Assembly: GCA_038040445.1 (NCBI GenBank)
Contig: JBBPIG010000007.1
Location: forward strand, 1-64,000
Direction of reading: 5' to 3'
Source: Acidobacteriota bacterium
GTDB lineage: Bacteria > Acidobacteriota > Blastocatellia > UBA7656
DNA length: 64,000 bases
Shown: piece by piece, positions 1 through 64,000 of the stretch
Position numbering within the stretch: the first letter of the stretch is position 1
Layout: each line of letters opens with the position of its first letter
Notes under the pieces: model-generated
Told to the model about the DNA's origin: nothing
The model's input: only the letters and a program-made list of their open reading frames with translations
Database searches by the model: none
Program-made: the position numbers and the translations under genes

Positions 1-1
1 C

Positions 2-1057
2 GCGTTCGGTCTCAGCTCGGGGTTGTTTTACGTGCCCGGTACTTTCACCCCAACAGACGAGGTCATTGAGCTGGCGCGAGTCGCCGCCCGTTTCGGCGGC
101 ATCTACATCTCGCACATGCGCGACGAAGCGGCGGGCATAGTCGATAGCGTCAAAGAGACGATAGCGATAGGCGAACGCGGCGGGCTTCCCACTCAGGTGA
201 CTCACCACAAAATCATCGGTCCCGCGAACTGGGGAAAGAGTCTCGAGACGTTGCGCTTGATCGACGAAGCGCGTGCGCGTGGAGTCGACGCGACGATCGA
301 TCAGTATCCTTACACCGCTTCGAGCACGAGCATTCAAGCGGCGCTGCTTCCCGCGTGGGCGCAAGAAGGTGGCCGCACTGAGATTATGAAGCGGCTCAAG
401 GACCCGGCGACGCGCGCGCAGATCAAAGCAGAGACCATCAGGATCATCAAACACGAGCGCGGCGGCGGAGATCCAAAGAATATCGTCATCGCCGGCTGTG
501 GATGGGATTCGTCGCTTGCGGGGAAGAACCTCGCCGATGTCGCTCGCTTGCGTGGAATGGAGCCGACGGTTGAAAACGCCGCCGAAGCCGCCTTGTGGAT
601 CGTTGAAAGCGGCGGCTGCGGTGGAATTTTTCACGCGATCAACGAAGCAGACCTCGAGAGGATCCTCAAACATCCGGCGACGATGATTGGCTCGGATGGT
701 GAGATTCCGATCTTCGGACAAGCTCACCCGCATCCACGAAGCTACGGCACGTTTGCTCGAGTTCTGGCCGTGTACGTTCGCGACCGGCACACGATCACGC
801 TCGAGGACGCGGTGCGAAAGATGTCTTCGTTCCCGGCCCAGCGTCTCGGCTTGATCGATCGCGGGCTGCTGCGGCCCGGAATGAAAGCCGACATCGCCAT
901 CTTCGATCCCGCTCGCGTACGCGACGCCGCGACGTTCGAGCGGCCGCACCAATACGCCGAAGGTTTTTCAGCGGTGATTGTGAATGGGCAGGTCGTGTTC
1001 GAGCGAGGAGGGATGACCGCGGCTCGACCCGGCAAGGTTTTGTACAAACGACAGTGA
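2..1057 (+). CDS. N-acyl-D-amino-acid deacylase (amidohydrolase), 5' partial
   Basis: The reading frame is open at the left edge, so the N-terminus lies outside the window; the internal TTG at 23 is not a credible start because family-like residues (G-L-S-S-G) continue upstream of it. The amidohydrolase core shows S-H-M-R-D-E near nt 110, T-H-H-K near nt 200, the D-Q-Y-P-Y-T-A-S block near nt 300 and G-S-D-G-E near nt 690, which carries the catalytic Asp of the D-aminoacylase family. The C-terminal end has the usual R-x-G-L-L-R-P-G-M-K-A-D-I small beta domain. The enzyme would hydrolyse N-acyl-D-amino acids in the cytoplasm or periplasm. Its stop overlaps the GTG of the next gene by four bases, so the two are probably translationally coupled. 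Exact substrate cannot be told from sequence. Confidence 0.9.
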   Translation, partial: AFGLSSGLFYVPGTFTPTDEVIELARVAARFGGIYISHMRDEAAGIVDSVKETIAIGERGGLPTQVTHHKIIGPANWGKSLETLRLIDEARARGVDATIDQYPYTASSTSIQAALLPAWAQEGGRTEIMKRLKDPATRAQIKAETIRIIKHERGGGDPKNIVIAGCGWDSSLAGKNLADVARLRGMEPTVENAAEAALWIVESGGCGGIFHAINEADLERILKHPATMIGSDGEIPIFGQAHPHPRSYGTFARVLAVYVRDRHTITLEDAVRKMSSFPAQRLGLIDRGLLRPGMKADIAIFDPARVRDAATFERPHQYAEGFSAVIVNGQVVFERGGMTAARPGKVLYKRQ

Positions 1058-1821
1058 GCAACGACGTGAACGTGTTTCAAAACCAGACGTTGAAGGACGC
1101 GCGTGAAGCCATCTCGCGCGGCGTTGTTGTGATTCTGCCGGTCGGCTCTACCGAAGCTCACGGACCGCACTTGCCGCTCGCGACCGACGTCATCATCTCT
1201 GAAGAGATGTCGCGTCGCGCTGCTGAGAAGCTCAACGCACACGGCGTCGAAACGCTCGTCCTGCCCGCGGTCGCTTACAGCGTGACCGATTTCAGCTCAG
1301 AGTTTCCCGGCACCATTTCAATAAAGAGGGAAACGGCTGTCGCGTTGCTACACGACATCTGTGTGTCGCTCTACAAACAAGGCGCGCGGCTTGTCGCGGT
1401 AGCCAACTCGCACCTTGAGCCGGAACACGTCGCGTCAATCAACGAAGCGATCGAAAAGGTTAAGCAGGAAACCGGCCGCACGGTCGCGTTTCCCGATAAA
1501 CGAAGGCGACGATGGGCCGGGACGCTCACGGAAGAGTTTCGCCGCGGCGATTGCCACGCCGGATCATATGAGACTTCGTTGGTTATGGCTGCCCGGCCCG
1601 ATCTTGTGCGAGAAGAGATTCGCCGGTCGCTTGATCGAGTCCCCATCTCGATCTCGGAAAAGATCAGGGAAGGCGCGAGCACTTTCACCGAAGCGGGCGG
1701 GACGGAGGCGTACTTCGGCGATCCGCAAGCGGCCTCGCGAGAAGAAGGCGAGGCAACCTATGAAGCGCTATCGGACATGATCGTCACGTCCGTGATGGAA
1801 GCCTTGAAGGAGACTTCGTGA
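1054..1821 (+). CDS. Creatininase-family amidohydrolase
   Basis: A 255-residue metal-dependent amidohydrolase. The motif G-S-T-E-A-H-G-P-H-L-P-L-A-T-D spans residues 31-45, so Glu34, His36 and Asp45 fall at the same numbers as the metal ligands of Pseudomonas creatininase, and N-S-H-L-E places His120 and Glu122 at the other two ligand positions. H-A-G-S-Y-E-T-S follows near residue 170. Full family length. The GTG start overlaps the deacylase stop (GTGA), suggesting one transcription unit for amide or acyl-amino-acid breakdown. The family also includes formamide hydrolases and maturation enzymes of peptide-derived cofactors, so creatinine is only one possible substrate. Confidence 0.9.
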   Translation: MSNDVNVFQNQTLKDAREAISRGVVVILPVGSTEAHGPHLPLATDVIISEEMSRRAAEKLNAHGVETLVLPAVAYSVTDFSSEFPGTISIKRETAVALLHDICVSLYKQGARLVAVANSHLEPEHVASINEAIEKVKQETGRTVAFPDKRRRRWAGTLTEEFRRGDCHAGSYETSLVMAARPDLVREEIRRSLDRVPISISEKIREGASTFTEAGGTEAYFGDPQAASREEGEATYEALSDMIVTSVMEALKETS

Positions 1822-1830
1822 GGATGAATC

Positions 1831-1892
1831 AAACACAAAGGCACCAAGACACAAAGCTGGTTTGTTCTTTGTGTCTTCGTGCATTTGTGTTT
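1831..1892. repeat. Inverted repeat, 26-bp arms
   Basis: Arms 1831-1856 and 1867-1892 are reverse complements with two mismatches and a 10-nt loop. The arms are made of an acacaaag-type octamer run. The element fills the gap between the creatininase stop and the methyltransferase start, and a similar sequence occurs at 55969-56062. It could act as a terminator-like hairpin, but it has no U-tract. Confidence 0.8.
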
Positions 1893-1926
1893 AGGATCTG
1901 TTCTCGCTAGATCGTGTACTGAAGAC

Positions 1927-3042
1927 ATGGATCCTACGCTATCCGAAGACATTCAAGCAGCCCAGTCGAGCTATGGCTCTGTCCAACTTGATAGAGTTAA
2001 GTTCATCGCTCTGCTCGGCGGGTTAGAGTCCGACGACGATATCGGCTCACTGAGGCACAAGACAGCCGAGCTGAAGCGGATGATCACCTCACATGACGGA
2101 GCAGTTTTCGCCGATGCCGGTTCAAACGGGAATGTCGTCTCTTTGAGAACGGATGTCCTGGCTTCCGAGCTTGACCAGATCCTGGAAGCTCGTACGATCG
2201 AACGCGCCAAATACTATGTGAAGCGGCTGGAGCGCGGAGTCAAGAAGGTCAAGACATCAAAGATCAACGACATCAATCTCCACCGCTGGAAAGAACACAC
2301 CGACATCATCACCGACAGCCTCTGGGTCTTGCCCAAACGTGACAGCGCCGGTGCACATCTCGCGTCCTATTGGGGAAATTTCATTCCACAGATTCCCCAT
2401 CAACTGATGCTTCGCTACACCAAGAAGGGCGACTGGGTCCTGGATCCTTTTGTCGGAAGCGGAACGACGCTGATTGAATGCAGAAGGCTTGGCCGGAACG
2501 GCATCGGCATCGAGCTGAATTCCGGCGTTGCAAACCAGGCGCTTGAACTGGTGGGCAAAGAAAGAAACCGGTACTCGGTAAGAACAGAGATATTTGCCGG
2601 CGACGCGAGGAAGATTGACGCCCTGCGGATGATGGATGATCTCGATGCGAAGCAAGTCCAGCTTCTGATAATGCATCCGCCTTATCACGACATCATCAGC
2701 TTTTCAGAGGACGGCAACGACCTGTCGAACGCGGCGACCACCGATGAGTTCTTAAAGATGTTCGGGGAAACGCTGGACAACATCGATCCAGTTCTCGAGC
2801 GCGGAAGATATTTTGCTCTGGTCATTGGCGACAAATACTCCAAAGGTGAATGGATTCCCCTGGGATTTCATTGCATGAGTGAAGTGCTCAAACGGGCGTA
2901 TTCGCTAAAGAGCATCGTCGTGAAGAACTTTGAAGAGACGCGGGCAAAGCGAGATCAGAAGCAGCTCTGGCGGTACCGGGCGCTCGCCGGCGGGTTCTAC
3001 ATCTTCAAGCACGAATACATTTTCATCTTCAAGAAGAAGTGA
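1927..3042 (+). CDS. Site-specific DNA methyltransferase (N4/N6-type), orphan
   Basis: A 371-residue AdoMet-dependent DNA methylase. The AdoMet-binding motif D-P-F-V-G-S-G-T-T is at about residues 173-181, followed by an acidic strand (G-I-E-L-N). The catalytic motif is M-H-P-P-Y near residue 250, with His in place of the usual Asp, Asn or Ser. The order, binding motif before catalytic motif, fits the gamma-like class or a circular variant. ATG 1927 is preferred to the in-frame GTG at 1879, which lies inside the inverted repeat. No restriction enzyme is adjacent, so it is an orphan or regulatory methylase, or a remnant of a mobile module. Confidence 0.85.
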   Translation: MDPTLSEDIQAAQSSYGSVQLDRVKFIALLGGLESDDDIGSLRHKTAELKRMITSHDGAVFADAGSNGNVVSLRTDVLASELDQILEARTIERAKYYVKRLERGVKKVKTSKINDINLHRWKEHTDIITDSLWVLPKRDSAGAHLASYWGNFIPQIPHQLMLRYTKKGDWVLDPFVGSGTTLIECRRLGRNGIGIELNSGVANQALELVGKERNRYSVRTEIFAGDARKIDALRMMDDLDAKQVQLLIMHPPYHDIISFSEDGNDLSNAATTDEFLKMFGETLDNIDPVLERGRYFALVIGDKYSKGEWIPLGFHCMSEVLKRAYSLKSIVVKNFEETRAKRDQKQLWRYRALAGGFYIFKHEYIFIFKKK

Positions 3043-3069
3043 GGGCTCGCGGCCGAGGCCTCCCGAATA

Positions 3070-3109
3070 CCCCACACAGCAGTGTGGGGATGCAACCACT
3101 ACGTGGTTG
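3070..3109. repeat. Pair of small perfect hairpins
   Basis: The first stem is CCCCACAC/GTGTGGGG with a 4-nt loop (3070-3089); the second is CAACCAC/GTGGTTG with a 3-nt loop (3093-3109). They begin 27 bases after the methyltransferase stop. They may terminate transcription, though no U-tract follows. Confidence 0.6.
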
Positions 3110-3291
3110 GTGGGATTAGCCGTGACCACTTGTCTGTTATCGACTTTTTCAGCAGCCTGCCAGGCGACGGTGGTCTGCGTCTCCGGGCGACTGCTTCGTT
3201 CCGACAGGTTGAAGCGCATACGCGTCCGACCCTTACACAAACCCGGCAGGGCATCCCCCTCCAACAGCCTCAGAACCTATGACTCAAGTTA

Positions 3292-3318
3292 TTGACTTAG
3301 CCTCTTTGGTTTTATAAG
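3292..3318 (+). promoter_or_regulatory. Candidate sigma70-type promoter for the kinase gene
   Basis: TTGACT at 3292-3297 and TATAAG at 3313-3318 are separated by 15 bases, slightly short of the optimum, and lie about 38 bases before the ATG at 3356. Confidence 0.4.
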
Positions 3319-3355
3319 CTTCCGCCGACGCTTCAGAAGTTATCTCCCCAGCACC

Positions 3356-6166
3356 ATGACACTAGCTAGTGGAACCCGGTTCGGCCCCTACGAGATACTC
3401 TCCCACCTTGGCGCGGGCGGGATGGGGCAGGTCTATTTGGCTCAAGACGTCAAGCTGCGTCGTAAAGTGGCTCTCAAGCTGCTCAGCGCTGAATTCGCCG
3501 ACAATCAGGATAGGCTTCGGCGTTTCATTCGGGAGGCTGAAACTGCCGCGGGACTCAGCCATCCTAACGCCGCCCATATCTATGAGGTGAGTCAGGCGGA
3601 TTCGATCAACTTTATCGCAATGGAGTATGTCGAAGGCGAGACGCTTCGCCGCCGTGCTGTTCATACCAAACTCAGCACGGATGAAATCCTTGATATAGCT
3701 GTTCAAGTTGCAAGCGCACTCACAGCGGCACACCAGGCAGGCATCGTTCACCGTGACATAAAGCCGGAAAACATCATGCTGCGCCCCGACGGCTACGTCA
3801 AAGTACTGGATTTTGGCCTCGCAAAGCTGACTGAAAGGCAAGCGCCGGCTGGCGACACCGAAGCGATTACCATGGCCAACGTGGATACAGATCCCGGTAA
3901 GGTGATGGGCACTGTGGCTTACATGTCACCCGAGCAGGCGCGGGGACTTGTGGTAGATGCCCGAAGCGACATCTTCAGCCTCGGCGTAGTGATCTACGAG
4001 ATGGTCACAGGCCACAAACCGTTTCAAGGGGAAACTTCTACCGATGTCTTCGTTTCGATATTAAAGACCGAACCGGCGCCGCTCGCGAGGTATTCCCCAG
4101 AAGTCCCAACTGAACTTCAGCGAGTTGTCAGCAAAGCTCTGCGCAAAGACAGGGAAGAACGCTACCAAACCACCAAAGATCTACTCTTAGACGTAAGGAG
4201 CCTCAAACAGGAGTTGGAATTTCAGGCGAAGCTACAGTTCTCCCTGTCATCAGAAGTAAGTGGCGTAGCGGCGGCTGCATCAGGAAGCGGGCAGATAGCA
4301 CTAGCAACGGCAAGGCAAACAGCAGCTCACTCCATCGATGCAGCAACACGGACAACGTCCAGCGCTGAGTATCTAATCAGTGAGTTCAAGAGTCACAAGA
4401 GAGCCGCCCTACTCGTTCTTGCAGTCATCATTGTTGCGGCAGCGGGACTTGCCTTCGGGCTGCTTAAAATAACCGGCCGGAACAATTCATCAGTGCCTTT
4501 CCAAGCGATGAAGATAACCAGGCTCACCACCACTGGCAAAGCCTTGTGGACATCGCTTTCCATCTCGGCCGATGGCAAGTACGTCACTTATGTGGTGGAT
4601 GATGACAGGAGACAGAGCCTCTGGGTCAAGCACGTGGCAACCAACAGTAATGTCCAGCTCGTGCCCCCGGCTGACGTCGAGTACCGCGGAGTCACCTTCT
4701 CCCGCGATGGCAACTATGTTTATTACGCCAACTCGTATAAGAACGATCCTGTAGGCGCGCTCTACCAGGTCCCGGTTCTGGGAGGAACCGGAAGAAAGAT
4801 ACTGGAGGGTATTGATGGACCTGTCACATTTTCTCCTGATGGCAAGCGGCTCGCGTTTGTGCGCGAGTATCTAAGCAAAGCAGAGAGAGTATTGATAGTG
4901 GCAAACGTGGATGGCACCGGAGAACAGAAACTCGCCACGCGCAAGAACCCTGACTATTTTGTGCGAAGAGGCCCGGCCTGGTCGGCTGATGGAAAGATCA
5001 TCGTATGTCCGGCTGGGAGTAATATCGGCAGTTACCAAAACCTGGTTGAAGTGCAGGTAGAAAGCGGATCAGAAAAGCCGATCTCCACTCATAGGTTTGT
5101 TGAAGTTGGACAGGTCGCCTGGCTGCCAAACGGTACTGGCCTGTTGATGACAGCCGCTGATCGACGCCCAAACCCAAGCCAGATCTACTACCTCTCGTAT
5201 CCAGGCGGCGAGCTGCGGAAAGTCACCAATGACTTGAACAACTACTATGGCGTAAGCTTGACGGCAGACCTGAATACCCTGGTAGCTGTGCAACATGATG
5301 TGCTCTCCCGCATCTGGATCGCTCCGAGTGAAGATACCAGCCGAGCTAAGCAGATCACGTCCGGCAAGGTTGATGGAGGGGATGGTATCTGCTGGACTCC
5401 CGATGACCGGATAGTCTACCAATCAACTGCGGGCGGGAGTTACGAACTTTGGATTATGGACGCGGATGGAAGCAATCAAAAGCAACTGACGGGTCGAACC
5501 GGGGTTGAAGGTGCGGCTTCGAATGTTGCAAGGGGCTCTCCTTCGGTCTCACCCGACGGGCGCTACATCGTTTTCCGCGGTAACAGCACGGGTAGTTTTG
5601 ATATCTGGCGCATGGACAGCAACGGTGACAATCTCAAACAATTGACGACTGACGGCGCCGCATTCAGCCCGGCGTGTTCACCCGACGGTCAATGGGTGGT
5701 TTACACATCGAATAGTTCTGGAAAGGATACCTTACTTAGAGTAGGCATCAATGGGGGCGAGCCTTTGCAGCTCACAGATAAGCCGTCACCTCACCCGGCC
5801 ATCTCCCCTGATGGGAAGTTGATAGCGTGCTATTACGGCGACGAGCGGTCGAATTCGCCGTGGAAGATCGCGCTCATACCATTTGAAGGAGGGCAGCCGG
5901 CGAAACTGTTAGACGTCCCGCCAACCGTAAATTTAGACACGCCTATTAAGTGGACACCTGATGGGCGTGCGGTAGTATACGGTGACAGCCGCAACGGCAT
6001 TTCAAATATTTGGAGCCAGCCCGTCGATGGTGGCCCGCCGAAACAGTTGACCAACTTCAATACTGATGGGATCTTGCACTTCGATTGGTCCCGTGATGGA
6101 AAGCAACTTGCCTGCTCGCGAGGCAATGAGATTTCTGACATCATCCTGATGGGTAACTCTAAATAA
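3356..6166 (+). CDS. Membrane Ser/Thr protein kinase with C-terminal TolB/WD40-like propeller
   Basis: 936 residues. An N-terminal Hanks-type kinase (about residues 8-285) has the glycine loop G-A-G-G-M-G-Q-V-Y, the V-A-L-K lysine, H-R-D-I-K-P-E-N near 132-139, D-F-G-L-A-K near 152 and S-P-E-Q-A-R-G. A linker leads to one transmembrane helix at about 347-370. The extracytoplasmic half contains repeated S-P-D-G-K-x-(I/L)-(A/V)-(F/V) and I-W-x-M-D-(A/S)-(D/N)-G blades of the TolB/PD40 type. This kinase-TM-propeller layout is common in Acidobacteriota and would sense an external ligand and phosphorylate cytoplasmic proteins. Partners are unknown; neighbours give no clear target. Confidence 0.93.
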   Translation: MTLASGTRFGPYEILSHLGAGGMGQVYLAQDVKLRRKVALKLLSAEFADNQDRLRRFIREAETAAGLSHPNAAHIYEVSQADSINFIAMEYVEGETLRRRAVHTKLSTDEILDIAVQVASALTAAHQAGIVHRDIKPENIMLRPDGYVKVLDFGLAKLTERQAPAGDTEAITMANVDTDPGKVMGTVAYMSPEQARGLVVDARSDIFSLGVVIYEMVTGHKPFQGETSTDVFVSILKTEPAPLARYSPEVPTELQRVVSKALRKDREERYQTTKDLLLDVRSLKQELEFQAKLQFSLSSEVSGVAAAASGSGQIALATARQTAAHSIDAATRTTSSAEYLISEFKSHKRAALLVLAVIIVAAAGLAFGLLKITGRNNSSVPFQAMKITRLTTTGKALWTSLSISADGKYVTYVVDDDRRQSLWVKHVATNSNVQLVPPADVEYRGVTFSRDGNYVYYANSYKNDPVGALYQVPVLGGTGRKILEGIDGPVTFSPDGKRLAFVREYLSKAERVLIVANVDGTGEQKLATRKNPDYFVRRGPAWSADGKIIVCPAGSNIGSYQNLVEVQVESGSEKPISTHRFVEVGQVAWLPNGTGLLMTAADRRPNPSQIYYLSYPGGELRKVTNDLNNYYGVSLTADLNTLVAVQHDVLSRIWIAPSEDTSRAKQITSGKVDGGDGICWTPDDRIVYQSTAGGSYELWIMDADGSNQKQLTGRTGVEGAASNVARGSPSVSPDGRYIVFRGNSTGSFDIWRMDSNGDNLKQLTTDGAAFSPACSPDGQWVVYTSNSSGKDTLLRVGINGGEPLQLTDKPSPHPAISPDGKLIACYYGDERSNSPWKIALIPFEGGQPAKLLDVPPTVNLDTPIKWTPDGRAVVYGDSRNGISNIWSQPVDGGPPKQLTNFNTDGILHFDWSRDGKQLACSRGNEISDIILMGNSK

Positions 6167-6447
6167 GAGTCACTAGTTCCCTTTAACAACGCATCATAGC
6201 AACCTCAACAAGACTCTGCCGCCTCCCGAGACGCTACCGATTTCAATGTTACAGTTCACTAGTCCCCTTTCAATTCCACACCTCCAAACGAAGAAACAAT
6301 TGAACCAAACTCCTGCCTGTAGTAATCTGCACTTCGAATACTATCCCACATCTGCCCCTTCCTTTAAGCCTCCAATAAGCAGATAGAGTACAAGCCATTT
6401 CTAGTCACACTGTACAAGCGATCAGATCGGGCTCAGCTCCGGACGCG

Positions 6448-7578
6448 GTGAAGCTGGCCGCGGCCAGAGGTCTACTTCCGCTAACGAATGAGGCACTGCT
6501 CGAATCGTTGGTTGTGCTGAGTGCCGACGAAAACGAGGCCGTGCGCGCGGCGACCTCGGCGACCCTTGGCTCGCTCGATCCCGCAACGTTCTCTCATCTC
6601 GCCGCTCACGACGAGACTCCCGCGGAGGTGCTGGGTTTCCTTTGCTTGTGGCCGCGCGCGCCTCGCGAACTGGTCGAAGCCTTAATCTTCAATCCGTCCA
6701 CACCCGATGCGGCGCTCGCCCAACTCGCGGCGCGCAGCCCCGACTCAAAGATCATCGAGGCTATATCGCTTAAGCAGCAAAGCCTTATTCGATCGCCCGA
6801 GATCATCGACGCGATCCTGACCAATCCCGCTCATACGTTTGAGGCAGCGCGACGCGCCCGCGAAGTGCAGGAAGAGTTCTTTCAAAAGCAGTTCGGCGTG
6901 CGGATGATCGCCGATGAGCAGCGCGTGCGCGCCGACGTGGCGCGCGAGGCCGCGCGTGAGGCACGCGATACAGTCTCAGTCGGCGGCATTGACGACTTGA
7001 TACGGCTCGGCCTCATTGAAGAAGGAATTGATGACTGGCTGGTCACCGAGTATGAGCAAAGCTTTGGTCCCTTCGCTGCGTCGGCCCCGGGCCCAGATGA
7101 ACAGTTGGACATCGAGCGAGCAGTAGGCGAGGTTGCCGCTGAAACGTTCGACTTGACCGTCGATAGGATACCGGTCTTTCAGCGGGTCGCTTTGATGAGC
7201 ACGAAGGACAGGGTGATGCTCGCGATAAAAGGAACGCGCGAGGCTCGAATGATTCTGGTCCGCGATCCGAACCGCATAGTAGCGGGGGCGGTGTTGCGCA
7301 ACCCGCGGTTGACTGACGCAGAGGTGGAAAACATTGCTTCGGTGAAGACCGTGCCGGAAGACGTGCTGCGGCAGATTGGCCAGAATCGCGCGTGGACCCG
7401 TTCCTATGTTGTCATACACAACCTTGTGCGAAATTCGCGGACTCCCATCCCAACCAGCCTTGCCTTTATCAATCGAATTCAAACGCGCGATCTACGCGTG
7501 CTTTCCCAGAACAAGAACATCCCCGATGTTATCCGGCAGACCTCGTACCGCCTTTACTTGAAACGCAGCAGCGGTTGA
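6448..7578 (+). CDS. HEAT-like repeat protein of unknown function
   Basis: 376 residues, alpha-helical, with an N-terminal HEAT/leucine-rich-variant-like half (A-V-K-L-A-A-A-R-G, then E-A-V-R-A-A-T-S-A-T-L), a charged helix at about 125-175 and a second repeat-like half ending near residue 370. No catalytic motif is visible. I do not recognise a named function. GTG 6448 is the first canonical start, but the frame stays open to 6379 and the residues just upstream (A-I-R-S-G-S-A-P-D) read like part of the same domain, so the true N-terminus may be longer or damaged. No clear ribosome binding site precedes 6448. Confidence 0.75.
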   Translation: MKLAAARGLLPLTNEALLESLVVLSADENEAVRAATSATLGSLDPATFSHLAAHDETPAEVLGFLCLWPRAPRELVEALIFNPSTPDAALAQLAARSPDSKIIEAISLKQQSLIRSPEIIDAILTNPAHTFEAARRAREVQEEFFQKQFGVRMIADEQRVRADVAREAAREARDTVSVGGIDDLIRLGLIEEGIDDWLVTEYEQSFGPFAASAPGPDEQLDIERAVGEVAAETFDLTVDRIPVFQRVALMSTKDRVMLAIKGTREARMILVRDPNRIVAGAVLRNPRLTDAEVENIASVKTVPEDVLRQIGQNRAWTRSYVVIHNLVRNSRTPIPTSLAFINRIQTRDLRVLSQNKNIPDVIRQTSYRLYLKRSSG

Positions 7579-7733
7579 TCAAAGGCTTTGGTTATACACC
7601 CGGCGGCCAAACTGGCGAACGGCGCCGCGTTGAGGACGAAGGGACAAGCCTCAGACGTTTGCTAGTGACTTGTAACAGGCCGTTTTGCTAGCGATCAGCT
7701 GGGTACCAAATCGGTGCGAATACGTCAAAGCCC

Positions 7734-7800
7734 GTGTCATCCGTGGTCTATGAGTTCGTAAGGATTGCATTGCCGACGCCGCATAGACCACGGATGACAC
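7734..7800. repeat. Perfect 19-bp inverted repeat
   Basis: Arms 7734-7752 and 7782-7800 are exact reverse complements (GTGTCATCCGTGGTCTATG) around a 29-nt loop. It lies between two convergent genes (stops at 7578 and 7858) and could form a bidirectional terminator-like stem or be a small non-autonomous element. Confidence 0.85.
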
Positions 7801-7857
7801 TGCATTCGGCCGATTCGCGCGGATACCCCTCAGTCTTCACTCACTAGGCGAGGATGA

Positions 7858-8337
7858 CTACTGAAATCGCGAGACGATGAAGAAGCCCCCACCAATCGCG
7901 ATGGCGTCTTCCAACAGCGCCACCACGAAACCCGGCACCTTGAGAGTCTTGACCAGACGCGTTCGCGCCTCATAGCCGGCGAAGGCGCCGATTACTCCAC
8001 CCAAACCACCCAGCACTGCTCCGAACAAAACGGATTGATGAGCGGCCGTGCAGAGGGCGGCGCCCGACAGACCACCGAGTACGAGCCGAGCGATCAGGCC
8101 GAGTGGCGCCTTTCGGCTTGGTGTCTGCGGGAGCTTGTCCACGACCAGTTCGACAATCGCCGCCGCGGCTAAGATGTATGCGGCCGCTGTCGAGCCTAAG
8201 AAGGCCAGGTTGGATTGTTGAAGGTCGAGCCACTTCCAGTGAGCAGCCCAACTGACCACCGCCGGCGCAGTCATCGAACGCAGGCCGGCTATTACGCCGA
8301 TAGCAAACGCGAGGGCGAGAACTGAAGTTGTACTCAT
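7858..8337 (-). CDS. DUF4126 family membrane protein
   Basis: 159 residues with about four hydrophobic segments. The opening (hydrophobic helix, then G-L-R-S-M-T-A-P-A) and the closing E-D-A-I-A-I-G-G-G-F-F-I-V are characteristic of DUF4126 inner-membrane proteins. The frame can be extended 14 codons to 8379, but that extension is repeat-element sequence (M-P-A-L-P-G), so the ATG ending at 8337 is chosen. Function is unknown. The next gene upstream on the same strand ends about 90 bases away, with the inverted repeat between them. Confidence 0.88.
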   Translation of the reverse strand: MSTTSVLALAFAIGVIAGLRSMTAPAVVSWAAHWKWLDLQQSNLAFLGSTAAAYILAAAAIVELVVDKLPQTPSRKAPLGLIARLVLGGLSGAALCTAAHQSVLFGAVLGGLGGVIGAFAGYEARTRLVKTLKVPGFVVALLEDAIAIGGGFFIVSRFQ

Positions 8338-8361
8338 GGTCTGTCCGGTTTGGTCAACGTA

Positions 8362-8461
8362 CCCTGGGAGCGCAGGCATTCCTGCCTGCCTCTTTTCGGT
8401 GAACGGCTATTTATCTTTCCAGCGCAACGCTAAGCAGGCAGGGATGCCTGCGCTCCCAGGG
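8362..8461. repeat. Inverted repeat, 28-bp arms, overlapping the aldo/keto reductase end
   Basis: Arms 8362-8389 and 8434-8461 pair at 27 of 28 positions (core GGGAGCGCAGGCAT). This class of element is widespread in acidobacterial genomes. When translated its arms give the tell-tale peptides A-S-L-P-A and M-P-A-L-P-G. The right arm lies inside the reductase coding sequence and, with the adjacent bases, supplies its last residues and stop. Confidence 0.88.
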
Positions 8462-9404
8462 CGCTGGCAGCATTCAACAGCCCCATTGACGAGGGATCTA
8501 ACTCAAGTCTTGTCGCTTCGATCAGATCGTTCAGTTGCTCGAGGCTAGTGGCGCTAGCTATTGGCGCCGTTATGCTCGGGCGTGCGATCAACCACGCCAG
8601 TGAAACTCTCGCGGGCGTTGAATTGAGTTGGCCAGCTACTTGATCCAGCGCCTCGAGAATCCGAAACCCGCGCTCGTTCAGATACTGCTTCACTCCCCGG
8701 CCTCGGGGGCTCTTTGATAGATCTTCTTCCGACCGGTACTTACCCGTGAGAAACCCGCGCGCCAGCGAGAAGTAACTGATCACGCCCAATCCCTTTTCCA
8801 GGCACAACGGTTCAAGATTGACTTCATAGTCTTCACGATCATAGAGATTGTATAACGGCTGCAGGCTTTGGTAGCTGGGGAAACGATGCTGCTCGCTTAC
8901 CTGCAATGCATGGCAGAGCCGCTCCGCCGTGTAGTTGGAAGCGCCAATCGCCCTGACTTTCCCTTGCTCGATCAATTGCGCGTGAGCTTCCAGAGTTTCT
9001 TCCAAAGGCGTTTCAGCGTCGTCGGTGTGTGATTGATAGAGATCGATGTAGTCTGTTTGCAAGCGCTCGAGTGAACTCTCAACCGAACGGAGTATGTAGG
9101 TCCGCGAGAGTCCCTTCTTATCGGGACTCATCTCCATACCGACCTTGGTGGCGATGACTATGCTTTGGCGGCGGCCAGTTCGCTTCAGCCATTTGCCGAT
9201 GATTGTCTCGGATTCGCCGCCGTAGTGTCCGGGAACCCATACCGAATACACATCGGCCGTATCAATAAGATTCAATCCGGCCGCGGCGAAAGCATCAAGC
9301 AGTCTGAATGACGCCGGCTCATCCGCGGTCCATCCGAAGACGTTACCGCCGAGAGCCAGTGGAGAAATCTCCAACCCGGAGCGTCCTAGTTTACGTTTAT
9401 TCAT
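8430..9404 (-). CDS. Aldo/keto reductase
   Basis: 324 residues, a TIM-barrel NADPH-dependent oxidoreductase. The tetrad is visible: Asp in N-L-I-D-T-A-D, Tyr in D-V-Y-S, Lys in A-T-K-V-G and His in Q-S-H-T-D-D. N-terminal L-G-R-S-G-L-E-I-S is typical of the voltage-channel beta/YajO-like group. The ATG at 9404 is preferred over an upstream in-frame ATG because it begins the conserved strand and is preceded by a purine-rich stretch. The last 8-10 residues are encoded by the inverted repeat at 8362-8461, so the native C-terminus has been replaced. Substrate unknown. Confidence 0.92.
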   Translation of the reverse strand: MNKRKLGRSGLEISPLALGGNVFGWTADEPASFRLLDAFAAAGLNLIDTADVYSVWVPGHYGGESETIIGKWLKRTGRRQSIVIATKVGMEMSPDKKGLSRTYILRSVESSLERLQTDYIDLYQSHTDDAETPLEETLEAHAQLIEQGKVRAIGASNYTAERLCHALQVSEQHRFPSYQSLQPLYNLYDREDYEVNLEPLCLEKGLGVISYFSLARGFLTGKYRSEEDLSKSPRGRGVKQYLNERGFRILEALDQVAGQLNSTPARVSLAWLIARPSITAPIASATSLEQLNDLIEATRLELDPSSMGLLNAASALGAQASLPA

Positions 9405-9630
9405 TTCTTTTTCTCGAGCACGCGGTCGTCCAATCATATGCCGATCGCAATATCATACCAAGCGAATTCCGAACTGGGCTGTGCGCCTTACGCGGTCGCG
9501 GTCTGACAATTGCACGGGCACTAATGAACCCACCTCCGACGCATTCATGCCACGAGGGGGTTGAGTGGTGCATGAGGGCAATCAGTTCCGACGAAGTTCA
9601 GTTTGTGAACTGAGTCGTCTATGCGACGCT

Positions 9631-9882
9631 ATGGATTCAGATCAATCACGCTTGAGGGAGCCAACCCCGGATTTGGATCACAATCCGGACGTTGATCATC
9701 AGCCGCCTCCATCCGACCTTCCACCAGACATTGATAAGGGCAGGCCGGTAAGAATACCTCCCGATCCGCCAGGGTTTCCGGAGGAGAATCAGCCGGACCC
9801 GCCACCTGAAGGCGATCCTCCAGGAAACGAGCCTACCCGGCTGTTCGACGCAACCTACCAGGACCCTGCGTCCGACTGCTAA
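9631..9882 (+). CDS. Small acidic proline-rich hypothetical protein
   Basis: A possible 83-residue protein with no Cys except near the end and a composition dominated by Pro, Asp, Glu and Gly (runs such as P-D-P-P-P-E-G-D-P-P-G). Low-complexity, probably disordered. No signal peptide, no clear ribosome binding site and no recognised family. Its unusual but coherent composition argues for a real gene, yet it may be chance. Nothing else coding is seen in 9405-10177. Confidence 0.4.
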   Translation: MDSDQSRLREPTPDLDHNPDVDHQPPPSDLPPDIDKGRPVRIPPDPPGFPEENQPDPPPEGDPPGNEPTRLFDATYQDPASDC

Positions 9883-10177
9883 ACGCTTCGCGTAGCGCCG
9901 CATTCAACTAATAAGCTCAATTGCTAAAAGCGATTCGATGATCGTCAATCGATGCACACGTACCGTCAAACTGCCTAGAATTTCGTACGAGGTGTAGGAA
10001 ACCAAGACACGGAAGTGCCACCGGGAGCGGCATCCGTATTGCACTTACCTCAAGCGACGAGGGCGTCCATTTAGTTGCGTATGCAGCGGAGGCTTGATTC
10101 AACCAGCGGGGTAGTCGCTAAGAAGGCACCCATTAAACACGGATCGAACCCAACCTGGAGCTATTTGGAGGTAAACC

Positions 10178-12526
10178 ATGTACACACTAAGGCAGTTCAT
10201 TTCAGCCGCTCTTCTGGTCGCGCTGACGATTACGACGATCGTTGGCGGCCTGAGCGTTTCGGCGCAACAGCGTTCGTTTAGCGTCAGCGAACAAGAAGTC
10301 GATCAGCTTCTCCGGCGCATCGAGATGCGATCGACACGGTTTCGTCAGGACGTCTTGCCGGCGCTTAATCAGACCCGAATCGACGGGACTAGGCAAGAAG
10401 ACAGAATCACTGACCTCGTCCGAAACTTTGAAGCTGTGACCGCAACTCTGCGGGACCGTTTCAGACAAAGACGTGACGTGGCCGGCGATGTCCGCGAAGT
10501 ATTAAACCAGGCCGCGCTCATCGATCGCTTCATGACGCGCATTCGCGTCGATGCAAACGCGGAACGGAGCTGGTCCGAGATTCGATCGGATCTCGAAGTG
10601 CTGGCACGCTACTACAACGTCACGTGGCGTTGGGACGCGGGGACGAGCGTTTCGGCGCAACAGCGTTCGTTTAGCGTCAGCGAACAAGAAGTCGATCAGC
10701 TTCTCAGGCGCATTGAGATGCGATCGACACGGTTTCGTCAGGACATCTTGGCGGCGCTTAATCAGACCTCGATCGACGGGACCAGGCAAGAAGACAGAAT
10801 CAGTGACCTCGTCCGAAACTTTGAAGCTGCGACCGCAACTCTGCGGGACCGTTTCAGACAAAGACGTGACGTGGCCGGCGATGTTAGCGAAGTATTAAAT
10901 CAGGCCGCGTTCATCGATCGCTTCATGGCGCGTAATCGTCTTGGGGCAAACGCGGAACGGACCTGGTCCGAGCTTCGTTCGGATCTCGAGGTGCTGACGC
11001 GCTACTACAACGTCACCTGGCGTTGGGACGCGGGGACCAGCGTTTCGGCGCAACAGCGTTCGTTTAGCGTCAGCGAACAACAAGTCGATCAGCTTCTCGG
11101 GCGCATTGAGACGCGATCGACACGGTTTCGTCAGGACATTTTGCCGGCGCTTAATCAGACCCCGATCGACGGGACCAGGCAAGAAGACAGAATCAGTGAC
11201 CTCGTCCGAAACTTTGAAGCTGCGACCGCAACTCTGCGGGACCGTTTCAGACAAAGACGTGACGTGGCCGGCGATGTTAGCGAAGTATTAAACCAGGCCG
11301 CGTTCATCGATCGCTTCATGGCGCGCAATCGCCTTGAGGCAAACGCGGAACGGAGCTGGTCCGAGCTTCGTTCGGATCTCGAGGTGCTGGCGCGCTACTA
11401 CAACGTCACCTGGCGTTGGGACGCGGGGACCGGGACGCCTGGACGCGTTGGGGGTAACGGACCGGGGCGGGGTCAGGCGGCACGCCTCCTAACAGGGACC
11501 TATCGCTTGGATCCTGCCCGAAGCGACAGGGTAGGGAGAGCAGCAAAGATTGCGACGCGCGGGGTTTCGCCTGCAGAGCAGCAACGTCTCCGCGAGATGC
11601 TCTCGCGGCGCCTGGAAGCGCCGGAGATGATCGCCATTCAACGCGAGGGTCGTAACGTTACGATCGCTTCGACCCGCGCGCCACAGGTTACCTTTGAGGC
11701 GGACGGACGCGACAGAGTGGAGCAGACGCCGCGGGGGCGCACCATTCGCGTCAATGCCAGACTCATCGGAGATCAACTGGTAGTCACGCAGACCGGCGAC
11801 CGGGGTAACGATTTCACCGTAACTTTCGATGCGGTTGCCAACGGCCGCGAGCTTCGTGTCACCCGCCGTATGGAAGTTGAAAGTCTGACTGAGCCGGTAT
11901 TGGTTACCAGTTCCTACAACAAAACTTCAGAGGTTGCTCAGTTGGATTTGTACAGAGAAACCTCTCCGGTTGTAGGAAGCGGTGTGGGAACGTCGGACAG
12001 CACACAGCTAGTCGCGATTCTCGACAACGCGCTGTCCACCAGACAGGCACGTGAGGGCGACCGCTTTACCATGACCGTTCGATCGCCGTCACAGTATGAC
12101 GGCGCCGTAATCGAAGGCAATCTCGGCCGCGTTGGCCGCTCGGGTAGGGTTACGGGGCGACCCGAGCTCGCGATGAATTTCGAGCGAATTCGCATGCGAA
12201 ACGGAGTGACCCGTCCATTCGACGGCTATATCGAGAGCGTCCGTACTCCGAACGGAGAGGACGTACGGGTTGATAACGAGGGGATCGTATCCGAACGTAA
12301 TAGCCAGACCACGACTACGGTGGCGCGTACGGGCATCGGCGGCGCCCTCGGCGCAATCATCGGGGCAATCGCGGGTGGAGGCAAGGGCGCGGCTATCGGG
12401 GCGGCAGTTGGCGCAGGCACCGGAGCAGGCTCGGTCTACATTCAGGGCCGCGACGATCTCGAATTGATCAGGGGCACCGAGTTCACGATTCGCGCCAACG
12501 CGAATCGAGATCAGCCCGGCGATTAA
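10178..12526 (+). CDS. Secreted protein with three tandem 131-residue modules and glycine zipper
   Basis: 782 residues, GGAGGT at 10167-10172 before ATG. A signal peptide ends in S-V-S-A-Q-Q near residue 31. Three almost identical 131-residue modules follow, each beginning [10 protein letters not shown] and ending [12 protein letters not shown]; they are helical and Arg-rich. A Gly-rich linker (about 420-435) leads to a beta-rich region (about 440-600), then a domain with repeated G-x-V and G-R motifs (about 610-710) and a C-terminal glycine zipper ([17 protein letters not shown]) near 725-755. It is probably envelope-associated. I do not recognise the module; its function is unknown. Confidence 0.88.
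10253..11431 (+). repeat. Three 393-bp tandem coding repeats
   Basis: Units start at 10253, 10646 and 11039, a period of exactly 393 bases (131 codons). Units differ by scattered substitutions only, with no indels, and units 2 and 3 are closest to each other. Each unit begins with the end of the signal peptide, showing the duplication took in the cleavage-site codons. Confidence 0.95.
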
Positions 12527-12951
12527 TCGCCTCGCCCAGTTCTTGTGGAGAGACCCGGTTTGTTGAACGGGAATGACTGAATGATCAGTGGTACAGACAA
12601 AAAAAGTGCGCGCATGCGGGTTGTCACTGTTTCGGTCCCGGCGGACAGTGACTACTTGCAGCCGGCATTGTCAGACGAACCCGCTCGAAACCTGTGCGGC
12701 TGTCGGCATCAGGATTGCTGACATAGAAGCGGGAGGAACGACGCTGACTGAGCCAATGATTCTTACAATTGTTGCCGGGGGTTGACTACGCTTCTAGGCG
12801 TTGGCTTCGGATGTCTGGTCCTCGAGCTGACCGTACGAGCAATGGCGCACAACTTAAGAGAGCCGCAGGCGGAGACTGCGCGAATGCACTACACGCTGGG
12901 TCGCCCGGGGGTTGTCAATACGCTGAGACCACGATGCGCGGTCCCGCGGCG
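12527..12951. other. Intergenic region, no feature seen
   Basis: 425 bases between convergent genes. Short open frames exist on both strands but none has a plausible start, composition or family resemblance. No clear hairpin or promoter was found. Confidence 0.5.
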
Positions 12952-14457
12952 TTAGTTGTTGTTCGACAGGTTGTGTTTCTTGATCATGCTGTAAAGCCGC
13001 GGCCGATAAACGCCGAGAAGGTTAGCCGCTGCTTGCTTGTTGCCGCCCGTGCGGTCAAGCGCGGCTCCGACTATTGCGCGTTCGACCTCGCCGAACACGT
13101 TGACCGGCTCGCCTCCGGACTTGGGGTCCGGCACCTTCTCGACGATTATTCTGCCGAGCTCCTCGAAGGAAAATTCCTTCGGGCCCACCGGCTGTTGTAT
13201 GGGATCTACAGTGGTTGGTCCGGCTCTCGATGTAGAGACGCTTCCGCTTGTCGCGCCGGCCGCGGCCACTGCCGACACCGCTCTCACCGCCTGCCCGTAG
13301 GGCAAGGGTTCGAGTTCTATCGTACCGGTCTTGCATAGAAGCACCGCGCGTTCGATGGTGTGCTGAAGCTCGCGCACGTTGCCAGGCCACGAATACTCAA
13401 ACAGCCGCTGATAAGACTCCTGTGACATTTTGCACACGGGGCGCTGATACTTCGCGGCCATTTCCTTTAGAAAGTGGTCGGCCATGTGCTGAATGTCCTC
13501 GACACGGTCGCGCAGCGGCGGCACGTGGATCTCGATCGTGTTGATCCGATAGTAAAGATCCTCGCGCAAACGTCCTTCGCGCATCGCCTCGTGCGGATTG
13601 CAATTGGTCGCCGATATGAGCCGGAAGTCGGCCTCCTGGGCCTTCTCGCTCCCCAACCGGTAATAAACTCGCTCCTGGAGGACTCGCAGCAACTTGGGCT
13701 GCAACTCAACGGGCATCTCGGCGATCTCGTCGAGCAAAAGACTTCCGCTATCGGCCCGGCTGATGAGCCCAGTCTTATCCATCGCCGCCCCGGTGAACGC
13801 CCCTTTGGTGTGCCCGAACAACTCCGACTCGATCAGCTCCTTGGGCAGAGCCGAGCAATTAATCTTGACGAAGGGCTTCTTGGCCCGGCTGCTCTTGTAG
13901 TGAATGGCGTTGGCGATCAGCTCCTTGCCGGTTCCCGATTCTCCAACGATCAAAATGTTGGCGTCACTTTCGGCGACGCTGTCGATCATCTCGTAGATGT
14001 CTTGCATTGCTTTGCTGCTGCCGATGATGTTGTAGTATGAGGCGCGGTTGGTCAGGCGGCCGCGCAGTTGTTTGATTTCTTCGGCTTGCTGCCGCCGTTC
14101 GATCGCCTTTTCGATCAACACCATCAGCTCTTCAAACTCTACGGGCTTCTCAACAAAGTAGAACGCGCCGGCCTTGGTCGCTTCGACTGCTTTTGATACC
14201 GAGCCATGCCCGGAAATCATGATGATCTCGGTTTCGGGCGAGATCTCCTTGAGCCGCTTGACGACTTCGATTCCACCCAGATCGGGAAGCTGCAGATCCG
14301 TGAGGACCACGGCGAAGTAACTGTCCTCGACCAGCTTCAGTCCTTGTTCGCCCGTTTCGGCGCGCCTCGTTTCATACCCTCGAGCCTGAAGATGAAACTC
14401 CGCGAGCTCGAGCATGTTCTGGTCATCGTCAATTATCAGGACTCTTGTCTTAGTCAT
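12952..14457 (-). CDS. NtrC-family sigma54-dependent response regulator
   Basis: 501 residues. Receiver domain 1-120 with D10-D11-D12 acidic pocket, phosphoacceptor Asp54 (V-L-T-D-L-Q-L-P) and Lys in V-E-K-P-V. AAA+ domain about 140-375 with Walker A G-E-S-G-T-G-K-E, the sigma54-contact loop G-A-F-T-G-A, Walker B region S-L-L-L-D-E and the arginine finger region R-E-D-L-Y-Y-R. A low-complexity Ala/Ser linker (about 390-415) precedes a Fis-type helix-turn-helix (G-G-N-K-Q-A-A-A-N-L-L-G). It lies 111 bases downstream of the hybrid histidine kinase on the same strand, so the two are probably partners. Its targets are not evident here. Confidence 0.95.
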   Translation of the reverse strand: MTKTRVLIIDDDQNMLELAEFHLQARGYETRRAETGEQGLKLVEDSYFAVVLTDLQLPDLGGIEVVKRLKEISPETEIIMISGHGSVSKAVEATKAGAFYFVEKPVEFEELMVLIEKAIERRQQAEEIKQLRGRLTNRASYYNIIGSSKAMQDIYEMIDSVAESDANILIVGESGTGKELIANAIHYKSSRAKKPFVKINCSALPKELIESELFGHTKGAFTGAAMDKTGLISRADSGSLLLDEIAEMPVELQPKLLRVLQERVYYRLGSEKAQEADFRLISATNCNPHEAMREGRLREDLYYRINTIEIHVPPLRDRVEDIQHMADHFLKEMAAKYQRPVCKMSQESYQRLFEYSWPGNVRELQHTIERAVLLCKTGTIELEPLPYGQAVRAVSAVAAAGATSGSVSTSRAGPTTVDPIQQPVGPKEFSFEELGRIIVEKVPDPKSGGEPVNVFGEVERAIVGAALDRTGGNKQAAANLLGVYRPRLYSMIKKHNLSNNN

Positions 14458-14568
14458 TAGCAGTCACCTCGTAGCGTTTGGTTATCTTTGATCGTCGCCG
14501 CGTAAGAAACTAGTTGGAACCGATCCACGCTGGCTCCAAGATTGTTTTCCAACCCTCCCGGCGAACAC

Positions 14569-16551
14569 TCATCGAGCTTTCATTACCCTGCCGGCGCGGC
14601 CCGTAAGGCTTGCGACGACGGTGGCGAGTTCTGCGGGTTCGACCGGCTTCGGCATATGCATCTGAAAGCCGGCCGATAGTGCGCGGATGCGATCGACGGA
14701 ACGCCCATAAGCTGTCAGCGCCACCGCCGGAATGTGCCCGCCACGTTCTGCGGCAAGCTCTCTAACACGCCGGATCAGCTCATGCCCGTCTGCGTCCGGC
14801 ATGCTGATATCGGACACAATCACATCGGGCTGCCTCCCGGTCTCGCCGGCTGCAAGCACATCCAAAGCTTCCTCGGCAGAAGCCACCGCGGTAACCCTCG
14901 CGCCGCATTGCTGAAGTAGCGTTGCGACCAGTTCGCGAGCATCAGCCTCATCATCCACAACCAGAACCCACACCCCCGAGAGGGAAGGGGCTTTCAACAT
15001 CCCGGCCGCTCCGAACACCGGCGGCTCTCCGTCGTGCGATCGCGGGAGAACCGCGCGCAACGGCAGGTTGACGGTGAAGGTCGCCCCCTGCCCTTCACCG
15101 GGGCTCGTGGCGTTGACCGCGCCTCCATGCAGTTCCACTAGATAGCGCACGAGTGACAGACCAAGGCCAAGACCGGTGTTACGGCGGGTGCTCGAGCTGT
15201 CCGCTTGATGGAAGCGATCGAAGATGAACGGCAGATACTCTGGACTGATGCCCTTTCCTGTATCGCTTACGGTAATACGCACGTGAGGATCGGCCCGCTC
15301 GAGACGCATCTCGACGCGCCCTCCGTGGGGCGTGAACTTAATGGCATTCGACAGCAGGTTTGAGACGATCTGCTGCAACCGGTCCGCGTCGCCGGTGATC
15401 ACTTCTCTAGAGGCGTTGAGGGAGAGCTGAACGTCGATCCCTTTGCCTTCGGCGGCCGGCCGTGAAAGTTCTACTGCATTCTCGATGACCGATGTGAGAT
15501 CCACTGGTTTGATATCAAGCCGGAGTTTGCCGCTGACTATGCGAGCCGTGTCGAGCAAATCCTCAATTAATCTCGACTGAGTTCGGGCGCTGCGTTCGAT
15601 GATTTCAATCGCATGAGTCATCGTGGCCTGGTCAACCGGCGTCGACCTCAGGATGTGGGCCCAACCGAGCATCGCGTTGAGCGGCGCGCGCAGCTCGTGC
15701 GAGACCATTGCGAGAAACTCGTCCTTGGCACGGCTGGCGGCCTCAGCTTGCTCGCGAGCATGCTGCTCCTGGCTCAATAGCCGCTCGCGTTCCGCTTCTG
15801 CCCGCTTCCGTTCAGTGATGTCGTTGGCCAGGACCAGCAAGGCGCGCCGCCCCTGGTATAACAGTTCGTGCCAGATGACCTCCGTCTCTACGATCGTCCC
15901 GTCCTTTTTCTTGTGCCGCCACTCCACGGCATTTGGGACAGCCTCAATCCTGGAGACATATTCTTCCATTGAGGCAACGTCTTCCGGAGGCCGGATGTCC
16001 CGGGTGGTCATCGTCAAAAACTCTTCTCGGGAATATCCGTAATGCTTGACCGCGGCTTGATTGACCTCCAGAAACTCGAGGGATTCCAAATCGCAGATCC
16101 AGGTCGGGTACGAACTGCTCTCGAACAAGAGCTGGTAGCGCTGTTCCGTCTCGCGTCGCGCCTCTTCCGCGTTTCGCATCCGCAGAAGTGCTTTGACGTT
16201 AGCGATCAACTCGGCGGGTTCCACTGGCTTGACTAGATAACCGTCGGCCCCGCTCTCTAAGCCATGAGCTCTGTCTTGATCGGTCACATATGAAGCTGAG
16301 ATCTGAAGAATCGGTATCGAAGCAGTAGCGTGGTCCGCTTTCAGGCGGCGGCAGACCTCGTGCCCGCTGATGTCGGGAAGCTTCACGTCGAGAAGCACTA
16401 GCTGCGGCTTGACGTCCGCTACAACCTTCAGCGCCTCGCTTCCAGTCGCAGCCTCAAAGACGGCAAAGCCCTCGAGCCTGAGCAGCTCGGTCGTCGCCTC
16501 CCTGCTGCTTGCGTGATCCTCCACATTTACGATTTTGATCTGAGACATCAT
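14569..16551 (-). CDS. Hybrid sensor histidine kinase (REC-PAS-HisKA-HATPase-REC)
   Basis: 660 residues, no transmembrane helix, so cytoplasmic. An N-terminal receiver (1-125, L-L-D-V-K-L-P-D) has N-V-E-D where two acidic residues are usual. A PAS domain (about 140-255) ends in I-T-E-R-K-R. A coiled linker leads to the H-box V-S-H-E-L-R-A-P-L-N with His near residue 285, then the ATPase with an N-box (L-L-S-N-A-I-K-F-T), D-T-G-K-G-I and G-L-G-L-G-L. A C-terminal receiver (about 530-650) has V-S-D-I-S-M-P-D. The NtrC-type regulator follows it. The frameshifted receiver remnant upstream closely resembles this C-terminal receiver. Confidence 0.94.
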   Translation of the reverse strand: MMSQIKIVNVEDHASSREATTELLRLEGFAVFEAATGSEALKVVADVKPQLVLLDVKLPDISGHEVCRRLKADHATASIPILQISASYVTDQDRAHGLESGADGYLVKPVEPAELIANVKALLRMRNAEEARRETEQRYQLLFESSSYPTWICDLESLEFLEVNQAAVKHYGYSREEFLTMTTRDIRPPEDVASMEEYVSRIEAVPNAVEWRHKKKDGTIVETEVIWHELLYQGRRALLVLANDITERKRAEAERERLLSQEQHAREQAEAASRAKDEFLAMVSHELRAPLNAMLGWAHILRSTPVDQATMTHAIEIIERSARTQSRLIEDLLDTARIVSGKLRLDIKPVDLTSVIENAVELSRPAAEGKGIDVQLSLNASREVITGDADRLQQIVSNLLSNAIKFTPHGGRVEMRLERADPHVRITVSDTGKGISPEYLPFIFDRFHQADSSSTRRNTGLGLGLSLVRYLVELHGGAVNATSPGEGQGATFTVNLPLRAVLPRSHDGEPPVFGAAGMLKAPSLSGVWVLVVDDEADARELVATLLQQCGARVTAVASAEEALDVLAAGETGRQPDVIVSDISMPDADGHELIRRVRELAAERGGHIPAVALTAYGRSVDRIRALSAGFQMHMPKPVEPAELATVVASLTGRAGRVMKAR

Positions 16552-16617
16552 GGTTCTCGATCTGGCTCTCGCAGTGCGCGCTCGATTCTCAGTCCCTATG
16601 CGAGCACTTTATCAGTT

Positions 16618-16858
16618 TCATTTTGAAAGCGCACTCTCACGGAATGAAAGCGGCCCGGTGCTTCCAGGAAGCCGTCCGGTCACGCTCCCGAGCACGGTCA
16701 GCAATTCGGCAGGCTCTACCGGCTTGGGCGCGTGCATCTGAAAGCCCGCCGCGAGAGCTTTCATTCGGTCTTCGGCTCGCGCCTGCGCCGTCAGCGCCAC
16801 AGCCGGCACAAACCCGCCGTTTCAGCGGCCAGCCTTCGCACCCGGAGCGCGCGGCTTC
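16618..16858 (-). pseudogene. Frameshifted receiver-domain remnant of a second hybrid kinase
   Basis: The frame from 16809 to 16618 reads P-A-V-A-L-T-A-Q-A-R, then A-A-G-F-Q-M-H and P-K-P-V-E-P-A-E-L, matching the last part of the intact kinase receiver almost residue for residue. Just upstream, in another frame, V-R-R-L-A-A-E-T-A-G matches the intact V-R-E-L-A-A-E-R-G-G, so a one-base shift lies near 16811-16822. Homology stops at about 16858, right beside a nested palindromic element. It is the tail of a degraded paralogue. Confidence 0.8.
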
Positions 16859-16869
16859 GCTCGATGGAC

Positions 16870-17012
16870 GGGTGCAATTAGAAGTTGGACTTGTTTGGGG
16901 AAGACCACCTACTTCAAGTTGGGGGTTCGCCCTCCGGTTAGGAGGGCCATGTCCCAACTGAAGTTGGAGGTTTTCTTGATACGGACCTGAAGTCCCGCTG
17001 TTCATTGCACCC
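16870..17012. repeat. Nested palindromic element (MITE-like)
   Basis: Outer ends GGGTGCAAT (16870-16878) and ATTGCACCC (17004-17012) are inverted. Inside, ACTTCAAGTTGGG (16911-16923) faces CCCAACTGAAGT (16953-16964), and GCCCTCC faces GGAGGGC (16929-16935, 16941-16947). There is no coding capacity. It sits at the broken end of the receiver remnant. Confidence 0.65.
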
Positions 17013-17096
17013 CCGATCGGACTCTGCCGACGCGCTCGTCTTGACAGCGTGCCCGGCCGTGACAAGAATCGAATCCAGTCTTCAGGACAAATCGAA

Positions 17097-18188
17097 ATGA
17101 AATCAACGGCTGAAACCGACCTCGAATCGAGAATGAAAAACTCACGCGACGCGCTGGATTCTTGGGTTCGTGAGATCGTCGAGTGGCACTTCAATCCAGA
17201 GACCGGCTGTCCGTTCTGGCTGGAATACGCGAAGCAGCTTGATTGGGACCCGCGGCGCGAGATTCGCAGCTACGACGATCTCGCGAGGTTCGGCGGCTTC
17301 AAGGATGAATGGCTGCGCGGCGGTCCCGTTCGACGCTGGGTGCCGAAAGCGTATGCCGATCGACCCATCTACACTTTTGAGACAGGCGGAAGCACCGGCG
17401 TGCCCAAGTCGCGAATCAACATCGATGATTTTCGCATAGACTACGAAGCGTTCAGCGATACGCTTCCGGACCAATCGTTCCCCCAAGGCTCGGACTGGCT
17501 CATGCTCGGACCAACAGGACCGCGAAGACTCAGGCTGGCGGTCGAGCACCTCGCTCAGCACCGCGGCGGCATTTGCTTCATGGTGGATCTCGATCCTCGC
17601 TGGGTCATAAAGCTCATCAAGAGGGGTCAGGGTGAGATGGCCGACAAGTACAAACAGCACGTGATAGATCAGGGGCTCACGCTGTTGAAAGCTCACGACA
17701 ACATTCGGTGTTTGTTCACGACGCCGAAGTTGCTTGAAGCGCTTTGCGATAAGGTCTCTTTGAAGCGCGTTGGCATCACCGGCGTGTTTTGCGGAGGGAC
17801 CGAAATGACTCCGCAGTTCTACCGCTACGCCGTGGAAGAACTGCTGGATGGCGTTTACTTCGCGCCGACCTACGGGAACACACTGATGGGGCTGGCGGTT
17901 CATAAGCCGCGTGTTCCTGAAGACAACTACGCGGTTATCTATTATCCCCCCGCACCGCGCGCGATGATCGAAGTCGTTGACCCGGACGAGCCGGACAGAG
18001 TCGTCGAGTACGGGGAGACCGGCCGTGTACGGCTCACGACTCTGACGCGCGAGTTCTTCATGCCGAGATTTCTGGAACGAGACGAAGCTGAACGCGAGCC
18101 GCCGTGCGATCTGTACCCGTGGGATGGGGTTCGCAACGTCAGGCCGTTCTCGCGGTTCCAGACGAGCGTCGTTGAGGGAGTGTACTGA
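17097..18188 (+). CDS. Short AMP-forming acyl ligase (LuxE/PaaK-like), paralogue 1
   Basis: 363 residues of the ANL adenylating superfamily. The phosphate-binding motif is F-E-T-G-G-S-T-G-V-P-K-S-R (about residues 96-108), the adenine-site motif is P-T-Y-G-N-T-L-M-G, and Y-G-E-T-G-R-V-R-L is the late conserved block. The protein ends soon after, so the usual C-terminal lid of about 100 residues, which holds the second-step lysine, is missing; length matches LuxE acyl-protein synthetase rather than full PaaK. ATG 17097 begins the conserved region. A close paralogue lies 3.2 kb downstream. Likely role: activating a carboxylic acid as acyl-AMP. The acid is unknown. Confidence 0.82.
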   Translation: MKSTAETDLESRMKNSRDALDSWVREIVEWHFNPETGCPFWLEYAKQLDWDPRREIRSYDDLARFGGFKDEWLRGGPVRRWVPKAYADRPIYTFETGGSTGVPKSRINIDDFRIDYEAFSDTLPDQSFPQGSDWLMLGPTGPRRLRLAVEHLAQHRGGICFMVDLDPRWVIKLIKRGQGEMADKYKQHVIDQGLTLLKAHDNIRCLFTTPKLLEALCDKVSLKRVGITGVFCGGTEMTPQFYRYAVEELLDGVYFAPTYGNTLMGLAVHKPRVPEDNYAVIYYPPAPRAMIEVVDPDEPDRVVEYGETGRVRLTTLTREFFMPRFLERDEAEREPPCDLYPWDGVRNVRPFSRFQTSVVEGVY

Positions 18189-18189
18189 A

Positions 18190-18268
18190 ATTGGCGATTG
18201 CCGATTGGCGATTTCGGAGTTGATCTGGATCGACCCCAATTCGTAATCGGCAATCGGCAATCGGCAAT
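18190..18268. repeat. ATTGSCG heptamer inverted repeat
   Basis: Three ATTG(G/C)CG heptamers (18190-18210) are followed after 34 bases by three inverted AATCGGC heptamers (18245-18265). They start one base after the ligase stop and run into the glycosyltransferase start at 18270. The same heptamer follows the second ligase at 21402. Confidence 0.85.
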
Positions 18269-18269
18269 C

Positions 18270-19604
18270 ATGAAGATCCTTTCCATCACAGCGGGCGCGG
18301 CGGGTATGTACTGCGGCAGTTGTCTCCGTGACAACGCGCTTGCCGCTGAGCTGTTGAAGCAAGGACACGACGTTCTGCTTGTCCCGATCTACACACCTAC
18401 ACTGACCGACGAAGAAAACGTCAGCATGCATCGAGTCTTCTTTGGCGGGATCAGCGTTTATCTCGAACAACACGTTCCAATATTCAGACACACGCCGAAG
18501 CTGCTCGACCGGCTGTGGGACTCCGAGGCCGCGCTGAAGATGGTTGCCCGGCGCTCGATAGCAGTCGATCCGCGCGCTCTTGCCGAGATGACGATCTCGA
18601 TGTTGAAGGGCGAAGACGGGTATCAGCGCAAGGAACTCGACAAGCTGATCGACTGGCTCAAGTCCGAAGCGCGGCCTGAAGTAGTGAACCTGCCCAACTC
18701 GCTTTTGATCGCGCTGGCCCGGCCTATAAAACGAGAGTTGAATCTTCCGATCTTTTGCACGTTGCAAGGCGAGGACCTTTTCATCGACGGTCTCGGTGAA
18801 CCTTATCGCAGCGAAGCTCTGGAATTGATCCGCTCGAACGTCGAGTTTGTGGACGGCTTTCTTGCGGTGAGCGATTTCTACGCCGGGGCTATGTGCCGCG
18901 ACCTCGGCATTCCCGAAAGCAAGATGCACGTCGTGCCGCTGGGAATCAGTTTCGACGGATATGAAAAGAGAGAGCGCTCGGCGTCGGGCGAGTTCGTAGT
19001 CGGCTATTTCGCCAGGGTCGCGCCTGAGAAAGGGCTGCACGTTCTCTGCGACGCATATCGGCTGCTGAGACAACGAACACCCGAGCGGCGGATCAGACTC
19101 GAAGTCGCCGGTTACCTTGCGCCGGAGCACCACGATTACCTCGGAGGGATCGAGCGTCAGATGAACGACTGGGGACTTGGTATCGAGTTTCAGTATCGAG
19201 GCGTGCTCGATCGCGAAGCGAAGCTCGTGTTTCTGAAAGGACTCGACGCGCTCTCGGTGCCAGCGACTTATGACGAGCCAAAGGGCATGTCGCTGCTCGA
19301 GGCGATGGCCGCGGGTGTGCCGGTTGTTCAGCCGCGAAGAGGTTCCTTCACGGAGATCATCGAGCGAACCGGCGGCGGACTGCTGGTAGACGGCTCCGGC
19401 GCCGAGAGTCTCGCGTTGGGGCTGCTATCGTTGATTGAAAGCCCCTCGCTGACCGCGGAATTGAGTCAAAGGGCTTTTGCGGGGGTGCGAGAGCATTATG
19501 GAGTGTCGAACATGGCGCGTCGTGCGATCGAGGCATATGCCTCGGCGGCGAATCGCGCGCGAGACGCCGGTATCACGACGGCCGTCGAGCTTGCGCGCGG
19601 ATGA
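18270..19604 (+). CDS. GT4-family glycosyltransferase
   Basis: 444 residues, GT-B fold. N-terminal acceptor domain starts M-K-I-L-S-I-T-A-G with a G-M-Y-C-G-S-C loop; the donor domain has V-V-P-L-G-I, Y-F-A-R-V-A-P-E-K-G-L-H and, near the end, P-K-G-M-S-L-L-E-A-M-A-A-G-V-P-V, whose Glu residues bind the nucleotide-sugar. ATG 18270 is chosen because upstream in-frame codons are heptamer repeat. The stop overlaps the nucleotidyltransferase start (ATGA). It probably adds a sugar to a cell-surface or metabolite acceptor; linkage and acceptor cannot be told. Position between two acid-activating paralogues suggests a shared pathway. Confidence 0.9.
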   Translation: MKILSITAGAAGMYCGSCLRDNALAAELLKQGHDVLLVPIYTPTLTDEENVSMHRVFFGGISVYLEQHVPIFRHTPKLLDRLWDSEAALKMVARRSIAVDPRALAEMTISMLKGEDGYQRKELDKLIDWLKSEARPEVVNLPNSLLIALARPIKRELNLPIFCTLQGEDLFIDGLGEPYRSEALELIRSNVEFVDGFLAVSDFYAGAMCRDLGIPESKMHVVPLGISFDGYEKRERSASGEFVVGYFARVAPEKGLHVLCDAYRLLRQRTPERRIRLEVAGYLAPEHHDYLGGIERQMNDWGLGIEFQYRGVLDREAKLVFLKGLDALSVPATYDEPKGMSLLEAMAAGVPVVQPRRGSFTEIIERTGGGLLVDGSGAESLALGLLSLIESPSLTAELSQRAFAGVREHYGVSNMARRAIEAYASAANRARDAGITTAVELARG

Positions 19605-20176
19605 AGGATCAGTCCACCATGCACCTGTCGTATGCTCAAATCCCTCGTCGCCATGTGGATCTTATGGACCTGAAAGAGGTGTTTCGCTTCGTTGCGCCGC
19701 GCGTGCGTGACGCGGCGATCAAGAGCGCCGCTCAGTTGAATGATCTTGGCATTCGCCATGCGTTGGCTGGGGGATTGGCGGTCGGCGCTCACGGCTACAT
19801 TCGAGCCACTGTCGATGTGGATTTCCTGGTGGGAGAAGAGGCGTTTGAGCATCACGGTTCGGTCGTGGCCTTCAAAGCCGGCGTCCCAATCGAAGTGGAT
19901 GGGGTGCGCATCGACTACCTGTCGCCCGTCTCGCTCGGTCCGCAACTGGAAGAAGTCCTTGACCATCCTCTTATGAATGAAGGCCTGGCGATCGTTCCGA
20001 TTGAAGTGCTGATTTACATGAAGCTCGCTGCCAAACGGCGAAGAGACCTGGTGGATGTAATCGAGCTTGTGAAAGTTGGCGCGGATGTCAGTCGCGTGCG
20101 GGACTACCTGCGGCAATATGCGAGCGATCTGGTTCCATCGTTTGAAGAGTTGGTCAACGAGGCGCTCGGTGAATGA
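19601..20176 (+). CDS. Nucleotidyltransferase-fold protein (MNT/AbiEii-like)
   Basis: 191 residues. A nucleotidyltransferase core is seen in A-L-A-G-G-L-A-V-G-A-H-G, then T-V-D-V-D-F-L-V, where the two Asp would bind metal, and a third acidic strand in V-R-I-D-Y-L. A helical C-terminal half has K-L-A-A-K-R-R-R-D-L-V-D, as in AbiEii/MNT-type proteins that modify RNA or proteins with a nucleotide. It overlaps the glycosyltransferase by four bases. No HEPN or AbiEi partner is adjacent, so a toxin-antitoxin role is unproven; a biosynthetic adenylation role is possible. Confidence 0.75.
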   Translation: MKDQSTMHLSYAQIPRRHVDLMDLKEVFRFVAPRVRDAAIKSAAQLNDLGIRHALAGGLAVGAHGYIRATVDVDFLVGEEAFEHHGSVVAFKAGVPIEVDGVRIDYLSPVSLGPQLEEVLDHPLMNEGLAIVPIEVLIYMKLAAKRRRDLVDVIELVKVGADVSRVRDYLRQYASDLVPSFEELVNEALGE

Positions 20177-20229
20177 TACATCCAGTCCCACACGAGAGTC
20201 CGTTCACCTAGAGGGGATCAGGGATTCCA

Positions 20230-20251
20230 AAGAAGGTCTCGTGACCTTCTT
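20230..20251. other. Small perfect hairpin upstream of ligase paralogue 2
   Basis: A 9-bp perfect stem AAGAAGGTC/GACCTTCTT with a TCGT loop lies 54 bases after the nucleotidyltransferase stop and 43 bases before the next start. It may attenuate or partly terminate transcription; no U-tract follows. Confidence 0.5.
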
Positions 20252-20294
20252 AGACTCCATCCGAGGATCAAGACCCAAGGAGTGAGACAACTGA

Positions 20295-21401
20295 ATGAGT
20301 GTTGCTGCAACAGACTTATCTCTCAGAGCGGAGGAAGCAAAGATCCAACTCAATGCCCACGTGCGCGAGATCGTCCAGTGGCATTTCAACCCCGAGACCG
20401 GGTGTCCCTTCTGGCTCGATTTCGCATCGAAGCTCGGTTGGGATCCAAGACAAGAGATCAACTCCTTCGAGGATCTCAGGAAGTTTCCGCCTTTCGAAGA
20501 CGAATGGTTGCGCGGAGGGCCCGTGCGGCGATGGCTGCCGAAGGGACTTTCTGGCAAGCCTCTCTTCACGTTCGAAACCGGAGGAACGACGGGCGTGCCT
20601 AAGAGCCGCCTCCAAATCGAAGACTTCCGCACCGATTATGAAATGTTCAGCGAGACGCTTCCGGACGAGTATTTTCCACGAGGCGCCAACTGGCTGATGC
20701 TCGGGCCTTCGGGTCCGCGAAGGCTGCGGCTAGCAGTAGAACATTTATGTCAATACCGAGGCGGGATCTGCTTCGGCGTAGATCTCGACCCACGCTGGGT
20801 GATCAAGCTGATCAAGTGGGGCGAGTCCGAAGCGCTCGACGAATATAAAGCCCACGTGATTGAGCAGGCGATAACGGTTCTCGGGGCCGGTCACGATATA
20901 CGCTGCCTGTTCACGACTCCAAAGCTGCTCGAGTCGCTGGCCGAGGAACTCGAGAACCGCGGGACTAGCATTGCAAAGTCAGGGATCACGGGGATCTTTG
21001 CGGGCGGAACCGAATTCACTCCGCAGTACACGCGCTTCGCGATGGAAGAACTGCTTGGCCCGGGCGTGTACCTGACGCCGACCTACGGCAACACACTGAT
21101 GGGGCTGGCTTGCTCGAAGCCGGTCACGCCGGAGGACGGCTATAAGATCGCCTACTACGCGCCGCAGCCTCGCGCAGTCATCGAAGTAGTCGAATTCAAC
21201 GACCGCGATCTGGCCGTAGGCTACGGCGAAACCGGCCGGGTGCGATTGACTACTCTGACTCGTGAGACATTTATTCCGGGATTCTTAGAGAGAGACGAAG
21301 GCGAGCGCGAGAAGCCTTGTGAACAGTATCCGTGGGACGGCGTGAGCGGAGTTCGTCCCTTTCGCAAACTTGCGGGCCAGACAACAGTTGGAGTGTACTG
21401 A
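20295..21401 (+). CDS. Short AMP-forming acyl ligase (LuxE/PaaK-like), paralogue 2
   Basis: 368 residues, clearly paralogous to the ligase at 17097 along its whole length (H-F-N-P-E-T-G-C-P-F-W-L, L-R-G-G-P-V-R-R-W, F-E-T-G-G-T-T-G-V-P-K-S-R, P-T-Y-G-N-T-L-M-G). The C-terminal lid domain is again absent. Both proteins end in a G-V-Y tripeptide followed by the same heptamer repeat, so the duplicated segment probably included the downstream repeat. A reductase of aldehyde-dehydrogenase fold follows 69 bases later, the arrangement expected for acid activation followed by reduction. Substrate unknown. Confidence 0.82.
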   Translation: MSVAATDLSLRAEEAKIQLNAHVREIVQWHFNPETGCPFWLDFASKLGWDPRQEINSFEDLRKFPPFEDEWLRGGPVRRWLPKGLSGKPLFTFETGGTTGVPKSRLQIEDFRTDYEMFSETLPDEYFPRGANWLMLGPSGPRRLRLAVEHLCQYRGGICFGVDLDPRWVIKLIKWGESEALDEYKAHVIEQAITVLGAGHDIRCLFTTPKLLESLAEELENRGTSIAKSGITGIFAGGTEFTPQYTRFAMEELLGPGVYLTPTYGNTLMGLACSKPVTPEDGYKIAYYAPQPRAVIEVVEFNDRDLAVGYGETGRVRLTTLTRETFIPGFLERDEGEREKPCEQYPWDGVSGVRPFRKLAGQTTVGVY

Positions 21402-21429
21402 ATTGCCGATTGCCGATTGGCGATTGGCG
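21402..21429. repeat. ATTGSCG heptamer tandem repeat
   Basis: Four consecutive ATTG(G/C)CG units start at the base after the ligase stop. No inverted partner is seen here, unlike at 18190-18268. Confidence 0.85.
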
Positions 21430-21470
21430 ATTTTCGATTGAAGATTTGGCGTTCATCTTGTGAGGAACCG

Positions 21471-22910
21471 ATGGCAGTCCTAAATATTCCAATCTTTAGA
21501 TGGGGGCAGCCCTACACCAGTCTCGACACCGAAGACGTTGTCCATTTCATCAGCGGCGAAACTCTGGCGCGCGTCAGTCAGGCTAACACGGGATTGCTCG
21601 CCCGCGACATGCGACTTGCAGAGCGAGCCCGGCAGGTTCTCACCGAGATTCCAGTCTCGGACCTGATCGCCATTATGAAAAAGGCTGCGGATCTCTATCT
21701 CAACGGAACGCTTCCGATGGGCGACGGCGCGCAAACACCTGATGATTTCGCTCGCCAGCAGTCGGCGAGCACCGGCCTGCCTGAGCATATGTCCAAGGCC
21801 AACATGAGTAAGAATCACTTCGTGCTGTCGAATATGGACAAGATTCTGGACGCGCTCACGCGAGGATTGGATCTGAATATCCTGACTCGCGGCTATGGAA
21901 TCGAGTCTCGTGGAGTGATGGTGAGCTATCAGGCGCAAGCGCCCGTGTTGGGGCTGGTGCTGCCGTCGAATTCGCCGGGCGTGCACACTCTCTGGCTGCC
22001 GGTGATACCGATGCAGATCGGGCTGCTGCTCAAGCCCGGCCCTCAAGAACCGTGGACTCCGTACCGAATGGCCGCAGCTTTTACCGAAGCAGGCGTGCCC
22101 AAAGAAGCGATTGCGATCTATCCGGGCGGCGGCGAGATGGGCGCGGAAGTCGTCAGGCGATCCAACCGCACGATGATATTCGGCGGCACGCCGACGGTTG
22201 AACGCTACCGCGGCGACACTCGCGTTCAAGTGCATGGACCGGGGTTCACGAAGATCCTGCTGGGCGACGACGTGGTGGACGACTGGGAGAAATACCTGGA
22301 CGTGATGGTTGACAGTGTGTTTCTCAATAGCGGCCGCGGCTGCATCAACTGCTCGGGAGTTTGGGCCTCGCGTCACACGAAGGAAATCGCAGAGGCTCTC
22401 GCCGAACGAATAGGCCCGGTCGAGCCCAAGCCGCCCGAAGACCCCCAAGCGAGCCTCGCCGCGTTCACCGTTCCTGGCGCCGCGAAAGCGATCTGGAAGA
22501 GCATCGAGTCGGGCTTGCACGAGGCGGGCGTCGAACATGTGACGGCGAAGTTTGGCTCGCGGCTAGTCGAGAAGGAGCGCTGCGGATATCTGAGACCGGT
22601 GGTTATCCATTGCGACGCCCCGGATAGGACGCTGGCCAACACCGAGTTCATGTTCCCCTTTGTGAGCGTGGTCAGGTGTCCGCAAGACGAGATGCTCAAG
22701 CGGATCGGATCGACGCTGGTGGGCAGCGCGATCACTTATGATGAGAAGTTTCAAAGCCAACTGGTAAATGCGACTCACATTGACAGGTTGAACCTTGGTC
22801 CGGTGCCGACGATTCAACTCGATTGGCTCCAGCCGCACGAAGGAAACATCGTTGAGTTCCTCTTCCGCCCTCGGGCGTTTCAGTCAAGGCTTGAGAAGGT
22901 GGCGGTTTAA
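21471..22910 (+). CDS. Aldehyde dehydrogenase-fold oxidoreductase, possible acyl reductase
   Basis: 479 residues. The Rossmann part holds P-V-L-G-L-V-L-P-S-N-S-P-G and K-P-G-P-Q-E-P-W-T-P; the catalytic block N-S-G-R-G-C-I-N-C-S-G places the nucleophile at Cys291, with a second Cys at 294. The loop I-F-G-G-T-P-T stands where G-S-T is usual. This sequence is far from ordinary NAD-dependent aldehyde dehydrogenases and recalls acyl-CoA or acyl-enzyme reductases such as LuxC. ATG 21471 follows a GAGGA-type site; upstream in-frame residues come from heptamer repeat. With the preceding ligase it could convert a carboxylic acid to an aldehyde; direction is inferred from context only. Confidence 0.78.
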   Translation: MAVLNIPIFRWGQPYTSLDTEDVVHFISGETLARVSQANTGLLARDMRLAERARQVLTEIPVSDLIAIMKKAADLYLNGTLPMGDGAQTPDDFARQQSASTGLPEHMSKANMSKNHFVLSNMDKILDALTRGLDLNILTRGYGIESRGVMVSYQAQAPVLGLVLPSNSPGVHTLWLPVIPMQIGLLLKPGPQEPWTPYRMAAAFTEAGVPKEAIAIYPGGGEMGAEVVRRSNRTMIFGGTPTVERYRGDTRVQVHGPGFTKILLGDDVVDDWEKYLDVMVDSVFLNSGRGCINCSGVWASRHTKEIAEALAERIGPVEPKPPEDPQASLAAFTVPGAAKAIWKSIESGLHEAGVEHVTAKFGSRLVEKERCGYLRPVVIHCDAPDRTLANTEFMFPFVSVVRCPQDEMLKRIGSTLVGSAITYDEKFQSQLVNATHIDRLNLGPVPTIQLDWLQPHEGNIVEFLFRPRAFQSRLEKVAV

Positions 22911-22927
22911 GAGATAGACGGCAGCAC

Positions 22928-23200
22928 TCACGCGACATCGAGCAGCACCTTTGGGTTTCGTTCAGCAATGAGCAGCAATGTGCGAGCCGCACCCGAAGGC
23001 GCACGGCGGCCCTGCTCCCAGTCCTGCAAAGTTCGGATGGACACGCCAAGCAACGCAGCGAAGCGCTCCTGAGAAAGGCCGGTCTTCTCCCGAATGGTGG
23101 CGACGCTGGGAATGTTGACGACGCGTCCGTGCTGACCGCGTTTGATCTCTCGAAGTCCTTGCAGTATCTCGCGACCGATGTCTCGCTTGGCCTTAGCCAT
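22928..23200 (-). CDS. XRE-type antitoxin (HigA/HigA2-like)
   Basis: 90 residues with a helix-turn-helix at about 40-75 (T-G-L-S-Q-E-R-F-A-A-L-L-G-V-S, then L-Q-D-W-E-Q-G-R-R). It would neutralise the adjacent toxin and repress the shared promoter. The ATG at 23200 has a strong GGGAGGAG ribosome site; a TTG two codons earlier is less likely. It overlaps the toxin gene by eight bases, downstream of it, the reversed order typical of HigBA. Confidence 0.9.
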   Translation of the reverse strand: MAKAKRDIGREILQGLREIKRGQHGRVVNIPSVATIREKTGLSQERFAALLGVSIRTLQDWEQGRRAPSGAARTLLLIAERNPKVLLDVA

Positions 23201-23507
23201 TTTCAATCTCCTCCCGAATCTTTCGTAACGCGTGCGCCGGAATGCTTTCGATTACGTTCTTCGGATACATGGTCAGCATCCAGATCACGCCGTCAGCCCG
23301 CTTCACGTAGTAGATGACTCGATACCCACCACGCTTGCCCCGACCCGGAGCTTGCCATCTGAGCTTCCTCACTCCGCCCGCGCCCGGAATCACCGGACCG
23401 CTTTCCGGGTTCGACGCGAGAAACAATTGAAGCTCGCTGTACTCGTCGTCGGTCAGATACTCCTGGACGAGCCGAGTGAAGAGCTTCGTTTCAATGAAGC
23501 TGAACAC
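23193..23507 (-). CDS. RelE/HigB-like toxin
   Basis: 104 residues of the RelE/ParE fold: G-A-G-G-V-R-K-L-R-W, G-K-R-G-G-Y-R-V-I-Y-Y and the closing strand I-W-M-L-T-M-Y-P-K. These Arg, Lys and Tyr positions are those used for ribosome-dependent mRNA cleavage in the family. The start is GTG at 23507. It is the first gene of the two-gene module, ahead of its antitoxin, as in higBA. Intact by length and motifs. Confidence 0.9.
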   Translation of the reverse strand: MFSFIETKLFTRLVQEYLTDDEYSELQLFLASNPESGPVIPGAGGVRKLRWQAPGRGKRGGYRVIYYVKRADGVIWMLTMYPKNVIESIPAHALRKIREEIENG

Positions 23508-23680
23508 GTGACTAGTATACGGCTTTGCCGTACCCCGTCAAGCCTGATGTCCTCAGGCCAGAGCCCGAGGGAACTTCCTTGGACGCAAACGATTATGAGA
23601 GACTGGCTAGTCGCAGACCGTCATGGTCGGAGCGCTGATTCAGTTCGTGTCACCTTTTGATTTCGGGCACTTCAACAAAT

Positions 23681-24877
23681 ATGAGAGTTCTCCTCATTCT
23701 TCTTCTCTCAGTCCCAATCCTCGTCGAAGACTGGCCTGAGTTCAGGGGACCTACAGGTCAGGGCCTTTCCGATGAGCGTGGACTTCCTCTAACATGGAGT
23801 GAAACTAAGAACGTGAAGTGGAAGATTGCGATTCCCGGAAAGGGATGGTCTTCGCCGGCGATACTTGGAGATCGCATTTGGCTGACAACCGCCACAGAAG
23901 ACGGAAGATCATTGCGCGCGATCTGTGTAGACCGCAACACCGGCGCGATCACTCAAAACGTCGAAGTGTTTCGCCTCAAGAACCTCGGACCGATGAGTCC
24001 GAAGAACAGCCTCGCGTCACCGACGCCGGTGCTCGAAGGCGATCGCGTGTATCTGCACTTCGGCGCTCACGGGACTGCTTGTATCACTCAAGCTGGTGAG
24101 ATCGTTTGGAAAACGCGGCTCGAATACGATAACGGACAGCATGGTCCGGGCGGCTCTCCAGTGCTTTATGACAATCTGCTGATCGTTAGCTGCGATGGCC
24201 TGGAGGTCCAGTATGTCGCAGCGCTCGACAAGCTGACCGGCAAAACCAAATGGAAGAAACTGCGCGAGGGCTATCAAGCCTACACCACCCCGCTCGTGGT
24301 GAGGCTTCCGGCAGGCGATCAAGTGATCAGCCCGGGCTCGTTTCGTGCGGTTGCTTATGAACCGCGCACCGGAAAAGAGATCTGGCAGGTGAAGTACGGC
24401 GACGGGTTCTCGAATGTCCCTCGGCCGGTGTATGGAAACGGATTGGTTTTCATCTGCACCGGATTTCAGGAACCGTCTCTACTGGCGGTTCGGGTGGACG
24501 GCCGCGGCGACGTAACCAAGAAGCAGATCGCGTGGACTCTCAAGCGAGGCGCGCCGCTGACGCCGTCTCCGCTTCTGGTTGGCGAGGAGCTATACGTGAT
24601 CACTGACAACGGCATCGCAACTTGTCTGGATGCGGCTACTGGAAAAGAGCATTGGAAGGCGCGCGTAGGCGGCAATCATTCGGCTTCTCCGATTTACGCC
24701 GACGGACGGATCTACTTTCTCAGCGAAGAGGGCGAGTCGGTAGTGATAGCGCCCGGGAAGGAATTCAAAGTACTCGCGAAGAACGAACTGGATGGGGAAA
24801 CGCTGGCGTCGATGGCTGTGTCGGCGGGCTCGATCTTCGTTCGAAGCCGCACGCATCTCTACCGGCTGTGCAATTAG
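23681..24877 (+). CDS. Secreted PQQ-like beta-propeller protein 1
   Basis: 398 residues, the shortest of eleven paralogues in the window. A short hydrophobic leader (residues 1-17) is followed by D-W-P-E-F-R-G-P and W-S-E-T-K-N-V-K-W-K, the family opening. Blades carry A-L-D-K-L-T-G-K-T-K-W and C-L-D-A-A-T-G-K-E-H-W; the ending is S-E-E-G-E-S-V-V-I then Y-R-L-C-N. Vicinal cysteines of true PQQ alcohol dehydrogenases are not seen, so it is probably a structural or binding propeller acting outside the cytoplasm. ATG 23681 is preferred to an upstream start, which would bury the leader. Confidence 0.88.
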   Translation: MRVLLILLLSVPILVEDWPEFRGPTGQGLSDERGLPLTWSETKNVKWKIAIPGKGWSSPAILGDRIWLTTATEDGRSLRAICVDRNTGAITQNVEVFRLKNLGPMSPKNSLASPTPVLEGDRVYLHFGAHGTACITQAGEIVWKTRLEYDNGQHGPGGSPVLYDNLLIVSCDGLEVQYVAALDKLTGKTKWKKLREGYQAYTTPLVVRLPAGDQVISPGSFRAVAYEPRTGKEIWQVKYGDGFSNVPRPVYGNGLVFICTGFQEPSLLAVRVDGRGDVTKKQIAWTLKRGAPLTPSPLLVGEELYVITDNGIATCLDAATGKEHWKARVGGNHSASPIYADGRIYFLSEEGESVVIAPGKEFKVLAKNELDGETLASMAVSAGSIFVRSRTHLYRLCN

Positions 24878-24892
24878 AGCGCGTATGCCGAC

Positions 24893-25150
24893 ATGATAAG
24901 ACCAGGACCGTATCGGTTTTGTTTCTACAGCCATGAGGCCAACGAGCCGCCAAATATTCATGTAGATCTGTGATTCTGGCTCGGCAAAGCTTTGGGTGAG
25001 TCCCCTGGGCCTGGCTCGCAACTTGGATTTAACGCGCGCGAACTCCGTAAGCTACAATCTCTGGTGATTGAACACCGGATAGAATTTCTGAGGGCGTGGA
25101 ATGGGTATTTTGGCGTTAGCCGAGATCAAATCGTCTCGGCGTGCCATTAA
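24893..25150 (+). pseudogene. DUF4160 protein, interrupted by a stop codon
   Basis: From ATG 24893 the frame reads R-P-G-P-Y-R-F-C-F-Y-S-H-E, N-E-P-P-N-I-H-V-D-L, then TGA at 24971. The same frame continues F-W-L, then L-G-F-N-A-R-E-L-R-K-L and E-H-R-I-E-F-L-R-A-W-N-G-Y-F-G to a TAA at 25148. Both halves match the DUF4160 family (about 80 residues), so this is one gene with an internal stop and an altered central segment. No DUF2442 partner, its frequent neighbour, was found. Confidence 0.8.
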
Positions 25151-25187
25151 TAGAGATGATTTGCGGAACGCAGGCGATGAACGGGTT

Positions 25188-25691
25188 ATGCAGAACAATG
25201 TCTTTCGAATAGCGCTTTGCGTCGTAGTCGCTGGCTTCGTGTTCGGCAGCGCTGGTCATCTCCCTCGGTGCCGAGCACAGAGGCTCGACGAACCCCGTGT
25301 CGCATCTACAAATGTTCCTGCGTATCCTCCACTCGCGCGGGCTGCCTGTGTACAAGGGCGGGTGGCAGTTGTAGTGACCCTTGATCAAGATGGTAAGGTA
25401 ACCAACGTCGAAACTCTGTTTGGGCATCCGCTCCTACGCCAGTTGTCTGAAGCGGCTGCACGCCTGTGGACGTTCGAACCCGTGCGGGACGGAGGTGTTC
25501 AGCGTCGACAAGTGATCAAGTTCGTTTTTCGGATTCTTCCTTTTGAGACACCGCCGAAAAAGGTCCGCGCGGTTTTTCTAACGCCAACTGACGTCGAGGT
25601 GCGCTCTTATCCTTTCGAACCAAGTTGCGATGATTGCTCGCCGAGGCGGCAGAAGGAGCTGCGAAAGGGCGGTTGTCCAGAGAGCCGGTAG
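25188..25691 (+). CDS. TonB C-terminal-domain protein
   Basis: 167 residues. A signal peptide or anchor occupies about 4-25. The TonB-like domain has P-A-Y-P-P-L-A-R-A, G-R-V-A-V-V-V-T-L-D-Q-D-G-K-V, G-H-P-L-L-R and A-A-A-R-L-W-T-F-E-P, which are hallmark features. A C-terminal tail has a C-D-D-C motif. No proline-rich periplasmic spanning region is visible, so it is not a full energy transducer. ATG 25188 puts the hydrophobic segment at the N-terminus; an earlier in-frame ATG at 25101 would overlap the DUF4160 remnant. Confidence 0.85.
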   Translation: MQNNVFRIALCVVVAGFVFGSAGHLPRCRAQRLDEPRVASTNVPAYPPLARAACVQGRVAVVVTLDQDGKVTNVETLFGHPLLRQLSEAAARLWTFEPVRDGGVQRRQVIKFVFRILPFETPPKKVRAVFLTPTDVEVRSYPFEPSCDDCSPRRQKELRKGGCPESR

Positions 25692-25759
25692 CGCAAGGTT
25701 TTGAGCCTGATGGGTGAGCGTACGGAAAGCCTGCTGCCTTTGACTAACCAGGGATTGTT

Positions 25760-26425
25760 TTGCTTCAAGTCATCAACCTAAAAAAAAACTACCCAACACC
25801 CCGAGGGCCGCTCCCGGTGCTATGTGGAATCTCGTTCCATCTCTCACGCGGGGATGCGGTCGCGATCATGGGTCCGTCGGGCAGCGGCAAGAGCACTCTG
25901 CTGCACATACTCGGCGCGCTGGATACTCCCAGCTCGGGCAGCGTCACTCTCGACGGCGCCAATCCCTTCGAGCTTGATGAGAAAGCGCTCGCGGCTTTTA
26001 GGAACGAGAAGGTAGGCTTTGTCTTTCAGGATCATTGTCTGCTGCCGCAGTGTTCGGTGCTGGAGAATGTCCTCACTCCGACTCTTGTTTCGCGATCGAA
26101 CACCGACCGCACCGAACGCGCACGAATGCTGCTGGATCAAGTGGGTCTTAATGAGCGGCTCGATCATCGCCCAGCCGAGTTGTCGGGTGGGGAGAAGCAG
26201 CGCGTAGCTCTGGCGCGAGCGCTCATCAATGAGCCCGTGTTGCTGTTGTGTGATGAGCCCACTGGCAACCTGGATTTTCAGTCCGCCGAGACAGTAGCGT
26301 CCCTGCTCTTGGAACTGCACGCGCGGCAGAAGACTATTCTCGTCGTGGTCACTCACAGCGCGGAGCTCGCCGCGAGGTTTCCCATTCGTTACGAAATGGC
26401 CGGGCAGACTATCAGGCAAGCGTGA
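25760..26425 (+). CDS. ABC transporter ATP-binding protein (LolD/MacB type)
   Basis: 221 residues. Walker A G-P-S-G-S-G-K-S-T, Q-loop F-V-F-Q-D-H, signature L-S-G-G-E-K-Q-R-V-A-L-A-R, Walker B L-L-L-C-D-E-P-T-G-N-L-D and H-loop V-V-T-H-S are all intact. This is the LolCDE/MacB/FtsE-like class that powers type VII ABC mechanotransmission rather than channel transport. The start is TTG at 25760, the only reasonable start before the first strand. TGATG links it to the permease downstream. Confidence 0.94.
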   Translation: MLQVINLKKNYPTPRGPLPVLCGISFHLSRGDAVAIMGPSGSGKSTLLHILGALDTPSSGSVTLDGANPFELDEKALAAFRNEKVGFVFQDHCLLPQCSVLENVLTPTLVSRSNTDRTERARMLLDQVGLNERLDHRPAELSGGEKQRVALARALINEPVLLLCDEPTGNLDFQSAETVASLLLELHARQKTILVVVTHSAELAARFPIRYEMAGQTIRQA

Positions 26426-29400
26426 TGCGACTCTCCACTCTCCTCTCTCGAAATCTCATCTACTTCTGGCGCAGCAATCTCGCCGTCGTGCTAGGAGTCG
26501 CAACCGCGGTGGCCGTCCTGTCCGGGGCTTTGCTGGTAGGCGACTCGGTGCGCGGCAGCCTGCGCGACCTGTTCGTACAAAGACTCGGCAACACCGGCGA
26601 GGTCATCGGAGCGACGAGTTTTTTCAGAGAGAAGCTTGCTGACGAGATCCAAGCTGATTCCAGATTCGCCGGAGCCTTCAGCGGCGCGTGTCCGCTGATC
26701 GTGCTGAACGGTCTGGTGATCGACGAGAGGAGCGGCCGGCGCGCTTCAAGGGTTCAGGTCTATGGCGTGGACGATCGCTTCTGGAAGTTTCACGAACGCG
26801 ACAGCAACGTGACGCCGCTGACCGAGCGCGAAGTCTTGCTGAGCCCGGACCTGGCGAGCGAGCTGGGCAGCGAACCCGGACAGACTGTTCTTCTGCGAAT
26901 AGAGAAACCCTCAGCCATTCCCGCCGGATCGCTGCACGGCAAGAAGGACGACCTTGGCCGCACGATTCGGCTGACGGCTCGCGAGGCGCTTGCTGCGTCC
27001 AATCTGGGTGAGTTCTCACTTCGGCCAAGCCAGGGCCCGGTGCGAGCAGTCTTCGTGCCGCTCGCGCGATTGCAGAAAGACCTCGAGCAACCCGGCAAGG
27101 TCAACATAATTCTGCTTGACGAGAAGCCGTCAGGAACCGGTGACCAGGAAACCGCCAGGCCTTCGCTGATGGCAGAGGTATTAAAGGAAACCTTCATTCT
27201 TGAAGACCTTGGGATAAAGCTGCGGGTGCTCGACGAGCAACGCGGCATCGCGCTCGAAAGCGACAGCGCTATTATCAGCGATACGCTTTATTCAAGCGCG
27301 CAAGACGCGGCCGCGCGGGCGGGAATGCGGGTGTCGCCAATCCTCAGCTATCTCGCAAACTCTCTCCGCATAGGCGATCGAGAAGTTCCTTATTCGCTGA
27401 TGACCGCGATCGACAGCGAGAGTCTTGAAGCATTGAAGCGCGCGGAGGCGCGAAGCCATGAGCCTCTAGACCCCCTTGCGGATACTCAGAAAACGATACC
27501 GCCGATTCTTTTGAATTCGTGGGCGGCAAACGATCTCGATGCGCGGCTGGGCGACGTGGTGACGCTTGAATACTACCTCTGGAAAGATGACGGCCAGCTC
27601 TCGACTCACACTGCTCCGTTCATGCTCGCGGGCGTTGTGCCTCTGACGGGTCAAGCCGCGGATCGCGATTATGTTCCGGATTATCCCGGGATCACCGCGA
27701 CCCAAAACATTGGCGACTGGGACCCGCCTTTCCCCGTGGATCTCAAGCGCGTGCGGCCGCGCGACGAAGACTACTGGCACAAATACCGCACAACTCCCAA
27801 GGCGTTCATCCCGTTGGAAGCAGGTCAGCAGCTATGGCAGTCGCGCTACGGAAAGCTGACGTCGCTGCGAATGATCACGTCTCCGGGCGCGGACCCGCAA
27901 TCGCATCTTGACTCCCTCAAGCAAAGTCTGCACGCTGCGCTTGATCCAACCGAGAACGGTTTTTCGATCAGCCCGGTGAGGCTCGAGGGTTTGCAAGCGT
28001 CGCGGGGGGCAACGGACTTTGGAGAGTACTTCGTCTACTTCAGCTTCTTTTTAGTCGCCGGCGCGCTGCTGCTTGCGAGTCTGTTCTTCAAGCTTGGCAT
28101 CGAGCAACGACTGCGCGAGATCGGAACGCTTCGAGCGGTCGGCTTCCCGGCGGCCGTAGTGCGTTCGCTTTTTCTTCGCGAAGGATTGGTGCTCGCAACA
28201 GCGGGAAGCATTCTTGGGGTCATCGGCGCAGTTGGCTACGGCGAACTGATGATCTACGGTTTGCGCACCTGGTGGGTAGGCGCCGTTGGCACGACTAGGC
28301 TGAGCCTGCACATTTCTGCGTTGTCGCTGCTGCTGGGCGGCGCCGGCGGAATCGTCATTGCGTTGTCGTGCGTAGTGTGGACTCTGAGAACGCTTCAGCG
28401 TTCATCGCCGCGAAGTCTGCTCACCGGCAGCTTGGATGCGGCGACTCAACGCGAGCCGGCAGGCTCCGCGCGCGCGCGTGCGTTTCCTTCTGCGCAACTG
28501 CTCTCGATCGCCTTAGCCTTAGCGGGAGCGGTGTTGCTGATCGCGGCCTCGCTGGACCGGATCGGAAAGACGGCGGGATTCTTCGGCGCGGGAACCGCGC
28601 TACTCGCCGCGATGTTGTGCTTCGAGTATGGCTGGCTGCGGCGGAGGGTCAGGAACCCGATCAAGGGCAACGGCTGGTGGCCGGTTTCAAGGCTCGGCTT
28701 CAGAAACGCAACCTACCGTCCGGGCCGTAGCATTCTTTGCATTGCGCTGATCGCATCGGCGGCGTTCATCATCGTCGCGGTGGATGCCTTCAAGCGCGAT
28801 AACCGAGACGCGGCGCTGGACAGGAAGTCGGGCAATGGAGGGTTCCCGCTACTGGCCGAGTCGCTGCTGCCTCTCTATCACGACCCGAACACACCCGGCG
28901 GCAGAGAGGCGTTGAACATCGCAGCTCAGAAAGGATTCGAACCCCAGAACGTGAGCTTCACCCGTTTCAGAGTTCGGCCCGGCGACGACACGAGCTGCCT
29001 GAACCTCTATCAGCCGCGCAACCCAAGGATCGTTGCGCCCGGCGACGACTTTGTTCAAAGCGGCCGCTTCTCGTTTCAGGAATCGTCGGCCGAGACGAAA
29101 GAAGAAAAGGAAAATCCGTGGTTGCTGCTGAATCGCGAGCTGCCCGATGGCGCGATCCCGATCATCGCCGATGCCAACTCGATGACTTACGTGCTTCATC
29201 GCAAACTCGGAGAAGAGATAGTCGTGAGCCGGGCGAATGGCGAGCCGGCGCGGCTGCGATTGGTGGCGGCGCTGGCCGACAGCATATTCCAGGGAGAGCT
29301 GTTGATGTCGGAGGCGAACTTCCTGCGGTTGTTTCCGGATCGCGGCGGCTACCGCTTTTTTCTGCTGGATGTGGCTCCCGAAGCCTCTTCCGTGGCAGCC

Positions 29401-29865
29401 GGCGTTTTGGAGGAGCAGTTGGCGGATTTTGGTTTCGACGCAATGCCGACTTCGGAACGGCTTGCGAGTTTTCATCGAGTAGAGAACACGTACCTGTCGA
29501 CGTTTCAGACGTTGGGCGGGCTTGGGCTGGTGCTGGGAACATTGGGGCTTGCAACCGTGTTGCTTAGAAACGTGCTGGAGAGAAGACGCGAACTTGCGCT
29601 GCTCAAGGCGATCGGTTACAACTCGGGACACTTCGCGCTGATGGTGATCACCGAGAACGCGTTTCTTGTTAGCTGCGGTCTGGTGACGGGATCGCTAAGC
29701 GCGCTGGTCGCCATCGGACCGGCTTTCGTTTCAAGAGGCGGTCACCTTCCCGCTCTTTCGATGTGGTTGTTGCTGAGCGTGTTCGTAACCGGACTGTTTG
29801 CGTCGCTGGTGGCCACGATAGCCGCGCTGCGGACGCCGTTGCTCCCCGCGCTGCGCTCGGAGTAG
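26425..29865 (+). CDS. Very large double-FtsX ABC permease
   Basis: 1146 residues, about three times a single FtsX/LolC permease. An N-terminal helix (about 13-38) precedes a large periplasmic domain. The first FtsX core is at about 533-650 (I-E-Q-R-L-R-E-I-G-T-L-R-A-V-G-F), hydrophobic helices lie at about 690-735 and 768-790, a second periplasmic domain follows, and the second FtsX core is at about 1025-1140 (R-R-E-L-A-L-L-K-A-I-G-Y). Both permease halves are thus in one chain, so one subunit could pair with an ATPase dimer. It overlaps the ATPase stop (TGATG), and a propeller gene starts 13 bases after it. Likely envelope lipid, lipoprotein or peptide extrusion. Confidence 0.92.
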   Translation: MRLSTLLSRNLIYFWRSNLAVVLGVATAVAVLSGALLVGDSVRGSLRDLFVQRLGNTGEVIGATSFFREKLADEIQADSRFAGAFSGACPLIVLNGLVIDERSGRRASRVQVYGVDDRFWKFHERDSNVTPLTEREVLLSPDLASELGSEPGQTVLLRIEKPSAIPAGSLHGKKDDLGRTIRLTAREALAASNLGEFSLRPSQGPVRAVFVPLARLQKDLEQPGKVNIILLDEKPSGTGDQETARPSLMAEVLKETFILEDLGIKLRVLDEQRGIALESDSAIISDTLYSSAQDAAARAGMRVSPILSYLANSLRIGDREVPYSLMTAIDSESLEALKRAEARSHEPLDPLADTQKTIPPILLNSWAANDLDARLGDVVTLEYYLWKDDGQLSTHTAPFMLAGVVPLTGQAADRDYVPDYPGITATQNIGDWDPPFPVDLKRVRPRDEDYWHKYRTTPKAFIPLEAGQQLWQSRYGKLTSLRMITSPGADPQSHLDSLKQSLHAALDPTENGFSISPVRLEGLQASRGATDFGEYFVYFSFFLVAGALLLASLFFKLGIEQRLREIGTLRAVGFPAAVVRSLFLREGLVLATAGSILGVIGAVGYGELMIYGLRTWWVGAVGTTRLSLHISALSLLLGGAGGIVIALSCVVWTLRTLQRSSPRSLLTGSLDAATQREPAGSARARAFPSAQLLSIALALAGAVLLIAASLDRIGKTAGFFGAGTALLAAMLCFEYGWLRRRVRNPIKGNGWWPVSRLGFRNATYRPGRSILCIALIASAAFIIVAVDAFKRDNRDAALDRKSGNGGFPLLAESLLPLYHDPNTPGGREALNIAAQKGFEPQNVSFTRFRVRPGDDTSCLNLYQPRNPRIVAPGDDFVQSGRFSFQESSAETKEEKENPWLLLNRELPDGAIPIIADANSMTYVLHRKLGEEIVVSRANGEPARLRLVAALADSIFQGELLMSEANFLRLFPDRGGYRFFLLDVAPEASSVAAGVLEEQLADFGFDAMPTSERLASFHRVENTYLSTFQTLGGLGLVLGTLGLATVLLRNVLERRRELALLKAIGYNSGHFALMVITENAFLVSCGLVTGSLSALVAIGPAFVSRGGHLPALSMWLLLSVFVTGLFASLVATIAALRTPLLPALRSE

Positions 29866-29878
29866 ATTGAGACCTCGT

Positions 29879-31126
29879 ATGGCCAATACAATGCTCTCGA
29901 AAATCGCATTGCGGCTTTGCGTCGCCGCCGCACTCGCTGGTCAGGTTTGTTTTGCACAAGACTGGCCTCAATGGCGCGGCCCTAATCGCGACGGACTGGT
30001 CGCTTCCTTCACCGCTCCGCGAGTCTGGCCCGACAAGCTGAAGACAATCTGGAAAGTGCAGGCCGGGATCGGGCACGCATCGCCCGTCGTTGTTGGACGC
30101 CGAGTCTATCTGCACTCGCGGCAGGACGAGAACGAAGTCGCCTCGTGTTTTGATCTCGACACGGGAAAGCTGATATGGCACGACAGCTATCCTACTCCTT
30201 ACATGATGAACCCGGCCGCGTTTGCTCACGGTAAGGGTCCTAAATCAACTCCGGTTGTTTACAACAACAGGCTGTACACCTTTGGCATCAGCGGCATTCT
30301 CTCCTGTTACGACGCTGCTACCGGAAAGCTGAGCTGGCGCAAGGAGTTTTCCAAACAGTTCAAAGCGACCTCGCCTCTCTTTGGCGCGGCGGCTTCGCCT
30401 GTTGTGCACAACGGTCTGGTGATTGTGCACGTTGGCGGCCACGATGCGGGCGCGCTCACAGCTTTTGATTCCCAGACGGGAGACGTGAAGTGGAGCTGGA
30501 CGGGAGACGGGCCCGGCTATGCGTCGCCGATAGTTTTCCAGAGTAGTGGGACAAGTCAGATCGTCACGCAAACGCAGAAGTCGATTGCCGGGTTTTCAGC
30601 CGAAAGCGGTGAGCTGCTCTGGCGCATTCCGTTCGAGACCGAATACGTTCAGAACATCGTGACCCCGGTTGTCTACAAGCAGACGCTGATCTTCTCAGGT
30701 TTGGACAAGGGAACGATGGCAGTCAGAGTGATCAAGCGCGGAGATAAATGGGAGACCGAGCGAGTCTGGCAGAACCCTGAAGTATCGATGTACATGAACT
30801 CGCCGGTCGTGAGTGGAGATTATCTGTTCGGGCTTTCACACAAGCGCAAAGGTCAGTTCTTCTGTCTCGACGCGCGCACGGGAGAGACTAAGTGGATCAG
30901 CAACGGCCGCGAGGGAGACAACGCGGCGATCGTCGCGGCGGGGTCGTTTCTGTTTCTGCTGACCGAGGCATCGGACCTGCTGGTCGCAAAGAACGGTGCG
31001 ACGCAATTCGAGGTTTTGAAAAAGTATCCGGTGGCAGAGAGTCCAACCTGGGCGCACCCGGTTGTTGTGGGCAAGGGAATCCTGATAAAAGACACGAAGA
31101 CAATCGCGCTGTTGAGTTTCGACTGA
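29879..31126 (+). CDS. Secreted PQQ-like beta-propeller protein 2
   Basis: 415 residues. A signal peptide (about 1-24, ending C-F-A-Q) leads to D-W-P-Q-W-R-G-P-N. Blades show C-F-D-L-D-T-G-K-L-I-W, A-F-D-S-Q-T-G-D-V-K-W and C-L-D-A-R-T-G-E-T-K-W. It is the most divergent in loop lengths among the shorter paralogues and lacks the usual S-E-D-G-D-T-F-V-I tail. It starts 13 bases after the giant permease and stops 13 bases before an MFS transporter, so it is probably co-transcribed with the ABC system and may act with it in the periplasm. ATG 29879 was preferred to a TTG four codons upstream. Confidence 0.88.
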   Translation: MANTMLSKIALRLCVAAALAGQVCFAQDWPQWRGPNRDGLVASFTAPRVWPDKLKTIWKVQAGIGHASPVVVGRRVYLHSRQDENEVASCFDLDTGKLIWHDSYPTPYMMNPAAFAHGKGPKSTPVVYNNRLYTFGISGILSCYDAATGKLSWRKEFSKQFKATSPLFGAAASPVVHNGLVIVHVGGHDAGALTAFDSQTGDVKWSWTGDGPGYASPIVFQSSGTSQIVTQTQKSIAGFSAESGELLWRIPFETEYVQNIVTPVVYKQTLIFSGLDKGTMAVRVIKRGDKWETERVWQNPEVSMYMNSPVVSGDYLFGLSHKRKGQFFCLDARTGETKWISNGREGDNAAIVAAGSFLFLLTEASDLLVAKNGATQFEVLKKYPVAESPTWAHPVVVGKGILIKDTKTIALLSFD

Positions 31127-31139
31127 AAGCTGAGACCGA

Positions 31140-32699
31140 ATGACCTATTCTTCCCGTCACCTCTCCGATCAGCCAGAGACAGCAGTTCAAACCACCGATA
31201 TTGCCGAGCGGCCGGCGGACTACAAAATCCCTCAGATAATCGGTGCGTCCGCCGTGGGCACGATGATCGAGTGGTATGACTTCTACATCTTCGGCAGCCT
31301 TGCGACCGTCATTTCGCCGCTCTTTTACCCTAAGGGCGACGACACCCTCGCGCTGATCGCATACCTTTCGACTTTCGCCGTGGGGTTTGTCGTGCGCCCG
31401 TTCGGCGCGCTGTTCTTCGGGCGGATAGGCGATCTGGTCGGCCGAAAGTATGCGTTTCTGGTGACGCTGTTGATCATGGGAGGCGCAACGGCGCTGATCG
31501 GCTTTCTTCCAACCTATGCGACGATCGGGATCGCAGCTCCGATCATTCTTCTGGTGATTCGGATTCTGCAAGGCTTGGCGCTGGGAGGCGAGTACGGCGG
31601 GGCTGCCGTGTATGTTGCCGAGCACGTGCCCGATGGAAAGCGAGGCTTCTACACGAGCTTTATTCAGATCACGGCAACGCTCGGGCTGTTCCTTTCGCTT
31701 GCTGTGATCCTCGCCGTCCAGAACGCGATGAGCAAAGAAGCCTTCGGGTCGTGGGGCTGGCGGCTTCCGTTCCTGATCTCGATCTTTCTGGTAGCGATCT
31801 CACTGTACATTCGGCTGCGGATGAAGGAGTCGCCGATCTTCCAGCACATCAAGGGCGCCGGGATGACGTCGGCCCGGCCGTTAAAAGAGGCGTTCACCAA
31901 TTGGGCGAATCTGAAGCTGGTGTTGATCTCTCTGTTTGGCGCGACGGCGGGACAAGGCGTGGTGTGGTACACCGGGCAGTTCTATGCGCTGTTCTACCTT
32001 CAGACGGTCCTCAGAGTGAACGGCACGTCGGCCAATTACATTATCGCCGCCGCGTTGTTGCTTGGGATGCCGTTATTCGTTCTGTTCGGCGCGCTGTCGG
32101 ACCGTTTCGGCCGCAAGAAGATAATGATGATCGGGTGTCTGCTGGCCGCCGTCTCGTACATTCCGATCTATAAGGCGATGCAACAGGCGGCCGGCTCGAA
32201 CGTGGTGACCGCCGCGTCGCAGAAGAACCCGGTAACCGGCGCGATCACTCTCGTGCCGCAAACCGTCGTTGATGGGGTGCTGCAACCTGCAAACGAGGTT
32301 CTGCCGTGGACGAACTTTGCCGGGCTCATGACCAATCCCATCGCCTGGAAGCTGATTCTGCTGGTGTTCATCCAGGTCATTTTTGTCACCATGGTTTACG
32401 GCCCGATCGCCGCGTACCTTGTCGAGGCGTTCCCGGCCAGGATCCGATACACCGCGTTGTCGCTCCCGTACCACATAGGCAACGGGATCTTCGGCGGATT
32501 GTTGCCGCTGATTGGACTGGCCGTGGTTGCGCAGACTGGCAACATCTACGCCGGGTTGTATTATCCGATTGTGATCGCGGGCATCACGTTCATCGTTGGG
32601 TCGCTTCTGTTGAAGGAGACCCACAGCGTGCTGATCTGGAAGGAGCTTGAGACGGAGCGGCCCGGCGAGCTGCAGAGCGATATCGACGGCCCGGTTTGA
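31140..32699 (+). CDS. MFS transporter, metabolite:H+ symporter (MHS) type
   Basis: 519 residues, about 12 transmembrane helices. The opening M-I-E-W-Y-D-F-Y-I-F-G and the loop G-R-I-G-D-L-V-G-R-K between helices 2 and 3 mark the MHS subfamily (citrate, alpha-ketoglutarate, proline/betaine and shikimate symporters). A roughly 50-residue insertion lies before helix 9 or 10. It follows propeller 2 by 13 bases and probably belongs to the same transcription unit. The substrate is likely a small organic acid or zwitterion, but it cannot be specified. Confidence 0.92.
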   Translation: MTYSSRHLSDQPETAVQTTDIAERPADYKIPQIIGASAVGTMIEWYDFYIFGSLATVISPLFYPKGDDTLALIAYLSTFAVGFVVRPFGALFFGRIGDLVGRKYAFLVTLLIMGGATALIGFLPTYATIGIAAPIILLVIRILQGLALGGEYGGAAVYVAEHVPDGKRGFYTSFIQITATLGLFLSLAVILAVQNAMSKEAFGSWGWRLPFLISIFLVAISLYIRLRMKESPIFQHIKGAGMTSARPLKEAFTNWANLKLVLISLFGATAGQGVVWYTGQFYALFYLQTVLRVNGTSANYIIAAALLLGMPLFVLFGALSDRFGRKKIMMIGCLLAAVSYIPIYKAMQQAAGSNVVTAASQKNPVTGAITLVPQTVVDGVLQPANEVLPWTNFAGLMTNPIAWKLILLVFIQVIFVTMVYGPIAAYLVEAFPARIRYTALSLPYHIGNGIFGGLLPLIGLAVVAQTGNIYAGLYYPIVIAGITFIVGSLLLKETHSVLIWKELETERPGELQSDIDGPV

Positions 32700-32858
32700 G
32701 GAGGCCTCGATTTGCGGCTCGCCAACCGAAACATGGCCCGGGCAAGAACGAGTGCTCAAGGCGGCGACCGCCGAGATGGCGTAAAGCATCTCGATCGAGG
32801 CCAGCGAGGGCTCGGCTTGCGGTTAGAATTGCTGTTTGGCCGCTGTTATACTAGGCGA

Positions 32859-34190
32859 ATGAAGAAGGAGACTTCACCTGAGACAGAAGACGAATTGCGG
32901 CCCGAATACGATCGGAGTGAAAACGTGGTCCGAAAGCTTTTTCCTTTCTTGATCCTCGCGACCTTAGCTGCCGGTTCGGTGTACGCTGATAACTGGCCGC
33001 AGTGGCGCGGTCCGTTTCTAAACGGCGTCAGCGCCGAAAAGAACCTGCCTTTCAAGTGGAGTGCCGAGGAGAACGTCACCTGGAAGCTCACCTTGCCGAG
33101 CTGGACCGGCGCGACCCCCATCATCTGGGGCGAGCGCATCTTTCTGAACGTCGCCGATGGAAACGACCTGTTCCTTTGGTGCGTGGACCGAACGAAAGGC
33201 GAGCCCCTCTGGAAGAAGCTTCTTGGGAGCGGCAACACCAAGATGCGCAAACAGAACATGTCGTCGCCTTCGCCGGTCACCGACGGCAAGAGCGTTTGGG
33301 TGATGACCGGGACCGGCATCCTCAAGGCATTCGACTTCAGCGGCGTCGAGCTGTGGGCGCGCGATGTACAGAAAGACTATGGGCGCTTCGGCTTGAATTG
33401 GGGATACGCATCGTCGCCGCTGCTCTATGAAGACGCGTTGTTTGTTCAAGTGCTTCACGGTATGAGGACCGACGATCCGTCTTACGTGATGCGGCTGGAC
33501 AAGAAGACAGGCAAGACTCTTTGGAAGGTCGAGCGCCCGACAAATGCGATCAGCGAATCGCCTGACTCCTACACGACTCCCGCGCTTCTGAAGTACGGCA
33601 AAAACGTCGAGATTGTGATCACCGGCGGCGATTGCGTGACCGGTCACGATCCGGCAACGGGCAAGGAACTTTGGCGCGCGAACGGACTGAACCCCGACAA
33701 CCATCCCAACTATCGAATCGTCGCGTCTCCGGTCGTGTTCGAAGGCGTCGTGTACGCGCCGACCAGAGTAAAGCCGCTGCTGGCTCTTAAAGCTGGCGGG
33801 CGCGGCGACGTGACCGAATCAAGCCGCCTCTGGGCGTTCGCCAACGGGCCCGATGTTCCGACCCCGGTGACCGACGGCAAGTATTTCTATGTTGTCGACG
33901 ACCGGGGCATCATGTGGTGCCTCGACGCCAAGACAGGTCAGGCCATCTGGGGACCGCAGCGCATCAAGCCGGCGACGTACAGTTCATCGCCGGTGCTGGC
34001 CGACGACAAGCTTTACGTCACCAACGAAGAAGGGCTAACGACGGTGTTGAAGGCGGGCCCGAAGTTCGAGGTGCTGGCCGAGAACAACTTGAACGATTAC
34101 ACGCTCAGCTCGCCGGCTGTTTCGGACGGGCAGATCTTCATGCGAACCGCTCAGTATCTCTACTGTATCGGTAAGCGAGTATCGAAGTAG
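32859..34190 (+). CDS. Secreted PQQ-like beta-propeller protein 3
   Basis: 443 residues from ATG 32859, but the signal peptide ([12 protein letters not shown]) begins only at residue 25, after an acidic leader. A GTG at 32925, preceded by GGAG, would start exactly at the signal peptide and may be the true start; a TATACT box at 32847-32852 would place transcription initiation near 32859, which favours the GTG. Mature protein opens D-N-W-P-Q-W-R-G-P with S-A-E-E-N-V-T-W-K. Blades include [11 protein letters not shown] and [11 protein letters not shown]. It ends at the heptamer repeat that separates it from propeller 4. Confidence 0.87.
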
Positions 34191-34330
34191 TTCAGGGTTC
34201 CGGGTTCCGAGTTCCGGGTTCAGAGTTCAACCTTCAGGCTGCATTAGCGGAATACCAGCAGCAAGCTAAAGCTTGAACTCTGAACCCTGAACTCTGAACT
34301 CGGAACCCTGAACCCGGAACCCTGAACTCT
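34191..34330. repeat. GTTC-type heptamer inverted repeat
   Basis: About five heptamers of the form GTTC(A/C)G(G/A) (34191-34229) face about eight inverted copies (34275-34330), with a central segment containing TTCAACCTTCAGGCT. It begins at the base after the propeller 3 stop and ends 13 bases before the propeller 4 start, filling the whole gap. Confidence 0.88.
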
Positions 34331-34343
34331 TTGGAGGAGCCTT

Positions 34344-35684
34344 ATGATCAAGAAAGCGATGGCGGCAGTCTTTCTCATCGGCGTGCTGCTTACGGCAGCC
34401 ATGGCGCAAGCCAACTGGCCGCAGTTTCGCGGACCCGGTTCGCTCGGCGTAGCCGAAGATCCAAACCTGCCTGACAAATGGAGCACCACCGAGAACGTCG
34501 CGTGGAAGACCGAGATCCCCGGCATGGGATGGAGCTCGCCCGCCGTCTGGGGCGATAACATCTTTCTGACCTCGGTGGTCAGCTCGGTTGAAGGCGAGAA
34601 ACCGAAGAAGGGTCTATACTTCGGCGGCGAGCGAAAACCGCCAACCGACATCCACCGGTGGATGGTCTACTGCGTGGATTTCAAGACCGGCAAGATTCGC
34701 TGGCAGCAGGAAGTCAAGAACGGTCCGCCCGAGAACCCGCGACACTTGAAGAACAGCTATGCTTCGGAGACTCCGGTGACCGACGGCGAGCGTGTCTATG
34801 CTTACTTCGGAAACGTGGGTCTGTTCTGCTTCGACATGAGCGGCAAGCTGCTGTGGTCCAAGAAGTGGGGGCCGTTTGCGACGCGCTACGGCTGGGGAAC
34901 CGCCGCATCGCCGGTGTTGTACAAGGACCGGCTGTACGTAGTCAACGACAACGACACCGCGTCGTTCATGATCGCGCTGAATGCGAAGACCGGCGAACAG
35001 ATATGGCGAGTCGAAAGAGAGCAGGGAACCAACTGGGCTACGCCATACGTGTGGGAGAGCGGCTCACGGACCGAGATAATCACGCCGGGAACAAAGAAGA
35101 CCAGGTCTTACGATTTGAACGGCAAGCCGCTGTGGGAGTTCAGCGGGATGTCTTCGATCTCGATACCGACGCCGTTTTCGCGGCACGGACTTGTTTACAT
35201 CGCGTCCGGTTACGTGGGCGATCAGCTCCGGCCGGTGTATGCGATCAAGCCGGGCGCTTCGGGTGACATCTCGCTAAAGCCGGGAGAGCTGAGCAACAAC
35301 TACATCGCGTGGTACCAGCCGCAAGCGGGGCCTTACAACCCGTCGCCGATCGTCTACGGCGACTACTACTACACGCTTTACGATCGCGGCTTTTTCACCT
35401 GTCACGATGCGAAGGATGGAGGCGAGGTCTATCCAAAAGTACGAATCGATCCTGGCGTAAACGCGTTCACGTCGTCGCCGTGGGCATACAACGGCAAGAT
35501 ATTTTGCTTGAGTGAAGACGGCGACACGTTTGTGATTCAGGCGGGCAAAGAGTACAAGCTTGTGGGCAAGAACTCTCTGGACGAGATGTGCATGGCGACG
35601 CCGGCAATCGTGCGGGGGAGCTTGGTCATCCGCACCGCGACGAAGCTTTATCGAATCACGAAGGGCGGCGCTTCGAAGGCTTAA
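34344..35684 (+). CDS. Secreted PQQ-like beta-propeller protein 4
   Basis: 446 residues with TTTGGAGGAG ahead of the ATG. A signal peptide (1-22, A-M-A-Q-A) is followed by N-W-P-Q-F-R-G-P, P-D-K-W-S-T-T-E-N-V-A-W-K and G-M-G-W-S-S-P. Blades carry C-V-D-F-K-T-G-K-I-R-W and A-L-N-A-K-T-G-E-Q-I-W; the tail has S-E-D-G-D-T-F-V-I-Q-A-G-K-E. It differs from several paralogues by a Lys- and Gly-rich insertion near residues 80-100. It lies in tandem behind propeller 3, separated only by the heptamer repeat. Probably periplasmic. Confidence 0.9.
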   Translation: MIKKAMAAVFLIGVLLTAAMAQANWPQFRGPGSLGVAEDPNLPDKWSTTENVAWKTEIPGMGWSSPAVWGDNIFLTSVVSSVEGEKPKKGLYFGGERKPPTDIHRWMVYCVDFKTGKIRWQQEVKNGPPENPRHLKNSYASETPVTDGERVYAYFGNVGLFCFDMSGKLLWSKKWGPFATRYGWGTAASPVLYKDRLYVVNDNDTASFMIALNAKTGEQIWRVEREQGTNWATPYVWESGSRTEIITPGTKKTRSYDLNGKPLWEFSGMSSISIPTPFSRHGLVYIASGYVGDQLRPVYAIKPGASGDISLKPGELSNNYIAWYQPQAGPYNPSPIVYGDYYYTLYDRGFFTCHDAKDGGEVYPKVRIDPGVNAFTSSPWAYNGKIFCLSEDGDTFVIQAGKEYKLVGKNSLDEMCMATPAIVRGSLVIRTATKLYRITKGGASKA

Positions 35685-35692
35685 CAGTAAAC

Positions 35693-35749
35693 CCCGAAGG
35701 GAGTGGCGGAATAAAGCCACGGGGGCTTTACTTCCGCCATCCCTTCGGG
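35693..35749. repeat. Inverted repeat after propeller 4
   Basis: Arms 35693-35718 and 35724-35749 pair along 26 bases with two compensating one-base indels. The internal TGGCGGAATAAAGCCACGGG at 35704-35723 recurs with one change at 50706, so both belong to one element family. It begins eight bases after the stop and may also act as a terminator. Confidence 0.85.
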
Positions 35750-35873
35750 ATTCACAGGGGTTGCCGAGTTTACGCCTCATTGCTTGGTAACGCGGTTCGA
35801 GAGATGCAGACCCAATGCAGCGATGGCGTGTGGCGTATTGCTGCGTTTGGTAGTATCCGTGAGGAGTATGTTT

Positions 35874-36395
35874 ATGAAGAAACTTGGCGTCATTCTGGTG
35901 ACAGCATTCTGCGCCCTTGCCGCGTACGCTCAGATTCAGAAAGAGCAACCGGCCATTTTCAACTTCACCCGCGTGAGCGATCAGTATTGCACGGGTGGCC
36001 AGCCGAAGCTCGAGGCTCTGGAAAAGCTGAAGTCGGAAGGCGTGAAGTCGATCATCAACCTCCGCACACCGGGCGAGCACCGCGCCGCCGATGAAGAAGC
36101 TAAGGCGAAAGAACTCGGACTCAAGTACTTCAACATCCCGGTTGTGTACAGGGACCCAAAGGATGAACAGGCCACCGAGTTCCTCAAGATAACCGACGAT
36201 CCTGCAAACCGCCCGGTCTTTATTCACTGCACCGCGGCGATTCGAGTCGGCGCGTTCTGGATGATCCGTCGTGTGTTGCGTGACGGCTGGACGGTTGAGG
36301 CCGCGGAAGAAGAAGCCAGGAAGATCGGCCTCCGCGAAGCGCCCCACCTAACCGAGTTCGCGCGGAACTACATCGCGAAGTACGGGAAGAAGTGA
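35874..36395 (+). CDS. Secreted cysteine phosphatase-like protein (DUF442/BLH type)
   Basis: 173 residues with a signal peptide (about 1-19, A-Y-A-Q). The fold is that of the small dual-specificity-like phosphatases: Y-C-T-G-G-Q-P-K, I-I-N-L-R-T-P-G-E-H-R and the active-site loop F-I-H-C-T-A-A-I-R-V-G-A. This C-X4-R spacing is known in the DUF442/beta-lactamase-hydrolase-like family, but the loop Gly usual there is replaced by Ala, which may lower activity. GAGGAG at 35861-35866 favours ATG 35874 over ATG 35868. A hypothetical protein starts 13 bases downstream. Confidence 0.85.
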   Translation: MKKLGVILVTAFCALAAYAQIQKEQPAIFNFTRVSDQYCTGGQPKLEALEKLKSEGVKSIINLRTPGEHRAADEEAKAKELGLKYFNIPVVYRDPKDEQATEFLKITDDPANRPVFIHCTAAIRVGAFWMIRRVLRDGWTVEAAEEEARKIGLREAPHLTEFARNYIAKYGKK

Positions 36396-36408
36396 GGGTA
36401 GTCCTACC

Positions 36409-37104
36409 TTGCCTGAAGGCGACAATCAAAAGCTGATCATAACTCACGCGGTGCTGACCGGCCTCACTCCCTTGATTCCAGTTCCGATTGTCGACGATCT
36501 GGTTAAGAGCTACTTCCAGCGACGGCTTGTACGCGAGCTGACACGCGTTTACGCGATCACCCTGACCGAGCAAGAGATGAAAACCCTCGCCGACGATCCG
36601 GGCAGCGGGTGTCTGGCTGGCTGCCTCGGCGGCGCGCTCCTGCTCCCGTTCAAGCTGATCTTTCGCAAGCTGTTCTTCTTCCTCGAATGGAAACGTGCCG
36701 CCGACACGGTGAGCCGCACCTTTCATCAAGGCTATCTCCTCGATTGTGCGTTGAACGAGGGCTGGTTCCGGGGTCAGCGCAACGCTTTTGAGCTTCGGGC
36801 GGCGATTGACGCGGTCTGCCGCGAAGTGGGAACGGGTCCGGTTGAACGCGCGGTGAGCTTGACGCTCAGTCAATCGAAGGCGACGCTCAAGTCGGCCGCG
36901 AGTCTCCTGAACCGAAGCTTGAAGAGCGTTTCGGGTAAGCCTGATGCCGAGCGAGTTGCTTCAGCGGCCGAAGCAGTGGAAGCCGAGGAGGAGCGCGAGA
37001 TCGAGGGCGTGATCAACAAGCTACAGAAGTCGATTCAAAGCGTGCCCGAAGACTACTTCCTCAACCTGCGCGGGCGCCTGGCCGCGGGGCTCCACGTTGG
37101 CTGA
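36409..37104 (+). CDS. Hypothetical protein with a conserved-looking hydrophobic segment
   Basis: 231 residues from a TTG start, the only usable codon near the GAGGG site at 36395-36398. N-terminal G-L-T-P-L-I-P-V-P-I-V-D-D-L is followed by helices, a Gly/Cys-rich hydrophobic segment (G-C-L-A-G-C-L-G-G-A-L-L-L-P-F) at about residues 67-81 and a second hydrophobic stretch. The C-terminal third is helical and charged, possibly coiled coil. No named family recognised. It is closely spaced with the phosphatase gene, so they are likely co-transcribed. Confidence 0.72.
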   Translation: MPEGDNQKLIITHAVLTGLTPLIPVPIVDDLVKSYFQRRLVRELTRVYAITLTEQEMKTLADDPGSGCLAGCLGGALLLPFKLIFRKLFFFLEWKRAADTVSRTFHQGYLLDCALNEGWFRGQRNAFELRAAIDAVCREVGTGPVERAVSLTLSQSKATLKSAASLLNRSLKSVSGKPDAERVASAAEAVEAEEEREIEGVINKLQKSIQSVPEDYFLNLRGRLAAGLHVG

Positions 37105-37118
37105 AAACTACAATCTGT

Positions 37119-38339
37119 TCAGCGAACCTCGAAAGCGAGCGTTACCGTCGATGAACCGGGCCGCCTCCTGATCGCCTCGCGCTTGTCTACATCGAACGGC
37201 TTGCCTATGTTGTTTCCCGCCAGGTCTTCGATCGTCGTTTCGATCAGAAGCTTGTACCCGCCACGACGCCATGGATTGTCTGGGACAAAAGTCCAACGAC
37301 GTTCCTGATCCTCCAGCACGGACTTCCCGTCGATTGAACCTCCAGAGTCGCTGGTTACCCGGATCGAGCGTGGAGTGACGGCGTTATCCATTGGCTCCGG
37401 GAAAATGACCGACAGCCGTTCGAGCGTGCCGGAAGGTGGAGGCTGAGTCCTCCAGCGCGCCGGATCCACAGGCTCGCGATCAGAAGGACCAGCCTTGAAC
37501 GTTTTCTCAAAAGACTGTTTGAGCGGGACCCCGGCGCCGTCCTTCCACGCGCTGTCGATTGCCAGTGTGTAGCTCTTTCCGGCTTCCAGCACGGGTCCAA
37601 TCTCTTCGAGCGGACGAACTCCTCGCTTGATCCTGCCGGGATCGATGATCAGGGTCAGCCGAGTCATTGCCGGGTCCCACAACTCCTCGTCGATCTCCAG
37701 GAAGGGAAGCTCGACTTCCTTGCCCGCGCTGTCGCGCAAGTGAACGTGATCGTAGATGCGGCCGCGGCTCATCGGCGACGAGAAGTGGACGTAGAACTTG
37801 AGAAGGTTTTCAGGCAACACGTCGGCGCTTGGATAAACGTGACTCACGACGGTGGTTGGTGACGAGCTTAGCGAGGGTGATTTGTAGACCGAAGTGACCG
37901 GATCGCCCGCATCACCGCTTAACGAAACGGGACGAAACACTGCGCGATATTCGGCCTCCGGTTCAACCGGGAACTGCGACTCGAACAGGAGCACATTTGA
38001 CTCGACGCGGTAGGCGCCAAGCATCGGCGGCAAGTTCGGATCCGATGTCGAGCCCGGCCGCCCGGCGTAAACCGACAACAGGCGTTGCCATTCGGCGGGC
38101 GTCCACGTTGATCCTCGCAAGCGGTCGAGCGATACCGCACCGAGCCCGTGCACTTCGACGAGCAGCCTGTTTGAGCCTGTTTGATCGAGCGTCCAGCGGA
38201 GGGAAACCGGCGCCGCCGAGCTTGAAGGCTCGGGCGGCGCCGCGCGTTTGCAGGCTTGAAAAGTGAGCGACGCGCCGAAGGTGATCAATGCCGCAACAAA
38301 AATGGCCGGCAGCTCGCCTTGCCGTCGAGGCCCGTTCAT
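37119..38339 (-). CDS. Ig-like (SbsA-type) surface protein, hypothetical
   Basis: 406 residues. An N-terminal hydrophobic helix (about 12-28) ends near a Cys (F-Q-A-C-K), which might be an imperfect lipobox. The body is beta-rich with repeated bacterial Ig-like motifs: V-H-F-S-S-P-M-S-R-G, I-F-P-E-P-M-D-N-A-V-T and a final W-x-F-V-P-D-N-P-W then Y-K-L-L-I-E-T-T-I-E-D-L-A-G-N, typical of SbsA Ig-like domains. It starts seven bases after the stop of the gene upstream on this strand, so the two form an operon. Probably exported and surface-located; ligand unknown. Confidence 0.8.
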   Translation of the reverse strand: MNGPRRQGELPAIFVAALITFGASLTFQACKRAAPPEPSSSAAPVSLRWTLDQTGSNRLLVEVHGLGAVSLDRLRGSTWTPAEWQRLLSVYAGRPGSTSDPNLPPMLGAYRVESNVLLFESQFPVEPEAEYRAVFRPVSLSGDAGDPVTSVYKSPSLSSSPTTVVSHVYPSADVLPENLLKFYVHFSSPMSRGRIYDHVHLRDSAGKEVELPFLEIDEELWDPAMTRLTLIIDPGRIKRGVRPLEEIGPVLEAGKSYTLAIDSAWKDGAGVPLKQSFEKTFKAGPSDREPVDPARWRTQPPPSGTLERLSVIFPEPMDNAVTPRSIRVTSDSGGSIDGKSVLEDQERRWTFVPDNPWRRGGYKLLIETTIEDLAGNNIGKPFDVDKREAIRRRPGSSTVTLAFEVR

Positions 38340-38346
38340 AGCTGCT

Positions 38347-39459
38347 TTACGGCAACGGCAGCGATTCGAGAATCATCGAGCCGCCTTCGACGCGGCGGAC
38401 GACGACTGCGTATTTGCCGTCTAGTCGATCAAGTTGCTCGACTCCGGTCCAGCCCGTGATCGTCTCGTAGCTCAGCCCCTTTTTGTCCGGCACCGGCGCT
38501 ACGATGCCCTCGGCCTTGTCGATGTTATCCGTGCTGATCTTCATCACCCCGCGGCTGCTGTTGGCCATCAGCAGATAAGGCTTGCCGTCCTTCTCGTAGA
38601 CGATCATATCGAGCGGGCGGTTCCGGTTGCCAAGCTCGGCTATGGTCTTGCCCTGAATCTTTGCGCCGGGCTTCAGCTCGCTGATCGGAAACTGCACAAG
38701 CGGCGTGCAGGTGTAAGCGGCAAGGAGATGCTGCTGGCCGCCGACTTTGAACGCCGCGAAAGTTCGCACCGGCGCTCGCGTTTCGAATCGCCCGTGATTG
38801 CCGTGATAGATCTCGACGCTGGTGGGCGTGGCCAGGGTCTTGAACGGGAATGGTACAGCGCGGAGAGTCGAAGCGAACTCCTCATTTGACAGCCCGGCGA
38901 TCACGACGCGGCCGTCGAGGAAGGCGATGTCCGTGATTGATTCCTGTCGCGGATTGCTCTGCCGGTTGCCCTGACCGACGACTGCATCCGCCGGCGCATT
39001 AGGCAACGATACTCGCGAGAATTTCACCTTGTCCAGCGAGACCACCTCGAGCTGTCCGTCGGCTCTTACCCGTACCAGCACCGGAACCGCGTCGGGACCG
39101 CGTCCACGTGAGACGGCCAGGTAGGCATTATGCGACACCGGGTTCACGGCCAGATCCTGGATTTGGATTTGATCGGCACTCGTGCCGAGGAGGCTTGCGA
39201 GCTTCTGATCGACGCCCTCGACCTTAATGAGTTTGGCAGCGGAAGCCTTGGCGTCGCCGGTAGCAATCGCCGTAACCGCGGCGGCTTTGGTGTCGGCGAC
39301 AAAGAGAATTCCCTCAGGCCCAAATGCGAGCGGGCCCATGAACTGAAAAGCCGGCTTGCCTTCTTTTAGGTCGGTCGTCCAACTGGCAGTGCCCGCGCCG
39401 TTGGCGAGCATGCCGATGGTCAGGATCACGAGTAACAGCGGCAATAGAGAACGCTTCAT
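38347..39459 (-). CDS. Secreted hypothetical propeller-like protein
   Basis: 370 residues with a signal peptide (about 1-23). The body has repeating strand patterns such as L-A-F-G-P-E-G-I-L-F-V-A-D, D-L-A-V-N-P-V-S-H-N-A-Y-L-A-V and I-A-F-L-D-G-R-V-V-I-A-G, suggesting an NHL/YncE-like beta-propeller unrelated at motif level to the PQQ-like family here. No catalytic residues recognised. It precedes the Ig-like protein gene by seven bases and is probably translated from the same mRNA; the pair may form an envelope complex. Confidence 0.75.
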   Translation of the reverse strand: MKRSLLPLLLVILTIGMLANGAGTASWTTDLKEGKPAFQFMGPLAFGPEGILFVADTKAAAVTAIATGDAKASAAKLIKVEGVDQKLASLLGTSADQIQIQDLAVNPVSHNAYLAVSRGRGPDAVPVLVRVRADGQLEVVSLDKVKFSRVSLPNAPADAVVGQGNRQSNPRQESITDIAFLDGRVVIAGLSNEEFASTLRAVPFPFKTLATPTSVEIYHGNHGRFETRAPVRTFAAFKVGGQQHLLAAYTCTPLVQFPISELKPGAKIQGKTIAELGNRNRPLDMIVYEKDGKPYLLMANSSRGVMKISTDNIDKAEGIVAPVPDKKGLSYETITGWTGVEQLDRLDGKYAVVVRRVEGGSMILESLPLP

Positions 39460-39607
39460 AGATGCTCCTTTCTGTGACAGGTCGAAGATGAGACGCGCGG
39501 AACCGCGCGGGTATACGAGCTACGGCACACATAATCAAGCGCTCGTGGCGAATCTGTCAAGATCGGCGGCGGGTAGATCGCTATTGGCGGTACGCAGTGC
39601 TTGGCCT

Positions 39608-39808
39608 TCATTCTCGATCGGCGGCAAAGGCGAGACACGCGCGAATGTCATCGAGCGTTAGGTCGGGGAATTCAGCGACGATCTCTTCTGGAGACATTCC
39701 ACCCGCAAGGTATTCCAGCACATCCGTAACCGTCATCCGAGTGCCACGAATGCATGGTTTGCCGCTTCGCTTGTCCGGCTCAATGGTGATGATCGATGTG
39801 TAATCCAT
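39608..39808 (-). CDS. DUF433 protein, antitoxin-like, without visible partner
   Basis: 66 residues: G-K-P-C-I-R-G-T-R-M-T-V, Y-L-A-G-G-M-S-P-E-E-I and F-P-D-L-T-L-D-D-I-R-A-C-L are the DUF433 signature (a winged or ParB-like helical fold often acting as antitoxin). The ATG at 39808 is the conserved start; a longer in-frame start at 39871 lacks family residues. The usual DUF5615 PIN-like toxin immediately downstream is absent, as the region 39460-39607 contains no matching frame. It is probably an orphan or remnant. Confidence 0.85.
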   Translation of the reverse strand: MDYTSIITIEPDKRSGKPCIRGTRMTVTDVLEYLAGGMSPEEIVAEFPDLTLDDIRACLAFAADRE

Positions 39809-39871
39809 CGCTGGAGACTCATAACACAGTCTTTCTCCGAGGACTGTCGGCAAAAATGCGTGAAGCGGCAA

Positions 39872-40372
39872 TCAGAGACTCTCGAACACGATCTTTTTCG
39901 GCCTCGGCTTGGATTCTTGAAGCTTCTTCAAGAATGATTCCAGAGATTCCGTTGATAGAGCTGGAACGGAGTCTTTTTCAATGAAGAAATCGGTCCTGGC
40001 GTGCAGGTTCGAAAGTATGCGCCACTCCGTCGTCTTGGGGAATTCCGTCGGCTTGGTCTTCTCAAGGAATAGAATTCTGTACTCGCCTTTCTGATATGTG
40101 GGACCGACCCACGCCGTCTCAGTGAAGTTGAACTCCTTCCCAGCGGTAAAGGGGCCCTTTACAACCTTCAATACTCTTGCGGCTGCCACCATCGGTCCAT
40201 CGGAAGGGGTCGCGGTGTAGTCAGTCGATAGAATCTCAACGGCCACCACTGCCTCAGCGGCCGCAATCAAGCCTTCGAAGGCGCGTTGTTCCTGCTTCAG
40301 CGCAATGGTTTCCGATCCGATTGCCAGGAACGCCATTAGTATGAGCGGACCGCTTGAAGCCAGCTTAGTCAT
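39872..40372 (-). CDS. Secreted hypothetical protein, NTR/TIMP-like fold possible
   Basis: 166 residues, signal peptide about 1-22. Strand-rich body with A-A-R-V-L-K-V-V-K-G-P-F-T-A-G-K and Y-R-I-L-F-L-E-K, a pattern seen in small exported proteins with an OB/netrin-like fold, but I cannot assign a family. A basic tail (K-P-R-P-K-K) closes the protein. ATG 40372 is chosen so that the hydrophobic segment starts near the N-terminus; another in-frame ATG lies four codons earlier. The neighbouring propeller gene upstream ends 50 bases away. Confidence 0.68.
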   Translation of the reverse strand: MTKLASSGPLILMAFLAIGSETIALKQEQRAFEGLIAAAEAVVAVEILSTDYTATPSDGPMVAAARVLKVVKGPFTAGKEFNFTETAWVGPTYQKGEYRILFLEKTKPTEFPKTTEWRILSNLHARTDFFIEKDSVPALSTESLESFLKKLQESKPRPKKIVFESL

Positions 40373-40422
40373 GTCTGATCCCAATAGCTTACCTCAACGC
40401 GAATAACTGAGTTGCAGTGTTA

Positions 40423-41760
40423 CTATCGCGCCGGACCCGAGGATTTCTTACCAATACAAAAAAGATACGCATCGGTTCGAATGAAGAGCTGTCCGTTTGA
40501 GATAGCCGGTGACGCCACCAGTCGCTCCCCCAGATCATTGCGCGCCATAACCTGGAACTCTCGCCCCGCCTTTAACACGATCGTCTCTCCTGTTTCGCTT
40601 AACAGGTAGACCTTTCCATCGCCGGCGACCGGTGAAGCACTGAATATTCCCTCCATCCGTGACTGCCAAACCTTCTCTCCGGTCTTTGCGTCGATGCAGG
40701 TTGCAACTCCGGCGTCGTTGGCCATGTAGATCAGGCCTTGATACAGCACAAGCGACGACACGTAGGGTGCACCCGTTGGTACGAGCCATTGGACGTGCGT
40801 GCCCGATATGTCGCCCTTGCCGCCGAGCCGGATTGCCATGAAGGGGCCGCTTCGATAGCCGCGGCTCGCATACATCACACCGTTCTCGGACGACGGCACC
40901 GGAATCGGAAATCGATTGGGCTCGCCGGTGTACCAGAGATGTTTGCCGGTCGCGGGATCATAAGCGTCGATTCGCTCGCTGGCATTTACGATCAGCTCAT
41001 CGCCGCCTGGACCGCGAACTACCGTGGGCGTGCTGTAGGACCGGACGCCCTTGCCGCGATCCACCTTCCACTTTTCCTTTCCCGTCTTCTTATCCAGAGC
41101 CAGCAAGTGCGACGCAGGAATGTGGTCGCAGAGCAGGATCAACATGTCCCGGTAGAGTGCGGGTGAGCTTCCGTGTCCCCATTCGATCTCGAACGGCGAG
41201 TACTCCTTTCCAAGGTGGCGCTGCCAAACGAGCTTGCCCTCCATATTCACGGCGACAAGCTGACCGTTCCCGAACCAGGCATAAACCAGATCGCCATCGG
41301 TGACAGGGCTTGGACTCGCCAGGTTGTGCTTCTGGTGGAGAGGCGCGAGCTTTCCTTCCGCGGCCACCCGATACTCCCACAGACGGCTGCCGTCGGATCT
41401 GCGAAAGGCTTCAACCAGGAAGTAGAGTTGCTTCTCTGTCGTCGCCGCACCCTTACCCATAGGCTTTTCCGCCGCCGCTTCCGGGCCTCGAGCGAGAGTG
41501 GGATGCGATCCGGGGCGCAACTCTGCCTGGCCCAATTGAGAGGTGACGAACACCCGATCGCCCCAGGCGATTGGTGACGAGACGCCGAGTCCTTTCAGCG
41601 GAGCCTTCCACGCGACTTCATCCTTGCCCCAACGAGTCGGCAGACCGGTCTCATTCGAGACTCCGTTCCCGGAAGCGCCTCTCCACTGCGGCCAGTTGTC
41701 CGAATAGGCCGCGCCGGGAATGCCAATCATCACGATTATTACGCCGAACAGAATGCGCAT
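40423..41760 (-). CDS. Secreted PQQ-like beta-propeller protein 5
   Basis: 445 residues, AAAGGAGG before the ATG. Signal peptide about 1-20; mature start D-N-W-P-Q-W-R-G-A with W-G-K-D-E-V-A-W-K and G-L-G-V-S-S-P-I-A-W-G. A distinctive insertion near residues 75-110 holds a Glu/Lys-rich linker. Blades: A-L-D-K-K-T-G-K-E-K-W, Y-D-P-A-T-G-K-H-L-W and C-I-D-A-K-T-G-E-K-V-W; tail S-E-T-G-E-T-I-V-L-K-A-G-R-E. Its start lies 24 bases from an inverted-repeat element that also precedes propellers 9 and 11. Probably periplasmic; ligand unknown. Confidence 0.9.
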   Translation of the reverse strand: MRILFGVIIVMIGIPGAAYSDNWPQWRGASGNGVSNETGLPTRWGKDEVAWKAPLKGLGVSSPIAWGDRVFVTSQLGQAELRPGSHPTLARGPEAAAEKPMGKGAATTEKQLYFLVEAFRRSDGSRLWEYRVAAEGKLAPLHQKHNLASPSPVTDGDLVYAWFGNGQLVAVNMEGKLVWQRHLGKEYSPFEIEWGHGSSPALYRDMLILLCDHIPASHLLALDKKTGKEKWKVDRGKGVRSYSTPTVVRGPGGDELIVNASERIDAYDPATGKHLWYTGEPNRFPIPVPSSENGVMYASRGYRSGPFMAIRLGGKGDISGTHVQWLVPTGAPYVSSLVLYQGLIYMANDAGVATCIDAKTGEKVWQSRMEGIFSASPVAGDGKVYLLSETGETIVLKAGREFQVMARNDLGERLVASPAISNGQLFIRTDAYLFCIGKKSSGPAR

Positions 41761-41783
41761 CTCGCGTCCTCCTTTGAAAGAGT

Positions 41784-41870
41784 TTCGTAGTCCGGCCTTC
41801 AGGCGGAAGTTCGTAGTGCTCGGCCGGCAAAACGATAATTCGAACTTCCGCCTGAAGGCGGGACTACGAA
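41784..41870. repeat. CTTCAGGCGGAAG inverted repeat, copy 1
   Basis: Arms 41784-41813 and 41841-41870 match at 29 of 30 positions around a 27-nt loop; core GGCCTTCAGGCGGAAG. It lies just upstream of propeller 5. A partial third unit (GGGGCTACGAAC) follows at 41872. Confidence 0.92.
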
Positions 41871-41899
41871 CGGGGCTACGAACGCTTCGTCGTTTCTTA

Positions 41900-42592
41900 C
41901 TACATCCTGGCTAGTTGCACCAACCTGGCTCGCGCCTCTTCGGTTGTGTGGATAGGCGAGTCGAAATCTATTCGCAATTTGCGCTTGTCAGCTAAGAGAT
42001 CAAATCCTTCGCTATCGATCCCCGTCATTGTTACGGCTTCCACATCAGCCTGTCCTGACATTTTGCAGTAGTGAAACAAGGCTTTACTGTGATCACGATT
42101 CATATGCTCGACAATCCCGCGCTCGGTCTCACGGAATGGATTCTTGACGAGCATAGCGTCCGGCTCGATCCAGAATATCTGTCCAAACCCGCCGATGAAG
42201 CGCGCTCTCCGCAGACGAATTCGATAGAACGAAAAGTCATGCGCCTCGAAGTATGATTCTGCTGAAGGAAAATAACGCAGGTAGCGATCGCGTATGTCTG
42301 TCTCAGATGGATCGATCGACTCAGCATCTCCTATCCATGTCAGGCGGCTGCTTGCCTGTTGGTCATCGGCGTGCGGATCAAAAACAGTCAGCGACACCTT
42401 GTTGTTCTGTTTGATATTGCGCGTATGCTGAGCGATGTCACTGATGAGAATGGCTGGCTCGCCGTCATAATCGAGAGAATATGGAGCTATCGAGCCGAAG
42501 GGGTATCCTTCGACATCGATCGAATGAGTGGACAGCACGCCGACGCTCTGGTGGTTCAGCAGTCGCCTCGCGGTAAGTGCCTGGTGTGACAT
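41900..42592 (-). CDS. HugZ-type pyridoxamine-phosphate-oxidase-fold protein
   Basis: 230 residues. The N-terminal split-barrel (about 8-150) has L-L-N-H-Q-S-V-G-V-L-S-T and the strand P-A-I-L-I-S-D-I-A-Q-H-T-R-N, which in HugZ proteins surround a bound heme or flavin. The C-terminal DUF2470 domain (about 158-228) has E-H-M-N-R-D-H-S-K-A-L. The family includes heme-degrading enzymes and cofactor-free homologues. Intact by length. It is divergent from the following MazF-like module and apparently monocistronic. Confidence 0.88.
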   Translation of the reverse strand: MSHQALTARRLLNHQSVGVLSTHSIDVEGYPFGSIAPYSLDYDGEPAILISDIAQHTRNIKQNNKVSLTVFDPHADDQQASSRLTWIGDAESIDPSETDIRDRYLRYFPSAESYFEAHDFSFYRIRLRRARFIGGFGQIFWIEPDAMLVKNPFRETERGIVEHMNRDHSKALFHYCKMSGQADVEAVTMTGIDSEGFDLLADKRKLRIDFDSPIHTTEEARARLVQLARM

Positions 42593-42701
42593 GCTTCCTA
42601 TTCTACGGGTGTGCTGGTATCTTGCACAGCGATGTTAGCAAGGGGCGTCCCACCCTGCAAACACTGTGATAAAATGCGGATGGTCGTGACATGGAGGATC
42701 G

Positions 42702-42941
42702 ATGATGATAACAAAGGAGCAAATCGTTCAAACGGTTCATAGCTTGAGTCAAACCGAATTGGAACAGCTAGCTCAATATCTAGCATTCATCAAGTATCAG
42801 TCCCGAATCAGGACCATTCCATCATTTGATGAGAGTCAGTTGGCTGCGCTGTATGTCGAATCTTCAGAAGAAGACCTGGAACTGGCAGAAGAAGGACTAT
42901 CAGACTATGCCATGGCGCTAGCGCAAGAGGATGCCGGATGA
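42702..42941 (+). CDS. Antitoxin-like protein of a MazEF-type module
   Basis: 79 residues, acidic and helical: T-E-L-E-Q-L-A-Q-Y-L-A-F-I-K-Y in the N-terminal half resembles DUF2281-type antitoxins, and the acidic second half (E-S-S-E-E-D-L-E-L-A-E-E) would wrap the toxin. Starts at ATG 42702, with another ATG next to it. It overlaps the toxin gene by four bases (ATGA), and the pair would be autoregulated. Confidence 0.82.
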   Translation: MMITKEQIVQTVHSLSQTELEQLAQYLAFIKYQSRIRTIPSFDESQLAALYVESSEEDLELAEEGLSDYAMALAQEDAG

Positions 42942-43282
42942 CATTCAAGCGAAGCGAAGTGTGGCTAGCAGATCTCAATCCCACGCGGGCCTCGGAGCAG
43001 GCAGGCACGCGACCGGTGCTCATATTCCAGAACGATTTGATTAACAAGTTCACGACGACGGTGCTGACTATACCATTCACAACAAACTTGCGACGGGCTT
43101 CTTTACCATCCTGTGTGAAAGTTGCAAAGGGAGAAGGCGGCTTAACGAGCGATTCAGTCGCGCTATGTCACCAGTTGAGAGTTTTGGACAAGACTCGATT
43201 GCAAAAGAAGCTTGGCGACTTGAGTGAAGAGACAATGGCTTCCATCGAGAGTCGAGTCGTGTTCACGATGGGCATCGCCTGA
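42938..43282 (+). CDS. MazF/PemK-family toxin
   Basis: 114 residues. The CcdB/PemK barrel is visible in F-K-R-S-E-V-W-L-A-D-L-N-P, G-T-R-P-V-L-I-F-Q-N-D, T-I-P-F-T-T-N-L and S-V-A-L-C-H-Q-L-R-V-L-D. The conserved Arg and Thr positions for RNA cleavage are present, so the enzyme appears intact. It would be an mRNA interferase held in check by the protein encoded immediately upstream. Confidence 0.92.
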   Translation: MTFKRSEVWLADLNPTRASEQAGTRPVLIFQNDLINKFTTTVLTIPFTTNLRRASLPSCVKVAKGEGGLTSDSVALCHQLRVLDKTRLQKKLGDLSEETMASIESRVVFTMGIA

Positions 43283-43415
43283 GCGAGGCCACGAGTCTAC
43301 CAATTCGTTTGAACCGAAAGCCGCTGGGCAATCCTCAGCATGACCGAGCGCGGTTGAGCGATCCCGTCAAAAAAGCGGGACGCCTATTGTGCGTCTGCTC
43401 GAAAAAAGCGAGCAT

Positions 43416-44189
43416 ATGAAACCGAAGGCACAACAACCTGCCCAGCTCCTTCGACGTTCGATCCGGCTGGCGCGGAAGCTAGAGAGAATCTCTTCGAACC
43501 GCGCCGCGTCGCGGCTGCTGACGCGGGTCGGATTTGGATTTCTGCTGCGCGGCCGGCGCCTCGCCACTGCGATCGAGGCCGTGCCCTCCGAATGCTCTTA
43601 CGAAGCTCTCATTCTAGTTCGCACGATGTTTGAGATCTTCTTCGATTACAAATGGATTCGCCTAACGCATAAGCACTCTCGAGCCGTCCGTTTCCTTCGA
43701 TATCAAGCTATAGACAAGCTGAAGTGCCTCGAAGCTATGCCCACCGTGTTTCCGCCTCCGAAGCTTCAAAGCATAATGAAGCGGCTCAAAGCTGAACGCT
43801 CGGAGACGCGTCACCTGTTTCGCTTCCGTGACAAGAAAGGTAACTTGCAGTGGGCTAGGTCCTGGGCTTATCCCGTGAATTCGGTGGAGGGCCGAGTTAG
43901 GGAACTTCGATTGAGCGCTCCAATCACCCCTCAAGATAACTACTGGTATGGCCTGTACAGATGGATGAGCTGGATTGTTCATGCAGGTCCACAATCGCTA
44001 GAGGCTATGCTAACCGCGAATGGCGCTTTGAAACCAAAACAGCCGCTTGAAGATCCTAGCCTGCCGCTCACCCTTGCTTGGGTGCTGCTCTTGTCGATCA
44101 TCGATTTCCTTGCTAGCGATCTGAAGCTCCGGAAGGCCTTGGAACCGGAGCTCTCGCGACTCATAAAGCGACTGAACGCCAAAGGATAG
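43416..44189 (+). CDS. DUF5677-like hypothetical protein
   Basis: 257 residues, helical. The segment L-I-L-V-R-T-M-F-E-I-F-F-D-Y-K-W-I-R (about residues 70-87) and the later W-M-S-W-I-V-H-A-G-P (about 188-197) match the R-x-x-x-E and H-x-G pattern of DUF5677 and related HEPN-like proteins of unknown function. The N-terminus is very basic (about 30 residues). ATG 43416 is taken as start; GTG 43389 would add nine residues. No ribosome site decides between them. Confidence 0.7.
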   Translation: MKPKAQQPAQLLRRSIRLARKLERISSNRAASRLLTRVGFGFLLRGRRLATAIEAVPSECSYEALILVRTMFEIFFDYKWIRLTHKHSRAVRFLRYQAIDKLKCLEAMPTVFPPPKLQSIMKRLKAERSETRHLFRFRDKKGNLQWARSWAYPVNSVEGRVRELRLSAPITPQDNYWYGLYRWMSWIVHAGPQSLEAMLTANGALKPKQPLEDPSLPLTLAWVLLLSIIDFLASDLKLRKALEPELSRLIKRLNAKG

Positions 44190-44261
44190 TGCCGTGATGT
44201 GTTTAAGAGCACGACATGGACTTTGTTGACTCGATCCGTTTTATAAAAAGGAGATAAGCCG

Positions 44262-44813
44262 ATGCGTCTGACCGAGCCACGTGTTAAACCTCTTCCGCAG
44301 GCCGAATGGGATGATGAGACCGGAGCGCTTATGGAAAGCCTCCGGCTAGATGGGCACGTCTACAACATCTTCACGACACTCGCGCGGCATCCGCAGCTCT
44401 TGAAACGATGGCTGGTATTCGCAGGCCATGTGCTGTCCAAATCTACGCTTTCCGCGCGGGAGCGAGAGATCGCCATCTTGCGCATGGCGTGGCTATGCCG
44501 AGCGGAATACGAATGGGGACATCACCTCGCAATCGGAAAGCAAGCCGGCCTCGGCGACGATGACATCAAGCGGATCGCAGAAGGCCCGGACGCGGCGGGA
44601 CTCGACCCGTTTGAAGCCACGCTGATTTCCGCCGTTGACGAGTTGCACGCTGACTCTTTCATCGGCGATTCCACCTGGAAGGCGCTTGCCGAACGGTACA
44701 ACACCCAACAGCTTATGGATCTGGTCTTCACCGCCGGCCAGTACAAGCTTGTGTCAATGGCGCTCAACTCGCTGGGGGTGCAGTTGGAAGAAGGCTTTGC
44801 GGGGTTCAAATGA
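44262..44813 (+). CDS. Carboxymuconolactone decarboxylase-family protein
   Basis: 183 residues, AAAGGAGAT before the ATG. AhpD-like helical fold: H-P-Q-L-L-K-R-W, S-A-R-E-R-E-I-A-I-L-R and C-R-A-E-Y-E-W-G-H-H, whose Cys and His are the reactive pair of the subgroup. Full length. The stop overlaps the SDR gene start by four bases, so they are co-translated and probably act on the same ring or carbonyl compound. The family includes both decarboxylases and peroxidase-like enzymes, so the exact reaction is open. Confidence 0.9.
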   Translation: MRLTEPRVKPLPQAEWDDETGALMESLRLDGHVYNIFTTLARHPQLLKRWLVFAGHVLSKSTLSAREREIAILRMAWLCRAEYEWGHHLAIGKQAGLGDDDIKRIAEGPDAAGLDPFEATLISAVDELHADSFIGDSTWKALAERYNTQQLMDLVFTAGQYKLVSMALNSLGVQLEEGFAGFK

Positions 44814-45604
44814 GACTTAAAGATAAAGTAGCCATCGTAGTTGGAGCCGGCCAAACGCCGGGAGAAACGATCGGCAACGGCCGCGCAACCGCCATCCTCT
44901 TCGCCCGAGAAGGCGCTCGCGTGGTGCTGGTCGACCGCGACAACGAATCAGCGCTCGAGACTCAAGTCTTGATCGAAGGGGAAGGCGGAACCTGCTTCAC
45001 GTTTGAGGCAGACGTCACTCGCCAGGATGATTGCGCCGGGTTCGTCCGGGCTGCAATGGAAACTTACGGCCGGGTCGATGTGCTGCATAACAACGTCGGC
45101 ATCGGCAGCGGGGACGACGAGATCTTAAGCCTGAGTGAAGAGTCCTGGGACAGAATCATGAGCGTGAACCTCAAGGGCATGTTCCTGTCTTCAAGAAGTG
45201 TGCTGCCGTTGATGAGGGAACAGCGCAGCGGTTCGATCATCAACATCTCCTCGATTGCGGCGATCTGCTCGGCGAATATCGTCGCTTACAAGACTTCGAA
45301 GGCCGGCGTGAACGCGCTCACTCACCAGATCGCTCTCGAGAATGCAAAGTACAACATTCGCGCGAATGCGATAATGCCCGGCTTGATGAACACGCCGATG
45401 GCCATCGAGGGGATTTCAAAGTCACGCGGAGTTCCGAAAGAGGACTTGATCCGTCAGCGAGACGCGCGGGTGCCGCTCGGAGGAAAGATGGGAACGGCCT
45501 GGGACGTCGCTTACGCTGCGCTGTTTCTTGCTTCCGACGAAGCCAAGTTCATCACTGGAGTGATGCTGCCGGTCGATGGCGGGCAAAGCGCGCGAATAGG
45601 TTAG
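44810..45604 (+). CDS. Short-chain dehydrogenase/reductase
   Basis: 264 residues, classical SDR with Y-K-T-S-K active site (Tyr and Lys), N-I-S-S-I-A-A catalytic Ser, N-N-V-G-I and the usual P-V-D-G-G end. The cofactor loop is unusual: G-A-G-Q-T-P-G-E-T-I-G-N-G-R-A carries an insertion where T-G-x-x-x-G-I-G is expected. Asp in V-L-V-D-R-D suggests NAD(H). It overlaps the upstream decarboxylase-family gene (ATGA), and an MHS transporter follows 119 bases later, so the three could form an aromatic or organic-acid uptake and breakdown cassette. Substrate is inferred only from context. Confidence 0.91.
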   Translation: MRLKDKVAIVVGAGQTPGETIGNGRATAILFAREGARVVLVDRDNESALETQVLIEGEGGTCFTFEADVTRQDDCAGFVRAAMETYGRVDVLHNNVGIGSGDDEILSLSEESWDRIMSVNLKGMFLSSRSVLPLMREQRSGSIINISSIAAICSANIVAYKTSKAGVNALTHQIALENAKYNIRANAIMPGLMNTPMAIEGISKSRGVPKEDLIRQRDARVPLGGKMGTAWDVAYAALFLASDEAKFITGVMLPVDGGQSARIG

Positions 45605-45723
45605 CCGCCGTTTCACAATTGGCTCTCTGACGACTAAGATTTGGCTTGCACAATCTGCCCTTGAATCGGTCCAACTCGAAGGCATTGTGCTCTGTGCCGA
45701 GTCTTCACGTATAGAACCGGAGG

Positions 45724-47025
45724 ATGAAAATCCATTTGAACGCCTCGGTCCCCACGGGCGCGACGATTCGAAGAGTCGCCATCGCCAGCTTCATCGGCAC
45801 GACTATCGAATGGTATGACTTCTTTCTCTATGGAACCGCCAGCGCGCTGATCTTCAACAAGCTCTTCTTCCCTAACTACGATCCACTGACAGGCACACTC
45901 GCATCGTTCGGCACTTATGCCGTCGGGTTTGCGGCCCGACCCATCGGCGGCATAGTGTGCGGCCACTTCGGCGACAAGATCGGACGCAAGTCCATGCTGA
46001 TCCTCACTCTGCTCATCATGGGCATCGCGACTTTCCTGGTCGGCTGTCTTCCCACCTACAACCAGATTGGAATCTGGGCGCCGATACTGTTGATCGTGCT
46101 GCGAGTTGCGCAAGGTTTCGGAATCGGCGGGGAGTGGGGCGGCGCGGTGTTGATGGCGGTCGAGCATTCGCCAAAGGGGCGGCGCGGCTTCTACGGGAGC
46201 TGGCCTCAGATCGGCGTGCCCGCCGGACTGCTGCTGTCGACGGTCATCTTCGCACAGATCTCGAAGCTGCCCGACGAAGCGCTGCTCACGTGGGGCTGGC
46301 GCGTGCCGTTCCTTCTCAGCGTCGTCATGGTCGGCGTGGGAGTATTCATCAGACTCGCAGTAGTCGAGCCGCCAATTTTCGCGGAGATGAAGCGAGCCGG
46401 GGCCGGAGCCCGCATGCCGATCCTCGACGCGGTGCGCGAGCACCCAAAGAGCGTGTTGTTGGCGATGGGCGCGCGCATTGCGGAGAACGGCGCGTTTTAT
46501 TTGTACACAGTGTTCGTGCTGACGTACGCGACCCAGCCGAAGATCGGGTTTTCCCGCGCGGGGGTTCTTACGGCCATCTCGATCGCCGCGGTGATCGAGC
46601 TGTTCACGATGCCGGCCTTTGGCGCGTTGTCGGATCGATTGGGGCGGCGGCCGGTCTATCTGTTTGGGGCAATCTTCACCGGTCTGTTCGCGTTCCCGTC
46701 TTTCTGGCTGATTGAAACATCGAGCACGGGTTTGATGGTGCTTGCGATCGTGCTCGCTCTGGTGTTTGGACATTCGGCGATGTACGGTCCGCAAGCGAGT
46801 TTCTTCTCGGAACTGTTCGGCACGCGAGTCAGGTACAGCGGCGCGTCGCTTGGTTATCAGCTCGCGTCGGTGATCGCGGGAGGACTTTCGCCTCTGATCG
46901 CGACGGGTCTTCTGAAGCGTTATGGCGCTTCGTGGCCGATCGCATTGTTTATTATCGGGATGGCTGCAGTCACTACGGTATCGGTGTATTGGGCGGCGGA
47001 GACTGCGCACACCGACATCGAGTAG
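45724..47025 (+). CDS. MFS transporter, metabolite:H+ symporter (MHS) type
   Basis: 433 residues with 12 predicted helices. M-H-S hallmarks are T-I-E-W-Y-D-F-F-L-Y-G near the start and G-H-F-G-D-K-I-G-R-K between helices 2 and 3, with G-G-E-W-G-G-A-V in helix 5. Typical size for the family, shorter than the copy at 31140 because it lacks that protein's central insertion. It follows the decarboxylase/SDR pair and could import their substrate. Substrate is not readable from sequence. Confidence 0.93.
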   Translation: MKIHLNASVPTGATIRRVAIASFIGTTIEWYDFFLYGTASALIFNKLFFPNYDPLTGTLASFGTYAVGFAARPIGGIVCGHFGDKIGRKSMLILTLLIMGIATFLVGCLPTYNQIGIWAPILLIVLRVAQGFGIGGEWGGAVLMAVEHSPKGRRGFYGSWPQIGVPAGLLLSTVIFAQISKLPDEALLTWGWRVPFLLSVVMVGVGVFIRLAVVEPPIFAEMKRAGAGARMPILDAVREHPKSVLLAMGARIAENGAFYLYTVFVLTYATQPKIGFSRAGVLTAISIAAVIELFTMPAFGALSDRLGRRPVYLFGAIFTGLFAFPSFWLIETSSTGLMVLAIVLALVFGHSAMYGPQASFFSELFGTRVRYSGASLGYQLASVIAGGLSPLIATGLLKRYGASWPIALFIIGMAAVTTVSVYWAAETAHTDIE

Positions 47026-47355
47026 TTGACATTGTTTAGATAAATGACACGCAATTCATGAGCTTGAGGAGAGCCTCGTTTCTACAGCACTGCCACAGCC
47101 CGCCGGCACGAGCGGCCGCGACTGAAAAGAAACCCAAGGGATGATCGATGGCGCTTTAATGAAGGGTCCCCGGGGACAGCTGGAGTTCTTTCGAGGAGCG
47201 CCGCTCGATTCTAATTTGCAGCGCGGACACCAGGGCGCCAGATCGCTATCGCCCGCGGCTCATCCTGATGTTATGCTTCTCGCACTCAACAGCCGAGCCC
47301 GATGGACGTTGCACCGGGGCAGCGGCGCAATCTCTCTGAGTGAAAGGAACGGCTA
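47026..47355. other. Intergenic region, no feature seen
   Basis: 330 bases between the MFS transporter and the DoxX gene. A short open frame (47141-47356) has no family resemblance and poor codon character. No strong hairpin found. A weak AGTGAAAGGAA purine stretch serves the DoxX start. Confidence 0.5.
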
Positions 47356-47778
47356 ATGGAAAAATGGCTCGGAAAGTACTCGGACGTTTTCTACGCGTTG
47401 ATGCGAATCATCGCCGGTTTTTTGTTTGCTTGTCACGGCGCGCAGAAGCTATTTGGCGTGCTCGGAGGACAGAAGCAGGAGGCCACGCTGATGATTGTAG
47501 CCGGTGTCATTGAACTCGTGGGCGGGATACTAATCGCCGTGGGTTTTTTCACCAGCATCGTCGCGTTCATCTGTAGCGGCCAGATGGCCGTCGCCTACTT
47601 CAAGCAGCACGCCCCCGCCGGCTTCTGGCCGATCACGAACCGCGGCGAGCTTGCCGTACTGTTCTGCTTCGTGTTTTTGTACATCGCTTCTCGAGGCTCG
47701 GGGATATTGAGCATCGATGCGCTGATAGCAAAAGCAAGAGGCGCCGAGATCCAGAAAGCAGAAGGCGGTAAAAAGTAG
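47356..47778 (+). CDS. DoxX-family membrane protein
   Basis: 140 residues, four transmembrane helices: R-I-I-A-G-F-L-F-A-C-H-G-A-Q-K-L-F-G in helix 1 is the family signature, and G-V-I-E-L-V-G-G-I-L-I-A-V-G is helix 2. DoxX proteins are linked to redox stress and sulfur or thiol metabolism, but many have no assigned role. The last eight or so residues are encoded by heptamer-repeat sequence, so the native C-terminus is eroded or replaced. Confidence 0.9.
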   Translation: MEKWLGKYSDVFYALMRIIAGFLFACHGAQKLFGVLGGQKQEATLMIVAGVIELVGGILIAVGFFTSIVAFICSGQMAVAYFKQHAPAGFWPITNRGELAVLFCFVFLYIASRGSGILSIDALIAKARGAEIQKAEGGKK

Positions 47779-47930
47779 GCAGAAGGGAGTAGGCAGCCGA
47801 CATTCAGTAGGTAGAAATCAAAACGGAGTCGAAAGGTAGGATGCCTGCTTTTGTTCCTACTCACTTTCTGCCTTCTGCTTTCTGCCTTCTGCCTTCTGCC
47901 TTCTGCCTTCTGCTTTCTGCCTTCCTCCTA
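47753..47930. repeat. CTTCTGC heptamer inverted repeat
   Basis: Eight perfectly phased (C/T)TTCTGC units occupy 47865-47920; the opposite orientation (AGAAGGC, GGCAGAAGG, GTAGGCAG) appears at 47753-47800. The element covers the 3' ends of both convergent genes around it (DoxX stop at 47778, nuclease-like stop at 47928). Confidence 0.9.
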
Positions 47931-49457
47931 CTGTCCGTTCAGCCTCTCCCTCATCAGCACACGCACACCCCGGCGCCAGTCTTCGTTGATCCCAATCCGG
48001 TACACCGGCACGCGTTCGTGGATCGAACTCGCGATCAGCTTCGTGGTCTCGTGAAAGCGGAACAGCGGCGCGACCAGATATAGCAGCGGCGGCGCGTCGA
48101 TCAAGCTCAACCCATCGAAATAACCACGTCGATGAAAGTCGTCACGCGCGCGGTGCCATTCCACTCGCAGCCAGTAATCGAGCGCCTGAAACGGAAACTC
48201 AGTCTCCTCGCTCACCTTGAGCTCCATCACCACAAGCCGCCCTTCACGAGTCGCCGCCAGAAGATCTATGAAAGTGCGCTGCTCGCCTCGATAGGTTGGC
48301 ACTTGCGAGTAGACGAAACGCGGATCGAGCGTCGCGTCCAACGCAGTGACGTCGCAGCTGATGATCGCCTCCAGCCAGCGTTCGGGTTGATAGCGAAAGA
48401 TCATCTCGTTGCGAAACTCAGCTTCGGGACGGCGGCGGATGATCGTCTCCCGAATCAGCCGCTCGAGCTCATGCTCGTTCTGGTGATTGAGTTTCACCCG
48501 AGCTTCTCCTATTCCGAACTCGACTCGGCGCCGGTTGATCCAGACGCGCGCGACTTCAAGGCCTCGAATTGAGAGCGAAACCCAGGGTCCCCGATGGTGC
48601 GCCTCGACGTGATCGGGAGCGAGCCTTCGCACCGACTCGACCAGCATTGCACAGTCCGGCGGCAGCATTCCCGGCCGCGGCCAATGAGCGCGGCGGGCAG
48701 CTTTGCGAAAGCTGTCGTTCAGATCGCCTTGATCGAAGGGGGAAACCGGCTCGACCGCGCCCTTCGTTTCGTTGATCCGAAACAACGAGACTCGCGTCGA
48801 AGGTGACATCGCCGTCAGGCGAATCGCGATCGTGTCGCTTCGAGGGGCAAAGATCATAAGGCCCTCAACCGAACCGCTTCTGCGGCGAAGCTCATCCAGC
48901 CAGATCATCCCTGCCGCGAGGACGGCGTCGACATTCGGCTGGAGCTCGGTTTCGCTAACGCCGATACCCGCAAGACGCTTGCCCCCTTTTAGACTGTCTC
49001 GACTGTCTCGAATGATCAGCCGCGCGTGAACCCCCGACAGATGACGCCGGTCGTTGCGCGCGGTGACGGCCCGCTCGACTCGGAGCCCAGGGAGATTGGC
49101 TTCGATCATCGCCGCAAGCTTGCGAGCGAAATCCTTTCGGGCCCCGGCCGCTTGCCGAACACCAACGCCGCGGCTCAAAGTGAGCGCGCATCGCTTGAGT
49201 CCCATCTGCTTGGAACATTCGAGCGTCAGCCGTTCGGCGGCCAGCTCGCACGAAATGATTCGCCACGACCGCGACCAGCCGTCGCCCCAGCACGACAGGA
49301 TCAATTTGCCGTAGGAGACTTCTGCCGCGGCGCGCTCGGCCTCGATTCTCGATACCAGATTTTCGTCTTCGAAGAGATCGAACTCGCCGCCAAGCAGGAA
49401 TAGTTCGAGCTCGTACTTGATTCGGCTTAGATCGAAAGTGATGGCGGGACGCATCAC
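47928..49457 (-). CDS. Uncharacterised protein with PD-(D/E)XK nuclease-like C-terminus
   Basis: 509 residues with no close family recognised. The N-terminal 350 residues are alpha/beta, Arg-rich, without signal peptide. Near residues 400-430 a nuclease-fold pattern appears: F-I-D-L-L-A-A-T, then G-R-L-V-V-M-E-L-K-V-S and a helix with Q-A-L-D-Y-W, matching the D...E-x-K core of PD-(D/E)XK enzymes and the helix often following it. A C-terminal 80-residue extension ends in the heptamer repeat, which supplies the stop. It may be a DNA or RNA processing enzyme. No partner gene is adjacent on this strand. Confidence 0.75.
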   Translation of the reverse strand: MMRPAITFDLSRIKYELELFLLGGEFDLFEDENLVSRIEAERAAAEVSYGKLILSCWGDGWSRSWRIISCELAAERLTLECSKQMGLKRCALTLSRGVGVRQAAGARKDFARKLAAMIEANLPGLRVERAVTARNDRRHLSGVHARLIIRDSRDSLKGGKRLAGIGVSETELQPNVDAVLAAGMIWLDELRRRSGSVEGLMIFAPRSDTIAIRLTAMSPSTRVSLFRINETKGAVEPVSPFDQGDLNDSFRKAARRAHWPRPGMLPPDCAMLVESVRRLAPDHVEAHHRGPWVSLSIRGLEVARVWINRRRVEFGIGEARVKLNHQNEHELERLIRETIIRRRPEAEFRNEMIFRYQPERWLEAIISCDVTALDATLDPRFVYSQVPTYRGEQRTFIDLLAATREGRLVVMELKVSEETEFPFQALDYWLRVEWHRARDDFHRRGYFDGLSLIDAPPLLYLVAPLFRFHETTKLIASSIHERVPVYRIGINEDWRRGVRVLMRERLNGQ

Positions 49458-49629
49458 GCGCCGGTTGTAGCAGGGCGGAAGAGTAAGGTCAAGGCGTGTA
49501 GTCAGTCCTTTGTGCGACTGCTCTTCAGGTCATATAATGCCAAGCCCTGAACAAACAAGGTGAAGGGCGACACGAAGCGCGAAGAGAAGACCATTCAGAC
49601 TGAAGTCTGTGCTAACCGGAGGACTCACT

Positions 49630-50676
49630 ATGTGCGATATCACACGACGAGAAATGTTGATTGGAGGCGCGGCCCTCGCCGGCCTGTCGATGAAGGAAGC
49701 GAAGGCGCGAGCCGCTGGCTCGAGACCGGAAGTCGGCAAGGTGGACCCGATCGCCGCTGAAGTGTACTTCCACGAAGGCAACCTCGTGCGAGGCCACTGC
49801 AACAACGGCTGGATTATTTTTGAAGACTACGTTCTGGTCATCGACGCCAACTTCCCCTCTGGCGCTAACGAGATCCTACCAAAGATTCGCGCCATTACTG
49901 AGAAACCCATTCGCTTCGCGTTCGATACACATCATCACGGTGATCACGCTTATGGCAATCAGGTCTGGGTCGAGAACGGAGCGACGCCCGTCGCTCACAC
50001 CGGGGTGCTGGACGAGATGAAGCGCTACGAGACCGGCTACTACGGCGGCAAGCCTGGCCGCTGGGAAGACGCGGCCAAGACTCGGCCGGATGTCGCCGCC
50101 TCGAAGCTCAAGCCTCCGTCGGTTCTTTTCCCGCGCGAGATGGTCTTCGACGACGGCAAGCACCGGGTCGAGCTTATGCACCTGGGCGTCGCGCACACCC
50201 ACGGCGACGCGTTCGCGTGGCTCCCCAACGAACGCATCTTGTTCACCGGCGACGCGTGCGTGAACGGGCCATACAACTTCGTCGGCGATGGGAATGTCGA
50301 GAAGTGGGTGGCGACGCTGGAAGCGGCTCGCAAGCTGGGCGCTCGCATCGTGTGTCCCGGTCACGGCCCTCGCGGAGTGGACACGGTGCTGGCGGATCAG
50401 CAGCGATTCTTCAGGTCGCTGCGCGAAGGCGTGGGCGCGCTGGTGAAAGCGAAAAAGTCGGGGCAGGAGGTTCGCGATTCTATCGGCCAGATCAATGCGG
50501 CGCTTGCGGGAGACGCTCAGATTGCGCGGTACGTCGGGAAGGGGAACGGTTTTGCGGCTCAAGTGGAGAAGGTGTACACCGAGATGACAGGCCAGGAATT
50601 GCCTGCCGCGAAGAAGGTCGCACGCGTCGCGCGTGACCGGCACGCGCTCTCGCATGGGCTCGAATCGCTAGCCTAG
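49630..50676 (+). CDS. Exported metallo-beta-lactamase-fold hydrolase
   Basis: 348 residues, CGGAGG before ATG 49630. The N-terminus has a twin-arginine-like export motif (T-R-R-E-M-L-I-G-G-A-A-L-A-G). The zinc-binding motif T-H-H-H-G-D-H-A-Y-G-N (about residues 101-111) is complete, further ligands lie in V-A-H-T-H-G-D, F-T-G-D-A and P-G-H-G-P. The group includes quinoprotein relay system proteins (SoxH/PqqE-linked type) and beta-lactamases, so the substrate is uncertain. An in-frame ATG 21 bases upstream is a weaker start. Adjacent to a large composite repeat and converging on propeller 6. Confidence 0.9.
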   Translation: MCDITRREMLIGGAALAGLSMKEAKARAAGSRPEVGKVDPIAAEVYFHEGNLVRGHCNNGWIIFEDYVLVIDANFPSGANEILPKIRAITEKPIRFAFDTHHHGDHAYGNQVWVENGATPVAHTGVLDEMKRYETGYYGGKPGRWEDAAKTRPDVAASKLKPPSVLFPREMVFDDGKHRVELMHLGVAHTHGDAFAWLPNERILFTGDACVNGPYNFVGDGNVEKWVATLEAARKLGARIVCPGHGPRGVDTVLADQQRFFRSLREGVGALVKAKKSGQEVRDSIGQINAALAGDAQIARYVGKGNGFAAQVEKVYTEMTGQELPAAKKVARVARDRHALSHGLESLA

Positions 50677-50689
50677 AGCCCACGAATAG

Positions 50690-50925
50690 TAACCCCCGAA
50701 GGGGGTGGCGGCATAAAGCCACGGGTGAGTCCGCGAACCCGTGGAGGACGCGCGAAGCGATACACGAACCCCGAAAGGGGTGACGGTCGCCTTTGTAGAG
50801 ATCGTAGGCCTGAGAACCGTCGCCCGCTTCGCGGGCTAGGATTGTAGCAACGACTTGGTCCACCGATTCGCGGATTCACCCGTGGCTTTATGCCGTCGCC
50901 CGCTTTGTGGGCTAGACTAAACCGC
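50690..50925. repeat. Composite palindromic element between convergent genes
   Basis: Outer arms 50707-50737 and 50867-50897 pair at 29 of 31 positions. Inside are further hairpin-forming pieces (CCCCGAAAGGGG near 50770, CCCGCTTCGCGGG near 50823). The left arm shares 19 of 20 bases with 35704-35723. No gene. Confidence 0.85.
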
Positions 50926-50950
50926 CGGGAATGCTAATCGGCTTGTCGGG

Positions 50951-52513
50951 TTATTTTCCCGACACATCGAAACACGCCATCTGCGTTTGATTGCGAACCA
51001 GCAAACGGCCATTGGCTATGGCAGGATAGTTCCAGGTCTTTCCTTCGAGTGCTGAGAACCTCGCCACCTCGGTGGGCTTGTCGGGAGTTGCCTTGACCAG
51101 CACCAGTTCTCCCGCGTCTGTTATGACGATCAAGTGCCCGCTTGCGAGAATAACCTGGCCGTAGCCGTAGCGCCCGCCCTTCCATTTGCGCTCGCCCGTC
51201 TTCACATCCAGACAAGTCAGAATCCCTTCATCAAGCCCATACACGTTGCCCTCATACACGACTGAGCTGTTGAACTTGTTCTTCATCGAGTTGTTTTCCC
51301 AGATCTTGCGCGCCGTCAATCCGTCGCCGCCGGCGGTGACCTCGATGAGCGCCGCACCCTTCCCGTAACCCGACGAGGCGAAGAAGCGATTCGCATCGAT
51401 CACGATAGGCTGCGAGACGTTGATCCCCATGTCGGTGTTCCAACTCGACTCCCACAACAACGCTCCGTCCGCGACCGCAAGCCCGACGATGCGGTTGGCA
51501 GTTTCGACCAGGATCTGCCGCTTGCCTGCCAGCGTCACAAGCATAGGAGAAACGTAAGCCTGGGTGTCGTTGAGAGACCTCCAAACCGGCGCGCCGGTGA
51601 GTTTGTTGTAGGCAACTACCGACTTACCTGCTCGTCCGCCGGGAAGAACCACGACCTTGTCATCGACGATGAGCGGCGCGCCGGACATTCCCCACGAAAG
51701 ATTGTCCGCGCCGTTGTCCTTGAGAATATTCTTAGACCAGTTCAGCTTTCCGGTCTTCGCGTCGAAGCAGCGAAGATCGCCTTCGGCGCCTAGGGCGTAC
51801 AAGCGGCCAGCTTCCCAGGTGGGAGTTGCGCGCGGGCCATCCCCTCCCATCGATTCTTTGAATTCTGCGTCTGAGCCGTGGGTCCAAAGCTCGCGCCCGG
51901 TTTCGACATCGTAAGCGGCCACGATCTCCTGCCGCCTCCGCTGTTCTATAGTGAAGGCCACTCCTTCGGCTACTACGAACGACGCGTAGCCGCCGCCGAT
52001 CGGCTGCTTCCAAAGAAGACGTAGTCCTTCAGCAGGCCAGGCAGTTTGAATTGGTCCTTCATCGTAGCGGCCATCTCGAGCGGGGCCGCGGAAGTCGGTC
52101 CAGTAGCTTCGAGCTGTTTTCACCGGAGCCGCAATAGCAGCCGGCTTTGATTCATTCGCATTCGCGGCGATTGTCGAGGGCGAAACCTCCGCCTTGTTAT
52201 CCACCGTGGAAGGCCCGCCCCCGGCGCCGGTCGCAAGTTCTCGCTGTTGAGCGCGCTGCCGTTCAAGCTCGGCGTAGTGCGCTTCCGTTTGCGGGTCGGG
52301 TTTGCCGACAAAAAGGCGGCCGCCGAAAAGAAGGAAAACATATGCGGCGCCCAGTGCGAGAATCCCGACCGAGCCGAAAACCTTCTTGCCCGTCTCGGCG
52401 TCACTGCGCATCCAGAGAAGGATCAGCCCGAGCGGAGGGATAAGAATCGCGGCAAGAATAATGCCCGGCCACGAGCGATACCACGGCGTGGAAGCAGAAA
52501 TCGATTCCATCAT
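50951..52513 (-). CDS. Membrane-anchored PQQ-like beta-propeller protein 6
   Basis: 520 residues, unlike its paralogues in having no cleavable signal peptide: two transmembrane helices (about 17-36 and 47-66) precede a charged linker of about 65 residues rich in Glu, Gln and Ala. The propeller starts W-T-D-F-R-G-P-A-R. Blades include A-Y-D-V-E-T-G-R-E-L-W, C-F-D-A-K-T-G-K-L-N-W and C-L-D-V-K-T-G-E-R-K-W. It would place a propeller on the outer face of the inner membrane, an anchored version of the otherwise soluble family. It could organise or receive cargo; function unknown. Confidence 0.9.
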   Translation of the reverse strand: MMESISASTPWYRSWPGIILAAILIPPLGLILLWMRSDAETGKKVFGSVGILALGAAYVFLLFGGRLFVGKPDPQTEAHYAELERQRAQQRELATGAGGGPSTVDNKAEVSPSTIAANANESKPAAIAAPVKTARSYWTDFRGPARDGRYDEGPIQTAWPAEGLRLLWKQPIGGGYASFVVAEGVAFTIEQRRRQEIVAAYDVETGRELWTHGSDAEFKESMGGDGPRATPTWEAGRLYALGAEGDLRCFDAKTGKLNWSKNILKDNGADNLSWGMSGAPLIVDDKVVVLPGGRAGKSVVAYNKLTGAPVWRSLNDTQAYVSPMLVTLAGKRQILVETANRIVGLAVADGALLWESSWNTDMGINVSQPIVIDANRFFASSGYGKGAALIEVTAGGDGLTARKIWENNSMKNKFNSSVVYEGNVYGLDEGILTCLDVKTGERKWKGGRYGYGQVILASGHLIVITDAGELVLVKATPDKPTEVARFSALEGKTWNYPAIANGRLLVRNQTQMACFDVSGK

Positions 52514-52577
52514 TGTTGGTCTCCTGCTTTGTCGTCTTGATCGCTCAAGAAGATTTTCTCAAGCCTAGAGTTACCGC

Positions 52578-53069
52578 CTACTTCTTCACGAATACGCGCT
52601 TCGCTTCAAATGATCCTCTCTGGTCATCGAAGTAGTAATCAACTGTCAATGTGCTGCCCTCGGATGAGAGCGTCCACTTGCGCATAGCCTTCCGCGTGAC
52701 CGGACCATTGGGAGAATCAGAAGTGACGATGTCCTCGATGACCGCCCCTCGCCCATCCGGCAGCCACATTGCCTTGCGCTTACCCTTGGCGCCCGGCTGC
52801 GCTCCGGGAGGCGCAAACTCTGTCTCCTTGCCGTCAAGGGTGTACGTTTCATTGATCGTCTGCTCACCCTGCTGAGTTTTTAGTTTGGCGTCGACTTTGA
52901 TTTGATCGCCGGTGTGAACGACCGTCAAGGTTTGCTCCAGCCCCGGCGGATTGCTATAGCTGCGGTTAGCGTCCATCACCCATGTGCCGCTGAAATCCGG
53001 CTTCGACGAAGCCGACGCGATAAGAGCGAGGGAAAGAAATATGAGCGAGCAACTGACTTTGAGTCTCAT
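52578..53069 (-). CDS. Secreted lipocalin-like hypothetical protein
   Basis: 163 residues with a signal peptide (about 1-22, I-A-S-A-S-S). The mature part starts D-F-S-G-T-W-V-M-D-A-N-R-S and is all beta with L-T-V-V-H-T-G-D-Q-I and L-D-G-K-E-T-E, a small exported barrel family common in Acidobacteriota. ATG 53069 is chosen. It lies 18 bases downstream of propeller 7 and 64 bases upstream of propeller 6, so it is probably in a propeller operon (propellers 8, 7, this gene and perhaps 6). Confidence 0.8.
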   Translation of the reverse strand: MRLKVSCSLIFLSLALIASASSKPDFSGTWVMDANRSYSNPPGLEQTLTVVHTGDQIKVDAKLKTQQGEQTINETYTLDGKETEFAPPGAQPGAKGKRKAMWLPDGRGAVIEDIVTSDSPNGPVTRKAMRKWTLSSEGSTLTVDYYFDDQRGSFEAKRVFVKK

Positions 53070-53087
53070 ACCATCGTTCTCCAACTC

Positions 53088-54437
53088 TTAGCGGCCAATG
53101 CAATAAAGATTCTTCTCGCCGCGAATGAAGATCATTCCATCGGAGATCGCCGGCGAAGCATACACGGGCTCTGCGATGGAGTTGGTGGCGATCACTTCGT
53201 GCTTCGGACCGGCTTTGATCACAAACGTATCGCCGTCTTCGCTGGTCAGCAAAATCTTGCCGTCGAACGCCACCGGCGATGCGGTGAACGTAGCCGGAAT
53301 CGGAATGCGCCCGCCTTCATAAACTATCTTGCCGGTCTTCGCCTCGAGGCAGGTTATGATTCCCCGGTCCGACAACAGGTACAGATATTCGCCGTACAAA
53401 ATCGAAGAAGGCACGTAAGCCGCGCCTTTGTCATATTGCCAAACGATGTTCTTGCTATCGCTGAGATCGCCCGAAGCGCCAAGCGTGATCGCAAAGGTCT
53501 TCTTAACTGGAAAGCCCGCGTAGACGAAAACCATTCCCTTACCCGCCAACGGTGTTGCAATGGCGTTGCTTGCATGACCCTTAGTTCGCCATAGCTCCTT
53601 ACCGGTTTTCGGATCGTAAGAAATGATCAGCTCATTGCCGCTGGTAATCATCTCCGTGCGCTGCGTACCGCGAACGATGAGCGGCGTCGACCAGCTTGCC
53701 TGGACTTTGCGGGCAGTCTTCCACACTTCTTTTCCGGTCTTCTTGTCCAGAGCGACTATGAATGACTTCTCGCCGTTGTCCTCATCGCATTGAAGGATGA
53801 CGGTGTTCTCGAACAGCACCGGAGAAGTACCGGTTCCCATCCCAAACGTCGCGATCGGACCAGGTGAAACTTTCCAGATCAACTTGCCGCTGAAGTCATA
53901 GCAGTACAAACCTTCCGTGCCGAAGTATGCAAAGACATAGTTGCCATCGGTAGCCGGAGTGGGCGAAGCAAAGCTGGCCTTGCGATGCCGGTCATCGTAG
54001 ACCGTGCCTTCGTAGGCCGTGCGTTCCCACAACGTCTTGCCCGTGCCGCGATCTATGCAGAGCACCTTGAACGCATGCTTGCGATCTGCGCCGATGCTGT
54101 CGGGATGCTTGTAGGGTTTTCCATCCTCCTTGTGCTCGACCGCCTTGGCTCCTGGAACCACATCGCCTTCAATGTCGGTGGTGAGAAAGATCCGGTTGTC
54201 CCATATGATCGGCGACGAATGCCCGCGCCCGGCGATCGGGATCTTCCATTTGATGTTCCTGGTATCGCTCCAGTCGGCTGGCAGGTTGGTTTCAGAAGAG
54301 ACCCCGTTGCCATCAGGGCCGCGCCACTGCGACCAATTGTTTTTGGGCGCAGCGTCAGACGTGAAAGGTCTGACAACCCCGAAGACCATCAGGCAAGCGG
54401 TCAGAGTTAAGAGCGGCAGCGTTTGTATGCGTTTCAT
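53088..54437 (-). CDS. Secreted PQQ-like beta-propeller protein 7
   Basis: 449 residues. Signal peptide about 1-30; mature start N-N-W-S-Q-W-R-G-P-D-G-N-G-V-S, then A-D-W-S-D-T-R-N-I-K-W-K and G-R-G-H-S-S-P-I-I-W. Blades: A-L-D-K-K-T-G-K-E-V-W, Y-D-P-K-T-G-K-E-L-W and C-L-E-A-K-T-G-K-I-V-Y; tail S-E-D-G-D-T-F-V-I-K-A-G-P-K-H-E-V-I. It is the closest paralogue of propeller 8, 59 bases upstream, sharing also the K-H-E-V motif, so the two arose by recent tandem duplication. ATG 54437 is chosen over an in-frame start eight codons earlier. Confidence 0.91.
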   Translation of the reverse strand: MKRIQTLPLLTLTACLMVFGVVRPFTSDAAPKNNWSQWRGPDGNGVSSETNLPADWSDTRNIKWKIPIAGRGHSSPIIWDNRIFLTTDIEGDVVPGAKAVEHKEDGKPYKHPDSIGADRKHAFKVLCIDRGTGKTLWERTAYEGTVYDDRHRKASFASPTPATDGNYVFAYFGTEGLYCYDFSGKLIWKVSPGPIATFGMGTGTSPVLFENTVILQCDEDNGEKSFIVALDKKTGKEVWKTARKVQASWSTPLIVRGTQRTEMITSGNELIISYDPKTGKELWRTKGHASNAIATPLAGKGMVFVYAGFPVKKTFAITLGASGDLSDSKNIVWQYDKGAAYVPSSILYGEYLYLLSDRGIITCLEAKTGKIVYEGGRIPIPATFTASPVAFDGKILLTSEDGDTFVIKAGPKHEVIATNSIAEPVYASPAISDGMIFIRGEKNLYCIGR

Positions 54438-54496
54438 AGTGTAGTGACTCCTGGTGAACATCTAACCCGATCATTTCTTAGCCGGCCGCATGTTCG

Positions 54497-55882
54497 TCAG
54501 TTGTTTCGCGCCAAGTTAGCTTTGTTGCTGATGCAGAACAAACTCTTCTCACCCCGAACAAATAGTTTGCCGTCGGCGATCGCAATCGAAGTTCGGCTAG
54601 GCTCACCGATTGAATTCGTTCCCAGCACTTCGTGCTTCGGACCTGCCTTGATGACAAACGTGTCTCCGTCATCGCTCGTAAGCAGAATCTTGCCATCGAA
54701 GGCCACCGGCGATGCGCCGTAGAACTTCGTCGCAATCGGAACGCGCCCGCCTTCGTAAACCACTTCGCCGGTCTTTGCGTTCAAGCACGAGAGTATGCCT
54801 GCATCGCTCATCAGGTAGACGTATTCGCCATACAGAATCGGCGAGGGTACATACGAGGTTCCTTTGTTGTAGCGCCAAACGATCTTGTCTGTTTCATCAA
54901 GATTGCCCGACCCGCCGAGCCGAATCGCGACGATTGCTTTCGACGGGAAACCCGAGGAGAGAATGACCAGTCCGTGGCCAACCACCGGCGTGGCTATCGC
55001 GTGGCTCTTGAGCCCGGTAGCTCGCCACAGTTCCCTGCCGGTTGCCGGATCATAAGAGATCAAAAACTCATTGCCACTCACGACCATCTCGGCGCGTTCG
55101 GGGGTTTTAGCAATGACCGGCGTCGCCCAACTGCTTTGCACCGGCCGGCGCACGCGCCAGACTTCGTTGCCCGTCTTTTTGTCCAGCGCGGTCATGAACG
55201 AGTAGGTGCCGTCGAATTCCTGATCGCACAGCAGGATCACCAGGTTCTCGTAGAGCACCGGCGAAGTGCCCACCCCCATCCCCATCGTAGCGATGCCCCC
55301 GAGATTCTTCTTCCAGATCAGCTTGCCGTTGAAGTCGTAGCAGTAGAAGCCTTCCGATCCGAAGTAGACATAAACGTTCTTGCCATCCGTAACGGGCGTG
55401 GGCCCAGCGTACGTTCCGCGGCGATGGCGATAATCGTAGACGGGGCCTTCGTATGAAGTTCGCTCCCACAGAACTTTGCCCGAATCGCGATCGAGGCAAA
55501 ACACCTTGAAGGTGTGAAGCTTGTCGGAGCCCGTCCAATCCGGGTGTGTGAACTCCTTATCGCGCATCATGTGTTTCACCGGTTTGTGATCCGCAGGCCC
55601 GGGGCCGCCTTCAATCGCGGTGGTCAAGAAGACTTTCTTCTCCCAAATGATCGGCGACGAAAAGCCGCGGCCGGGAATCGCGGTCTTCCAAAGCACGTTT
55701 TTTGTCTCGCTCCATTCTGTAGGGAGGTTCTTCTCGTTGGAGATGCCCTGGCTGTCAGGCCCGCGCCACTGCGCCCAGTTCGAGCCTGAGCTGGCAGGCT
55801 TTGTCTTTGACGGCCCCGAAAAACCTGAAACAACCGTGCAAGCAAGCGATGAGTAGAGCAACACTGTCAGAATTCGTTTCAC
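54497..55882 (-). CDS. Secreted PQQ-like beta-propeller protein 8
   Basis: 461 residues from GTG 55882, which has AGGAGGGA nine bases before it; an ATG 42 bases upstream would add residues before the signal peptide and lacks a site. Signal peptide about 1-22. Mature domain opens N-W-A-Q-W-R-G-P-D-S-Q-G-I-S. Blades: A-L-D-K-K-T-G-N-E-V-W, Y-D-P-A-T-G-R-E-L-W and C-L-N-A-K-T-G-E-V-V-Y. An insert near residues 90-120 is His- and Lys-containing, as in propeller 7. It ends in R-G-E-K-S-L-F-C-I, the family ending. Confidence 0.9.
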   Translation of the reverse strand: MKRILTVLLYSSLACTVVSGFSGPSKTKPASSGSNWAQWRGPDSQGISNEKNLPTEWSETKNVLWKTAIPGRGFSSPIIWEKKVFLTTAIEGGPGPADHKPVKHMMRDKEFTHPDWTGSDKLHTFKVFCLDRDSGKVLWERTSYEGPVYDYRHRRGTYAGPTPVTDGKNVYVYFGSEGFYCYDFNGKLIWKKNLGGIATMGMGVGTSPVLYENLVILLCDQEFDGTYSFMTALDKKTGNEVWRVRRPVQSSWATPVIAKTPERAEMVVSGNEFLISYDPATGRELWRATGLKSHAIATPVVGHGLVILSSGFPSKAIVAIRLGGSGNLDETDKIVWRYNKGTSYVPSPILYGEYVYLMSDAGILSCLNAKTGEVVYEGGRVPIATKFYGASPVAFDGKILLTSDDGDTFVIKAGPKHEVLGTNSIGEPSRTSIAIADGKLFVRGEKSLFCISNKANLARNN

Positions 55883-55968
55883 GTAAGAGATCCCTCCTGG
55901 TTTTGTCTTCAAACGATGCTTCAAGCTCTTAGTCTAGTCTGGTAGTCAGTCATGCATTAGACCGTTCC

Positions 55969-56062
55969 GCCACAAAGACTCGAAGACACAAAGCCGCACG
56001 AAGTCGATAAGCTCTCTAAGTTACTGCCATCGTGCTCCTTCGTGCCTTGGTGGCTTGGTGGC
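55969..56062. repeat. Imperfect inverted repeat of octamer type
   Basis: CACAAAG/CGAAG-type units (55970-56002) face CTTCGTGCCTTGGTGGC (56038-56054). It resembles the element at 1831-1892 and lies between propellers 8 and 9. Confidence 0.55.
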
Positions 56063-56097
56063 AGAAGGGAGTTTCTCAGCACGCTGTTAGTACGGCC

Positions 56098-57492
56098 TCA
56101 CTTCGCTTGTGACGCCGATGAACGCTCAGCGATTGCAAAGACGTTATGCTGGCCTCGCACGAAGATCATACCGTCGGAAATCGCAGGTGTTGCCATCAAC
56201 ACCTCGCCCATCTGGTTCGTCGCCAACAACTCATACTTGGCGCCTGCCTTCACGACGAAGATTTCTCCGTCTTCGCTCGATAGATAAATCTTGCCGTCAG
56301 CGGCGACGGGCGACGCGCTGTAGGAACCGCCCTTGTCACCGATGCGCTGCTGATAAAGCCGCTCGCCGGTCTTCGGATTGTAGCAGGCCATCACGCCTTG
56401 ATTCGCGCACGTGTAGAGATACTCGCCGTAGATCAGCGGCGACGGCATATAAGTTCCGCCGCGCTGCATGCTCCAGGCCACGTGCTGATTGGACGTTTCA
56501 TTTGGTTTGAGCGAGATGTCTCCGGTTGCGCCGGCGCGAATCGCATAGATCGGCTGATTCGGGCGGTAGCTGTTACAGATGAAGATCAGGCCGTGACCCG
56601 TTACTGGCGTCGTCGCAGTGACCTCGGGATTTCCTGTCAGCTTCCAAAGCTCCTTGCCGGTCATCGGATCGTACGCTCGTGCCGCCCTGGTCGCGTTTGT
56701 TATCAGCTCGACGCGCGCGGGGCCTTCGTAAATGGTCGGCGTGCCCCACGATGGAATCTCCTCGCGCGGCGTCATCCAAAGCTGCTTGCCGTTCTTCAAG
56801 TCATAAGCCGCTATGAACGAGTTCTTCTGAACATCGCACTGCACGATGACCATGTTCTTGTAGATGATCGGCGAGCTGGCCGTTCCCCATTGATAGTCAG
56901 GGTCGTAGAACCAGCCTGTATCGAGCACGCCCAGGTCTTTCTTCCAGACTAGCTTGCCCGTCATGTCGTAACAGTAGAGCCCTTCCGAGCCAAAGAACGC
57001 CACAACGTTCTTGCCGTCGGTCACAGGAGTCGAGCTTGCGTGAGTTGACTTGATGTGACGCTTGATCTTGGGCACGCCTTCCCAAGCTATGCGGTCCCAG
57101 ATGATCTTGCCGGTTCCTTTATCGAGGGCGTAGACGTGCCAGCTATGCTTCGACGTGTCTTTGTCCGAATCAACGTCACCGTAGAGCCCGTGACGAAAGT
57201 ACTCGCCGCCCTTACTGCTGACGGCCGTCGTGACAAAAACCTTGTCTCCCCAGACCACCGGGCTGGCATGCGCAAGTCCAGGGATCGGAGTCTTCCACAG
57301 AATGTTTGTGCCTTTGGTTGCGTCCCAACTCGTAGGGGTCGGCTTGCCGTCTGCGACCCCGGAAGCATTCGGCCCACGAAACGATGGCCAGTTCTGTGCT
57401 TGTCCGAAAGCGGCGCCACTAGCGATGAGAACGATGAGCAGCGCAAAGCTGCAGGTGCGCCGGGCTCCGTTAATAGTGCGATGACGAAACAT
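56098..57492 (-). CDS. Secreted PQQ-like beta-propeller protein 9
   Basis: 464 residues. Signal peptide about 10-31 after a basic N-terminus (ends A-F-G-Q-A). Mature start N-W-P-S-F-R-G-P-N, then T-N-I-L-W-K and [10 protein letters not shown]. Distinctive G-T-G-T-S-P-type blade loops are replaced by [10 protein letters not shown]. Blades: [31 protein letters not shown]. Tail [15 protein letters not shown]. Its start lies 20 bases from the perfect 33-bp inverted repeat. Confidence 0.9.
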
Positions 57493-57511
57493 TGATCCCT
57501 CCCAAAGAAAG

Positions 57512-57600
57512 TTCGTAGTTCGGCCTTCAGGCGGAAGTTTGTAGAATGGCCTTAGCGTTGAATGCTGCTACAAACTTCCGCCTGAAGGCCGAACTACGAA
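57512..57600. repeat. CTTCAGGCGGAAG inverted repeat, copy 2 (perfect)
   Basis: Arms 57512-57544 and 57568-57600 are exact reverse complements over 33 bases with a 23-nt loop; same core GGCCTTCAGGCGGAAG as at 41784. It lies between the ankyrin gene stop (57605) and the propeller 9 start (57492). Confidence 0.95.
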
Positions 57601-57604
57601 CATG

Positions 57605-58405
57605 CTATTTCTTCTCGACTCGTTTGAAGACGAAGTTCGCGCCCCCCTGGCTCAACGCCAACCCGGTGACTTTGTCGCCTTCGATGTTAAACGCGATCGT
57701 CGCCTCAACCTCGAGGATCGCGAATGTGTTCTTGCTAATCGCAGAAGTGGTGAACCAACCCTGGCCGCTGACCCTTCCGGCGAGCTTTCCGTCTCTGATC
57801 TCAATGGCGAGCTCGCCGACCTGTTCGTTCTTATATAAGCCGGCATAGCTCTTCAAGACGTCGGGATCAACGGTTACTTCGGCCGCGACCGCGCCTGCCT
57901 TCTTCAACAGCTCGACGATCTCCTTGTTGCCTCCTGAAGAAGCTCGCCGCAGCGCGTTGTTCAGAGTCTCGGGTTTTACGCCACCCTTTTCGACCACTGC
58001 CTTGACGATCTCGACGTTGCCGTCTTGAACTCCCGACATCAGCGCACGCTCGATGCCGGCGGCGCCTTTGTCCAACAAGAGCTTCACCACCTGCGCGTGT
58101 CCGTGCGACAGCGCCCACCCGAGAGGGACCTCTCCGTAGAAGGTGTCCTTCACGTTCACGTCCGCGCCGCGCTCGATCAACACCTTCACCACCTCGACGT
58201 GTCCCTTATCGCAAGCGTAAGACAGAGCCGTCGCGCCGTAGCGCGTTTTGGCGTTCACATCCACGCCCGCATCGAGAAGCGCTTTGACCGCGGCGGCGTC
58301 GCCTTTTCTCGCCGCCGCGAAGAATTCTTCGTTCTTATCCTGTGCGCTCGCGGTCAGCGGGCACAACAATATGAGAGCCAGCAAAAACTTTTGTCCGGTT
58401 GACAT
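57605..58405 (-). CDS. Secreted ankyrin-repeat protein with C-terminal DUF3471-like domain
   Basis: 266 residues, GAGGGAG before ATG 58405. Signal peptide about 1-22 (A-S-A-Q-D). Four or five ankyrin repeats (about 25-170), for example A-A-V-K-A-L-L-D-A-G-V-D-V-N-A-K and E-V-V-K-V-L-I-E-R-G-A-D-V-N. After an E-V-T-V-D-P-D-V-L-K-S-Y-A-G-L-Y linker a beta domain follows with strand and G-L-A-L-S-Q-G-G motifs, as in the DUF3471 domain found after beta-lactamase-like enzymes. An ankyrin/DUF3471 combination is unusual. Probably periplasmic binding protein; propeller 9 is downstream in the same direction. Confidence 0.87.
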   Translation of the reverse strand: MSTGQKFLLALILLCPLTASAQDKNEEFFAAARKGDAAAVKALLDAGVDVNAKTRYGATALSYACDKGHVEVVKVLIERGADVNVKDTFYGEVPLGWALSHGHAQVVKLLLDKGAAGIERALMSGVQDGNVEIVKAVVEKGGVKPETLNNALRRASSGGNKEIVELLKKAGAVAAEVTVDPDVLKSYAGLYKNEQVGELAIEIRDGKLAGRVSGQGWFTTSAISKNTFAILEVEATIAFNIEGDKVTGLALSQGGANFVFKRVEKK

Positions 58406-58704
58406 CGACACTCCCTCGATTCACGGGACTTTTGAAAACCCGCCTTGTTGGGCACACCCTAATAGCAGGAAGCTTACGGCTTTTGCATCTACCGCGTCGA
58501 GATTATTAGTGGGCACTGTGATACTGCCGCGCTCGAAGTGTGAAACGTCGCCTCGGTCCAGCAGGTTCAAAGAATCCCTGCTTGACGCGCCTAACCGCAA
58601 CATAATATCTTGAGATTCAACGAGTCAAGGCTAATGCAGTGGAGAAACTTGCTTCGTGCGGATTCGATGAGCGCGAATTCAGACCTATCTGTGAAGGGCC
58701 AATC

Positions 58705-60951
58705 ATGAATGCCATTTTCCCGAAGTACCTATCCTTCGCACTGATGTTGTTCTTTCTCGTTCCGGCCGGCCGCGTTCGATCGGGAAGCGATTGGACTGAC
58801 TGGCGAGGCCCGGCACGCGTCGGCGTCTCGCTCGAAAAGGGTCTGCCCACTCGCTGGTCGCCAAAAGGAGAGAACCTTGTATGGAAGGCTCCCTACGGCG
58901 GACGTTCGACGCCGATTGTGATGGGCGGCCGCGTCTTCCTGTTCAACTCGGCGGGTGAAGGCGAGACGATGCAGGAGCGCGTGATGTGCTTGAACGCCGA
59001 CACCGGCAAGCTCTTGTGGGAGCATCGCCTCAACGTCTACGAGAGCGACGTGCCGACGCGCCGAATCGCCTGGTCATCGCCTGTTGGCGACCCGGCGACC
59101 GGCAACATTTACGTGTTAGGCGCTTGCAACGAGCTGACTGCTTTTTCGAACGACGGAAAAGTGCTGTGGGGACGATCGCTGACTGAGGAATTCGGCTCCT
59201 GGACGACGCACGGCGGGCGCACCGCTTCTCCGATCATTGAAGGCGACCTTGTAATCGTAGGCACGATCATAGACGGATGGGGCGACACCGCGCAGCGCAA
59301 ACATCGCTTCTATGCTTTCGACAAGACGACCGGCGAATGCGTCTGGACCAGCGCGCCGGGGGGCCGTCCTTACGACACGGTTTATCCAACGCCGATCGCG
59401 GCGACGATCAACGGCACTCGGATGATCATCGTCGGCGGCGCTGACGGCGCTGTGTGCGCGATGAAGGCCCAAACCGGAGAGCCGGTGTGGACCTACGCGA
59501 TCACCAAGCGCGGCATCAACAACTGCGCGGTGATCAACGGCACGACCGTCTTCGTTTCACACAGCGAAGAGAACCTCGACACAAACGAGATGGGCCTGAT
59601 CGCCGCGATCGACGCGACGGGGAAGGGCGCGCTCACCAAGGCTAACATCAAGTGGTCGGTCAACCGCATCCGGGGCGGTTATTCTTCGCCGGTCATTGAC
59701 GGCGACCGCCTTTACCAGATCGACGACAGCGCGAATGTGTTCGCCGTCGATATCAACACCGGCAAGGAACTCTGGAAGCATACGATCGGCACGCTCCAGC
59801 GAGCGTCGCCGGTGCTCGCCGACGGCAAGCTCTACGTCGGCACTGAGAACGGAAAATTCTTCATCCTCAAGCCGGGACCGGCCGGTTGTCAGGTGCTGGA
59901 TGAAGATGAGCTCGAGCCGGGCGTCAGCAACGTGCAACTCAAAACCGACGCGGGCGACGATTTGATCGCGGCCAACGAGCAGATACTCGCTTCGGTGGCC
60001 GTTTCGCGCGGGCGCATCTACCTCGTTTCAACCAAAGCGATTTACTGCATCGGCAAGAAGACGCCCTCGCCCGCGCTGCCGCCAGTGACAGAGACCGTGG
60101 AGAATGCGCCGGCGGGCGCAGCCGTAGCGCACGTGCAGATCGTGCCGGCTGATTTGTTGATGAAGCCGGGCCAGACGGCGAAGTTCAGGGTGCGCCTGTT
60201 CGACGATCACGGGCGTTTCATACGCGAAGAACCGAATGCGGCGTGGTCGCTCGAGGGTGTGAAGGGCGCGGCTCAGAGCAATCAGTTCACGCCCGCCGCC
60301 GATGCCGGCGTTCAAACTGGGATCGTGAAAGCGGCGGTCGGAGGAGTCACCGGAGTCTCTCGAGTGCGCGTGATCCCGGCGATGCCGGTTAGCGAGGATT
60401 TTGATTCAACACCGGTGGACACCGTTCCCAGGTACTGGATCAGCACCGGAGGCAAATACGTAGTGCGCGAAGTAGAAGGCAACAAGGTGCTCGTTAAAAA
60501 TCCCAACCCGCCGGCTTTCAAGCGCGCCCGGTCGTTCTTCAGCCCGGCCGATTGGTCGAACTACACAACCCAAGCCGACGTCCGTGCGACGGAAAAGCGG
60601 CGTCAAATGGGCGACGCCGGGGTTGTGGCCCAGCGTTATGAGCTGGTGATCATGGGCAACAGCCAGAAGATCGAGCTGCGTTCCTGGCAGGTCGAAGCCA
60701 CGCGCACAGTCAGGAAGCCGTTCGCATGGAAAGCGGACACGTGGTATCGCCTGAAGCTGCAAGTCGAGAATCTACCTGACGGCAAGGTGCGAGCTCGCGG
60801 TAAGGCGTGGCCCGCGTCCGAGCCCGAACCCGCGGATTGGACTCTTGAGCGCGTTGAGTCGCCTGGCAATCGTCAGGGCAGCGCCGGGATCTTCGCCGAC
60901 GCGCCGAACGAAATATTTATCGATAACATCAAGGTGACACCAAACAAGTAG
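58705..60951 (+). CDS. PQQ-like beta-propeller protein 10 with Ig-like and jelly-roll C-terminus
   Basis: 748 residues, the largest propeller here. Signal peptide about 1-25; mature start D-W-T-D-W-R-G-P-A-R-V-G-V-S. The propeller (about 35-450) ends with the usual A-I-Y-C-I-G-K-K. Next a Pro-rich linker and an Ig-like region (about 475-575, P-G-Q-T-A-K-F-R-V-R-L-F-D-D-H-G), then a jelly-roll domain (about 590-745, with A-G-V-V-A-Q-R-Y-E-L and E-I-F-I-D-N-I-K-V) like the DUF1080/laminin-G-type carbohydrate-binding folds. A soluble propeller with a likely sugar-binding tail suggests a polysaccharide-related role. ATG 58705 is preferred to an upstream start. Confidence 0.89.
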   Translation: MNAIFPKYLSFALMLFFLVPAGRVRSGSDWTDWRGPARVGVSLEKGLPTRWSPKGENLVWKAPYGGRSTPIVMGGRVFLFNSAGEGETMQERVMCLNADTGKLLWEHRLNVYESDVPTRRIAWSSPVGDPATGNIYVLGACNELTAFSNDGKVLWGRSLTEEFGSWTTHGGRTASPIIEGDLVIVGTIIDGWGDTAQRKHRFYAFDKTTGECVWTSAPGGRPYDTVYPTPIAATINGTRMIIVGGADGAVCAMKAQTGEPVWTYAITKRGINNCAVINGTTVFVSHSEENLDTNEMGLIAAIDATGKGALTKANIKWSVNRIRGGYSSPVIDGDRLYQIDDSANVFAVDINTGKELWKHTIGTLQRASPVLADGKLYVGTENGKFFILKPGPAGCQVLDEDELEPGVSNVQLKTDAGDDLIAANEQILASVAVSRGRIYLVSTKAIYCIGKKTPSPALPPVTETVENAPAGAAVAHVQIVPADLLMKPGQTAKFRVRLFDDHGRFIREEPNAAWSLEGVKGAAQSNQFTPAADAGVQTGIVKAAVGGVTGVSRVRVIPAMPVSEDFDSTPVDTVPRYWISTGGKYVVREVEGNKVLVKNPNPPAFKRARSFFSPADWSNYTTQADVRATEKRRQMGDAGVVAQRYELVIMGNSQKIELRSWQVEATRTVRKPFAWKADTWYRLKLQVENLPDGKVRARGKAWPASEPEPADWTLERVESPGNRQGSAGIFADAPNEIFIDNIKVTPNK

Positions 60952-60955
60952 TTTG

Positions 60956-61039
60956 GTAGTACGGGCTTCAGCCGGAAGTTTGTGAGGCCGTTCTGCTGCG
61001 ACATTCGAGTTACGAACTTCCGACTGAAGGCCGTACTAC
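60956..61039. repeat. CTTCAGGCGGAAG inverted repeat, copy 3 (degenerate)
   Basis: Arms 60956-60980 and 61015-61039 match at 23 of 25 positions. Core variant GGCTTCAGCCGGAAG. It lies between the propeller 10 stop (60951) and the propeller 11 start (61054). Confidence 0.88.
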
Positions 61040-61053
61040 GAACATGGAGATTT

Positions 61054-62502
61054 ATGAAGATACGCAGTTCTAACTTGCTCTTATTCGGCGGCGCGTGCGC
61101 GCTGTCGCTTGCGATTGTTGCGCATCTCGTTTCAGCTTCCGATCCCGGCAACGGTGACTGGCCGATGTGGGGAGGGACGCCCGACCGGAACATGGTCTCG
61201 AATCTGAAAGGCATGCCGACAAGCTGGGACGTCAAGACCAAGAAGAACGTCAAGTGGGTCGCCACGCTTGGCTCGCAGAGCTACGGAAACCCCGTGGTCT
61301 CAGGCGGCATGGTCTACGTCGGTACTAACAACGAAGGGTTGCGCGACCCGAAGCAGGGCGGCGACCGCGGCGTGCTGATGTGCTTCCGTGAATCCGACGG
61401 CGAGTTCCTTTGGCAGCACACCAACGAGAAGCTTGCCGCCGGGCGCGTCAACGATTGGCCGTTTCAAGGAGTTTGCTCTTCACCGCTTGTCGAGGGCGAC
61501 CGGCTCTATTACGTCACGAATCGTTGTGAGGTGGTTTGCCTCGACACCCAGGGCTTCCGCGATAACGAAAACGACGGGCCTTACAAGGAAGAGAAGTTGA
61601 CCGGTCAGTCCGACGCCGACATCGTTTGGAAGTACGACATGATGGAGGAGGTCGGCTCGCAGCCTCACAATATGTCGAACTGCTCTCCGGTCTCGTACGG
61701 AGACATTCTTTACATCTGCACTTCAAACGGCCAGGATGAAAGCCACGTGAACATTCCTTCGCCGAAGGCTCCGGCGATCATTGCGATCAACAAGAAAACA
61801 GCGAAGCTTGTCTGGGAGGACAATTCGGTTTCCGATCGCATTCTGCACGGGCAGTGGTCTTCGGCAGCGGTCGGCAAGATCGGAGACGTGGTTCAGGTGG
61901 TTCACGGGCAGGGCGACGGCTGGGTGCGTGGTTACGACGCGACGAGCGGAAAGAAGCTCTGGGAGTTCGATTGCAACCCGAAGGACTCCGTTTGGCCAAA
62001 GACGCGAAACGAGCTGATCAGCACACCGGTGATCTTCGACAACAAGGTCTACGTTGCTAACGGACAGGACCCGGAACACGGAGAAGGCGTTGGCCATCTC
62101 TACTGCATAGACGCGACCTTGCGGGGCGACATAACCAAGACGGGAGCCGTGTGGCACTACGACAAAATTCGACGATCGATCTCGACCGGAGCGCTTTACG
62201 ACGGCATGCTGTTCTATCCAGACTTCAGCGGCTTTCTGCACTGTCTGGACGCAAAGACCGGCAAGGCATTCTGGGTCCATGACATGTTCGCGGCGGTGTG
62301 GGGCTCGCCGATGGTCGTGGATGGCAAAGTTTATCTGGGTGACGAGGACGGTGACATCGCGATTCTGACGGCCGCCAAAGAGAAGAAGGTCATTGGCGAA
62401 ATAAACATGGGAAGCTCCGTCTACTCCACGCCGATCCCGGTCAACGGCGCACTGCTCATAGTCAATCGCAATCAGCTATTCGCTCTGGCAGAGAAGAAAT
62501 GA
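61054..62502 (+). CDS. Secreted PQQ-like beta-propeller protein 11
   Basis: 482 residues. Signal peptide about 1-28. The usual W-R-G-P opening is here D-W-P-M-W-G-G-T-P-D. A long insertion (about 90-130) and an internal Cys-Cys pair region (C-L-D-T-Q-G-F ... S-N-C-S-P-V) make it the most divergent member. Blades: [22 protein letters not shown]; tail G-D-E-D-G-D-I-A-I-L-T. Its start lies 15 bases after the third inverted-repeat copy. Probably periplasmic; similar in size to quinoprotein-like enzymes, but no PQQ site identified. Confidence 0.87.
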   Translation: MKIRSSNLLLFGGACALSLAIVAHLVSASDPGNGDWPMWGGTPDRNMVSNLKGMPTSWDVKTKKNVKWVATLGSQSYGNPVVSGGMVYVGTNNEGLRDPKQGGDRGVLMCFRESDGEFLWQHTNEKLAAGRVNDWPFQGVCSSPLVEGDRLYYVTNRCEVVCLDTQGFRDNENDGPYKEEKLTGQSDADIVWKYDMMEEVGSQPHNMSNCSPVSYGDILYICTSNGQDESHVNIPSPKAPAIIAINKKTAKLVWEDNSVSDRILHGQWSSAAVGKIGDVVQVVHGQGDGWVRGYDATSGKKLWEFDCNPKDSVWPKTRNELISTPVIFDNKVYVANGQDPEHGEGVGHLYCIDATLRGDITKTGAVWHYDKIRRSISTGALYDGMLFYPDFSGFLHCLDAKTGKAFWVHDMFAAVWGSPMVVDGKVYLGDEDGDIAILTAAKEKKVIGEINMGSSVYSTPIPVNGALLIVNRNQLFALAEKK

Positions 62503-62554
62503 TGGTTCACTGCCGCCGCGCAAACGAGAACGCGCGAACGTCAAAGACTTCCGG

Positions 62555-62809
62555 AATCCCCCCAACGGCAGTTGGGGGATTGTTCACGGGCAACCTACTG
62601 AGGCTTGCGAGGCAACTCCGTTGGGCGGAACAACTCCGTTAGGAGTTGAATGGTTTATAGAAGAGCTCGTTCCAAGTGGCGCGCCCCAGCGGGGTGCCAT
62701 GTCGGTCAGTCGCTCATCGGATGAGGATTGATGCGGCACATTGCACCCCGCTGGGGTGCGGCTACCAGGCGCACTACGGTTCCATAAACATCGCACCCCT
62801 CTGGGGTGC
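62555..62809. repeat. Cluster of short palindromes
   Basis: Within the 354-base gap 62503-62856: an AATCCCCCCAAC/GTTGGGGGATT hairpin (62555-62581), CAACTCC/GGAGTTG (62631-62648), and three G-C-(A/G)-CCCC-N3-GGGGTGC palindromes at 62681-62697, 62743-62759 and 62793-62809. Such GGGGTGC elements are widespread in this phylum. No gene is seen; some could terminate propeller 11 transcription or regulate the alcohol dehydrogenase start at 62857. Confidence 0.85.
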
Positions 62810-62856
62810 CTCCAGCAATTACCGTGGGATGCCGAGCTCGGATAAAAGTTGGTTGT

Positions 62857-63999
62857 ATGGAGCCCTTTGATTTTCACAGCCGGACACGATTGATCTTCGG
62901 CGAGGCGTCGTTTGACCGGCTCGGCGCTCTGGCGTCGGAACTTGGCTTTCGCCGCACGTTGCTGGTCGCTGACATTGGGATTCTCGCCTGCGGCTATGTA
63001 GAGCAAGCAACCAAGATTCTCACCGACTCTCGAATCACGGTATTCTCCTTTCACGATTTCGATTCGAATCCAAACACAACAATGATCGACGCCGGGCGCG
63101 CCGTCGCCGCATCGCTGGAGATAGATTCAATCATCGGCCTTGGCGGCGGCAGCTCAATGGATACGGCTAAGGCTATCAACTTTCTGCTGACCGGCGGCGG
63201 AGCGATGCGAGACTATTGGGGCTACGGGAAAGCTCGCGCGCCGATGCTGCCGATGATCGCCGTACCTACAACGTCGGGCACCGGCAGCGAGGCTCAATCG
63301 TACGCTCTCATCTCTGACTCTGAGACTCACGTCAAGATGGCTTGCGGTGATCCCGGCGCTGCTTTCAAGGTCGCGATCCTCGATCCGGGCTTGACCGTAT
63401 CACAGCCTGCCGGCGTCACCGCGACCGCGGGTTTTGACGCGATCTCACACGCAGTCGAAACCTACGTCACAACTAAGCGCACTGCCGCGTCGGAACTTTT
63501 CTCACTCGAAGCGTGGCGGTTGCTTGAAGCTAATTACGAACGCGTGATCACGAATCCCCAAGACATCGAAGCGCGCGGCGCTATGCAGCTTGGCGCTTAT
63601 TGGGCGGGACTGGCGATCGAGAACTCGATGCTTGGCGCGACTCACGCTTGTGCGAACCCGCTGACGGCAAACTACAACACCGAGCACGGCGTGGCGATCG
63701 GACTGATGCTCCCGCACGTTGTTCGATGGAACGGCTCGGCTGTCGGTGATCGCTATGATCAACTCTTGAAGCACGGATCGGTGACTGTGAATCGAGACCA
63801 TCCCGCGGAAGCTCTCGCTGACAGGCTTGAAGAGTTGCTGGCAATCGCCGGAATGACGCGCGGCTTGAAGACGGAAGGTATTCCTGAAAACGATCTTCCG
63901 CGCCTCGCCGAAGAAGCGGCCGGTCAATGGACAGGAGAGTTCAACCCACGGCCGTTCGGCGCCGCGGAAGCGCTCGAGCTCTATCAGCGCGCTTATTGA
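62857..63999 (+). CDS. Iron-containing alcohol dehydrogenase
   Basis: 380 residues, complete, ending at the window edge. Family group III: the coenzyme motif G-L-G-G-G-S-S-M-D-T-A-K is at about 88-99, V-P-T-T-S-G-T-G-S-E follows, and metal ligands are Asp and His in G-F-D-A-I-S-H-A-V-E, then His in G-A-T-H-A-C-A-N-P and N-T-E-H-G-V-A-I-G. All four Fe ligands are present, so the enzyme appears active. ATG 62857 begins the conserved strand; an earlier in-frame start at 62806 would translate palindrome sequence. It could reduce aldehydes or oxidise alcohols; no specific partner is adjacent, though an acid-to-aldehyde module lies at 17-23 kb. Confidence 0.93.
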   Translation: MEPFDFHSRTRLIFGEASFDRLGALASELGFRRTLLVADIGILACGYVEQATKILTDSRITVFSFHDFDSNPNTTMIDAGRAVAASLEIDSIIGLGGGSSMDTAKAINFLLTGGGAMRDYWGYGKARAPMLPMIAVPTTSGTGSEAQSYALISDSETHVKMACGDPGAAFKVAILDPGLTVSQPAGVTATAGFDAISHAVETYVTTKRTAASELFSLEAWRLLEANYERVITNPQDIEARGAMQLGAYWAGLAIENSMLGATHACANPLTANYNTEHGVAIGLMLPHVVRWNGSAVGDRYDQLLKHGSVTVNRDHPAEALADRLEELLAIAGMTRGLKTEGIPENDLPRLAEEAAGQWTGEFNPRPFGAAEALELYQRAY

Positions 64000-64000
64000 G

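Follow-up and report, generated by a model that had tools for sequence, protein, structure and literature searches.

The 782-residue protein described here, encoded by an Acidobacteriota bacterium, is best explained as an envelope scaffold that is anchored in the outer membrane and carries a variable number of helical modules, an explanation to which we give about an even chance and in which the function is read from predicted structure. Its gene lies in a stretch of 64,000 nucleotides (GCA_038040445.1, JBBPIG010000007.1, positions 1-64,000), which is called the window hereafter. The export signal is evident from the sequence as a predicted signal peptide. The protein would leave the cytoplasm by Sec export and be cut once by signal peptidase, at residues 29/30; its C-terminal domains would then enter the outer membrane by way of their glycine zippers, probably as assemblies, like the antennae of VirB10, and thereby anchor the protein. 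A beta-barrel and the helical bundles, strung like beads on flexible linkers, would hang in the periplasm or point to the outside and bind ligands or partners, and the number of modules would set reach or avidity. The original prediction had centered on the reuse of the signal-peptide end in three tandem repeats, but the C-terminus has turned out to be the more interesting part.

Reading frame, repeat array and predicted folds

The features considered below are as follows.

10167..10172, + strand: Shine-Dalgarno sequence GGAGGT
10178..12526, + strand: whole protein, a single open reading frame of 782 aa with an ATG start
10178..10264, + strand: signal peptide, aa 1-29, predicted cleavage SVSA/QQ (maximum 10-residue hydropathy 2.75)
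10253..10645, + strand: repeat unit 1, 131 aa, its opening four codons doubling as the signal-peptide end; bundle aa 38-145 (Tandem Repeats Finder, AlphaFold2)
10646..11038, + strand: repeat unit 2; bundle aa 169-276 (same sources)
11039..11431, + strand: repeat unit 3; bundle aa 300-407 (same sources)
10646..10663, + strand: internal copy of the signal-peptide end, SVSAQQ, aa 157-162, in a linker (pLDDT <50 at 156-162)
11039..11056, + strand: second internal copy, SVSAQQ, aa 288-293, in a low-confidence linker (sequence, AlphaFold2)
11474..11929, + strand: FABP/lipocalin-like (calycin-type) beta-barrel, aa 433-584 (predicted fold)
11987..12511, + strand: VirB10-CTD-like beta domain, aa 604-778 (fold of the predicted model, sequence bridge)
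12314..12430, + strand: glycine zipper PF13441, aa ~713-751, between strands of the C-terminal domain (Pfam, model)
12952..14457, - strand: convergent neighbor, a response regulator gene of sigma-54-activator type by sequence; synteny marker shared with genome G005

Tandem Repeats Finder detects a sole array in the reading frame, at 10253-11431, with a period of 393 bp, 3.0 copies, 94% matches and 0% indels, and all three units open with AGCGTTTCGGCGCAACAG (SVSAQQ), in which SVSA corresponds to the last four codons of the signal peptide; the exact frame and the shared opening that had been predicted are thus confirmed. Copies 1 and 2 differ at 30 of 393 nucleotides, copies 1 and 3 at 25, and copies 2 and 3 at 12 (92-97% identity), and the corresponding amino acid differences are 14, 14 and 8 of 131 (89-94%), copies 2 and 3 being the closest pair and copy 1 more diverged. 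The term near identical, used originally for the repeats, holds for the high nucleotide identity but goes too far for copies that remain distinguishable, and since they can be distinguished, a collapsed or echoed assembly is an unlikely source of the array. In a lag-393 self-comparison the identity falls to background right outside the array on both sides, which excludes a chance repeat. Across the window, Tandem Repeats Finder reports mostly heptamer arrays or multiples thereof; arrays with a 7-bp period lie at 18245-18269, 21402-21451, 34190-34228, 34274-34327 and 47866-47924, and their units differ (AATCGGC, ATTGCCG, GTTCCGG, TGAACCC, TTCTGCC). No Rfam match is present in the window, and a short reading frame just upstream of the gene (9565-9882, 105 aa) lacks a Pfam match and is rich in proline in its C-terminal half.

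A full-length AlphaFold2 model, made from a 30-row alignment, reaches a mean pLDDT of 79 with a pTM of 0.37, so that the placement of the domains relative to each other is undefined. Structure prediction of a module had been proposed as a check, and the full-length model shows three separate four-helix bundles, each with a pLDDT of about 90, connected by linkers below about 60. Because the bundles are confident and because the module also makes up short proteins of its own in Blastocatellia and cyanobacteria (about 150-190 aa; those inspected have a signal peptide), the repeat unit is, on the predicted structure, a real domain. By sequence, the module finds only chance-level helical matches in Pfam, NCBIfam and PDB. 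NCBIfam S15 and PqqD were rejected as its identity, since their scores lie far under the cut-offs, and fold matches of the bundle to 8rfe_A (Z 12.3), 7dgu, talin and 3dby were set aside, Z values below about 13 being common for bundles. An hhalign comparison with the helical tail at the C-terminus of PG_binding proteins (56%, E 1e-4) is suggestive only of a relationship between this tail and the module. The predicted barrel behind the array, at aa 440-584 in the full-length model, resembles the FABP/lipocalin (calycin) barrels in fold: its model aligns with FABP5 (5ur9_E; VIA Z 10.9, rmsd 3.5, 130 aligned), and Foldseek matches it to fatty-acid-binding proteins (best E 4.4e-5, prob 1.00). It differs from those barrels in having no sequence family match.

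Copy number and history of the helical module

A module profile search finds the module in 125 of the 162 Blastocatellia genomes and, beyond this class, in just 8 of those sampled from the phylum. Among the matches listed, 56 reading frames have one copy, 38 have two and six have three, with some frames cut by contig ends. The same search finds none in G001, the sole genus mate, and in the own genome of the window the module occurs in exactly three places, all of them in the window array; a search of that genome with the whole protein yields paralogues of the C-terminal domain only, and no further module above threshold. Stand-alone secreted modules are also seen in Trichocoleus/Symplocastrum (L068 3824-4396 and L069 3809-4333; 174-190 aa, about 46% identical). 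Contamination was rejected as the source of these cyanobacterial loci, because the flanking genes read as cyanobacterial, and a transfer between phyla is possible.

A gene tree of 38 proteins was built from the remaining domains, with the modules left out. In this tree the window protein (three modules) groups with L014 (one module) and L012 (none) with support 100/99, and with zero to three copies among the relatives, module number must have changed at least nine times. L014, in genome G005, adjoins the same convergent response-regulator gene and a histidine kinase, and these shared neighbors make it a positional orthologue. In a module tree, the three modules of the window form one clade (99/100); module 2 of L011 and module 2 of L016 go back to an older common origin (100/100), and modules 2 and 3 of L008 are adjacent with 86% amino acid identity and low tree support. 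As judged from these trees, the tripling appears specific to the window lineage. It is also relatively recent, as originally proposed. The copy-number variation suspected at the outset is borne out across genera, orthologues having zero, one or three modules, and a copy number fixed in all relatives is not what was found. Orthologues with no module show that certain lineages can do without it.

Copy 1 differs from copy 2 by more synonymous changes than expected (Fisher, p 0.006), and likewise from copy 3 (p 0.025), so purifying selection, judging by these counts, is operating between copies 1 and 2. Such constraint, together with the repeated and independent origin of expansions in the family, speaks against a neutral tandem duplication in which the extra modules would add nothing over the single-module form and would simply be drifting. 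In favor of this explanation, the orthologues manage with one module or none, copies 2 and 3 have a dN/dS of 0.61 with no significant synonymous excess, and family conservation is no lower in the columns where the copies differ than in the others (p 0.64), so that there is no sign of changes avoiding conserved columns. We put neutral drift at roughly one chance in four.

An equally tentative explanation is a length-variable stalk of the type of the Periscope Proteins (SasG, Rib, Sgo_0707; PMC8201768), in which high DNA identity between repeats would let recombination change the number of modules between strains and thereby tune the reach of a functional domain. The window family shares with these proteins tandem folded domains, strong identity at the DNA level and a copy number that varies, and the identity between the window copies, the range of copy numbers with its many changes among the relatives and the independent duplication in L008 all fit. 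It differs from them in having zero to three copies only, in variation that is documented at the level of genera, and in an N-terminal array with nothing distal to it, whereas a Periscope stalk sits between anchor and tip (PMC8201768, PMC9704523). In addition, the low-confidence linkers appear flexible rather than short and rigid, and in the other multi-module proteins examined the modules are more diverged, at 52-82% nucleotide identity, which implies that rapid homogenizing turnover is not the rule.

Internal copies of the signal-peptide end

Where relatives with one module were inspected, it starts directly behind the signal peptide, so that a breakpoint four codons upstream suffices to explain the SVSA copies. 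In both duplications the unit took in the last four codons of the signal peptide, and this places SVSA at the start of copies 2 and 3. The junctions read GGCCTG/AGCG before unit 1, GGGGACG/AGCG and GGGGACC/AGCG internally, and GGGGACC/GGGACG after unit 3. Since the homology at the breakpoints amounts to at most a base or so, the sequence points to an illegitimate first duplication, which may then have supplied the homology for the second. The idea that the signal-peptide end was copied as a by-product of duplication is therefore supported by the in-frame units and their common opening.

Whether the internal sites are cleaved or inert had been left undecided at first, and the evidence favors inertness. 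Nearly all signal peptides of the relatives have a comparable AQ-type end site, in line with the cut predicted at aa 29/30. No hydrophobic stretch lies upstream of either internal SVSA/QQ site by Kyte-Doolittle analysis, the best 10-residue mean being 2.75 for the real signal peptide and 0.37 and 0.12 for the internal sites. Moreover, none of the 17 other non-redundant multi-module proteins has a signal-peptide-end motif between its modules, where the linkers are mostly Asn/Gly/Pro-rich. As the motif is absent from these relatives, no hydrophobic stretch precedes it and it falls in low-confidence linkers, the internal signal-peptide ends are most likely inert linker scars specific to the window array. 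Processing of the copied sites by signal peptidase after export, which would release two or three free helical modules as from a polyprotein, could draw on the same linker position, on the -3/-1 residues (V, A) and trailing QQ kept in all three copies and on the existence of secreted single-module proteins, yet recent duplication alone already predicts the identity of the motif, and with the missing hydrophobic core and the 17 relatives also against it, processing is highly improbable.

The VirB10-like C-terminal domain

In the original reading, the C-terminus added a glycine zipper that might insert in a membrane. The zipper is there, but not as a simple tail: it is inserted in a predicted VirB10-CTD-like beta domain. 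PF13441 scores 29.7 bits against a cut-off of 28.9 with the C-terminal domain alone and 27.1 with the whole protein. The window protein carries the motif of the YMGG-like Gly-zipper proteins described by this 45-position Pfam model, and is unlike them in that the motif lies within a larger VirB10-CTD-like domain, the rest of which the model does not include. No papers on acidobacterial glycine zippers turned up in the literature consulted.

In the full model, where it extends over aa 608-774, the C-terminal domain aligns with the Dot/Icm dome protein DotG (9ngw_A; Z 10.4, rmsd 3.0, 105 aligned). When it was folded alone from 43 sequences (pLDDT 72, with the zipper not confident), the best 14 PDB matches by VIA were all VirB10-type C-terminal domains, with Z from 5.4 to 8.7 and unrelated chains from 4.8; among the 14 are DotG 8.7, Xanthomonas citri VirB10 7.9, ComB10 7.7, TrwE 7.7, CagY 7.7, TraF 7.6 and TraB 7.2. 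Foldseek gave CagY (E 7e-3, prob 1.00). The match of this predicted fold is of moderate significance, with Z of 7-9 on a model of pLDDT 72, and very consistent. A sequence bridge leads in the same direction. The domain profile A4 aligns with profile A6 of Blastocatellia proteins (hhalign probability 100, E 4e-49, 172 columns, to which the glycine-rich part contributes), and matches to Pfam TrbI occur in six of the eight A6 members, at best with 4e-9. The TrbI match of L081 covers positions 1-149 of 188 and most of the zipper, and L079 scores 36 bits against a cut-off of 35 in the genome search and 34.5 in the protein scan. The window protein itself is not listed for TrbI (PF03743) at E 0.1, a single match, at 0.027, occurs among 43 domain relatives, and the bridge-family sequence profile found no VirB10 chain in PDB. 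Because it stays under the TrbI cut-off, the window protein is named VirB10-CTD-like and not VirB10.

In type IV secretion systems (T4SS), the antennae of the VirB10 C-terminal domain form the presumed outer-membrane pore (PMC8770708). The zipper of the window protein likely occupies the antenna position, as indicated by the strand order of the model, alignment ranges that flank the zipper and the L081 match; since the TrbI cut-off is missed and the zipper is of low confidence, this reading rests on position and fold. Placement of the domain in the envelope follows from its fusions in paralogues and relatives: L004 of the own genome (271-2205, C1:389399) joins the same type of C-terminal domain to PG_binding_1, as do proteins of relatives, and ends in helices that may be related to the module, and in L085 (1390-2262) a VirB10-like zipper domain is fused to LysM.

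The window protein is thus like the VirB10/TrbI C-terminal domains (DotG, CagY, ComB10, TraF, TrwE) in its predicted beta-barrel fold and in a zipper inserted where VirB10 appears to carry antenna helices. It is unlike them in having a glycine zipper in that place, N-terminal helical modules and an FABP-like barrel in addition, and a genome in which no T4SS was found. Another explanation is a true VirB10 homologue acting in secretion: the fold and the bridge to TrbI would suit such a T4SS outer-membrane component, but a signal peptide replaces the cytoplasmic tail and inner-membrane helix, the own genome (rated 100% complete, 72 contigs) has no match for the VirB4 ATPase PF03135 and no TrbI above cut-off, and the genes nearby encode an aldo/keto reductase and a two-component system, so we consider this very unlikely. 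Two other loci, L076 of the own genome (574-2238, C5:236861) and L080 (1438-2847), have a weak TrbI match and one apparent transmembrane helix; in both genomes an AAA-type ATPase gene follows, and they possibly represent another non-T4SS VirB10-like system.

On the reading of the window protein as an outer-membrane-anchored scaffold, widespread and unexplained glycine-zipper proteins of Acidobacteriota gain a defined predicted fold and a testable place, namely the antenna in the outer membrane, and become linked to the outer-membrane ring of the T4SS. The family also provides natural variants with 0, 1, 2 and 3 copies of a helical domain for which Pfam has no entry. More generally, though this is doubtful at present, Acidobacteriota may export many stand-alone VirB10-like rings with glycine-zipper antennae, which would serve as non-T4SS outer-membrane pores or anchors with exchangeable, countable periplasmic modules. 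If the ring reading is true, VirB10-type outer-membrane assemblies would extend past secretion machines.
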